DNA of 46,414 nt from Bacteroidales bacterium (GTDB lineage: Bacteria; Bacteroidota; Bacteroidia; Bacteroidales; P3). A program made the translations under genes and the position numbers. Position 1 is the stretch's first letter. Every line of letters begins with the position of its first letter. The notes beneath the pieces are model-generated. The model saw only the letters and a program-made list of their open reading frames with translations, made no database searches and had not been told where the DNA came from. Positions 1 through 46,414 of the stretch are shown here, piece by piece. The stretch is from NCBI GenBank assembly GCA_016283745.1, contig JAEENM010000014.1:1-46414 (forward strand), written 5' to 3'.

Positions 1-1053
1 CTATTTTTTGGCGGCTTTTTGCTGCTTGTGGCCTTTATGCTTTTTCTGGACTTGGGCGTTTTTCACAAAACCGACCATGTGATAGGATTCAAGGAGTCGG
101 CCATCTGGACGGCGGTGTGGATAGGCATCTCGCTGCTGTTCTGCCTTTTTATTTTCCTCAAAGCCGAATGGATTCACGGCATAACCGACAACGCCGGACT
201 GCAGGCCTATTACGACAAGTATTACTACGGAAGACTGCATCAAGGCATTGACATGAACAAATCTTTCGATGAAAACCTGAGCATCTATCGCAACACCCTC
301 GGAATGGAGTACCTTACAGGTTATTTCATCGAAAAAGCCCTGTCTATCGACAACATTTTTGTGATGATACTGATATTTGTGAGCTTCGGCATCGACAAAA
401 AATACTACCATCGCGTACTTTTCTGGGGCATACTGGGCGCAATAGTTCTGCGTTTCATATTCATCTTCCTCAGTGCCGCCCTCATCACAAAATTCGCATG
501 GGTGCTGGCTGTCTTCGGCGGCATACTGGTGATTTCGGGTATCAGGATGTTTTTCAAGAAAGATGATGAGAAAATCGACACCGAACACCACCCCGTGGTA
601 CGTTTCGCCTCCAAGCATTTCCGTGTACTGCCGCAAGGTCACGGCCACGACTTTTTCACACGTGTGGACCATAAACTATACATCACACCGCTGTTTGTAG
701 TGCTGCTGGTGATAGAGTTCTCCGACGTGCTTTTCGCTGTCGACTCCATCCCCGCCATCTTCTCCGTAACGCAAGACCCCTTCATAGTGTTCTTCTCCAA
801 CATTTTCGCCATTTTGGGATTGCGGTCGCTGTTCTTTATGCTTAGCAGCGTGGTGGACAAATTCTGGCTACTCAAATACGGCTTGGGTGTGCTGCTCACC
901 TTTATAGGTGTGAAAATGCTGCTCAACACTTTCTGGCACATCGAGATAAACACCGTAGTCTCGCTCTTTGTGATACTCGGAATACTGGTGCTGAGCATAG
1001 TGTTTTCGATGCTTTTCCCAAAGAAAGAGCCTGTAAAAGTGGAGAACCAATAA
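1..1053 (+). CDS. TerC/Alx family integral membrane protein, 5' truncated by window edge
   Basis: Frame is open from base 1 (LFFGGFLLVAFMLFLDLGVFHK...); multiple TM segments and TerC-like motifs (EFSDVLFAVDSIPAIFSVTQDPFIVFFSNIFAILGLRSLFF). Confidence 0.93.
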   Translation, partial: LFFGGFLLLVAFMLFLDLGVFHKTDHVIGFKESAIWTAVWIGISLLFCLFIFLKAEWIHGITDNAGLQAYYDKYYYGRLHQGIDMNKSFDENLSIYRNTLGMEYLTGYFIEKALSIDNIFVMILIFVSFGIDKKYYHRVLFWGILGAIVLRFIFIFLSAALITKFAWVLAVFGGILVISGIRMFFKKDDEKIDTEHHPVVRFASKHFRVLPQGHGHDFFTRVDHKLYITPLFVVLLVIEFSDVLFAVDSIPAIFSVTQDPFIVFFSNIFAILGLRSLFFMLSSVVDKFWLLKYGLGVLLTFIGVKMLLNTFWHIEINTVVSLFVILGILVLSIVFSMLFPKKEPVKVENQ

Positions 1054-1063
1054 CCTGCCTCTC

Positions 1064-2404
1064 ATGCCCGAAATCTACCGCAACGGCGTTTTCTACCGGC
1101 TTGTAAAACATACCGTGAACTTCGGTCTGCGGGCCTATTTCGGCAATATTGTGATAAAAGGTCGCGAAAACCTGCCCACCGACTGTAGCTACATCCTTGC
1201 GCCCAACCACCAGAACGCCTTTCTCGACGCACTGATGATTCTTCAGATAAACAAACTCCGTCCGACGGTTTTCCTAGCTCGTGCCGATATTTTTGGCAAC
1301 ACACTGGCAAACAAAGTGTTGCATTTTCTCAAGATAATGCCCGTCTATCGCGCCCGCGACGGCAGACAGTCGCTTTCCAACAACGACACCATTTTCCAGT
1401 TATCGACCGATGTCATCCTCAACCAAGTGGCCTTATGCCTGATGGCCGAAGGCACCCACAACGACCGACGGCAACTGCTGCCGCTGAAAAAGGGGATGTT
1501 CCGCATTGCCTTCGCAGCACAGCAGAAACTCGGCGAAAAACCGCTCTACATCGTACCTGTGGGAATTGACTACGAAAGCTACGACACTCCCGGCAACCCC
1601 TCTGTAATCAACATCGGGAAAGCCATTGCGGTGAAAGACTACATGGAGTTGCACCAAGACAACAACGCTTTGGCAATCAACAAAATAAAAGAGGATTTGC
1701 GAGTGGCGATGACCGCACAGATGCATCAGATTGATTCCACCGAACATTACGACGAGTTTTACCTTTTGTCGAAACTCTATGCCGACGCTCGTGGCAAGGA
1801 ATTTGGACGTGAAACAACTTGGCTCAAGTTTGAACTACGACGTAAGATGTCGCAGAAATTGGACCGTTTGGAACAATATAATCCGCAAAATACCAGCGAT
1901 TTAGCCAAGGAAATTTCGGATACATCCACTCTCTGCAGTGCCTACGGCGTGGATTCCAATCGGCTGTTCGAGACAAAGAACAAGGTTGCGGTTGTCGTCG
2001 GCACCATACTGCTTGCGGGTATTCCTGTGGCGATTGCGCTGCTTAATTGGCGGTTGTTGGTGATGCTACTGTTGCTGTGTCCGATACCTTTCCTGCCCAC
2101 ACGTCTGCTTTTCCGCAATCAGAGCGACCCGCAGTTTGTCGGCTCGTTGAATTTTGCCGTGCAGTTTGTGCTTGTACTGCTGTATCTGCTGGCAATGACC
2201 ATAACCGTAGGACTGCTGCAAGGCTGGGGCTACGCCGCGGCGGCCTTGGTGGCCGGAATAGCGGTTTGGAGATCGGCCTACCTTTTAGGAAGTCTCGTAA
2301 AACGGCTGTTGATTGGTTGGAAAATGCTGTTTTTCAAGCAGAAAACCGCAAAAATCATGAAAGATAAGTTTGAAGAGATTTTCAAAAAAGTTGTAACCGA
2401 CTGA
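1064..2404 (+). CDS. 1-acyl-sn-glycerol-3-phosphate acyltransferase (PlsC-like) family protein
   Basis: APNHQNAFLDALM (NHxxxxD) and AEGTHNDRRQLLPLKKG acyltransferase motifs; C-terminal TM segments. Confidence 0.88.
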   Translation: MPEIYRNGVFYRLVKHTVNFGLRAYFGNIVIKGRENLPTDCSYILAPNHQNAFLDALMILQINKLRPTVFLARADIFGNTLANKVLHFLKIMPVYRARDGRQSLSNNDTIFQLSTDVILNQVALCLMAEGTHNDRRQLLPLKKGMFRIAFAAQQKLGEKPLYIVPVGIDYESYDTPGNPSVINIGKAIAVKDYMELHQDNNALAINKIKEDLRVAMTAQMHQIDSTEHYDEFYLLSKLYADARGKEFGRETTWLKFELRRKMSQKLDRLEQYNPQNTSDLAKEISDTSTLCSAYGVDSNRLFETKNKVAVVVGTILLAGIPVAIALLNWRLLVMLLLLCPIPFLPTRLLFRNQSDPQFVGSLNFAVQFVLVLLYLLAMTITVGLLQGWGYAAAALVAGIAVWRSAYLLGSLVKRLLIGWKMLFFKQKTAKIMKDKFEEIFKKVVTD

Positions 2405-2413
2405 AACAGGTCG

Positions 2414-3613
2414 TTAAACGCACACCAGCGCTTTTCTTTTCCTTAGTTCCATCTCCTTTTTGAACAAAGCGTTACGAATTTCGTCCAACTGACGGATGTC
2501 GGTGCTTTCGAACGAAAAACCTTCGGGCAGCGGTATGTCGTTGGCGGTGCAGAACTCCGCAAAATTGCCGTTGCTCGACCCTTGTCGGTGCTCCGACTTG
2601 AGGAACTGCAAAATCCGCAGTCCGTCCACACGCTCGGTGCAGGCTTTTACAAACAGTTGCACGGTTTTGAAATTCTTGCGCAGCGGCTGCCATACATCGT
2701 CGGTTTTCAGCTGGCTGCACAGAAATTCCGTCATCGGGGTGGGGATGTACTTTTCGTAAAGGGCGGGGAACAAATCGTAGGTCTGCCGCACTTTTTCGAA
2801 CGACGCCGTGGCGTAAAACGGGTACGAGGCATCCTGCTCGCTTACACTCTTTGCCACCGCCGGACCCGTGCCAAAAGGCACACGCTTCGACTCCCGTCCC
2901 TGTGGGAAAACAGTTTCCCTGTTGAACACCGACACACTACCCGTTTTACACAGTTTCTGCAAAAGGTAGAAATCCTCGCCGCCCTGCAGAGGCGTTATGC
3001 CGCCGCAACGCCTGTAGGCCCCCGCCGTGAACGCCATTGCCGAGCCGAGAGCCGTAAAGGCGTAGGGGTTGCCAATCTGCAACATATTTATAAGGTAGTG
3101 CCGCATGTAAATTTCGTAGCGCAGCAGGCTGCGGTCAGTGGTTGCGTTGCCCGAAAGCGGATGGTAGTACGGCACAGCGATAGCCGAAAGATGGGGATTA
3201 TGCGCAAACTGTACGGCTATATACATAAGATAGTCCTTGCCAAAGACAGTGTCGCCGTCGAGGCTGACGATGATTTTGTCTTCGGGGACGGTTTGTAAAA
3301 TGGTGTCGAACAGCTCTTTGCGGGCGTAGCCCACGCCGTGACGCTTGGCAGGCCAGCCGTGCCCTCGCGAACTGCGGTCGATTATGGTAATAGGCAGATT
3401 TTCAAGGGTTTGAAGAAAAGCGATTGTGGCCGCATTGTTGGTGCAGATTTGTTGTTTCGCCTCATCCTCCCACCAACTTTCGGGCTGGTTTACACACATA
3501 TACACTCTGAAATTGCGGTATGTCTGCTGGTTGAGACACTCCACAAGTGCGGGCAGGTTTTCCAGCTCGTCCATCAAAGGGATGGCAACGGAGATATGAG
3601 GGAGAAAGGGCAT
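2414..3613 (-). CDS. Glycosyltransferase family 2 protein
   Basis: N-terminal HISVAIPLMDELENLPALVECLNQQTYRNFRVYMCVN, IIVSLDGDTVF (DxD-like), GGEDFYLLQKL. Confidence 0.85.
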   Translation of the reverse strand: MPFLPHISVAIPLMDELENLPALVECLNQQTYRNFRVYMCVNQPESWWEDEAKQQICTNNAATIAFLQTLENLPITIIDRSSRGHGWPAKRHGVGYARKELFDTILQTVPEDKIIVSLDGDTVFGKDYLMYIAVQFAHNPHLSAIAVPYYHPLSGNATTDRSLLRYEIYMRHYLINMLQIGNPYAFTALGSAMAFTAGAYRRCGGITPLQGGEDFYLLQKLCKTGSVSVFNRETVFPQGRESKRVPFGTGPAVAKSVSEQDASYPFYATASFEKVRQTYDLFPALYEKYIPTPMTEFLCSQLKTDDVWQPLRKNFKTVQLFVKACTERVDGLRILQFLKSEHRQGSSNGNFAEFCTANDIPLPEGFSFESTDIRQLDEIRNALFKKEMELRKRKALVCV

Positions 3614-3622
3614 AACCGGTTA

Positions 3623-3668
3623 TTGAAAAAAAATCCGCTCCGAATGGCCTCCGAAGCGGATTTTTGTA
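3623..3668 (-). terminator. Intrinsic terminator for the MFS gene (minus strand)
   Basis: Inverted repeat aaaatccgct...agcggatttt; minus-strand product ends in a T-run just after the MFS stop at 3683. Confidence 0.7.
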
Positions 3669-3682
3669 TTGTTTACCAATTA

Positions 3683-5317
3683 TTATTTGATATTGGGTTC
3701 TTCCAGACCATAGCCTTTTTTCTTGTCCACTGCCTTGAGGTAGATGGAGATAAGGAGGGCGGCTATACCGAGAGCTGCGAGCATCACAAGAGCCCAAGTG
3801 TAGTCGAGGTCGTGGGCTGCGGTGCCTTCGGCGTTGGTGTTTGTAAGCACCAGTCCGATAAGTGCGGGGAACAGGCCGAGGCCGATATTCTGAATCCAGA
3901 AGATAGCTGCGTAAGCCGAACCGATGATTTTCTCATCTACCAGCTTGGGAACGCTGGGCCACAAAGCTGCAGGAACCAACGAGAAGGAGGCTCCGAGCAC
4001 GAGGATGGTGACGTATGCAACAACGGTACCACCAACGGCGCTGCCTTTGAACATCGGAAGGATGAAGGCGAAGGTGAGGTGGCAGATAACCAGCAGTATG
4101 GAGCCGAGCATAAGCATTGTGGCGGCTTTACCTTTGTGGTCGACATAGTTGCCGAGGATAGGAGTGATGGCCACAGCCAGCAGCGGGAACACTGCGAAGA
4201 TTGTCTCGGCGGTGCCACGCATATAACCCATAAAGCAGTAGCAAACCAGAGCTATCACGGCCAGTCCCATCAAGCCGAATTTCAGACCTTTATTTTTGGA
4301 GAAATTGCTTGCAAACGAGCAGATAGCCACGATAAGCATTATGATGTACTGAACGATGGTCACAGAAATCGGGAAGGCATCGGTGCTTCCGCCCCAATAG
4401 GTGGAGGGGTCGGCTTCGGTGAGGGTGAGGTTGCACTGGAGCATATTCACGGCGTATTTCTGGAAGGGGAAGATGGCGCTGTAGTAAAGCACGCAGAGCA
4501 GAGCCACGAGCCAGAATCCGAGGCTGGTGAAAATCTTGCCAAGGTCGCTGATTTTGAAGGGATCGTCTTTCTCTTCGGCCTCGCCAGTCTGTTTGTCGAG
4601 TTTTCTGTCCATAAAGAAATAGACGATGAACATCATAAGGGCGATGCACAGCAGCACCACACCGAATTTAACGGCGTTGTCCACATGGATGTCGCCGCCG
4701 AGTTTTGCGAAATAGGGTGAGAAAATCATACAGGTGGCCACACCCAAACGAGCGAGGGCCATTTCGGAACCCATAGCCAGAGCGGTCTCACGGCCTTTGA
4801 ACCATTTCACGATACCGCGGCTTACGGTGATACCGGCCATCTCCACGCCGCATCCGAAGAGCATGAAGCCCAGGGCTGCGAGTTTTGCCGAAGCGGGCAT
4901 GCCTTTCACAAACGGAAGTATGGTGCCGATGACAGGAATTTCGCCGTCCCAGTTGAGGTGTCCGTCGAACCAAGCGGCAAGGCTGGTGCCGGGGAAATAG
5001 TCGCTGACGGCGTAGAACTTAATGCATCCGCCGACGAGCATCACAACGCCCGAAAGCACGGCGGTGAAACGCACTCCCATCTTGTCGAGGATGATACCTG
5101 CAAAGATAAGGAAGAACACGTAAACGTTGAGGAACACCTCTGCGCCCTGCATACGGCCGAACGCCTCGCTGTCCCATCCGCGTGTGTCCTGCATCAGGTC
5201 CTTGATGGGGGACAAAATGTCCATAAATACATAACTGCAAAACATGGCCAAAGCCAGTAACAACAGGGCTATCCATCTCATGGCAGCGCTGTCTCTCAAT
5301 GTGGTTTTATTTGTCAT
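3683..5317 (-). CDS. MFS transporter
   Basis: About 12 hydrophobic segments; start chosen at MTNKTTLRDSAAMRW (ATG at 5317) rather than the ORF-track extension to 5428. Confidence 0.85.
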   Translation of the reverse strand: MTNKTTLRDSAAMRWIALLLLALAMFCSYVFMDILSPIKDLMQDTRGWDSEAFGRMQGAEVFLNVYVFFLIFAGIILDKMGVRFTAVLSGVVMLVGGCIKFYAVSDYFPGTSLAAWFDGHLNWDGEIPVIGTILPFVKGMPASAKLAALGFMLFGCGVEMAGITVSRGIVKWFKGRETALAMGSEMALARLGVATCMIFSPYFAKLGGDIHVDNAVKFGVVLLCIALMMFIVYFFMDRKLDKQTGEAEEKDDPFKISDLGKIFTSLGFWLVALLCVLYYSAIFPFQKYAVNMLQCNLTLTEADPSTYWGGSTDAFPISVTIVQYIIMLIVAICSFASNFSKNKGLKFGLMGLAVIALVCYCFMGYMRGTAETIFAVFPLLAVAITPILGNYVDHKGKAATMLMLGSILLVICHLTFAFILPMFKGSAVGGTVVAYVTILVLGASFSLVPAALWPSVPKLVDEKIIGSAYAAIFWIQNIGLGLFPALIGLVLTNTNAEGTAAHDLDYTWALVMLAALGIAALLISIYLKAVDKKKGYGLEEPNIK

Positions 5318-5621
5318 AACGTTTGAAATTTTTACAATTAAGACTGCAAAAATACGATATTTTTGGCAAAAAAAGAAAGTTTCGAGGGCAAAAAAACGGC
5401 GGCAGTTGCCTATTTTGTTGATTAACATTACTTTATTTTATGCGTTGATGCCGTATTCTTGCTGTTATTTTGGACTGAAAAAACCTGTAGCGACATTTTT
5501 TTGCATCGTTTTGACTTGAAAAAGACTACAATCAAAAATAAAAACGTATTTTTGAAAACACGCCTGCAAGCGTTCCGTTTCTTGCAATTGTCTGACAATA
5601 AAAAAGATACACTAACTACAG

Positions 5622-6389
5622 ATGAAAAAACATATAGCCGATTTCGTTATTGCCGAAAAGAAAACCATCGGGAGCAGCTATTTCACCCTGCTGCTGAAGT
5701 CGCCCGAGGCCTTGCCGGAGATACTGCCCGGACAGTTTGTGGAGGTTCAGGTGCCGGACAACAAAGAGGTGTTCCTGCGCCGTCCTATCTCCATACACGA
5801 CGTGGACTATGCCGCCAACACGATGACCTTGCTTGTGCAGGTGGTGGGCAAAGGCACCCGCACCTTGTCGCAGCTTGCCGAGGGTCGCACTCTCAACCTC
5901 GTATATCCCTTGGGCAACGGTTTCTCCATTGACGGGCAAAAGCCGCTGCTTGTGGGCGGAGGCGCCGGTATCGCACCGCTGCTCTACACCGCCAAGAAAT
6001 ACAGCGAAAAAGGCATACGTCCCGCCATACTTTTGGGCGGCCGTACGGCGGAGCTTATTCCGGTAAAGGAAGAATTTCGGCCCTACGGCGAGGTGTTTTT
6101 CGCCACCGAGGACGGCTCGCTGGGCGAGAAAGGCCTTGTAACACAGCACACTGCCTTCGGCAAGAGCTACGACAGCATACTCACCTGCGGTCCTACGCCG
6201 ATGATGAAAGCCGTGGCGCGTCACGCCCTGAAGAACGGCATACGCTGTCAGGTGTCGCTGGAAAACACCATGGCCTGCGGCGTGGGAGCCTGCCTGTGCT
6301 GCGTAACCAAAACCGACCACGGCCACCGCTGCGTGTGCAAGGACGGCCCGGTTTTCAACGTCGAAAATATGAAAGAATGGGCAAATTAA
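5622..6389 (+). CDS. pyrK: Dihydroorotate dehydrogenase electron transfer subunit (PyrK-like)
   Basis: FAD/NAD reductase fold motifs (RRPISIHDV, GGGAGIAPLLY) and C-terminal 2Fe-2S Cys cluster MACGVGACLCCVTKTDHGHRCVCKDGPVF; followed by pyrD. Confidence 0.93.
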   Translation: MKKHIADFVIAEKKTIGSSYFTLLLKSPEALPEILPGQFVEVQVPDNKEVFLRRPISIHDVDYAANTMTLLVQVVGKGTRTLSQLAEGRTLNLVYPLGNGFSIDGQKPLLVGGGAGIAPLLYTAKKYSEKGIRPAILLGGRTAELIPVKEEFRPYGEVFFATEDGSLGEKGLVTQHTAFGKSYDSILTCGPTPMMKAVARHALKNGIRCQVSLENTMACGVGACLCCVTKTDHGHRCVCKDGPVFNVENMKEWAN

Positions 6390-6454
6390 TTAATAATTAG
6401 TAATGAGTAATTAGTATTTAGTAATTAGTTTGCAGTTAAAATTGAAATGCTCCT

Positions 6455-6668
6455 TGCCGCAAGCGGCAGAATTACGAAGTAATCGTGAACACAGATGAAA
6501 TAAATCAGTAATGTGAACAACTCTAGGGAATCTAAATAATTATTTCGCCGAAGGCGAATATATTTACAAGATTAAAAAGATTTCACGAGCCGAAGGCGAG
6601 TAGGGAAAAAATAAAAATCTACAAGATTTACAAGATCTCGCGAGCCGTAGGCGAGCAGGAGAACAAAA
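6455..6668. repeat. Cluster of short intergenic palindromes with 2-3 nt loops plus two imperfect ~48-bp direct repeats
   Basis: TGCCGC-AA-GCGGCA (6455-6468), ATTAC-GAA-GTAAT (6471-6483), TTCGCC-GAA-GGCGAA (6544-6558), GCC-GAA-GGC and GCC-GTA-GGC cores within direct repeats starting at 6566 and 6621. Confidence 0.75.
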
Positions 6669-6693
6669 ACAAAAAGATTTAAAGAAAAAAACA

Positions 6694-7593
6694 ATGCTGG
6701 AAGTAAAGATACACAACCTGTCCCTGAAAAATCCGGTGCTTACCGCGTCGGGGACTTTCGGATATGGCGAGGAGTTCGCCGATTTTATCGACCTTAGCCG
6801 CCTTGGCGGGATAATAGTGAAAGGCACCACGGGCTCGCACCGCGAGGGCAACGCCTACCCACGTATGGCCGAAACGCCTTCGGGTATGCTCAACGCCGTG
6901 GGACTGCAGAACGCCGGCGTGGACGTGTTCTGCCAAAAGACCTACCCCCGCATCTGCGACATCGACACCAACATTATTGTGAATGTTTCGGGCTCTAGCA
7001 TCGAGGAGTATTGCGAGACGGCAGCCAAAATCGACGCTCTGGACAAGATTCCCGCCATAGAGTTGAATATCTCGTGTCCCAACGTGAAGAAAGGCGGCAT
7101 GGGCTTCGGCACCGACCCCAAGATGGCCGCGCAGGTGGTGGGCGAAGTCCGCAAGGTGTATCATAAAACGCTGATAGTGAAGCTTACGCCCAACGTTACC
7201 AGCATCGCCGACATCGCCAAGGCTGTGGAGGAGGCGGGCGCCGACTCGGTGTCGCTTATCAACACGATACTGGGCATGGCCGTGGATGTGGAACGCCGTC
7301 GTCCTGTGCTCTCCACCATCACCGGCGGACTGTCGGGTCCTGCCGTGAAACCCGTGGCGGTGCGTATGGTGTGGCAGGTGGCCAAAGCTGTTAAGATTCC
7401 TGTGATAGGCCTCGGCGGCATAGCCTCGGCCAACGACGCCCTCGAATTCCTGATGGCCGGTGCCACGGCGGTGCAGATAGGCACAGCCAATTTCCTCGAC
7501 CCCACCGTTACCGTTAAGGTGGTAGACGGCTTGCAGGACTATCTCAACCGTCATAATATCAAAGATATACACGACATAATTGGCATAATATGA
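6694..7593 (+). CDS. pyrD: Dihydroorotate dehydrogenase (class 1B type), catalytic subunit
   Basis: [47 protein letters not shown]; adjacent to pyrK. Confidence 0.95.
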
Positions 7594-8438
7594 TACTCGT
7601 GGCCGACAGCGGGGCAACCAAAACCGACTGGTGCCTCATCGATAAAAAGGGGGAACGCAGGGCTTTCACCACCATCGGGCTGAATCCCACCTACTTGGTC
7701 GACGGCAGTGTGCTGGACGGCGAAATTGCCTGTCTAGCCGAAGATATGCGTTGCGCCGACAAAGTGCGGAAAGTCTTTTTCTACGGTGCCGGCTGTTCCG
7801 ACGAGGAAAACCGACAAAAGATTGCCAAATCCACAGCAAGACATTTTGTAAACGCTGATACAGAGGTGTTTACCGACCTATTCGGAGCCTGCCGCGCCTG
7901 TTGCGGCAACGCCGACGGCATTGTGGGGATTCTCGGAACAGGCTCTAACTCATGTATTTACCAAGGCGGAGATATCGTGCAAAACATACCGTCGGCGGGG
8001 TATATGCTCGGCGACGAGGGCTCGGGTACCTACATCGGTAAACAGCTGCTGAAAAAGTACCTCACCAGACGGATGCCTAGCGACATCGAGGCAGAGTTCC
8101 GCGAGTTTATCAACAACCTGAGTCGCGGCGAGATACTGGACATAGTGTATCGGCAGCCCTCGCCGAACAAGTTCTTCGCCTCGCTTACGCCTTTTGCCTT
8201 GAACAACGGCCGTAACGCCTTTATCAACACCCTTCTGGGCGACTGTATGGACGATTTCTTCGAAAACCAGATATGCCTCTACGACACCGAGTTGAAGGAC
8301 TTGTATATGGTGGGCTCTGTGGCGTCGATTCTGGAAAAAGAGCTGCGGGAGTGCGCCGCCAAACACGGCTTTGTGTTGCGGAAAACCTTGCAGAAACCCA
8401 TCGAAGGACTTGCGGAATTCCACGCCAAAAAGGGTTGA
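7590..8438 (+). CDS. BadF/BadG/BcrA/BcrD-type ATPase / N-acetylglucosamine kinase-like protein
   Basis: [21 protein letters not shown] phosphate-1 motif, [30 protein letters not shown]; overlaps the pyrD stop by 4 nt. Confidence 0.85.
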
Positions 8439-8560
8439 AAACGCTTCGGAAATTGCTTTTTTTGCGTTTCGAGACGAAAAACGGGAGAAAAATATTGTTT
8501 TTACAAAAGTTTGATATTTAACATTTTACAAACGTAATTCTGCAAAAAAATTAAAAAAAT

Positions 8561-8591
8561 TTTGTCAGAACAAAAAAAGTGTGTATCTTTG
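8561..8591 (+). promoter_or_regulatory. Bacteroidetes-type promoter of tRNA-Asp / ssrA
   Basis: TTTG (8561-8564)-N19-TATCTTTG (8584-8591), matching the Bacteroidetes -33/-7 consensus. Confidence 0.75.
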
Positions 8592-8632
8592 CAACCTCAA
8601 AACGAGAGAAAAGTTCTTTAAAAAAGAAACAC

Positions 8633-8710
8633 GGTTCGGTAGTTCAGTTTGGTTAGAATACATGCCTGTCACGCATGGGGTCGCGAGTTCGAGTCTCGTC
8701 CGGACCGCCA
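8633..8710 (+). tRNA. tRNA-Asp(GTC), CCA apparently encoded
   Basis: Cloverleaf: acceptor GGTTCGG/CCGGACC, anticodon loop CTGTCAC, T-arm GTTCGAGTC, 3' G-CCA. Confidence 0.93.
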
Positions 8711-8712
8711 AG

Positions 8713-8737
8713 GCTCTCCAAAAGAGAGCTTTTTTTG
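8713..8737 (+). terminator. Intrinsic terminator after tRNA-Asp
   Basis: GCTCTC-CAAAA-GAGAGC followed by T8. Confidence 0.75.
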
Positions 8738-8794
8738 TATCTACATACAAAGGAAGATATTTGAAATACGGTATTGTAAATACTTCATTATCAA

Positions 8795-9185
8795 GGGGCT
8801 GACCGGTTTTGACAGCAAGGATAATGGGTATGTAAGCATGCAGGTTCAGGCATCAACAACCTCAATAAGGGATGCGAAACAATAATTGGCGAAAATACTT
8901 ACGCTCTTGCTGCCTAACCGAAGCATAGTAGGTTAGCTTAATCCTGCCCACAGTGGGTGGGACAAGACATCTCCCGCCGACCTCGCCCGTCGGTAGGCGA
9001 CCAGGAGGTGCTCGTGAGTACGGGATAGCAGCGTGTATTCCCCGCCCGCGCTGTAAAATTTTAGGGGATAAGGTCGGATTTGGGTGTCTTTGTCCGGGTC
9101 CGGCTCGAAAACCAATCAAAGAATAAGCATGTAGAAAGCGTATTTGTTACTTGTTTGGACGGCGGTTCGACTCCGCCCAGCTCCA
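8795..9185 (+). ncRNA. ssrA: Transfer-messenger RNA (tmRNA), tag GENTYALAA
   Basis: 5' GGGGCUGACCGGUUUUGACA; 3' GGUUCGACUCCGCCCAGCUCCA; acceptor GGGGCUG/CAGCUCC; tag ORF GGC GAA AAT ACT TAC GCT CTT GCT GCC TAA at 8888-8917. Confidence 0.97.
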
Positions 9186-9210
9186 CTAGGGAAATGAACT
9201 TTCCTTTGCA

Positions 9211-9245
9211 AAAACACTGGTAATCAAAGAGATTGTCAGTGTTTT
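9211..9245 (+). terminator. Putative ssrA terminator hairpin
   Basis: AAAACACTG (9211-9219) / CAGTGTTTT (9237-9245), with an inner AATC/GATT stem. Confidence 0.55.
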
Positions 9246-9495
9246 CTGCTTTATGGAGACTCCCACTCTCTGAACTCTTGTTTCACCGGTTCAATCAGGG
9301 TGACCAGGAGTCCAATGCTTGCAGAAACTTGCTGACAATCTTACATATATCCACAACCACCATCCACCAAAGAGGTGTCTGCATAAGGTGGAGATGGATG
9401 GAATGAAAATGTTCAAAATCTGAGACCTGTTTTTTCTCAACTGAGACCGATTTTTCTTTTCATATCTTATTGTTTAATACTAAAATAGAAAGAAA

Positions 9496-9744
9496 ATGAC
9501 ACTAAACTTCGTTTGCAGGGGTTCAAAGGTCAGCAAGAAGGACGGACTGACACCACTTGAACTCTATGTTATCATCGACGGAAAGAGAAGGTACATCTCT
9601 CTGAACCATAGAATCGACCCAAAGTCTCTTATCTTGTTTCGAAATGGAATTTTTTGTTTTCGAACAAACTCTTCTGTCATAAATATCTTTAAATTAACCT
9701 CTTGCACACAATGCCGGGTGATTTTTCACGTTATTACTATATAA
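9496..9744 (+). pseudogene. 5' remnant of a tyrosine recombinase/integrase
   Basis: MTLNFVCRGSKVSKKDGLTPLELYVIIDGKRRYISLNHRIDPKS resembles the N-terminal arm-binding region of Bacteroidetes phage-type integrases; homology ends after ~48 aa and the ORF is only 82 aa; lies just downstream of ssrA. Confidence 0.65.
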
Positions 9745-9762
9745 TAACAATGTAACAGAAAT

Positions 9763-9948
9763 CTGGAAAAAAGAACAGAACAACAATGGGCGGCACTCTA
9801 TGATGCTGCCGTGACATCCATCATCGGTGGCAGATGTGCCAATAGTTATTATGGAGATTATTCGATTAACTCCATCGTAAGTGAGGCAATCAGAGGAGCC
9901 GACCTCCTTATAAAGGAACTGAAGGAAAGAGAGGTGTCCGAGAATTGA
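9763..9948 (+). pseudogene. Start-less open fragment (mobile-element debris?)
   Basis: Frame reads LEKRTEQQWAALYDAAVTSIIGGRCANSYYGDYSINSIVSEAIRGADLLIKELKEREVSEN*, protein-like composition but no ATG in the open frame. Confidence 0.35.
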
Positions 9949-10155
9949 GGTGTCCATCTGAAAACATTTTGGACAACCCGTCCCATCCGTTTGGCAACAG
10001 AGACAACCTGAAAACTACGAGATGTTTCGAAAAAGAGACATTCGGAGACCAAGACGGTCAAAGAAACAGAAGAACCCGAAAAGGGAATGGTGTCAAATGG
10101 GAAGGATAAACTAAAATGAACCCAAGTAATTGTTGAACCCAGAAACAACCAGAAT

Positions 10156-10230
10156 ATGAATGCAGTGATATATGCAAGAGTAAGTAGTACGGGAGACCTA
10201 TCATCTCCTACCATGGTAGGAGTTGATTAG
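10156..10230 (+). pseudogene. 5' remnant of a serine recombinase (resolvase/invertase family)
   Basis: MNAVIYARVSSTGD matches the N-terminal catalytic YARVSS(T)xD motif, then diverges to LSSPTMVGVD*. Confidence 0.6.
10205..10222. repeat. 18-bp perfect palindrome CTCCTACCATGGTAGGAG
   Basis: CTCCTACCA/TGGTAGGAG with no spacer, at the point where resolvase homology ends. Confidence 0.8.
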
Positions 10231-10324
10231 GAGTTGATAAGGATATGATAAGGCGATGGTAAGAAGATGTGTGAGGCTAAATATTTTGTGTTTCAGTATG
10301 TTGAAGGATTCTTGATGTACTTTC

Positions 10325-10420
10325 GTAAACAATTTTGTTGAACAAAAATGTTAAACAATTTTGTCGAATTAAAAAAAATATGTATTTTTGCAGCAGAAAT
10401 TATTCGACAAAAATGTTTAA
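10325..10420. promoter_or_regulatory. tetR-family promoter with repeated operator-like half sites
   Basis: Promoter TTTG (10360)-N19-TATTTTTG (10383-10390); elements GTAAACAATTTTGTTGAAC (10325), TTAAACAATTTTGTCGAAT (10351) and inverted ATTCGACAAAAATGTTTAA (10402-10420). Confidence 0.7.
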
Positions 10421-10441
10421 AAACTGATATAAGTTATTGAT

Positions 10442-11059
10442 ATGAAAGATAATAAAAAACAGAAGAGGATTTTGGAGGTGGCCGAAGAAGAGTTCTTGAT
10501 GAAAGGTTTTGCCGGAGCCAGGACTGTTGAGATTGCGGAAAGGGCAGGTGTGAGTCATTCCATGTTGCACTACTATTACAAAACGAAGGAACAACTTTTC
10601 GGGCATGTGATGGTCGAGAAGTTGCAGCGGTTGAAGGAGTCGGTAGCAACGGTCTTTATGATTGAGGATATGCCTGTGGTGGAGAAGGTTGTGGAGTTGG
10701 TTGTGCGCCATTTCGAGTTCCTTAGTGAAAATCCGGACTTGCCGAGGTTCATCATCAATGAAATGATAGTGCGTCCGGAATATGCAGAGATGATGAAACG
10801 GGAGGCGCTTCCGTTACTGAAGGATGCAGTGGCTCGGTTGCAGCGCGAACTGGACGCTGCGGCGAAAGAAGGGGAGGTGCGGACGATGGAAGCCGCCACG
10901 CTGCTGATGGACATTGTCTCGGTGAACCTTTTTTCGTTTATCGTTGCGCCGATATTATCCTCGGTCAAACCGGACATGGACTTCCAAGCCTACTACCATG
11001 CTCGTTGCCAGGAGAATGTGCAGCTGATTTTGAACAGAATTAATCCGGATATAAAATAA
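10442..11059 (+). CDS. TetR/AcrR family transcriptional regulator
   Basis: N-terminal HTH (RILEVAEEEFLMKGFAGARTVEIAERAGVSHSMLHYYYKTKEQLFGHV); first gene before the efflux operon. Confidence 0.93.
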   Translation: MKDNKKQKRILEVAEEEFLMKGFAGARTVEIAERAGVSHSMLHYYYKTKEQLFGHVMVEKLQRLKESVATVFMIEDMPVVEKVVELVVRHFEFLSENPDLPRFIINEMIVRPEYAEMMKREALPLLKDAVARLQRELDAAAKEGEVRTMEAATLLMDIVSVNLFSFIVAPILSSVKPDMDFQAYYHARCQENVQLILNRINPDIK

Positions 11060-11064
11060 AGAAT

Positions 11065-12327
11065 ATGAAACGAGTTATACTTTTGGGGTGGTTGGCGATG
11101 GTGCCGGCGGTAGTGGGGGCTCAAGGCGTGACGCTCGACAGTTGCCGCAGCTGGGCACGGAGCCATTACCCGCTTGTGGAGCAGTATGGGTTGGTGGCAC
11201 AGAGTGCGGAATACAGTGTGGTGAATGCTTCGCGTGCATGGCTGCCGCAGGTGCGCCTGTCGGCACAGGCCACCTGGCAGACCGATGCAGCACGGTTCCC
11301 CGATGCGATGAACACCATGCTTGCCACACTTGGCACCGACCTGGAGGGCATAAGACAGGACCAGTACAAGTTGGCTCTCGATGTGCAGCAGAACCTTTGG
11401 GATGGAGGACGTAGCAAGGCGGAGAAACGTATTGCCAAAGCTCAGGCAGAGGCGGACCGGTTGGCCACCGACGTTGATTTCCATGCACTGGAAGGGCGTG
11501 TAGACAATCTTTTCTTCGGTATCCTGCTTTTGGAGGAACAGCGATTGCAGACCGAGAACCGCATGGCTCTGCTGGAGGAAAACTTGCGGCGCTGCCGTGT
11601 GATGGCCGAGAACGACCTGCTGATGCAGAGCGACGTGGACGCCGTTGAGGTGGAACTGCTCACGGCCGGACAGCAACTGGAGCAGGTTCGATACTCGTGT
11701 GCCGCCTATCGCGAAATGCTGTCGTTGCTGACAGGCAGGCCGATGGGGGAGGCGGAACTGGCGATGCCGGAGGAGTTGGGTGGAGACTTGCTGGTTGCCG
11801 AGCGTCCGGAGATGCGTTTGCTCGATGCCAGAATCGGTCAGGGCCAGGCGCAGGAAGACCTTCTGCGCTCTGCGTCGATGCCGCAGTTGTCGCTTTTCGC
11901 CCAAGGGTGGTATGGCTATCCGGGATTGAACATGTTCGAGAACATGCTGAATGGCGATTGGAGTCTCAACGCCGTGGTAGGCATCCGGTTGGCATGGAAT
12001 ATCAGTGCATTCTATACACAGCACAACGACCTTGACAGGCTGCGCAACACTCAGCGGCAGTTGCAAGTGCAGCGCGACGTGGTGGCCTTCAACGAGGGTT
12101 TGCGACGTTCGGAGCAGAGCAGCGAGATGGCACGTCTTCGGAAGGCTTTGCGCGACGACGACCGTATCGTGGCCCTGCGTCGCTCGGTTCGCGAGGCCGC
12201 CGAAAGCAAGCATCGCAATGGTGTCATCGGCACCACGGAACTGCTCCGCGCCATCACCGAGGAGAGCGCGGCTCAGTCGGCCAGGCTGCTACACCGTATT
12301 GAATTATTGAAGAAACAATATGAATAA
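11065..12327 (+). CDS. TolC family outer membrane efflux protein
   Basis: Signal peptide, TLDSCRSWARSHYPLVEQY, coiled-coil repeats; operon context. Confidence 0.9.
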   Translation: MKRVILLGWLAMVPAVVGAQGVTLDSCRSWARSHYPLVEQYGLVAQSAEYSVVNASRAWLPQVRLSAQATWQTDAARFPDAMNTMLATLGTDLEGIRQDQYKLALDVQQNLWDGGRSKAEKRIAKAQAEADRLATDVDFHALEGRVDNLFFGILLLEEQRLQTENRMALLEENLRRCRVMAENDLLMQSDVDAVEVELLTAGQQLEQVRYSCAAYREMLSLLTGRPMGEAELAMPEELGGDLLVAERPEMRLLDARIGQGQAQEDLLRSASMPQLSLFAQGWYGYPGLNMFENMLNGDWSLNAVVGIRLAWNISAFYTQHNDLDRLRNTQRQLQVQRDVVAFNEGLRRSEQSSEMARLRKALRDDDRIVALRRSVREAAESKHRNGVIGTTELLRAITEESAAQSARLLHRIELLKKQYE

Positions 12328-13240
12328 AGGGTTTAAAATAGAAAAAATGACAAATATGAATAAGGGAATCTTTCTTTCGGCTGTGTTTTTGCTCGTTGCC
12401 TGTGGAGGCAAGCAAGACTTCGATGCGACGGGCACATTTGAGGCTACGGAGGTGACACTTTCTGCTGAGACAACGGGGCGCCTGCTCACCCTCGCCTCCG
12501 AGGAGGGTATGTTGGTGCACGAGGGGGAGGTGTTGGCGGTGGTGGACACTGCCGCGCTGCACCTGCAGCTACAGCAGTTGCGCACCCAGCAATCGGCATT
12601 GCTCAAGAGCCGTCCCGACATCGGGAAGCAGGTGGCGTCGCTTCGCAGCCAGATTGTCAAGCAGGAGCGCGAGGTGGCGCGTGTGGAAAATCTGGTGAAA
12701 GACAATGCAGCCACGCGGAAACAACTCGACGACGCGCAGACCCAGTTGGGTGTGCTGCGCAACCAACTCGATGCCACCCTGTCGCAGTTGGGTAGCAGTA
12801 GCGAGGCTATAGAACAGAATGCCGCTGCCATGGAATGGCAAATCAAGCAGGTGGCGCTGCAGTTGGAACGTAGCACCCTTAAGGCTCCTATGGACGGTAT
12901 GGTGCTGGCTACCTGGTTGCATCCCGGCGAGATGGCTGTTGCCGGACGGCCCTTGTTGAAGGTGGCCGACCTCGACCACATTTATCTCCGTGCTTATTTC
13001 ACCAGCGACCAATTGTCGAAGGTGAATCTGGGACAAAAGGTGACGGTGACAGCCGACTTCGGGGGAGACGAACGTTATGACTATGAGGGTACCGTGACGT
13101 GGATTGCCTCCGAGAGTGAGTTCACCCCCAAGAATATTCAGACCCGCAGCAGCCGTGCCAACCTGGTTTATGCAGCCAAAATTGCAGTGGTGAACGACGG
13201 ACGCCTGAAGGTGGGAGTCTACGGCGAAGTGAAGTTGTAG
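12320..13240 (+). CDS. HlyD/YbhG family periplasmic adaptor (lipoprotein); start may be at 12356
   Basis: Lipobox FLLVACGGK, biotinyl-lipoyl-like and coiled-coil region, APMDGMVLATWLHPGEMAVAGRPLLKVADLDHIYLRAYF. Confidence 0.92.
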   Translation: MNKGFKIEKMTNMNKGIFLSAVFLLVACGGKQDFDATGTFEATEVTLSAETTGRLLTLASEEGMLVHEGEVLAVVDTAALHLQLQQLRTQQSALLKSRPDIGKQVASLRSQIVKQEREVARVENLVKDNAATRKQLDDAQTQLGVLRNQLDATLSQLGSSSEAIEQNAAAMEWQIKQVALQLERSTLKAPMDGMVLATWLHPGEMAVAGRPLLKVADLDHIYLRAYFTSDQLSKVNLGQKVTVTADFGGDERYDYEGTVTWIASESEFTPKNIQTRSSRANLVYAAKIAVVNDGRLKVGVYGEVKL

Positions 13241-13268
13241 TTTGTTTATGTGTCAAGGAAAGCAGAGT

Positions 13269-13964
13269 ATGGCTGACGCAATTACGGTTAATCATATCAG
13301 CAAGCGGTACGGCACCGTGGAGGCACTGTGTGATGTTTCCTTTGATGTTCGCGAGGGCGAGATCTTTGGTCTTATCGGTCCAGACGGGGCTGGGAAGACG
13401 ACTCTCTTCCGCATCCTGACCACGTTGCTGTTACCTGACAATGGGAGCGCGTCGGTCGACAGTCTCGATGTGGTGGGCGACTACCGACTGCTGCGCACGC
13501 GCATAGGCTATATGCCTGGTCGCTTCTCGCTCTATCCCGACCTGAGTGTGGGGGAGAATATCAATTTCTTCGCCAACATCTTCGGTGTGACTCTGGAGCA
13601 GAACTTCGACCTGGTGGCTCCCATCTACAGGCAGATAGAGCCATTCCGCAAGCGTCGCGCCGGAGCCCTGTCGGGCGGCATGAAACAGAAGCTGGCTCTT
13701 TGCTGTGCATTGATTCACAAGCCGCATGTACTCTTCCTCGACGAGCCGACGACGGGCGTCGATGTGGTGAGCCGAGCCGAGCTGTGGGAGATGCTTGCCG
13801 ACCTCAAAGAACAGGAAATAAGCATCCTGGCGAGCACTGCCTATATGGACGAGGGGCTGCGTTGCAACCGGGTGGCTCTGATGAGCGAAGGCCGAGTGCT
13901 GGAGGTCTGTTCGCCGCCGGACAACCTGGAGGAATACTTTATAGAAAAGTTAGGAAATGGATAA
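13269..13964 (+). CDS. ABC transporter ATP-binding protein (NBD1, YbhF N-half-like)
   Basis: Walker A GPDGAGKTT, signature LSGGMKQK, Walker B VLFLDEPTTGVD; start at MADAITVNH. Confidence 0.93.
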   Translation: MADAITVNHISKRYGTVEALCDVSFDVREGEIFGLIGPDGAGKTTLFRILTTLLLPDNGSASVDSLDVVGDYRLLRTRIGYMPGRFSLYPDLSVGENINFFANIFGVTLEQNFDLVAPIYRQIEPFRKRRAGALSGGMKQKLALCCALIHKPHVLFLDEPTTGVDVVSRAELWEMLADLKEQEISILASTAYMDEGLRCNRVALMSEGRVLEVCSPPDNLEEYFIEKLGNG

Positions 13965-14676
13965 TATCATCGAAGTCAGAGGATTGACGAAGAAATTTGG
14001 GAATTTCACCGCTGTGGATGGAATCAGTTTCAGTGTGGAGAGAGGCGAGATTTTCGGTTTCCTTGGTGCCAATGGCGCCGGCAAAACCACAGCCATGCGG
14101 ATGCTCTGTGGACTTTCGTTCCCCACGGCGGGCAGCGGCAAGGTGGCAGGATACGACGTGATGACCGAAGGCGAACAGATAAAAAGCCATATAGGCTATA
14201 TGAGTCAGCGGTTTTCGCTATACGAGGATCTGACCGTGAACGAGAACATGGAACTTTTCGGAGGTATCTATGGAATGAAACGGGGAGACATTGCCGATCG
14301 CTCGTGCCAGTTGTTGCATGAAATCAGTTTTAGCGACCATGCCGATGACCTGGTCGGCTCGCTGCCCCTCGGATGGCGACAGAAGTTGGCTTTCATGGTG
14401 GCCACCATGCATCGGCCCGAAATAGTGTTCCTCGATGAGCCGACGGGAGGTGTGGACCCCATCACACGGCGCCAGTTTTGGGACCTCATTCGTGCAGCAG
14501 CTGCACGAGGCACCACGATTTTCGTCACTACCCATTATATGGACGAGGCCGAATACTGCTCGCGTATCAGCATCATGGTCGACGGGCGCATCAAAGCTCT
14601 CGACACGCCCCAAGCCCTCATGCTGCAGATGGATGCCAAGAATATGAACGAAGTATTTGTGAAACTATGCAGATAA
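13957..14676 (+). CDS. ABC transporter ATP-binding protein (NBD2, YbhF C-half-like)
   Basis: Walker A GANGAGKTT, degenerate signature LPLGWRQK, Walker B IVFLDEPTGGVD, H-loop TTHYMDEAE. Confidence 0.94.
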   Translation: MDNIIEVRGLTKKFGNFTAVDGISFSVERGEIFGFLGANGAGKTTAMRMLCGLSFPTAGSGKVAGYDVMTEGEQIKSHIGYMSQRFSLYEDLTVNENMELFGGIYGMKRGDIADRSCQLLHEISFSDHADDLVGSLPLGWRQKLAFMVATMHRPEIVFLDEPTGGVDPITRRQFWDLIRAAAARGTTIFVTTHYMDEAEYCSRISIMVDGRIKALDTPQALMLQMDAKNMNEVFVKLCR

Positions 14677-15734
14677 AAATGTCGTCATTTATTAGGAAGG
14701 AGATGTTGCACATCCTGCGCGACCGACGCACACTTCTCGTGGTGTTGGTCATCCCGCTCATGCTCATCATGTTGTTTGGTTTCACCGTCTCCACTGACGT
14801 GAACAACATCCATGTGATGGTCTGTGCGCCGCATCGCAGTTATGCTGTCGCCCAGGCTGTCAACCGCATGACGGCAAGCCGCTATTTCGAATTCAAAGGC
14901 TTTGTCGATGCCGGCGACATTGACCAATCGCTGCGTACGGGTAAGGCTGCCGCAGTGGTCGTGTTCGCCGACGATTATGATGTCTCGGGCAAGTACCAGT
15001 TGTTGCTCGACGGCGCCGATGTGAACACTGCGCGCACCTCTCAGGCCTATCTCCAGAGTGTGCTGAGTACGGGTAACGTGGCAGTCAAGCAATCGGGCAT
15101 ACAGACCCACATGCTATTCAATCCGCAGATGAAGAGTTCGTTCAACTTCGTTCCCGGCATCATGGGAATGATATTCCTTCTCATTTGTGCCATGATGACT
15201 TCCATCAGCATTGTCAAGGAAAAGGAGACGGGAACGATGGAGGTGTTGTTGGTGTCGCCGGTGAAGCCTATCTATATCATCGTATCGAAGATGATACCCT
15301 ACCTGCTGTTGAGTTTCATTGATCTGGTGATTATTTTGGTGCTTGCCTACTTCGTGCTCGATGTTCCGTTGGCCGGAGGTGTGGGCAATGTGGTGTTGGT
15401 GTCGGTGCTATATCTGGTGCTGGCATTGGCGTTGGGAATGATGGTATCGAACGTGGTGGAGAGCCAGGTGGCGGCCTTGCTCATCAGCGCTATGGTGATG
15501 ATTATGCCTGTGATCTTCTTTTCGGGGTTGTTGTTTCCGACGGAGAATATTCCGTGGGCATTGCGATGGATAAGCTATGTGGTGCCTCCGAGATGGTACA
15601 TCGATGCTATGCGCAAACTGATGATTGAAGGAGTGGACCTGAAGGGAGTGCTGCTGGAGGTGGGCGTGCTGTTGGCGGAGACCGTGGTGCTAATGACAGC
15701 AGCGGTGAAGAAATTTAACGACCGATTGGAATAA
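14667..15734 (+). CDS. ABC transporter permease (ABC-2 type, YbhS/YbhR-like)
   Basis: FIRKEMLHILRDRRTLLVVLVIPLMLIMLFGF ... KEKETGTMEVLLVSPV; start at MQIKMSS, overlapping the NBD2 stop. Confidence 0.92.
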   Translation: MQIKMSSFIRKEMLHILRDRRTLLVVLVIPLMLIMLFGFTVSTDVNNIHVMVCAPHRSYAVAQAVNRMTASRYFEFKGFVDAGDIDQSLRTGKAAAVVVFADDYDVSGKYQLLLDGADVNTARTSQAYLQSVLSTGNVAVKQSGIQTHMLFNPQMKSSFNFVPGIMGMIFLLICAMMTSISIVKEKETGTMEVLLVSPVKPIYIIVSKMIPYLLLSFIDLVIILVLAYFVLDVPLAGGVGNVVLVSVLYLVLALALGMMVSNVVESQVAALLISAMVMIMPVIFFSGLLFPTENIPWALRWISYVVPPRWYIDAMRKLMIEGVDLKGVLLEVGVLLAETVVLMTAAVKKFNDRLE

Positions 15735-15745
15735 AGAATAATGAT

Positions 15746-16828
15746 ATGTCTGCATTGGGTTTTTTGATCAAGAAGGAATTTATCCAGTTTCGTCGAAACA
15801 GGTTTGTGTCGCGTCTGGTCTTTCTGTTGCCCATCATCGTGATGCTGATTGTGCCGCTGGTGGCCAACATGGATGTGAAGGGTGTGAATGTGGCGGTGGT
15901 GGACATGGACAGGTCGGGGCTGAGCGGAAGGATGGTCTCGCATCTGGAGGCCTCAAAGCAGTTGCGGGTCCGACTTGTGGTGACTGACTATAGGCAAGCC
16001 TACGACTTGTTGGAAGCAGGTAAGGTGGATGTTATCGTTACGATTCCAGAGGGTTGCGAGCAGACGCAGATGCTCGGACGCATGCCGGATATCAAGATTG
16101 ACGCCAATGCGGTTAATGCCACTAAGAGCGGCCTTGGGTCGCAGTATGTCATTGCCTCCCTCACGCCACTTCTAACAGATGGGTCTGCGGTGTTGTCACC
16201 AAGCGTCAGGTACTTCTACAATGAGACGTTGGACTATCGTTTCTATATGATTCCGGCGTTCATCATCATCATTGTCATGCTGATATGCTGTTTTATCCCC
16301 GCATTGAACCTTGTTTTGGAAAAGGAGAAGGGTACGATAGAGCAGATTAATGTGACACCCGTTTCTCGAATGGAGTTCACGCTGAGCAAACTGATTCCTT
16401 ATTGGATTATCGGGATGGTGGCTCTGACCGAGGCCATTCTCACAGCGGGATTGGTCTATGGCCTATGGCCTGAGGGCAGTCTGGCGAGCATCTATTTGGC
16501 GGCTCTGGTTTTTGCGCTGGCCATGTCTGGATTTGCCATCACTGTGGCGAATATCTCTGACACGATGCAACAGTGCATCTTTGTAATGTTCTTCTTCGTG
16601 ATGCTGTTCATGCTGATGAGCGGATTGTTGACGCCGCTGGACTCGATGCCGCAATGGGCACAATGGTTGACTGTGGCTTTCCCGCCTCGCTGGTTTGTGG
16701 GTATCATGCGTGCTGTATACCTCAAAGGTACCACCCTTGCCGAGTTGGCCCCCGACTTCCTGGCTCTTGCTGTTGTGGCCACCTTCTTTTGCATTGTGGC
16801 TATAGTGACCTACCGTAAACAAAAATAA
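15746..16828 (+). CDS. ABC transporter permease (ABC-2 type, YbhS/YbhR-like)
   Basis: FLIKKEFIQFRRNRFVSRLVFLLPIIVMLIVPLV ... LEKEKGTIEQINVTPV; last gene of the operon. Confidence 0.92.
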   Translation: MSALGFLIKKEFIQFRRNRFVSRLVFLLPIIVMLIVPLVANMDVKGVNVAVVDMDRSGLSGRMVSHLEASKQLRVRLVVTDYRQAYDLLEAGKVDVIVTIPEGCEQTQMLGRMPDIKIDANAVNATKSGLGSQYVIASLTPLLTDGSAVLSPSVRYFYNETLDYRFYMIPAFIIIIVMLICCFIPALNLVLEKEKGTIEQINVTPVSRMEFTLSKLIPYWIIGMVALTEAILTAGLVYGLWPEGSLASIYLAALVFALAMSGFAITVANISDTMQQCIFVMFFFVMLFMLMSGLLTPLDSMPQWAQWLTVAFPPRWFVGIMRAVYLKGTTLAELAPDFLALAVVATFFCIVAIVTYRKQK

Positions 16829-16867
16829 AAAATCGTCCATTGTGAAATAATGTGTATCTTTGCACCC

Positions 16868-17770
16868 ATGAAAAAATCGTTTATTTTCAAGCAATATGTG
16901 TGGCTGGTGGACACCATACGCCGTGCACGGCGTATCTCCCTTGCCGACCTCAGCGAGTGCTGGCAGCGTACCGACCTCAGCGACGGCAAACCCCTGAGCC
17001 GCACCACTTTCAACCGCCACCGCAACGCTGTGGAGGAAATTTTCGGCATCACCATTGCCTGCGACGCCGATAACCGCTATTATATAGTTGATAACGAGTT
17101 TTTCCGCTCCGACGCTGTGCAGCAGTGGATGCTCAACACATTGACGGTGAGTAATATAGTAGGTGAGGTGCGCGGACTCCACGACCGCATACTGCTCGAA
17201 AGCATCCCCGCCGAGGGCGAGACCCTGCGAATAGTGGTGGAGGCCATGCAACGCAGCGTGCGGATTGCAGTGAAATACCGTCGCTACGGCAACAGCGCCG
17301 ACTCCGAGTGGACGGTGGAGCCGTATTGTATAAAACTGTTCCGCCGCCGCTGGTACCTGCTCTGCCATTTCGCCGGCGACGGTTTCATAGTGCTCAGCTT
17401 CGACCGCATCACCTCCCTGGAGCTTACCGACGAGACTTTCGAGGTTGCCCCATCCTTCGACGCCGAGGCTTTTTTTGCCGAGTATTTCGGCGTGATGACC
17501 GACGCACGCATACCGTTGCAACGCATAGTGGTAAGGGCCTACGGCAACGAGCGCTACGCCCTGCGCGACCTGCCTCTGCACCCCTCGCAGAAACTCGTTG
17601 CCGAAGCCGACGACCATGTGGATTTCGAGCTGAAACTGCGTCCCACCACCGACTTTTTGGCACATATCCTCTCGCGCGGATGCTGGGTGAAGGTTATTTC
17701 TCCCGATAGTATCGCACAGAAAATCAGCGAGATGCATAGAGAGGCTGCAGATGCGTATTCCGCACAATAA
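16868..17770 (+). CDS. WYL-domain HTH transcriptional regulator
   Basis: N-terminal HTH plus WYL-type core (VVEAMQRSVRIAVKYRRYG...VEPYCIKLFRRRWYLLCHFA); start at MKKSFIFKQ. Confidence 0.88.
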   Translation: MKKSFIFKQYVWLVDTIRRARRISLADLSECWQRTDLSDGKPLSRTTFNRHRNAVEEIFGITIACDADNRYYIVDNEFFRSDAVQQWMLNTLTVSNIVGEVRGLHDRILLESIPAEGETLRIVVEAMQRSVRIAVKYRRYGNSADSEWTVEPYCIKLFRRRWYLLCHFAGDGFIVLSFDRITSLELTDETFEVAPSFDAEAFFAEYFGVMTDARIPLQRIVVRAYGNERYALRDLPLHPSQKLVAEADDHVDFELKLRPTTDFLAHILSRGCWVKVISPDSIAQKISEMHREAADAYSAQ

Positions 17771-17799
17771 AAGCATTTTTGCAACGTTAGACAATTATT

Positions 17800-18813
17800 A
17801 TGGACGACAAACAAAACATAATCATTTATCGCACCGCCGACGGCAAGGCTGCCGTGTCGCTGATGACCAAGGACGGAATGATTTGGCTCAACCAACAGCA
17901 GATGGCAGAACTTTTTGCCACCTCGAAGCCAAATATCAGTATGCACATAGCTAATATATTGAAAGAAGGCGAGTTAAACGCCGATTCAGTTATTAAGAAT
18001 TACTTAACAACTGCCACCGACGGGAAACAGTACAACGTAGTTTTTTATTCATTGGAGATGATTCTGGCAGTTGGCTATCGTGTTCGGGGTGTGCGTGGCA
18101 CACAGTTCCGCCAGTGGGCTACACAGCATCTTTCGGAATATCTTGTCAAAGGCTTTACTATGGATGACCAGCGGCTGAAAAATCCCGACGGACGTCCCGA
18201 CTATTTCGACGAACTGCTCGAACGCATACGCGATATCCGTGCATCGGAAAAACGTTTCTACCAAAAAATACGCGACCTATTTGCACTCAGTAGCGACTAC
18301 GACAAGGACGACAAAGCAACTCAGATGTTTTTCGCCGAAACGCAGAACAAACTCCTGTATGCCGTAACCCACCAAACTGCCGCCGAACTAATATGTGCCA
18401 GAGCCGATGCCGACAAACCCAATATGGGACTTACAGCATGGAAAGGCAATATTGTTCGCAAGGGCGATGTTACGATAGCAAAAAATTACCTTCAAAAAGA
18501 CGAAATCAACAACCTGAACAGATTGGTGGATATTTTTCTTACCTCAGCAGAAATGCGAGTCGGCGACCGACACGACCTGACACTCGAATACTGGCGGAAA
18601 AATGTGGACAATCTCTTGATGTTCCAAGAGAAAGACATACTGCACAGCAAAGGATCTATTTCCAATGCCGAGATGGAAAAACTGGTACATCAGCAGTACG
18701 ATCAATTCAACGAACGACGCAAACACTACGAAGCGGAAATTGCCGATGCAGAAGATATTAAAGAACTCGAAGAATTGGAGAAATCCTTGCAAAAAAGAGA
18801 CTCGAAAGGATAA
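17800..18813 (+). CDS. RhuM family (virulence RhuM-type) protein
   Basis: KDGMIWLNQQQMAELFATSKPNISMHIANIL ... VVFYSLEMILAVGYRVRGVRGTQFRQWATQHLSEYLVKGFTMDDQRLKNP. Confidence 0.9.
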   Translation: MDDKQNIIIYRTADGKAAVSLMTKDGMIWLNQQQMAELFATSKPNISMHIANILKEGELNADSVIKNYLTTATDGKQYNVVFYSLEMILAVGYRVRGVRGTQFRQWATQHLSEYLVKGFTMDDQRLKNPDGRPDYFDELLERIRDIRASEKRFYQKIRDLFALSSDYDKDDKATQMFFAETQNKLLYAVTHQTAAELICARADADKPNMGLTAWKGNIVRKGDVTIAKNYLQKDEINNLNRLVDIFLTSAEMRVGDRHDLTLEYWRKNVDNLLMFQEKDILHSKGSISNAEMEKLVHQQYDQFNERRKHYEAEIADAEDIKELEELEKSLQKRDSKG

Positions 18814-19014
18814 AACAGAAATCGTAAAACAATTGTTTATTATCTTATCATAATCCAAAATTGTTCTCAACATAGAAAAACACTAAAAGCACAAAAACTT
18901 TAGTTTTTGTTTCGTGATTTTTAGAAGTTACCGTAATAAAATATATCTTTCCACACATTTTTATATTATTGTAAATCAATAAAATATATAATAATTTCTG
19001 GTTTTTCTTAACAC

Positions 19015-19050
19015 TGTACCGAGATATGGTACAGCGGGTGTGTAATTTTG
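19015..19050 (+). promoter_or_regulatory. Putative operator plus promoter for the HIRAN gene
   Basis: TGTACC-N7-GGTACA (19015-19033) next to -7 box TAATTTTG (19043-19050). Confidence 0.5.
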
Positions 19051-19092
19051 CATTGTCAAATTAAAAGTAAAAACAACTAAATTTTTAAAACA

Positions 19093-19473
19093 ATGATTAA
19101 AGCACACAACCTATTCAAAATGACCTGCCATCTGGCTGGAAGACAATATCATGATGCCGACTTAGTATGGGAGTACCTCCGTATTGGCAAAGAAGTAAGA
19201 CTAGAACGCGACATTGACAACCCGCACGATCCGTATGCCGTTGCTGTGATTTTCGAAAAAGACGGAGAGGATTACCTTATTGGATACCTGCCAAGGGGCG
19301 AAAACAAAGAGATGGCAGAAATGCTCGAGATGGGATGGGGCTGCTGCTACCGCACCGTTATCAGTTCGATTAACCCCGAGACAAGTCCCGAACATCAAGT
19401 TCACCTAACCATCAGCATACGACGCAACAACATGGAGAAAGCTCCTGAAAAAGGTAGCAAAAAAAGCAAATGA
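19093..19473 (+). CDS. HIRAN domain-containing protein
   Basis: CHLAGRQYHDADLVWEYLRIGKEVRLERDIDNPHDPYAVAVIFEKDGEDYLIGYLPRGENKEMAEML. Confidence 0.82.
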   Translation: MIKAHNLFKMTCHLAGRQYHDADLVWEYLRIGKEVRLERDIDNPHDPYAVAVIFEKDGEDYLIGYLPRGENKEMAEMLEMGWGCCYRTVISSINPETSPEHQVHLTISIRRNNMEKAPEKGSKKSK

Positions 19474-19718
19474 CATTTATAATTCTTTGGTCTTTTTAGA
19501 ACTTATTCATGAAAGACTCCGAATATGGGAGCAAGCCTGCAATAATTGTCTTTGGGTTCGATAATTGAGCAAAAAGTCGTATCTTTGCACATTGAAACTT
19601 CGTCTGAGAGTTGAAGGAACTGAAACGAAGACAAATTGTCACCAGTTTAAACTGAAAACTGACGAGGTGGAAAACCGGTAGAAACAGAAGCAAAAGAAGC
19701 GGAATAAAAAAGAAATAT

Positions 19719-19749
19719 TTTGTTTAAACTGAAAAAAGTTGTATCTTTG
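19719..19749 (+). promoter_or_regulatory. Bacteroidetes-type promoter upstream of the structured leader of the R-M operon
   Basis: TTTG (19719-19722)-N19-TATCTTTG (19742-19749). Confidence 0.75.
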
Positions 19750-19845
19750 CAAACGTAATTAGTAACAATAAAAACAGTAAAAATATAGACAGAAACAAAG
19801 TAGAATAGAATCAACATATTAACGCAAAGCGCTTTGCTTTTCAAG

Positions 19846-19958
19846 GTGTACGGAAAACTCGACACTTTCTATACTATCACTCAAGAAAGCAGAACGCTCA
19901 CGGTAATCCGTGAGCTTTCTTGTTTGTGATAGTAGGTCGTCGAGAAACCTCCGTACAC
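19846..19958 (+). ncRNA. Putative structured RNA: long multi-segment hairpin between promoter and methyltransferase gene
   Basis: Nested pairing GTGTACGG/CCGTACAC, CTCGAC/GTCGAG, TACTATCAC/GTGATAGTA, CAAGAAAG/CTTTCTTG, GCTCACGG/CCGTGAGC with TAAT apical loop. Confidence 0.6.
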
Positions 19959-20024
19959 AACAGAGAGTTTCACGGTTTTTTTTAGTGTTACATAGAAGAG
20001 CATTGGCTATGAAACACTGAAACG

Positions 20025-21878
20025 ATGAGGTATATAGGCTGTAAAGATTCTTTAATTAATACTATTCAAAATCTTTTTGAAACCAAGCATTTGAATAGAG
20101 ATGGTCTTACTTTATTTGATGCCTTTTGTGGTACTGGTTCTGTTGCATATAATTTTAAAAATTTGTTTAATCTCGTTCTAAATGACAATTTACATTTCGC
20201 AACAACGTTCGCAAGTGGACGAATTTTTGCTTCGAGATGTAATTTTAGTGCTTTAGGTTTCAACCCCTTTGAATACTTCAACAGAAACGATAATCAAGAA
20301 ACAGGTTTTTTCTCCAAAAATTACGCTCCCAAAAATTCTGGAAGAATGTATTTTTCTGACTGGAATGCGGGAAGAATAGACTATTTTCGTCATCAAATAC
20401 AAGCTTGGTACGATTCAAACAATATAAATTATGAAGAATATTGTTATCTTTTGAGTGCTTTGATGGAATCGGTTTCACACGTGGCAAATGTAGCTGGTGT
20501 TTATGGAGCATTTTTAAAAACTTGGGATCCACGAGCTATTAAAAAGATTGTATTTATACCACCAGCAGAGGCAAACCTCTTATCCTTTTTTGACAACACA
20601 CACAATGTTAGAGTAATAAATGGAAATGTTGAAGACGTCATTGAAAGCGTAAATTGTGATATTTTATATTTAGACCCACCATACACAAAAAATTCTTATT
20701 CAGTACAATATCACATCCTTGAAACATTAATTTTAAATGATAATCCGACTTTAAAAGGTGTTACAGGAGCACGTCATTATGAGAATATTTCCAACGATTG
20801 GTCTAAACCAAACAAAGTCGAGGTGCAATTTGACAAAGTCTTAGCAAAAACCCAAGCTTCTCATATTGTATTTAGCTATAGTAGCGATGGACTAATGTCC
20901 AAGGAGTATATTTTATATGCGATGAAAAGGTATTGTTTAGAAGATAGCGTTAGTTGCGATGAGGTATCCTATAAACGATATAAAAACTATAAAACCGAAG
21001 ATAAACAAGGTCATAAAGAGTATTTGTTCTATGGGCAAAAAAAACCTATTGCACAGGTAAGATATTATTGCCCTCTAAATTATATGGGTGGAAAATCCCC
21101 AATCATAGATTTTATAAAGCCTAATTTAACAGAGAAAAGAAAGTTTGTAGACTTGTTGGGAGGTGGTTTTAATGTTGGAATCAACACGGATGGTTTTGAA
21201 CAAGTAATATATAATGATATCAATTTTGCCGTTGCAAATATAATTAAAATGTTCAGAAATGCAGATACATCCACATTGCTAACATTTATAGGAAAGACAA
21301 TAAAAAAATATAACCTTGAAAAAAGCAATAAAGATGCATATTTAAAAATACGTGAAGATTACAACAGAAAATATCGTGACACGGAGTTGGGTTTTTGGTA
21401 TTTATTTGTGGTTATACTCTATGGATTCCAACAGCAACTCAGATTTAATTCAAATTATGAATTCAACAATCCTGTAGGTGAAAGTGGATTTAGCGACTCT
21501 ATAAAAGAAAAAATAGTTTCATTCTCTCGTAGAATAAAAGAGTTGAATGTAATCTTTGAAATAGGAGACTATCAGAAGATTGATCATCTAATCGATGCAG
21601 ACACACTAGTATATGCAGATCCTCCATACATCATCACACTTGGCAGCTATAATGATGGGAAAAGAGGTTTTAAGGGGTGGAATTCAGACGAAGAAGAACG
21701 TTTGTTAACATACCTTGACATTTTAGTGAACAGAGGCTGTAAAGTCGTAATATCAAATGTTTTAGAATATAAGGGCTTGCGGAATACTCAACTTTTCCAT
21801 TGGATTGAAAATCACAATGTTGTTATACAACAAACAACCTTTAGGGGAAGAAACGAAACATTAATAATATCTCTATAA
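20025..21878 (+). CDS. Fused tandem D12-class N6-adenine DNA methyltransferase
   Basis: Two complete motif sets: MRYIGCKDSLI/FDAFCGTGSV/DILYLDPPY and LNYMGGKSPIIDF/FVDLLGGGFNV/LVYADPPY in one 617-aa protein. Confidence 0.9.
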   Translation: MRYIGCKDSLINTIQNLFETKHLNRDGLTLFDAFCGTGSVAYNFKNLFNLVLNDNLHFATTFASGRIFASRCNFSALGFNPFEYFNRNDNQETGFFSKNYAPKNSGRMYFSDWNAGRIDYFRHQIQAWYDSNNINYEEYCYLLSALMESVSHVANVAGVYGAFLKTWDPRAIKKIVFIPPAEANLLSFFDNTHNVRVINGNVEDVIESVNCDILYLDPPYTKNSYSVQYHILETLILNDNPTLKGVTGARHYENISNDWSKPNKVEVQFDKVLAKTQASHIVFSYSSDGLMSKEYILYAMKRYCLEDSVSCDEVSYKRYKNYKTEDKQGHKEYLFYGQKKPIAQVRYYCPLNYMGGKSPIIDFIKPNLTEKRKFVDLLGGGFNVGINTDGFEQVIYNDINFAVANIIKMFRNADTSTLLTFIGKTIKKYNLEKSNKDAYLKIREDYNRKYRDTELGFWYLFVVILYGFQQQLRFNSNYEFNNPVGESGFSDSIKEKIVSFSRRIKELNVIFEIGDYQKIDHLIDADTLVYADPPYIITLGSYNDGKRGFKGWNSDEEERLLTYLDILVNRGCKVVISNVLEYKGLRNTQLFHWIENHNVVIQQTTFRGRNETLIISL

Positions 21879-21879
21879 T

Positions 21880-23088
21880 ATGAAACCAAAATTTACAATA
21901 TGTCGTTTGGGTGCACAAAAAAAAGCTCAAAATGTAGATGAAATAATAACAAAATCGGTATTGCAAGATATTTGCAAACGACTTACTCACCAAGAGAAAT
22001 ATGATATTGATTGGGTGGAAGAAAGAATAAATGGAAAAATGTTCACCTTTGAGACAGATAATACCAAATACTACATTACATATACACTTAATAGAGTTGG
22101 AGGTCGAAACTCTTACCTTCAAAGTGTACCAACAGCTTTTGGGATTTTTATAAATGATGCTCTTTATAACACAAAAAAATCTTTGTTCTGTTTATACTTT
22201 ACGCATCATAATGGCAATAATCAAACACGCTACCACCAATTCATATATCGGTTACTTAAATCAATTGGAGTGTGTTTTATAAACTCTGATGAAGAATTGA
22301 AAGGCTTGAATGTTCAACCTTATGATAATGTAAAAGATTTAATATCTGATAGAGAATTCAATACCATACATAATAACTATAACCAGTCTTCTTATATAAC
22401 AGATGAGGGCTCATACTATCATGTGTATGGTAAAACTTTTGGAGCAAATCAAAAGGAAACAACAATGTTGTGTCTTGCACTTTGTGGTATTTCGGATAAA
22501 CCAATTCGACTTTTTCAAATTTCCGACAATGACAGTAAGTATTTAAGCGACACAGATATTGATGCAATTAAAACTTATGCTACTAAATTTAGCAAAGTCG
22601 GAATAGAAATTCTTGATGATACATACGAATTTGAAGATGATAATGAACAAGTTCCTATTAAAACGGATCCCCAATCCAGTCTTAGAAGTCCTCGCTTTAT
22701 ACTCAATTTGTTGGAAAAAACAGGTGGTCATAAAAGTTGTTCTCTATGTCAATGCGAAATTGAAAGTATAATTCAAGGAGCTCATATTTATCCTGTTCAA
22801 GCAATTAAACAACAAACTGATTTGTCTTTTGAAGAAAGGCTTAAAATGGCTACAGACAAAAACAATGGAATATGGCTTTGTGAAAATCATCACAAACTAT
22901 TTGATAGAGGATTAATACGTTTTGAGAATGGCAAATTAAAAATTATGCCCAAACTAAATGACAATGACAAAGAATTCGTTAATACCATTTCAACTATACA
23001 GGCAATCGATCAAAATTATTTTACTTCCAAAATGGCTGAATATTTCAAAAAAAGAGATGATTTCTATCGTTCTGAAAAATACTATTAA
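21880..23088 (+). CDS. HNH endonuclease, probable cognate restriction enzyme
   Basis: C-terminal HNH/zinc motif CSLCQCEI...GAHIYPVQA...NNGIWLCENHHKLFDRGLI; starts 1 nt after the methyltransferase stop. Confidence 0.82.
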   Translation: MKPKFTICRLGAQKKAQNVDEIITKSVLQDICKRLTHQEKYDIDWVEERINGKMFTFETDNTKYYITYTLNRVGGRNSYLQSVPTAFGIFINDALYNTKKSLFCLYFTHHNGNNQTRYHQFIYRLLKSIGVCFINSDEELKGLNVQPYDNVKDLISDREFNTIHNNYNQSSYITDEGSYYHVYGKTFGANQKETTMLCLALCGISDKPIRLFQISDNDSKYLSDTDIDAIKTYATKFSKVGIEILDDTYEFEDDNEQVPIKTDPQSSLRSPRFILNLLEKTGGHKSCSLCQCEIESIIQGAHIYPVQAIKQQTDLSFEERLKMATDKNNGIWLCENHHKLFDRGLIRFENGKLKIMPKLNDNDKEFVNTISTIQAIDQNYFTSKMAEYFKKRDDFYRSEKYY

Positions 23089-23274
23089 AATATGTATTTT
23101 CTCACATAAATAATCATCCTCTTTTTCATTTCAAGACAAAAGAAAACGAAAATGAATAATTGAAAAAACAAGCCCAATAACACACGACAGGGGTATAAGG
23201 CAGTTTTTTATTGTTAGTTGTGATTGTTATGTAATTTTTAATTGGTCACCACTAAAAAACTCCTCCCCCCTCTC

Positions 23275-24537
23275 CTACCTCACAATCACCTTTTTGACAA
23301 ACTCCTTGCCTTTTGGCGTTACCACTTTCAGCGTGTAGGTGCCGCGGGTACGGCGGTTGATGGGTATCACCACCCTGCCGTCGGAAAAGAGGCTTTTGCG
23401 CAGCGCCACCCTGCCTTTGGTGTCGGCGAGGGTGCATTCCACCTGTCCTTGCGGCAGACCTTCCACCGTTATCTTCTCCCTTGCGGGATTGGGGTACACC
23501 ACAATGTCGGAGAGTCCCTCCACGGGGTGCAGCGATGTGGTGGTGTCGGGCGGAGTTACCGTGTCGGGGACGGTGTCGGCCACATAGAGGTAGTCCGTCA
23601 GGTCCAGCTTGTGGAATTTGGCGTTGGTGGTAATAATAGAACGAGAGAAATATTCGTTGGTAAGATAATACTTGTAGTCGTCGCCCAAGGCAATCCCTTC
23701 AACTTGGTGTAAAGAAAGGCCGAGGGACATTTTGCGTTTGTTGCCCGAAAAGAAATCGTTGCCCGTGTAGTCGTAAAGCAGCACCACAAAAGGCATAAGA
23801 AGGGAGCTGTATCCGCACAGCACCACCTGTTTCTTGCGTGGGTTGTATGTGGCTCCGGTAATAAGTCCGCCCACGTTCCAGCTGCTCACACGGCGTGCGG
23901 AGTAGGTGCCGGGGGTCTTGGGCAGAGCATAAATCACAGAGCCTTCGCTAACCCATTGTTTGGTAAACAGATACAGACTGTCCTCGGTGGCGATAAAGGC
24001 TTCGCAGTCGAAATCGGTGCCGTTCGACGATGAGGTGCTGAAATCCGTCTGGTCGGGGTAGGAGAACCATATCGTGTCTATCTGCGGGGTGCCTGTTAGC
24101 AGCGAGGCTTTGGAGATACGCAGTATATGCAGGTTTTGGCGTATGCCGGAGTTGTTGTTGCCGTGGTCGCCGAGGTAGATGTAAAGGCTGTCCAGGTCGC
24201 AGTCCTCCACATCCTGATGGGCGATGCCGGTGAGCACTATGCTGTCGAGGATATGTCCGTCGGTGGTGTCGATCTGGTATAACTTCTTGTCAGTGTGGTC
24301 GTTGTGGGTATAGAGCTTGCCGTCGAAATAGATAAGTCCCGAAGTGCCGTTGATACGAGTGGGCAGGTTGTTGGAGTAGTATGGCGATGCCGAGGTGGAG
24401 GCGTATGTGCAGCTGCCGTCGTTCACCGTGGCCTGCGGGTTGTAGTTGTTGGCGCGGGGGTCGGTGCATCCGCACACTTGGGCTTTGGCGTAACCGAGTG
24501 TGGCACAAAGGGTTATCAAAACAATTATTCGTTTCAT
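23275..24537 (-). CDS. T9SS type A sorting domain-containing secreted protein
   Basis: Signal peptide, CGCTDPRANNYNPQATVNDGSCTY, C-terminal VVYPNPAREKITVEG...GTYTLKVVTPKGKEFVKKVIVR. Confidence 0.85.
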   Translation of the reverse strand: MKRIIVLITLCATLGYAKAQVCGCTDPRANNYNPQATVNDGSCTYASTSASPYYSNNLPTRINGTSGLIYFDGKLYTHNDHTDKKLYQIDTTDGHILDSIVLTGIAHQDVEDCDLDSLYIYLGDHGNNNSGIRQNLHILRISKASLLTGTPQIDTIWFSYPDQTDFSTSSSNGTDFDCEAFIATEDSLYLFTKQWVSEGSVIYALPKTPGTYSARRVSSWNVGGLITGATYNPRKKQVVLCGYSSLLMPFVVLLYDYTGNDFFSGNKRKMSLGLSLHQVEGIALGDDYKYYLTNEYFSRSIITTNAKFHKLDLTDYLYVADTVPDTVTPPDTTTSLHPVEGLSDIVVYPNPAREKITVEGLPQGQVECTLADTKGRVALRKSLFSDGRVVIPINRRTRGTYTLKVVTPKGKEFVKKVIVR

Positions 24538-24568
24538 ATCTTTATTGTTTTTTATAAACTTTCAATTT

Positions 24569-26185
24569 TCAACTTTCAATTTTCACTTTTCTTAGGTCTA
24601 GGGCGTTCATGGCGTTGCTGCGGAGGCCTTTCACGTTTTTGTGGGTGAAATGCAGAATTTGGTCGTAGTACAGCACCACCACGGGGGCTTCGTCGATGAC
24701 TATGGCGTTCATACGTTTGTACAGCTCAGCGCGCACCGAATCGTTGGTCTCGGCTTTCGACTGCAGGTACAGTCTGTCGAACTCCTTGCTGCTGAAATGC
24801 GTGTAGTTGGGGCCCTGCGGACAGAAATTCTTGCTGTAGAACAGCGAGAGGTAGTTCTCCGCGTCGGGGTAGTCGGCAATCCACGAGCCACGGAACCACT
24901 GCACCTTCGACTGGGCTATCTGTTCGCGCAAAGCTCCCGGAGGATTCACGTCGATTTCGGTCTTGATGCCCGCCAGTCCCAGCTGCTGCTGCACGTACTT
25001 GCACAAATCGAGGTACGACGAAGTAGTTGACAATGTGAGCGTTGGCAGTCCTTTGCCGTTGGGGTAACCCGCTTCGGCAAGCAGACGTTTGGCTCTAGGC
25101 AGGTCGTACTCGTAGCCGGCAGTGGTGTCGAAACCCGGCAGTCCGGCGGGGATAAAGCCGTAGCAGCCCGGAAGTCCCACGTTGTTACGCAGATATTTCA
25201 TCATCTTGCGTCGGTCGAAAGCGCAGTTGATGGCCTGACGCACGCGTTTGTCCTTCAGCACGTTGCTGTTTTTCTCCATCTGGAAACCGAGATATTCGGT
25301 GTTGAGGAACGGCAGCGACACCATGTCGATACTTTCGGCGTATTTCTCGCGCAGCTGTCCGGTACGCGTAAGCAGCTCGTCTTTGTAGCTGGCGTCGAGG
25401 GAGTTCATAAAATCAAGGTTGCCTTTCACAAACTCCAGAAACACAGTCTGTTTGTCGACGATAAAGGTGACGGCAATAGCGTCGAGGTAGGGCAGACGGT
25501 TGCCCTCGTCGTCACGTTCGAAATAGTTGGGATTGCGTTGTAGGACGAGTTTTACGCCCTCTTTCCATTTCTGGAAACGGAAGGGACCCGTGCCCACGGG
25601 ATTCTGGCGGAAGTCGGCGCCGTAGTGTTCCACCGCTTCGTGCGGAACCACCGAGCAGTAGGGCATTCCCATCATTCCGAGGAAGGGTGCGAAAGGCTGT
25701 TTCAGTGTTACCACGAAAGTGGTGTCGTTGGGGGCGGAAAAGGCGTAGTTGCCGTCGGTAACGGCCACATTGTCGAAAATCCAGCGTCCCGGCGAGGCCA
25801 CTTTCTCGTCAACGATGCGGTTGAAACTGTAAACGAAATCGGAGGCCACCACCTTGCGACGGCCGTCGGCAAAACAGGCGTTGCGATGGAAAAACACGTC
25901 TCTGCGGAGGATGAAGGTGTAGGTGAGGCCGTCGTCGGAAATCTCCCACCGTTTGGCTATGGCTGGCTGCACGGTGAGGTCGGTGTCGAGCTGTATCAGG
26001 CCGTTGAAGAGCTGCTGCGAGGCCCAAATCATGGCCTGGTCCTTGGCAAAAGCGGGGTCGAGAGAGGCTATGCCCGCCGACTCGTTGTAACGGAAAATCT
26101 GCTTGTCGCTGTTGCGGTCGGAAGTGCCGCAGGCAACGAAAATGGCAGCCGCCAAAAGCAATGTTATGTGTTTAATTCGCAGCAC
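24569..26185 (-). CDS. ABC transporter substrate-binding protein, peptide/nickel type (SBP_bac_5)
   Basis: Lipobox FVACGTS; SLDPAFAKDQAMIWASQQLFNGLIQLD; YTFILRRDVFFHRN; VGTGPFRFQKWKEG. Confidence 0.92.
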   Translation of the reverse strand: MLRIKHITLLLAAAIFVACGTSDRNSDKQIFRYNESAGIASLDPAFAKDQAMIWASQQLFNGLIQLDTDLTVQPAIAKRWEISDDGLTYTFILRRDVFFHRNACFADGRRKVVASDFVYSFNRIVDEKVASPGRWIFDNVAVTDGNYAFSAPNDTTFVVTLKQPFAPFLGMMGMPYCSVVPHEAVEHYGADFRQNPVGTGPFRFQKWKEGVKLVLQRNPNYFERDDEGNRLPYLDAIAVTFIVDKQTVFLEFVKGNLDFMNSLDASYKDELLTRTGQLREKYAESIDMVSLPFLNTEYLGFQMEKNSNVLKDKRVRQAINCAFDRRKMMKYLRNNVGLPGCYGFIPAGLPGFDTTAGYEYDLPRAKRLLAEAGYPNGKGLPTLTLSTTSSYLDLCKYVQQQLGLAGIKTEIDVNPPGALREQIAQSKVQWFRGSWIADYPDAENYLSLFYSKNFCPQGPNYTHFSSKEFDRLYLQSKAETNDSVRAELYKRMNAIVIDEAPVVVLYYDQILHFTHKNVKGLRSNAMNALDLRKVKIES

Positions 26186-26186
26186 G

Positions 26187-27449
26187 TCAGACTTTTATAA
26201 GTTTTTTCGCCATCTTGATGGCTTGAGCCATAATCTCCTCCTCGCCCTCCACATGGTGGTTGCGCATCAGTATCTTGCCGTCGCAGAAAAGGGTGTCTAT
26301 CACGCTGCTGTCAGCGGCGTAGATCCAGTTGCTGAGGGTGTTGTGGTTGGGGGTGAAGGCAGGTGTGTTGAGGTTGACCAGAACGAAGTCGGCCAGACAG
26401 CCTTCGGCCACACGTCCCATATTGAGTCCCAGCACTTTGGCGCCGTTTACAGTGGCAATGGCGAGGGATTCGGAGGTGGGCATCACGGTAGGCTCCTTGG
26501 TGCGGCCTTTCTGTATGAAACTGGCCATCTTCACCGCCTCGCGCATGTCGAGGTTGTTCGACGAGGAGCAGCCGTCGGTGCCGAGGGTTACGTTGACGCC
26601 GGCTTTCACCAGTTCGGGATAGCGGAAATTGAGTCCCGAGCCGAGTTTGAGGTTGGAGTTGGGATTGTGGGTGACGGTGGCGCCGGTGTCGGCAAGGATT
26701 TTTATGTCGTCGTCGGTAAGATATACGCAGTGCGCAAGGGTGGAGCGCTCATCCAAAGCATTCCATTTGTGGAGGTGCTGCACGGGGGTGAGTCCGAAAT
26801 CGCGGAGGGTGTTGTCCACCTCGCCCTGAGTCTCGGCTACATGGGTGTGCATCAGCAGGTTACGCTCTTTGGCGTAGGCTTTTATATATTGGTACGATGC
26901 ACCCGAAACGGTGTAAGGAGCGTGGGGGGATAGGGCGAACTGCACGTGGTCGTCGGCAAGGGCGAGGGTTTGTTCGAACTGCTCAAGCTCTTTTTTAACG
27001 TTGGGCAGGTTGTCGGAGTTGCAGCCGTCGAAAAGGGTGAGGCCCAGCACAGCGCGTATTCCCATATCTTTCACAGCCTTAGCCTCTTGCGGCAGAAAGA
27101 AATACATATCGCTGAAACAGGTGGTGCCCGTTTTTATCATCTCGAGGCAACCCAGTTTGGTGCCCCAGTAGATAATTTCCTCGTCGAGGTTTTTCTCGTT
27201 GGGCCATATTTTGGTATTGAGCCATTCCTGCAGGGGCAGGTCGTCGCCGTAGCCGCGGAAAAGCGTCATGGGGATATGGGTGTGCATGTTCACGAAAGTG
27301 GGCAGCGCGGCCATACCTTCGGCGTTTATCACCTCGCAGTCGGCGGACGGAGTCTCAATGCCGGCGGCGATTTTGGCAATACGGTTGCCTTCCACAAGGA
27401 TGTCGGTCTTTTGGTCGTCCAGAAGTACGTTTTTGATAAGTATGCTCAT
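26187..27449 (-). CDS. mtaD: Amidohydrolase, MTA/SAH deaminase family
   Basis: VNMHTHIPMTLFRGYGDDLPLQEWL, MHTHVAETQGEV, LGTDGCSSSNNLDM; start at MSILIKNVLL. Confidence 0.85.
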   Translation of the reverse strand: MSILIKNVLLDDQKTDILVEGNRIAKIAAGIETPSADCEVINAEGMAALPTFVNMHTHIPMTLFRGYGDDLPLQEWLNTKIWPNEKNLDEEIIYWGTKLGCLEMIKTGTTCFSDMYFFLPQEAKAVKDMGIRAVLGLTLFDGCNSDNLPNVKKELEQFEQTLALADDHVQFALSPHAPYTVSGASYQYIKAYAKERNLLMHTHVAETQGEVDNTLRDFGLTPVQHLHKWNALDERSTLAHCVYLTDDDIKILADTGATVTHNPNSNLKLGSGLNFRYPELVKAGVNVTLGTDGCSSSNNLDMREAVKMASFIQKGRTKEPTVMPTSESLAIATVNGAKVLGLNMGRVAEGCLADFVLVNLNTPAFTPNHNTLSNWIYAADSSVIDTLFCDGKILMRNHHVEGEEEIMAQAIKMAKKLIKV

Positions 27450-27710
27450 TGTTTTCAATGTTTTAATGGTGTGAAAAAGTTTTGCAAATATACGAAAAAA
27501 AAACGGGATTGGGGGATGTTCGTTTTCTCTTGGTGCAAAAACCGCAAATTGCAAAACATTATTCCTTGATTAACAATAATTTATGACGGTTCACCAGTTG
27601 GTGGACCACAGATTGGTGAACTCTTGCAATCATATTCTGTAAATCCTTTGTGGAATATTTTGCCAAATGATATATTTTTCGTAATTTTGCAGTTACAAAA
27701 CCGCCAAAAC

Positions 27711-28298
27711 ATGAATCATAAAACCACTATAGAAATGATTATTTATGCTTTAGTTCTTGCAGGAATTATTATTATTACTGTTTGTCTTGCCCGATGCGGG
27801 AAATTCAATGGAAAAGCGGCAGAATTAGAGGAGGTTACAATGTCTTCCGGCGAGCGTGTGATTCGTGTGTATGATATGGATATTAACCAATTGACAACTG
27901 CCTTGAGGGACTTTGCCCAAATGTATGGTGAAGATTGGGCACAAAACGCTACTGTCACAAAGAAAGACGATTGCTTTAGTCTGACTCTCATCCCTACCAT
28001 CAACTATTACCACTTCTGTTTATGGGTTAATTATCTTGTGTATTCCGATAAAAACCAACTGTTCAAAGTACGTGGCTGGTATCCTTTTGGCGAGGTTAAA
28101 CTTAACAACGAAGTGCAGCCTTTCAGCAACCAAACTGTGATGATATACGTGGACAAAGATGATGATGAATACGACAATGTAAGTTTCGTTACCCCCGACG
28201 GGAATTATTATTTTCAGCCTTTCGCAAGCAACTACAGTTTCAAAGCTGTAAAAAAAGGAAGCGAAGATTATGTGCCACTACCGGAGAAAGATGAATAA
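27711..28298 (+). CDS. Hypothetical membrane-anchored protein
   Basis: N-terminal TM helix; -7-like TAATTTTG upstream; no family recognised. Confidence 0.65.
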   Translation: MNHKTTIEMIIYALVLAGIIIITVCLARCGKFNGKAAELEEVTMSSGERVIRVYDMDINQLTTALRDFAQMYGEDWAQNATVTKKDDCFSLTLIPTINYYHFCLWVNYLVYSDKNQLFKVRGWYPFGEVKLNNEVQPFSNQTVMIYVDKDDDEYDNVSFVTPDGNYYFQPFASNYSFKAVKKGSEDYVPLPEKDE

Positions 28299-28457
28299 CA
28301 ATGTTTAAGTGCGGGTGCTTCCCCTTTCTGTTTTTATTCGCTTGTCCTTGCGAAAACAACATTTTTCCTTGCCAAATCTCATCTTTTTTCTATACATTTG
28401 GCAAAAAAGTCATAAATTTGCACTTTAATGTTTAACAAAAACGACACCATTCATACA

Positions 28458-29627
28458 ATGAAAAAATACAATTTCGACGAAATAATCGAACGCAGGGGCA
28501 CTTCCTGCGTCAAGCACGATATGATGGACCGCATTTTCGGCACCAACGACCTTATGCCCATGTGGGTGGCGGATATGGACTTCCGCTCGCCCGACTTCGT
28601 CATTGACGCCATCAAAGAGCGTTGCAACCACGAGGTCTTGGCCTACACCTTCGGCTCCGACTCTTACTTTGAGGCGATAACCGGCTGGCTGGCACGACAT
28701 TACTCCGTGTCGGCACAGAAAAACGAACTGCATTTCGTGCCCGGCATTGTGGCCGCAATTGCCTTTGCCATTCAGGCTTTCACCGAAAAAGAGGACGGCA
28801 TACTTATAATGACTCCCGTTTACCCGCCCTTTGTGGATTTGCCCAACTACGCCAAACGCCGTTTGGTGTGCAGTCCGATGAAAACCATCAACGGACGTTT
28901 CGCCATCGATTTCGACGATTTCGAGGAAAAAGCGCGCGACTGCAAACTGCTTCTGCTCTCCAACCCCCACAATCCCGGCGGCATGGTGTGGAGCCGCGAC
29001 GACCTCAAGCGTATCGATGCCATCTGCCGCAAAACCAGAACCATAGTCATCTCCGACGAAATCCACGCCGACCTTGTTCTGCCCGGCTACAAGCATACCT
29101 CGTTCACAACCGTTTCTCCCGAAGCCAAGAACAACACCATCACCTTTGTGGCGCCGAGCAAGACTTTCAACATAGCAGGCATGGGCAGCTCCGTGGCCTA
29201 CATCCCCGACGAAAGTCTGCGCAACACCTATTTCGGCTATCTCGACGGCTACGAGGTGGCCAACGGCAACGTGTTCGCCTACACCGCCGCCGAAGCCGCC
29301 TACCGTCATGGCGACGACTGGCTTTTGCAAGCGCGGGAATATATCGCCGGCAATGTGGAATTCACCATCGACTTTCTGCACAAAAATCTGCCCGAGGTGG
29401 TGGCCATGCGTCCCGAAGCGTCGTTTTTGGTGTGGATCGATTTCCGTCCCACAGAATTCTGCTACAAGGAGATAAAGCGTCGTCTGCTCGAGGTGGGCAA
29501 GGTGGCCCTCAACGACGGCTATACCTTTGGCGGCGAGCAATACAAAGGCTTTTTCCGTTTGAATGTCGGATGTCCGCGAGCCAAGCTACGGGAGGCTTTG
29601 CAAAGGATAACGACTGCGTTACGATAG
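28458..29627 (+). CDS. PatB/MalY-type pyridoxal-phosphate C-S lyase (cystathionine beta-lyase)
   Basis: YNFDEIIERRGTSCVKHD, LMPMWVADMDF, NPHNPGGMVWSRDDL, SDEIHADLVLPGYKHTSF, PSKTFNIAGM. Confidence 0.92.
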   Translation: MKKYNFDEIIERRGTSCVKHDMMDRIFGTNDLMPMWVADMDFRSPDFVIDAIKERCNHEVLAYTFGSDSYFEAITGWLARHYSVSAQKNELHFVPGIVAAIAFAIQAFTEKEDGILIMTPVYPPFVDLPNYAKRRLVCSPMKTINGRFAIDFDDFEEKARDCKLLLLSNPHNPGGMVWSRDDLKRIDAICRKTRTIVISDEIHADLVLPGYKHTSFTTVSPEAKNNTITFVAPSKTFNIAGMGSSVAYIPDESLRNTYFGYLDGYEVANGNVFAYTAAEAAYRHGDDWLLQAREYIAGNVEFTIDFLHKNLPEVVAMRPEASFLVWIDFRPTEFCYKEIKRRLLEVGKVALNDGYTFGGEQYKGFFRLNVGCPRAKLREALQRITTALR

Positions 29628-29650
29628 AAGTTACAGATTTGTAAAAGAAG

Positions 29651-29682
29651 AGAGTCCCGCGGCTTCGCCGCGGGACTCTTTA
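29651..29682. terminator. Strong terminator between convergent genes
   Basis: AGAGTCCCGCGGC-TTC-GCCGCGGGACTCT followed by TT. Confidence 0.8.
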
Positions 29683-29718
29683 TATTCTCTTTATTGCTAT
29701 ACAGAGATGTCGGTTGTT

Positions 29719-30393
29719 TTATTCCCCTTGGGGACCGCCTTCGTTCTGCATGTTGATAATCCATCCGAGCATTGTGGTCCAACGGCTCTGGAAACTACCG
29801 GAGAAAGCAACACTCTGAGCGAAATCAACCTTCGGATTAGCATTGAGGTCGATAGTGTATGCTCTACCATCGAACTCACCTACTATCTTACTGTCATTGG
29901 TCTCAGTAATAGTAATAGTACCCGATTTCATCAGATAGAATTTAGATTTGCTTACAGCTACTCCAACCAACTGTCTGCCTGCAAATTTGCCGTCGATAAG
30001 TGAACGGTAGTCGAAATCTACGGTATCTGCCGGTGAAAGGGCGTTGTTAACAGTAAACACGTCTCCTGTGTTTACAGTGCCGGTAAGACGATAAGCCAGC
30101 ATCGGGAATATAATGCTAGTCGAATCATCTAGGTGAAGCAACTGGTTGATGGTCATCTTCATAGCCAAGCCTATTGTGTATTGATTGGCCTTTTCAAAAT
30201 CTTCTTTTGACATAGCCATACTTGAGGAGAAAGAAACCTCTTCCAGGCTTTCTCCACCTTCTTCACCGCCACCAATAGTGCATGCTGCTTTTCCTGTAAT
30301 TTCAGCAACAATTTCCTGCATGGCTTCTTCTTCGCAGGATGCGAAAAACATAGCTCCAGCAATTACTGCAATTGTTAAAAATAACTTTTTCAT
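29719..30393 (-). CDS. Hypothetical lipoprotein
   Basis: MKKLFLTIAVIAGAMFFASCEEE lipobox; start at 30393. Confidence 0.75.
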   Translation of the reverse strand: MKKLFLTIAVIAGAMFFASCEEEAMQEIVAEITGKAACTIGGGEEGGESLEEVSFSSSMAMSKEDFEKANQYTIGLAMKMTINQLLHLDDSTSIIFPMLAYRLTGTVNTGDVFTVNNALSPADTVDFDYRSLIDGKFAGRQLVGVAVSKSKFYLMKSGTITITETNDSKIVGEFDGRAYTIDLNANPKVDFAQSVAFSGSFQSRWTTMLGWIINMQNEGGPQGE

Positions 30394-30514
30394 TGTTTTT
30401 TGAATTTTTGTTAAAATATTGATTTTCTTTATTTTATAATTGTTTGTCATTATTCCTGACTTTCGCAGGATTTTTGCAAATATACGTTTTTTTTATTTCT
30501 TGGCGAAAAAATTT

Positions 30515-31429
30515 TTATTTAATCGTGTTTTTGTACGTTTCCGTGATGATGTCTATTTTTTCGTCGAAGTCCAACATAGGATCTATCCAACGTATCTCGG
30601 TGCCGTTGCGTTCCATGCGGCGGAACCACGTCATCTGGCGTTTGGCAAACTGACGAATGGCTATGTTGAGCTGCTCCAGCATCTGGTCGTAGGTTATCTC
30701 TTTCAAAATATACTGGGTTACGTAGCGGTATTCAAGGCCGTAACGTTTCAGCAGTTCGGGCGACACACCGTTGTCAATCAAAGCCTGCACCTCATCCACC
30801 ATGCCTTCATGCAGACGCTGTTCCAGACGCTGGCGTATGCGTTGCATTATGGTTTGGCGGGGGTATGCTATGCCGAACACCACGCTCGTAAAATCGGAGC
30901 GTTTCTCGAAGGGATGGTTTTTCTGGTAATCCTGAATCTCGATGGCGCGGAGCATACGTTCGCGGCTCTCGGTGTCGGTGTGGTTGTGGAGTTTTATGTA
31001 GGTCTGCAGCAGTGCGGCAAGCTGCTCGTCGCTTTGCGATGCCAGCCGTTCCCTCAGCTCGGCGTTGTGCGGCACAAGCACAAAGGGGTACTGTTTCAGC
31101 ACCGACTCGATGTAAAGTCCTGTGCCACCACATAATATAGGTACTACGTTCTTGCTCTGCAGCTGGTCGTAAACCTGCCAGAAATCGCGGTAGAACTCGC
31201 CGGCACTGTATTCGTAGCCGGGCTGACGTATATCTATAAGGTGATAGGGTATTTCCTTGCCGTGGATGGTGTACTCGTCCAAGTCCTTGCCGGTGCCTAT
31301 GTCCATACCTCGGAACACCTGACGCGAGTCGGCGCTGATTATCTCGCCGCCGAGGCGGTAGGCCGTTTCGGTGGCAATGTGCGTCTTTCCGCAGGCTGTG
31401 GGTCCGAGTATGGTCAAAAGCGGCAGCAT
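30515..31429 (-). CDS. miaA: tRNA dimethylallyltransferase
   Basis: LLTILGPTACGKTHIATETA P-loop, ISADSRQVFRGMDIGTGK, KRQMTWFRR. Confidence 0.95.
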   Translation of the reverse strand: MLPLLTILGPTACGKTHIATETAYRLGGEIISADSRQVFRGMDIGTGKDLDEYTIHGKEIPYHLIDIRQPGYEYSAGEFYRDFWQVYDQLQSKNVVPILCGGTGLYIESVLKQYPFVLVPHNAELRERLASQSDEQLAALLQTYIKLHNHTDTESRERMLRAIEIQDYQKNHPFEKRSDFTSVVFGIAYPRQTIMQRIRQRLEQRLHEGMVDEVQALIDNGVSPELLKRYGLEYRYVTQYILKEITYDQMLEQLNIAIRQFAKRQMTWFRRMERNGTEIRWIDPMLDFDEKIDIITETYKNTIK

Positions 31430-31505
31430 GGTGTCGAAAAAAAACGACATTTCCGGCTGTGGTGTCGAAAATGTCGTTAGTATCAAGTGTTATTTTACTG
31501 TCATA

Positions 31506-34175
31506 TTAGTCGTCGAGGAAGGTCAGACGGGCCTTCTGCTTGTTGAACTCATATTTTCCGAACTCGTTAAGTCCAACGCGGTTGACCACGAAGTTGGCGG
31601 GGGCGTTTTTCAGCACCACGCACTCCACTTTCTCGAGACGCTGCTGGCCAATCTGTACGCTCTTCAGTATCACGATGGCTTTGTCGAGGATGTTGCCTTC
31701 GGGGTCGAAGGAGTTGTCGCGTTCGGGGAAGTCCTCTTTATTGATACGACGTTTGTAGAGGAAGTTCATAGCCTCTTCCCACGAGATTGCCAGAGCTTCG
31801 TTGAAACGCTCGTCGATAAGCATCGTTACAGCGGCACCGTTCACAATGGCTTTTATCTCACCTTTGGTGGACTGTATCATGGTAACGGGCACCGATGCCT
31901 CTTCGTGGATGATGAAGGGGACTGTCTCCTCGTCGGGATCTTCGGCGGGTTTGTTCACAAGGTCGATAATTTTGCCGTCCTCGGTCTCCTTAACAGTCTG
32001 CACCTCTTCGGCCATGTTGTTGATAAGGCGTTTCGACACGAAATCGGTGCGCAATATCACGAAGTCGGTGCGGCGGTTGAGCTGGTGCGCCACCTCCTGC
32101 TGTGCTTTGGGCAGACGGTTCACGTATTCGCATTCGAGGGCTACACCTTTTTTAAATATATAACCGTCAACCATCAAGTCTTTCTCCATCACGCGGGGTA
32201 TGCGTTCGCCGTAGCCTTTGGCCACAAGACGGTCTTTCTCGATGCCGCGCGACACAAGGTAATCGACCACGGACTGGGCACGACGCTGCGATAGGGTGTC
32301 GTTGGTGAGGGTGATGAAGGGACGGCAGTCGGTGTGCGAGCGAATCTCTATCACCAAGTTGGGGTTGTTAACCATAATAAGGTAGAGGTCCATCAGCGAG
32401 TCCTGATACTGTTCCTTGAGGTCCCATTTGGCGAGGTCGTAGCGGATTTCGGGCAGGGTTACGGGCTGCTTGGGGACGGGTTCCATACGGAAATTGTGCA
32501 CTATGTCCTTGTCGGTGTTGTAGCCGTAGGTGCTTTCGGAGCCTTCCACGCTGAAATAATCGACTTTGGAGAGGTACATCTTGTATATCACGTTGCGTTT
32601 CACCTTGTCGGTGCCGAAACGGTAGGCGCCGTTCTTGTCGGTGATCTCCTCATATTCGTTGCCGTCGGAGCCAACGAGACGTACCTTAACGCCGCGCATC
32701 AGCTGCATCGATTTCTCGTCGCGCACATTGCCTTCGATGCTATACAGCAGCGGAGGCAGGTAGAACGAGAAGATGTCGTATTGCAGGTCGTTGAGGCGTT
32801 TGCCTTTGAATTCGGTCTTTTTGTTGTGCGGGTCGGCAAGGTAACGGTTCGACGAGAAATAGCCGTGTTCGTTGTAATCTACGCCGGTGTAGGGGAAATA
32901 AACTATGCCCATTTCGTCGAAAGAGGAGTTGATAGGCACTCCGAGGTTCTCGGCTTTGGACCACGAGGCACCTTTTTTCCTTACGCGGAAAAGGTCGAGA
33001 CCGCCAAGGCCGGGCAGACCGTTGGACGAGAAGTAAAGCACTGTGTCCTGATTGATGGTGGGGAACACCTCACGTCCGGGGGTGTTCACATTGGGACCGA
33101 GGTTCTCGGGGGCACCGAAATCGTCGGTGATGGAGGAACGGCGTACAACCCAGAGGTCGTAGTCGCCATATCCGTCGGGCATATCAGAGGAGAAGAAGAG
33201 TGTAAGTCCGTCGGCCGACACGCAGGGGTGCATGTGGCTGTAGGTGGTGTCGCCCAAATTTACGAGCTTGGGAGTAGACCATTCCTGCTGGGGCTCGTTG
33301 CTCTCTTCTTTCTTCGATTTCTTTTTGCCTTTGGTGTCCTGTTCGGGCTGTACGCGCACGGTTACGTAAACCTGACAGTTGTTGTCGCGGTGTTCTATCA
33401 CATCGCATCGGGTGAAGAATATAGTGTTGCCGTCGGCGGTGGCCGATGCTTCACTTTCGTTGGCGTGGGTGTTGATAATCTTCTCGCCGTCGTCTATCAG
33501 CTTGAGTTCCATCCAGTTGCCCTTGCGGTCCTTGGTCTGGTAGTAGATCGACGAGAAAGCCTCGCCTGTCCATTCGTCCTTGCGGGCGTCTTCATCGGCG
33601 ATACGCGACGAGGTGAATGTTATGGTGTTGGTGTCGTTGCCCACGAAGTTGAGCATCCAGTCGTTGTATTTGGTGTTCCACTGCGGCACCGAGTCGATGA
33701 CGTGGCGGGTGCGTTCGCGGTGCATCTTGGCGATGAGTTTCAGCGACTGCTTGCGTTCGGTGCCGTACTCGTCGCCGGGCACAAGCCGCAAGTATTCGTC
33801 GTAGTACTGGTCGGCAAGCTCAATGTTGTTGTCCACAACGGAAAAACGGTACATCTCGGCGAGATAGAGATAAATCTTCGGCTCGGAGGTGTAGTATTTG
33901 TTGCTCACAAGGCGTTTGTAGTAGCGTATGGCCTTGTCGTAATAGTTCATAAAACGGTAGCATTCGGCCATTTGGAACAGCACGCGGTTTTTCTCGGCGC
34001 GGTTCGATTTTATCGATTTGAAAGCATTTTCGTATGTCTCGGCGGCCTCGATGTATTTTTTCTGTTTGAAAAGCTCATCGGCTTTTTGGGTTACACTTTT
34101 GGTCTGGGCAAAACCCGAAACAGCACTCAAAACGGCTAAAACCAGTACAAATAGTCCTTTCTTGTAATTTTTCAT
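31506..34175 (-). CDS. TPR/PD40/OmpA-family (PorE-like) protein with a C-terminal retropepsin-like domain
   Basis: N-terminal TPRs; PD40 repeats (CVSADGLTLFFSSDMPDGYGDYDLWVV); carboxypeptidase-regulatory-like region; OmpA_C (IRSHTDCRPFITLTNDTLSQRRAQSVVDYLVSRGI); extra ~128 aa C-terminal domain. Confidence 0.88.
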   Translation of the reverse strand: MKNYKKGLFVLVLAVLSAVSGFAQTKSVTQKADELFKQKKYIEAAETYENAFKSIKSNRAEKNRVLFQMAECYRFMNYYDKAIRYYKRLVSNKYYTSEPKIYLYLAEMYRFSVVDNNIELADQYYDEYLRLVPGDEYGTERKQSLKLIAKMHRERTRHVIDSVPQWNTKYNDWMLNFVGNDTNTITFTSSRIADEDARKDEWTGEAFSSIYYQTKDRKGNWMELKLIDDGEKIINTHANESEASATADGNTIFFTRCDVIEHRDNNCQVYVTVRVQPEQDTKGKKKSKKEESNEPQQEWSTPKLVNLGDTTYSHMHPCVSADGLTLFFSSDMPDGYGDYDLWVVRRSSITDDFGAPENLGPNVNTPGREVFPTINQDTVLYFSSNGLPGLGGLDLFRVRKKGASWSKAENLGVPINSSFDEMGIVYFPYTGVDYNEHGYFSSNRYLADPHNKKTEFKGKRLNDLQYDIFSFYLPPLLYSIEGNVRDEKSMQLMRGVKVRLVGSDGNEYEEITDKNGAYRFGTDKVKRNVIYKMYLSKVDYFSVEGSESTYGYNTDKDIVHNFRMEPVPKQPVTLPEIRYDLAKWDLKEQYQDSLMDLYLIMVNNPNLVIEIRSHTDCRPFITLTNDTLSQRRAQSVVDYLVSRGIEKDRLVAKGYGERIPRVMEKDLMVDGYIFKKGVALECEYVNRLPKAQQEVAHQLNRRTDFVILRTDFVSKRLINNMAEEVQTVKETEDGKIIDLVNKPAEDPDEETVPFIIHEEASVPVTMIQSTKGEIKAIVNGAAVTMLIDERFNEALAISWEEAMNFLYKRRINKEDFPERDNSFDPEGNILDKAIVILKSVQIGQQRLEKVECVVLKNAPANFVVNRVGLNEFGKYEFNKQKARLTFLDD

Positions 34176-34453
34176 CGTGCGTTTTTATATATGTTTTATA
34201 AATACAAACAACTGTTATACAATAATTTATACACAGATATACCGCTCCAAAGGGGCGATAAATCAAGTTGCTAAAATACGTTTTTTTTTTGGATTTTCGG
34301 CATTTTTTTGCTTTTTGGTCAAAAAAAATTGTTTTTTCTCGCCACAGCGTCGCAAATTGAAATAATATTTGTAACTTTGCAAAACCGTTTCCAAGCATTT
34401 TTTGCTGAGCGGAGAAAAACAAAACACATTGTAGCACAAAAAATTACGTAACG

Positions 34454-35434
34454 ATGAAAAAAAAGATAGCCGTTGTGATGGGCGGTTTTTCGGGCGAACA
34501 CGACATTTCAATTAGCAGTGGCAACGAGGTTTTCAAGGCTCTCGACAAAGAAAAATACGAGCCTTACCGCATTGTCATCGAACCCAACGAGTGGTTTTAT
34601 CTTGCCGACGACGGCAGCCACCTGCCTTTGGACAAGAACGATTTCTCGGTCTGCATCGACGGACAGAAAATACGTTTCGACCTCGCTTTTGTGATAGTGC
34701 ACGGCAACCCGGGCGAAAACGGCCGTCTGCAAGGCTATTTCGACATGATAGGGATGAAATACACCACCTGCGATTTCTACACCTCGGTGCTTACTTTCAA
34801 CAAAGGCTACTGCAACCCGCTGGTGCGCAGTCTCGGCATTGTGGCCCTCGCCAAATCAAAGCTTATCTACCGCGATCAGGTGGACATCGACGCCATACTC
34901 AACGAGCTTGAGCTTCCCATTTTCGTGAAACCCGCCGCCGGTGGCTCCAGCGTGGGGATGACCAAGGTGAAACACCCCGAAGAGCTGCCCGCCGCCATCG
35001 AACGCGCCCTGCGCGAAGACGACCAGGTGCTGGTGGAGGAGTTCATCGAAGGTCGCGAGTTCGGCTGCGGCGTGATACAGACCAAGACCGACCTCATAGC
35101 ACTGCCCGTTACCGAGATAATACCCATCGGACGCGAATTTTTCGACTACGAGGCAAAATACCACGGACTCTCCAACGAGGTAACCCCAGCCGAGGTGGAA
35201 CCCGAAATCTCTAAAGAGATGCAGGAGACCGCCAAAAAGCTCTACAAAATGCTCAACTGCCGCGGCATAGTGCGTTTCGACTTTATCTACAACACAAATA
35301 AAAAGAAACTCTACTTCCTCGAAATCAACACCATACCCGGACAGTCGGCGGAAAGCATTGTGCCCAAACAGGCTAGGGCAATGGGCATAAGCACCTCCGA
35401 ACTGTACACCATGGTGATAGAGAGTTTCCTCTAA
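34454..35434 (+). CDS. ddl: D-alanine--D-alanine ligase
   Basis: VVMGGFSGEHDISISSG, VKPAAGGSSVGMTKV, EFIEGREFGCGVI, FLEINTIPGQ. Confidence 0.96.
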   Translation: MKKKIAVVMGGFSGEHDISISSGNEVFKALDKEKYEPYRIVIEPNEWFYLADDGSHLPLDKNDFSVCIDGQKIRFDLAFVIVHGNPGENGRLQGYFDMIGMKYTTCDFYTSVLTFNKGYCNPLVRSLGIVALAKSKLIYRDQVDIDAILNELELPIFVKPAAGGSSVGMTKVKHPEELPAAIERALREDDQVLVEEFIEGREFGCGVIQTKTDLIALPVTEIIPIGREFFDYEAKYHGLSNEVTPAEVEPEISKEMQETAKKLYKMLNCRGIVRFDFIYNTNKKKLYFLEINTIPGQSAESIVPKQARAMGISTSELYTMVIESFL

Positions 35435-35597
35435 AAAATCATCGGCAACCTGCAAAAATCATCTAAAAAAAATCGCTCCAAAAAATATCAACACATAATA
35501 ATCTGTTATCGAAAATATTAAACGTGCGAACAGAAAATAGTACGAAAATAATATAAAAAAGCCAATTATTTTTCGTATCTTTGCACACTCGAAACAG

Positions 35598-37430
35598 ATG
35601 AAAGAAAAACGTTGGATATTAAGGAATGACTATGACAATGAGGCAGTAAAACGGCTTCAGGATCTTGGCGAGAGCTGGCTAACAGCTTTACTCCTCGCCG
35701 AGCGTGGCATTACTACCGGCGAAGAACGCGACAGATTTTTCAACCCCAAGCTCACACATCTCCACGACCCGTTCCTGATGAGGGATATGGACAAAGTGAT
35801 ACCCCGCATCGAGAAAGCCTTTGCCAACCACGAACGCATACTCGTATATGGCGACTACGACACTGACGGCACCACCGCCGTGGCGTTGCTCTACTCCTAC
35901 CTTCGCAGAAACTACGACAACATCGATTTCTACGTCCCCGACCGCTACACCGAAGGCTACGGCATTTCGCTGAAAGGCGTGGACTATGCCGTGAACACCA
36001 ACGTGAAACTCGTCATCGCCCTCGACTGCGGCATTCGCGCCAACGAGCCCATAGCATACGCCAACCAGCACGGCATCGATGTCATCGTCGGCGACCACCA
36101 CCTGCCAGGCGACGAGCTGCCACCGGCCTTCGCCATCCTTGACCCCAAACGCGAGGGATGCCCTTACCCCTACAAAGAGCTGTCGGGCTGCGGCATAGCT
36201 TTCAAAATTGTGGAAGCCATGCTCGAAAAGAAACTAGGCGTAAGGATGTGCGACAACCCCGACCCGCAGGACGAACGTTTTCTGCGTCTGAAGAACAACT
36301 TGGCCCGTTACCTCGACCTTACGGCCCTGAGCATAGCCTCCGACATAGTGCCCATCACAGGCGAAAACCGCGTGCTGGCCTATTTCGGACTCAAGATGAT
36401 AAACTTCCGTCCGCGTCCCGGCATAGAGGCGATACTCTTCTACAGCGACATCGTTCATAAAAACGACGAACAGAAAGAGCATTATTTCAACAAAGAACTG
36501 ACTATCTCCGACTTGGTTTTCCTCGTCGGTCCGCGCATCAACGCCGCCGGACGCATAGAGGACGCCAAGGACTCGGTGAAACTGCTGCTTTGCGACAACA
36601 TGAAAAACGCCAACCAGTGGGCCGAGAAGATAAACCAATACAACTCCGAACGCAAAAAACTCGACCACGCTGTTACCGAAGAGGCCAAACACAAGATAGA
36701 CTCCGACCCCAAGCTGCAAAACAAAAAGTCCATCGTGCTGTTCGACGAGGACTGGCACAAAGGCGTTATCGGCATTGTGGCCTCACGACTGGTTGAAGAA
36801 TTCTACAAACCCACCATCATCTTCACCAAATCCGACAACCTGTACACCGGCTCGGCACGCTCGGTGAAAGAGTTCGACATACACTCCGCCATCGACCAGT
36901 GCAGCGACCTGCTGGAACATTTCGGCGGACACAAATATGCGGCAGGACTTGCCGTGAAACCCGAAAATTTCGACAAATTCGTGGAGCGTTTCGAACAGGT
37001 GGTGAGCGACACCATTCTCGACGAACAGACCACCCCCGACATAGAAATCGACGCCAAGGTAAGCATAGCCAAAGACATAGAACGCACCGGGTTCCTCGAA
37101 CAGATAAAGAAATTCGCACCCTTCGGACCGGGAAACATGCTGCCCGTTTTCCAAAGCAATAACCTTGTGGATACCGGCGACGCCCGCGAGGTGGGCAACG
37201 ACACCGTGAAACACCTCAAATTCAAGGTTACCGAATGCGACCAGGAGTCGGACAAATACTCCGCCATCGGCTTCAGGCTCGGCGAATACTGCGACGCCGT
37301 GAAAAACGGACACCATTTCAACATTTGCTACCATATAGAAGAGAACTTCTGGAACGGCAAGACCGAACTCCAGCTGAACGTGAAAGACCTCAAACTCCGC
37401 TCCGACGACGAGTACCTCGGCCCCTTCTAA
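35598..37430 (+). CDS. recJ: Single-stranded-DNA-specific exonuclease RecJ
   Basis: LVYGDYDTDGTTAVALL, VIVGDHHLPG, GPRINAAGRIEDAK, FGGHKYAAGL. Confidence 0.96.
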   Translation: MKEKRWILRNDYDNEAVKRLQDLGESWLTALLLAERGITTGEERDRFFNPKLTHLHDPFLMRDMDKVIPRIEKAFANHERILVYGDYDTDGTTAVALLYSYLRRNYDNIDFYVPDRYTEGYGISLKGVDYAVNTNVKLVIALDCGIRANEPIAYANQHGIDVIVGDHHLPGDELPPAFAILDPKREGCPYPYKELSGCGIAFKIVEAMLEKKLGVRMCDNPDPQDERFLRLKNNLARYLDLTALSIASDIVPITGENRVLAYFGLKMINFRPRPGIEAILFYSDIVHKNDEQKEHYFNKELTISDLVFLVGPRINAAGRIEDAKDSVKLLLCDNMKNANQWAEKINQYNSERKKLDHAVTEEAKHKIDSDPKLQNKKSIVLFDEDWHKGVIGIVASRLVEEFYKPTIIFTKSDNLYTGSARSVKEFDIHSAIDQCSDLLEHFGGHKYAAGLAVKPENFDKFVERFEQVVSDTILDEQTTPDIEIDAKVSIAKDIERTGFLEQIKKFAPFGPGNMLPVFQSNNLVDTGDAREVGNDTVKHLKFKVTECDQESDKYSAIGFRLGEYCDAVKNGHHFNICYHIEENFWNGKTELQLNVKDLKLRSDDEYLGPF

Positions 37431-37670
37431 CCCGCCGACAAAAAAACATCAAAAAACCAACTTAACTGCCACAAAAACAAACATTTTTACCCCGTTTCGG
37501 CAAAAAGCGGGCAATAAAAACTATTTTATAATTATTTGGTTATCAATACTATATGTTTGGACTTTCAAAAAAATTGTGCGTAAACCGCTGAAATTGAAAA
37601 AAAAATCGTACCTTTGCAAAGAATTATTGAGGTAAACAAAAGAATTTTCTGAGATAAATTTGAGATATAC

Positions 37671-37700
37671 AAAGGAGGGGACAATCTGTCCCCTCTTTTT
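37671..37700 (+). promoter_or_regulatory. Terminator-like hairpin in the rimP-nusA-infB leader (putative attenuator)
   Basis: GAGGGGACA-ATC-TGTCCCCTC + T5 between the -7 box TACCTTTG (37609-37616) and rimP ATG (37722). Confidence 0.6.
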
Positions 37701-37721
37701 GATAAAAAAACACAACCAAAC

Positions 37722-38177
37722 ATGGACAAAGTAACAGTATTAGGTCTGATAAAGGACAAACTGGAAGGCACCGACAAATTCCTTGTGGATATGCACATCT
37801 CGAGGGATAACCGCATCAGCGTGGCCATCGACGGCGACAACGGTGTAACCATCGACGACTGCATAGAGCTGAGCCGCCACATCGAACAAAACCTCAACCG
37901 CGACGAGGAGGATTTCGAACTCAACGTGGCCTCGGCAGGTCTCGACAACCCGCTCAAGCTGCACCGCCAGTACGTGAAAAACGTAGGCCGTTTTCTTGCA
38001 GTAACCACCACCGACGGCGAAAAAACCACCGGAAAACTGCTCGAAGTAACCGACAACGACATTACCATACTGCCCGACAACACCCCGCGCCGCAAAAAAC
38101 AGGAGCCCGAAGCAGACAACACAAAGACAATTTCTTTCGACGACATTCAAACAGCAAAAATAATAGTAAAATTCTAA
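37722..38177 (+). CDS. rimP: Ribosome maturation factor RimP
   Basis: DDCIELSRHIEQNLNRDEEDFELNVASAGLDNPLKLHRQYVKNVGR; directly upstream of nusA. Confidence 0.93.
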   Translation: MDKVTVLGLIKDKLEGTDKFLVDMHISRDNRISVAIDGDNGVTIDDCIELSRHIEQNLNRDEEDFELNVASAGLDNPLKLHRQYVKNVGRFLAVTTTDGEKTTGKLLEVTDNDITILPDNTPRRKKQEPEADNTKTISFDDIQTAKIIVKF

Positions 38178-38188
38178 TACAAAACATC

Positions 38189-39430
38189 ATGGAAACATCA
38201 AATTTGATTGATTCTTTTTCCGAATTCAAAGAATTTAAAAACATCGACCGCGAGACGTTGATGCGCATATTGGAAGACGTATTCCGCAGTGCCCTGATAA
38301 AACGCTACGGCACCGACGAGAATTTCGACATAATAGTGAACGTGGACAAGGGCGACCTCGAGATATTCCGCAACCGCGAGATTGTAGAAGACGACAAGGT
38401 TGAGGACGACAAAAACCAGATAGCCTACTCCGAAGCCATCAAGATAGAAGCCGACTTCGAGGTTGGCGAAGAACTGTCGGAACGTATCAGCATGAAAGAC
38501 TTCGGCCGCCGCGACATACTGGCCATCCGCCAGAACCTTGTGGCCAAAGTGCAGGACTACGAACGTACCGCCATCTACCAGAAATACAAAGAAAAAGTAG
38601 GTCAGATAATCGTCGGAGAGGTGTATCAGGTGTGGAACCGCGAGATACTTGTTCAGGACGAGGAAAAAATCGAACTGGTGCTCCCAAAATCGGAACAGAT
38701 TCCCGCCGACCACTACCGCAAAGGCGACACCATACGCGCCGTGGTGCTGAAAGTGGAACCCAAGAACAACAACCTCGTAATCACCATCTCACGTACATCG
38801 CCCATATTCTTGGAACGTCTTATGGAAGCCGAAGTGCCGGAAATCTACGACGGCCTCATCACCATACGTAAGATTGTCCGCGAACCGGGCGAGAAAGCCA
38901 AAGTTGCCGTTGAGTCGTACGACGACCGTATCGACCCCGTGGGCTCCTGCGTGGGAATGAAAGGCGGCCGCATACACGGCATAGTACGCGAGCTTCGCAA
39001 CGAAAACATCGACGTTATCAACTTCACCACCAACCCCGAACTGTACGTGCAACGCGCACTCAACCCCGCCAAGATAACTTCCATCAAGATACTCGAAGAC
39101 GAGAAAAAAGCTGAAGTGTTCATGCACTCCGAAGATGTGTCGCTTGCCATCGGAAAAGGCGGCCACAACATCAAGCTGGCCAGCAAGCTCACCGGCTACG
39201 AAATCAACGTGTACCGCGCCGACGACGAAGGCTACGAGGAAGACGTTGACCTGCAGGAATTCTCCGACGAGATAGAACAGTGGATCATCGACGAACTGAA
39301 ACGCATCGGCTGCGACACCGCCAAGAGCGTGCTCGCCATTCCCGCCGACGAACTGCTGCAACGCACCGACCTCGAAGAGGAGACTATCAACAACGTGCTG
39401 CAGATACTCAAAGCCGAATTCGAAAAATAA
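38189..39430 (+). CDS. nusA: Transcription termination/antitermination protein NusA
   Basis: S1 and KH motifs: DRIDPVGSCVGMKGGRIHGIVRELRNENIDVI, LAIGKGGHNIKLASKLTG. Confidence 0.97.
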   Translation: METSNLIDSFSEFKEFKNIDRETLMRILEDVFRSALIKRYGTDENFDIIVNVDKGDLEIFRNREIVEDDKVEDDKNQIAYSEAIKIEADFEVGEELSERISMKDFGRRDILAIRQNLVAKVQDYERTAIYQKYKEKVGQIIVGEVYQVWNREILVQDEEKIELVLPKSEQIPADHYRKGDTIRAVVLKVEPKNNNLVITISRTSPIFLERLMEAEVPEIYDGLITIRKIVREPGEKAKVAVESYDDRIDPVGSCVGMKGGRIHGIVRELRNENIDVINFTTNPELYVQRALNPAKITSIKILEDEKKAEVFMHSEDVSLAIGKGGHNIKLASKLTGYEINVYRADDEGYEEDVDLQEFSDEIEQWIIDELKRIGCDTAKSVLAIPADELLQRTDLEEETINNVLQILKAEFEK

Positions 39431-39499
39431 TAATGAATAAGTGAAATAAAAAGTGCAGGAACCACAGAAAGAAAGTATGAATTAAAGCAAGGAGGAACA

Positions 39500-42436
39500 A
39501 TGTCAGAAGAAACAAAAAGTATCAGATTAAGCAAAGCCGCAAAGGAATTCAACATCGGCGTAAGCACCGCCGTTGATTTCCTCAAAAAGAAAGGACATCA
39601 GATTGACGACAATCCCAACACGAAAATTCCGGAAGAGTTGTACAACCTTCTTGCGAAAAATTTCCAGTCGGAACGCGCTGTAAAGGAGAACGCCGACAAG
39701 ATACAGATTTCCACCACGGTGAAAAACTCCGCCGTGCTGGACGCATCGAAAGAACAGAAAGACGAAACCTCCGAACAGCCCAAAGCTGACGACAAGGAGA
39801 CGGCTGCCAAAACTGTCGCCAAAAAGGCTGCGGCCAAAGAGGAAGCCAAATCCTCCGAACCCGCTCCCGCCAAAGAGCCTGCCAAGAAAGCAAAAACCAA
39901 AGCCAAGGCAGAGCCCAAAGCGAAAGCCGAGCCCGCCGAAGAGCCCGAACAGGAGAAGAAGGAAGAGGTGAAAGAGGAGCCCAAGACAAAGATAATAGCT
40001 CCCGACACCCAAATCCCCGACGTGGCCACCGACCTTTCTGTGAAAGTCGTCGACCGTATCGACATTGACGCCATCACCGAGCAGAACCGTCCCACCAAAA
40101 GGACCAAAGAGCAGAAAGAGAAAGAACGCAAGGAGCGCAAAAAAAACTCCGAAGCCATCACCAAGGCAATGGAGAAAGCCGCCCATGAAGCCGAAGCGGA
40201 ATCGCAGAAAGAGGAGGAAGCTCCCAAACCCGAACCCGCTCCCAAGCCCGAAACCATCAAGGCTGTGGCTCCTAAGCTCGAAGGTCCCAAGATTCTGGGC
40301 AAGATAGACCTGCCGACACCCGAACAACGCACCAAACCCTCCAAGAAAGAGGAAGGCGGACGTAAGAAAAAACGTAAACGCATAGGCGAAGGCCCCGTGG
40401 ATATCAACAACCCCAATAACCAAGGCGGCAACGCTCCCAAAAAGAAAGAACAACGCAACGAACAGCCCGCAGGACAAGGTGGCGGCAAGAAACGCGACAA
40501 GAAAAAAGCCGCCAAACAGCCCGTGGTGATCGACGAGAAAGAAATCGAAAAACAGATTCACGACAACCTTGCCCGTCTGGCTCCTATGGGTAAGTCGAAG
40601 ACCTCCAAACACCGCCGCGAGAAACGTAAGAAAATACAAGAGCAGATCGAAGACCAGCAGATGATGGAAATGGAGAGCCAGAATGTGCTCAAAGTAACGG
40701 AATTTGTCACCGCCAACGACCTGGCCACCATGATGAACAAACCCGTTAACGAAATCATCTCCACCTGCTTTATGGTGGGCATACCCATCTCCATCAACCA
40801 GCGTCTGGGCGCCGAAACCATACAACTCATCGCCGACGAGTTCGGATTCCAGATCAACTTTGTCAGCGCCGAGGTGGTGGATGCCATAAGCGAGATTGAG
40901 GAGCACGACAGCGAGAGCGACCTCAAGCCCCGCAACCCCATCGTTACCGTTATGGGACACGTGGACCACGGTAAGACATCGCTGCTCGACTACATACGCA
41001 AGACCAACGTCATTGCCGGTGAGGCCGGCGGCATCACCCAGCACATAGGTGCCTACGAGGTGGAGATGCCCGACGGACGTAAGATAACCTTCCTCGACAC
41101 CCCCGGTCACGAAGCCTTCACCGCCATGCGTGCCCGCGGCGCCAGCATCACCGACATAGCTATCATCGTGATAGCCGCCGACGACAAAGTGATGCCGCAG
41201 ACAGTTGAAGCCATCAACCACGCACAGGCCGCCAACGTGCCTATTGTATTTGCCATCAACAAGATAGACAAACCCGGCGCCGACCCCGACCGCATCAAGA
41301 CAGAGCTGGCCAACATGAACCTCCTTGTAGAGGAATGGGGCGGCAAATACCAGAGTCAGGACATCGCCGCCAAAAAAGGCATCAACATCGACCTGCTGTT
41401 GGAGAAGGTGCTGCTCGAAGCCGAGATGCTCGACCTCAAGGCCAACCCCAACAAACGTGCCAAAGGCACCATCATCGAGTCGTCGCTCGACAAAGGCCGC
41501 GGATATGTGGCCAAGATTCTGGTGCAGGACGGCACCATACGCCAAGGCGACCCCGTGGTGGCAGGCAGCCATTTCGGACGTGTGAAAGCCATGTACAACG
41601 AACGTAACCAGATAGTGAAAGAGGCCGGCCCATCGACTCCCGTGCTGCTGCTCGGACTCGACGGCGCACCGCAGGCCGGCGACACTTTCAACGTGATGGA
41701 AAACGAGAAAGAGGCCAAAGAAATTGCCACACGCCGTCACCAGCTGCAACGCGAGCAAAGCATTCGCACACAGACACATATCACCCTCGACGAGATCGGC
41801 CGCCGCATAGCCCTCGGCGATTTCAAGGAGCTGAACCTCATCGTGAAAGGCGACGTGGACGGATCGGTGGAAGCCCTCTCCGACTCGCTGCTGAAACTCT
41901 CCACAAGCGAGGTGCAGGTGAACGTGATACTCAAAGGCGTGGGACAAATCACCGAATCGGACGTGCAGCTGGCCATAGCCTCCAACGCCGTCATCATCGG
42001 ATTCCAGGTGCGTCCTTCGCTTACAGCACGCAAGCTGGCCGAAGCCGAACAAATCGACATACGTCTGTATTCCATCATCTACACCGCCATCAACGAGCTG
42101 AAAGACGCTATCGAAGGCATGCTTTCGCCCGAAATTCAGGAGAAAGTGGTGGCCAACCTCGAAGTGCAGGAGACTTTCCGCATCTCCAAAGTGGGAACCA
42201 TTGCCGGTTGTGTTTGCCTCGACGGAAAAATCAACAAAAACACCAACGTGCGCGTTATCCGCGACGGTATTGTGGTTTACACCGGAAACCTCGCCTCCCT
42301 CAAACGTTTCAAGGACGAGGTGAAAGAGGTGGTGTCGGGACAGGACTGCGGTCTGAACATCGAGAATTTCAACGACATCAAGGTTGGCGACATTATCGAA
42401 GGCTACGAACAAATCGAGATAAAGAGAAAACTGTAG
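39500..42436 (+). CDS. infB: Translation initiation factor IF-2
   Basis: Lys/Glu/Ala/Pro-rich linker; G-domain [34 protein letters not shown]. Confidence 0.98.
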
Positions 42437-42464
42437 TCGTCGCCATTTCGAGTAAAACCAATTC

Positions 42465-42495
42465 AAGGGAAATCCGAAAGGGTTTCCCTTTTTTT
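42465..42495 (+). terminator. Intrinsic terminator after infB
   Basis: AAGGGAAATCC-GAAA-GGGTTTCCCTT + T-run. Confidence 0.85.
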
Positions 42496-42857
42496 GTGAT
42501 TTTGAGGCCGATGGAGACTGACATTGTGGTCGCTGCGCTCAAAACTAATTATTTCTTTTGACCACAGATTACACGGATTTAACAGATTTATATATGGAGG
42601 TTATATAAAATATGAATTATTTAAAAACACCTGTTTTCTTGCAATTTTTGGTTCGTTATTTCTCGTGTTTTTAGATGTTTTATTTAGAAAAATTTGGTTC
42701 AAAATTATAAAAAAAAAGATATAAAAAACCACAAAATCTCACCTCGAACAGACAAAAAAAAGGCAAAAACAAAGCTTAATGCGACGAAAAACAGCAATGG
42801 CTAATTCTTTGTTTATCAAATAATTGTACTGACACAAAACAAAAATAGGACAAAATT

Positions 42858-42889
42858 TTTGGCTAATCGGAAAAAAAGTCGTACCTTTG
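42858..42889 (+). promoter_or_regulatory. Promoter of tRNA-Val
   Basis: TTTG (42858-42861)-N20-TACCTTTG (42882-42889). Confidence 0.65.
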
Positions 42890-42915
42890 CACTCGCAAAA
42901 AGAGATAGTTTGCAC

Positions 42916-42990
42916 GGGAGCATAGCTCAGTTGGTTCAGAGCATCTGCCTTACAAGCAGAGGGTCATAGGTTCGACTCCTATTGTTCCCA
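42916..42990 (+). tRNA. tRNA-Val(TAC), CCA not encoded
   Basis: Acceptor GGGAGCA/TGTTCCC, anticodon loop CTTACAA, T-arm GGTTCGACTCC. Confidence 0.93.
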
Positions 42991-43267
42991 CGAAAAAAAG
43001 GACTTCGTTTCGGAGTCCTTTTTTATTTACATGTGAGGTTGAGTTGTTGAATTGTTGAGTTGTTTAACTGAAAACTGCAAACTCAAAACTACAAACTCAT
43101 TAAAAATCCTTGAACTCTGAACTAAAATGGTCGCTCGTCATTTGTCCTTTGACTTTAGACTTTTGACCTTTGACTAATCTCGTTCCGCTCTCCGAGTTCC
43201 GCATTCCGAATTGAAAAAAAAATCGTATCTTTGCAAACTCAAACAACAAATAAAAAACATCAAAAAA

Positions 43268-44911
43268 ATGAAAAAAACAGCTTTATTTTTAACCACTGTG
43301 GCACTGGTTCTTATGAGCGGATGCGGCAACAAAAACGCTGAACCTGCTGCCACCCAAGAAAAATCGGATATGCAGAAAAAAGTAGAGGAATTTGCCGAGG
43401 TCACCCTCACCACCGACCTCAGCGTGCTCAGCGAGAAAGAGCGCCAGATTATTCCTATCTTCATCCAGATTGCCGAAATTATGGACGACCTGTTCTGGCA
43501 GCAGACCTACGGCGACAAAACTCTGCTCGACACCATCAGCGACCCGTGGATGAAAGACTTCGCCATGATTAACTACGGTCCGTGGGAACGTCTGAACAGC
43601 AACAAGCCTTTCGTGCCCGGCTACGGCGAGAAACCAAAAGGTGCCTGCTTCTACCCCACCGACATGACCAAGGAGGAGTTCGAGGCTCTGGCCGACAACG
43701 CAAAAACCAGCCTCTACACCGTGCTTCGCCGCAACGACGAAGGCAAACTCACCGTGGTGCCCTACCACGAAGCCTACAAAGAACAGCTTGCCAAAGTCGA
43801 CTCCCTTATGGGCGAAGCCATAGCTCTGGCCGAGAACGCCGGACTGAAGAAATACCTCACCGAACGCCGCAAAGCCTTCCAAACCGACGAATACTACAAT
43901 AGCGACATCGCTTGGATGGACATGAAAGACGGCCTGCTCGATTTTGTGGTTGGTCCTATCGAAAACTACGAGGACGAACTCTTCGGCTACAAAGCCGCCT
44001 ACGAGGCTTTCATCCTTGTGAAAGACCAGAAATGGAGCGAAGACCTCGCCAAATTCACCAAGATGCTGCCCGAACTGCAGAAAAACCTGCCCTGTGACCC
44101 CAAATATAAAAAGGAACTCCCGGGCACCGACTCCGACCTCAACGTTTACGACGTAATCTACTACGCCGGCGACTGCAACTCGGCCTCCAAGACCATCGCC
44201 ATCAACCTACCCAACGACGAGAAAGTGCACGTGAAAAAAGGCACCCGTCGTCTGCAGCTGAAAAACGCCATGAAAGCCAAATTCGACCACATACTGCTGC
44301 CCATCTCCAACTTGCTTATCGACGAGTCGCAGATCGACAACGTAACCTTCGACGCTTTCTTCAGCAATGTTACTTTCCACGAAGTGGCCCACGGACTTGG
44401 CGTTAAAGTTACCACCAAAGGCGAAAGCCTCCGTGCATCCCTCAAGGAACAGTACAGCGCATGGGAAGAAGGCAAAGCCGACATCCTTGGCCTGTATATG
44501 GTTCAAAGCCTTATCGAAAAAGGCGAGATTACCAACATCACTGTTGAGGATGCTTACGTAACTTTCATCGCCGGACTGCTCCGCTCGGTACGTTTCGGTG
44601 CCGGCGAGGCCCACGGCCAAGCCAACATGATGTGCTTCAACTATTTCGAGGACAACGGCGCTTTCGAACGCACCAAAGAAGGCAAATATAAAGTGAATAT
44701 GGACAAAGCCCAGGAAGCCCTCAAAGGCTGGGCCGCCAAGATTCTGCAGGTGGAAGGCGAAGGCGACTACGCCGAAGCTAAGAGCTACCGCGAAAAGAAC
44801 GGTATTGTACGTCCCTCGCTGCAGGAGAGCCTCGACAAAATCTCCGAAGCCAACATTCCCGTTGACATCCGCTACAACCAAGGCATGAAAGCCCTCGGTC
44901 TGGAGAAATAA
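43268..44911 (+). CDS. Dipeptidyl-peptidase III / M49-like zinc peptidase, lipoprotein
   Basis: Lipobox LVLMSGCGNK; HEVAHGLG and EEGKADILGLYM zinc-ligand motifs; start at MKKTALFL. Confidence 0.82.
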   Translation: MKKTALFLTTVALVLMSGCGNKNAEPAATQEKSDMQKKVEEFAEVTLTTDLSVLSEKERQIIPIFIQIAEIMDDLFWQQTYGDKTLLDTISDPWMKDFAMINYGPWERLNSNKPFVPGYGEKPKGACFYPTDMTKEEFEALADNAKTSLYTVLRRNDEGKLTVVPYHEAYKEQLAKVDSLMGEAIALAENAGLKKYLTERRKAFQTDEYYNSDIAWMDMKDGLLDFVVGPIENYEDELFGYKAAYEAFILVKDQKWSEDLAKFTKMLPELQKNLPCDPKYKKELPGTDSDLNVYDVIYYAGDCNSASKTIAINLPNDEKVHVKKGTRRLQLKNAMKAKFDHILLPISNLLIDESQIDNVTFDAFFSNVTFHEVAHGLGVKVTTKGESLRASLKEQYSAWEEGKADILGLYMVQSLIEKGEITNITVEDAYVTFIAGLLRSVRFGAGEAHGQANMMCFNYFEDNGAFERTKEGKYKVNMDKAQEALKGWAAKILQVEGEGDYAEAKSYREKNGIVRPSLQESLDKISEANIPVDIRYNQGMKALGLEK

Positions 44912-44934
44912 AAACACTGCTTTTTAGCAACTTA

Positions 44935-44965
44935 AGAGCCGCCAATACGAGCGGCTCTTTTTTTT
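44935..44965 (+). terminator. Intrinsic terminator after the M49-like gene
   Basis: AGAGCCGC-N8-GCGGCTCT + T-run. Confidence 0.85.
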
Positions 44966-45041
44966 GCCGTCGGTTATAATACGGTTTCGGTTTACGATTC
45001 TGTTTCCCCTTTGTATTTCTTTTTTCTCTTGAAATATGAAG

Positions 45042-45247
45042 AAACATTCTGTGAATGTTTCGATAGCGTAGCGGAGAACAAATAAACATTCTGTGAATGT
45101 TTCGATAGCGTAGCGGAGAACAAATAAACATTCTGTGAATGTTTCGATAGCGTAGCGGAGAACAAATAAACATTCTGTGAATGTTTCGATAGCGTAGCGG
45201 AGAATTGACAAACATTCTGTGAATGTTTCGATAGCGCAGCGGAGAAA
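45042..45247. repeat. Five tandem copies of a 42-bp repeat, each with an AAACATTC-TGT-GAATGTTT hairpin
   Basis: Copies begin at 45042, 45084, 45126, 45168 and 45210 (exact 42-bp period); last copy diverges. Confidence 0.92.
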
Positions 45248-45338
45248 GATGTTCTCCGCCACTTTGTGGCTATCGGAACAGCCACTGGCGGTTCCTTCAC
45301 ATTCCTTCCACCGCGCCACCGATTTTTTGCAAAAATCG
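45229..45338. repeat. Cluster of nested/adjacent perfect inverted repeats adjoining the tandem array
   Basis: CGATAGC...GCGGAGAA/TTCTCCGC...GCTATCG (45229-45275), GGAAC...GTTCC (45275-45295), CGATTTTT-TGC-AAAAATCG (45320-45338). Confidence 0.75.
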
Positions 45339-45374
45339 TTTGGTTGGGGCAGGTGCCGTTTGTGCTAATAGTGG

Positions 45375-46414
45375 TTATATGTTGCTGTCCAACTGCCATT
45401 TACGGTCCTGTAGTTCAGGGTCATTGGTGTGTATTGGTAAGTTTTGGTCGCCCAACCTGCTTGCAATGCGTTCCATGCCGTTGTAGTAGTGCTTCGTATA
45501 ATAGCCGTTGCTATTAAAGTTCAAATAGCTGTTGGGGTAGAACATGGCGGTGTGGGGGTTAAAGCTTACGTTTTCCAAACGGCCGTTCACCCAGTTGGGG
45601 TTTAGGTCAAAACTGTATTTGTATGTGCGGGTGTTGGCGGCGTTGTAGCCGTAGTGTACGTATAGCAGGTTTTCATACATATATGCCTGTAGGTTGCCGT
45701 TTGCAGTAAAACGGTAGTGCTCAATTTCGGGCTGGTTGCCGGGGATATTGGTCTCCCTGCGTTGCAGGCTGCCGTTTATGCCGTACTGCTCGTTCACGTT
45801 GGTGCCGTCGGCATAGCTTATGTTGTTTGGGGCAAAGGCGGTCTGCCCTTCATTTAGGCTGCCGTAGCTGTAATAGCGTGTCTGGCTGGTGGTTGTGTTG
45901 CTGGCAAGGTCGGTCTGTTGCAGGCCGTACTGCTGTATCTTACCCCACGGGCCGTAGGTTACGCTCAGGGCGTAGGTCTGAGCGTTGGCGGCGCTTACCA
46001 GCTGGTTTGTACTGTCGTAGGCAAAGTTTTCCGTAAAGGTCTGGTTTGGCAGCCACGGGTAGCTGCTTACGGCCTGCGTAATGTTGCCTACAAGGTCGTA
46101 GGTGTATGCCGTGTGCGACAGCTGGCTGTTGCCGCTAAGGGTTGTTATGTCCGTCAAACGGCGGTTTTGCGGGTGGTAGGCGTACTGCATCTTAAGGCCG
46201 TTGCCGTACTTGCGGCTTGTAACGGCCCCAAACTTGTCGTACAGCACGCTGTCCAGATAATTGCTCATCTTAAACAGCTGTCCGCCGCGGTCGTAGTCGT
46301 AGCTCACCGTCTCGCCGTCGGGGTAGGTTATGGAGGTGGTGCGTCCCCAGCTGTCGTATTCGTACTGCGTGGTAAGGGCAAGGTCGGTGGCAAGGAAAGG
46401 CAGCGCGTAGGTGC
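45375..46414 (-). CDS. RHS/YD-repeat protein, C-terminal part, continues beyond the right window edge
   Basis: YD-repeat motifs (YEYDSWGRTTSITYPDGETVSYDYDRGGQ, YDLVGNITQ); frame open to 46414 although the ORF track starts at an internal Met (46307). Confidence 0.8.
   Translation of the reverse strand, partial: TYALPFLATDLALTTQYEYDSWGRTTSITYPDGETVSYDYDRGGQLFKMSNYLDSVLYDKFGAVTSRKYGNGLKMQYAYHPQNRRLTDITTLSGNSQLSHTAYTYDLVGNITQAVSSYPWLPNQTFTENFAYDSTNQLVSAANAQTYALSVTYGPWGKIQQYGLQQTDLASNTTTSQTRYYSYGSLNEGQTAFAPNNISYADGTNVNEQYGINGSLQRRETNIPGNQPEIEHYRFTANGNLQAYMYENLLYVHYGYNAANTRTYKYSFDLNPNWVNGRLENVSFNPHTAMFYPNSYLNFNSNGYYTKHYYNGMERIASRLGDQNLPIHTNDPELQDRKWQLDSNI

Follow-up and report, generated by a model that had tools for sequence, protein, structure and literature searches.

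What kind of element fills the stretch between the promoter and the first gene of a restriction-modification (R-M) operon in a Bacteroidales genome, and how might it act on the genes behind it? The window analysed here comprises 46,414 nucleotides (assembly GCA_016283745.1, contig JAEENM010000014.1). An undescribed structured RNA had been proposed at this locus, with a promoter, a five-helix hairpin, a palindrome and a U8 run, and all four features were found where the original prediction placed them or close by.

The long hairpin and its operon

All features described here lie on the forward strand. The Bacteroidetes-type promoter, as read from the sequence, spans 19719–19749, with TTTG at 19719–19722, 19 nt, and the −7 box TATCTTTG at 19742–19749. 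It is followed by an A-rich unstructured leader (19757–19828), which contains the conserved motif ACATAT (19814–19819), and by a small hairpin, P0, with its linker (19829–19842). The long hairpin (19846–19958) consists of P1 (19846–19853/19951–19958), P2 (19858–19863/19939–19944), P3 (19872–19880/19926–19934), P4 (19882–19889/19915–19922) and P5 (19896–19903/19908–19915), the last closed by a TAAT loop (19904–19907). All five predicted helices are present, although P4 and P5 as quoted both use C19915, which only one of them can own. The folding energy of the hairpin is −65.2 kcal/mol, compared with −37.6 ± 4.2 kcal/mol for 200 dinucleotide shuffles (z = −6.6).

The first gene behind the leader encodes a double D12-type adenine DNA methyltransferase (20025–21878; Pfam MethyltransfD12, PADLOC MTase_II) and is followed by an HNH nuclease gene (21880–23088; Pfam HNH_2), presumed to be the cognate restriction enzyme. 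Directly upstream of the operon, a RhuM-family gene (17800–18813) and a HIRAN-domain gene (19093–19473) match the PADLOC candidate-defence entries PDC-S05 and PDC-M03B, which gives the locus the appearance of a small defence-like island. Elsewhere, the window holds an ordinary tmRNA gene (8795–9188) and a tandem repeat at about 44990–45215 that is readable in several frames (RYRNIHRMFICSPL / RYAIETFTECLFVL).

The palindrome GCAAAGCGCTTTGC covers 19824–19837. Its perfect form is confined to the window copy, while other copies have a small hairpin GCGUUUUUGC at this place. Because they do not keep the palindrome, its reading as a protein-binding site was dropped.

No Rfam 15 family matched at the elements under either strict or permissive thresholds, in line with the proposed undescribed RNA ahead of an R-M operon. 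This also speaks against the suggested alternative of a 6S-like RNA, including 6S-Flavo. For a retron msr-msd, the other known RNA put forward for checking, the neighbours are wrong: the next gene in the window is the D12 methyltransferase, and no reverse transcriptase occurs among the 25 commonest downstream families.

A multi-copy leader family in the Bacteroidia

The window hairpin belongs to a large 5′-leader RNA family without a match in Rfam 15. A DNA search brought up two further copies in the window's genome, diverged to 74% and 69% identity; a type I HsdM gene directly follows one of them, and an Mrr_cat_2/ResIII type ISP/IIG restriction gene follows the second. A covariance-model search (second model) gave 9 copies in the window's own genome, and 5–35 copies per genome in 15 genomes that were picked because they had matches.

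In a first alignment of 11 copies from the window's genome and its relatives, built without structure, 25 of the 40 pairs showed compensatory double changes. Extending this to 100 copies (99 distinct), 96.5% of the pair cells were paired and 38 of the 40 pairs carried compensatory double changes, while the covariation score of the long hairpin was 0.700 vs at most 0.094 with the 3′ partners slid (99 distinct copies); this alignment was fitted to the model, so the counts lean towards the structure, yet the contrast is still very large. Covariation at homologous operons was the point on which the original prediction had staked itself, and the outcome is strongly in its favour.

A pattern scan of named genomes returned 106 stretches; among the matches listed, all belong to uncultured Bacteroidales, Bacteroidia or Bacteroidetes, one being named only bacterium F082. 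The first model matched 107 of 393 genomes of the order, and the second matched 69 of 295 genomes of the class and 24 of 248 genomes of the phylum, with only two matches outside the class, both weak; these totals are undercounts, since large searches evaluate only a few candidates in each genome, and the E-values are rough, the stronger matches alone having been inspected by eye. A diverged copy, found with another query, is located on a plasmid of Rhizosphaericola mali (order Chitinophagales; NZ_CP044017.1:15029–15149). BLASTN with the window copy gave no plasmid or phage match, and an exact pattern scan of viral contigs gave no match either. With a looser pattern, 18 viral contigs were obtained, 4 of which (IMG/VR) truly hold the element, and one of these copies adjoins integrase-like and terminase-like genes, as judged by eye.

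The IMG/VR copies include L237:10272–10438 and L238:3777–3923, the latter flanked by an integrase-like gene and by early genes of the opposite strand. Many copies (L283–L287, L258 and L260; G385 and G027) lie no more than about 50–150 bases from the end of a contig, which would fit a downstream sequence that recurs in the genome. At L134:516–550, the Rfam DUF805b RNA (RF02914) is matched at gathering score, with the new element in the same locus.

Multiple copies spread over unrelated loci, many of them near the contig ends of draft genomes and some on a plasmid and in viral contigs, would also be expected of a mobile DNA element end or a repetitive palindrome (MITE, REP, transposon end or recombination site) that acts as DNA, an alternative already named for this hairpin. 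We consider this highly improbable. The copies are consistently oriented promoter-element-gene, their stems diverge with compensation that includes G-U pairs, the conserved terminator with its U-run is a property of RNA, and no transposase or integrase family is frequent beside them.

Their position relative to promoters and genes is that of a 5′ leader, between a promoter box and a same-strand ORF. The −7 box TAnnTTTG stands upstream of 143 of 169 copies, mostly 60–100 nt from the element, as opposed to 40 in the reverse complement, 17 in shuffled and 14 of 163 in downstream controls. Within 30 nt 5′ of P0, 158 of 224 copies contain the motif ACATA, and this conserved single-stranded motif is a possible protein-binding site. 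The median distance from the element to the start codon of the same-strand ORF is 68.5 nt (142 downstream protein clusters), with the ORF chosen mechanically as the longest one starting within 500 nt.

An own promoter and a 3′ end capable of termination could equally belong to a stand-alone, trans-acting sRNA that ends at the U-run, the gene behind it being a mere neighbour. Such an RNA is very unlikely here, given how closely a same-strand gene follows most copies; in addition, the stems are too variable for a common target-pairing stretch to be evident, and a terminator at the U-run is missing from the most stable state.

The family is new relative to Rfam 15, and a literature search found no report of such a leader, with the alignments of GUCCY-hairpin, Bacteroides-2 and the HMP2 candidates lying outside the comparison. 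GUCCY-hairpin and Bacteroides-2 (PMC2864571) and the HMP2 palindromic candidates (PMC8040213) are likewise structured or palindromic RNA candidates from Bacteroidetes. They are not in Rfam and may be an earlier partial sighting of this family.

Two exclusive pairings and a predicted terminator

What the original prediction overlooked is that the 3′ arm can instead pair with the tail, which makes a terminator. In the window copy, the tail TTTCACGG, which precedes the U-run, is able to base-pair with the 3′ strand of P5. The predicted terminator hairpin (state B; 19908–19975) pairs the 3′ arm (19908–19920) with the spacer and tail (19962–19975), and the U8 run (19976–19983), again taken from the sequence, lies immediately 3′ of its stem. 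Four segments can be distinguished: segment 1 would be the P0 3′ strand (19833–19841 in the window) plus the linker, segment 2 the 5′ arm, segment 3 the 3′ arm, and segment 4 the spacer plus the tail. The partner of segment 1 within segment 2 is 19885–19893. As judged from the alignments, these segments carry two conserved, mutually exclusive predicted pairings, either 2:3 or 1:2 plus 3:4.

Across 99 distinct copies, 92.5% of the cells between the tail and the P5 3′ strand are paired, including 59 double-change cells, compared with 23–48% paired in slid controls for this helix. In each of 300 shuffles, the own tails gave better pairing than swapped ones. For the whole 3′ arm against spacer plus tail, the own combinations gave −18.2 kcal/mol vs −14.9 ± 0.31 kcal/mol for swapped ones (0/500), and in the class-wide set −20.7 vs −17.0 ± 0.37 kcal/mol (0/500); for the 1:2 pairing (P0 3′ strand and linker with the P3/P4 5′ strands), the values were −10.1 vs −7.7 ± 0.25 (0/300) and, in a second set, −8.7 vs −6.0 ± 0.38 (0/300), where all swap tests keep the base composition and relatedness is reduced by clustering at 80% identity, not removed. 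The T content in the 7 nt after the terminator stem is 0.85 (98 copies). A conserved predicted intrinsic terminator with a U-run and a conserved antiterminator pairing that draws on the same strand are both present, as in an attenuator.

The tail resembles the P5 5′ strand, and its conservation could partly reflect another use, which counts against an attenuator. In three copies (L165, L139 and L175), the tail GAAGCCCAC pairs with GTGGGCTTT in a shifted register, and this is hard to square with a mere duplication of the P5 5′ strand. Two mini-hairpins, Ha (GAAAU/AUUUC) and Hb (AGGY/RCCU), each show one P2 strand; Ha is well supported (0/500) and Hb weakly (20/500). A kissing loop between them was considered, and both fit state B equally well.

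Based on these pairings, the R-M operon of the window probably carries in its 5′ leader a transcription attenuator that acts in cis, with termination itself being predicted. The 2:3 pairing, namely the long hairpin (state A), would act as the antiterminator: by withholding the 3′ arm from the terminator, it would allow the polymerase to read into the methyltransferase and HNH genes. The pairings 1:2 plus 3:4 (state B) would form a 5′ hairpin and then the full intrinsic terminator at the U-run, causing a stop ahead of the genes. For window positions 19820–19983, the free fold (state A) has −62.4 kcal/mol and the terminator-constrained fold (state B) −44.0 kcal/mol, and the median gap between the two states is 11.5 kcal/mol over 100 copies. 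Since state A is far more stable and the polymerase has finished the long hairpin before it reaches the tail, we infer read-through as the default, with a switch to off as the direction of control. With state B about 11 kcal/mol less stable (median), switching should need some agent. The operon would then be expected to switch off whenever a factor or condition keeps segment 1 paired with segment 2 or melts P1/P2.

This arrangement can be compared with known attenuators. In the trp-type four-segment attenuators, as in the present family, 1:2 and 3:4 (a terminator with a U-run) exclude 2:3. Unlike those, the window copy has no leader peptide with an ATG start: no ATG occurs between promoter and U-run, the first one not before 20009, and on ATG starts no short ORF covers segment 1. 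Furthermore, a single RNA family with tens of copies in a genome serves unrelated genes here. Riboswitches with intrinsic-terminator platforms share the structured 5′ leader, the exclusive folds and the conserved unpaired positions, but the genes behind the present family share no pathway, its stems are unusually variable, and no ligand is known. In antisense-controlled attenuators of the pT181/pIP501 type, read-through is the default and the terminator forms once the 5′ arm is occupied. The same default is proposed here, although no antisense RNA has been identified for the new family.

A different role of the leader would be processive antitermination, whereby the long hairpin binds the polymerase or an elongation factor, as a put-like RNA or through a NusG paralogue such as LoaP/UpxY, and lets transcription pass terminators within long accessory operons; the terminator at the U-run would then merely be the first one passed. 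In Bacillus, long operons have leader hairpins on which LoaP acts (PMC12691694), and this precedent, the large genes and operons behind the new leader, and the conserved P5 and ACATA motif as possible protein sites are in its favour. We nevertheless hold it to be unlikely, as processive antitermination alone does not require conserved exclusive pairings 1:2 and 3:4, and small downstream genes are served as well. The LoaP/UpxY-dependent leaders are the same in being leader hairpins before long accessory operons. They need a specialised NusG protein, whereas the new family has a covarying terminator switch.

Genes behind the leader and their possible joint control

At least 4 of the 9 copies in the window's genome lead R-M genes (the window copy, C137, C71 and C97). 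Among 124 downstream clusters, Pfam assigned N6_N4_Mtase to 6, N6_Mtase to 5 and ResIII to 4, next to BspA-type LRR_5 (9), T9SS tails (3), TonB plug (2) and sigma-70 (2), and D12 and EcoRI methylases were also present; PADLOC recognised methyltransferases of types I, II and III among the downstream genes. The R-M systems behind the RNA span types I, II, IIG and III. Counted by copies, a PLD-helicase similar to PADLOC C3a139/DrmD is the most frequent partner (55 of 243 copies). The genome-contig sample was drawn with the window-subfamily pattern, so that its gene counts are biased to this subfamily. In Bacteroidales of the rumen and other gut sites, the PLD-helicase (PLDc_2, SNF2, Helicase_C), e.g., L031:3106–6402, is the gene that most often follows the RNA. 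Among the 25 commonest families of genes upstream of the same elements, none of the R-M families listed above occurs. The upstream genes include other candidate defence genes, and the neighbourhoods are defence-rich too.

After this census of downstream genes, a function restricted to R-M systems was dropped. The original prediction of an RNA that controls R-M expression keeps its plausible controller; the proposed link to R-M genes gives way to a family that is not R-M-specific, has multiple copies per genome and is class-wide. C proteins such as Kpn2I control R-M expression (PMC6237814). These and the other known R-M regulators, namely antisense promoters, exert protein or antisense control on one system, unlike the new family, in which one leader RNA is common to R-M types I, II, IIG and III.

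More tentatively, the RNA might be the shared sensor of a global regulon, in which one signal, received by 5–35 paralogous leaders per genome, would jointly switch defence systems, surface proteins, sigma factors and even prophage or plasmid genes across the Bacteroidia through a terminator switch without a leader peptide. The downstream genes are too diverse to point to one signal, which also weighs against the attenuator.

The attenuator reading predicts that an RNA 3′ end maps to a known base and that compensating mutations turn the genes on or off. The covariance model permits annotation of the family across a class with many gut and environmental members. The finding bears on two open questions, how R-M genes are restrained and how large accessory gene sets are controlled in the Bacteroidia. 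A leader common to unrelated R-M types, surface proteins and mobile-element genes points to a common layer of post-initiation control.
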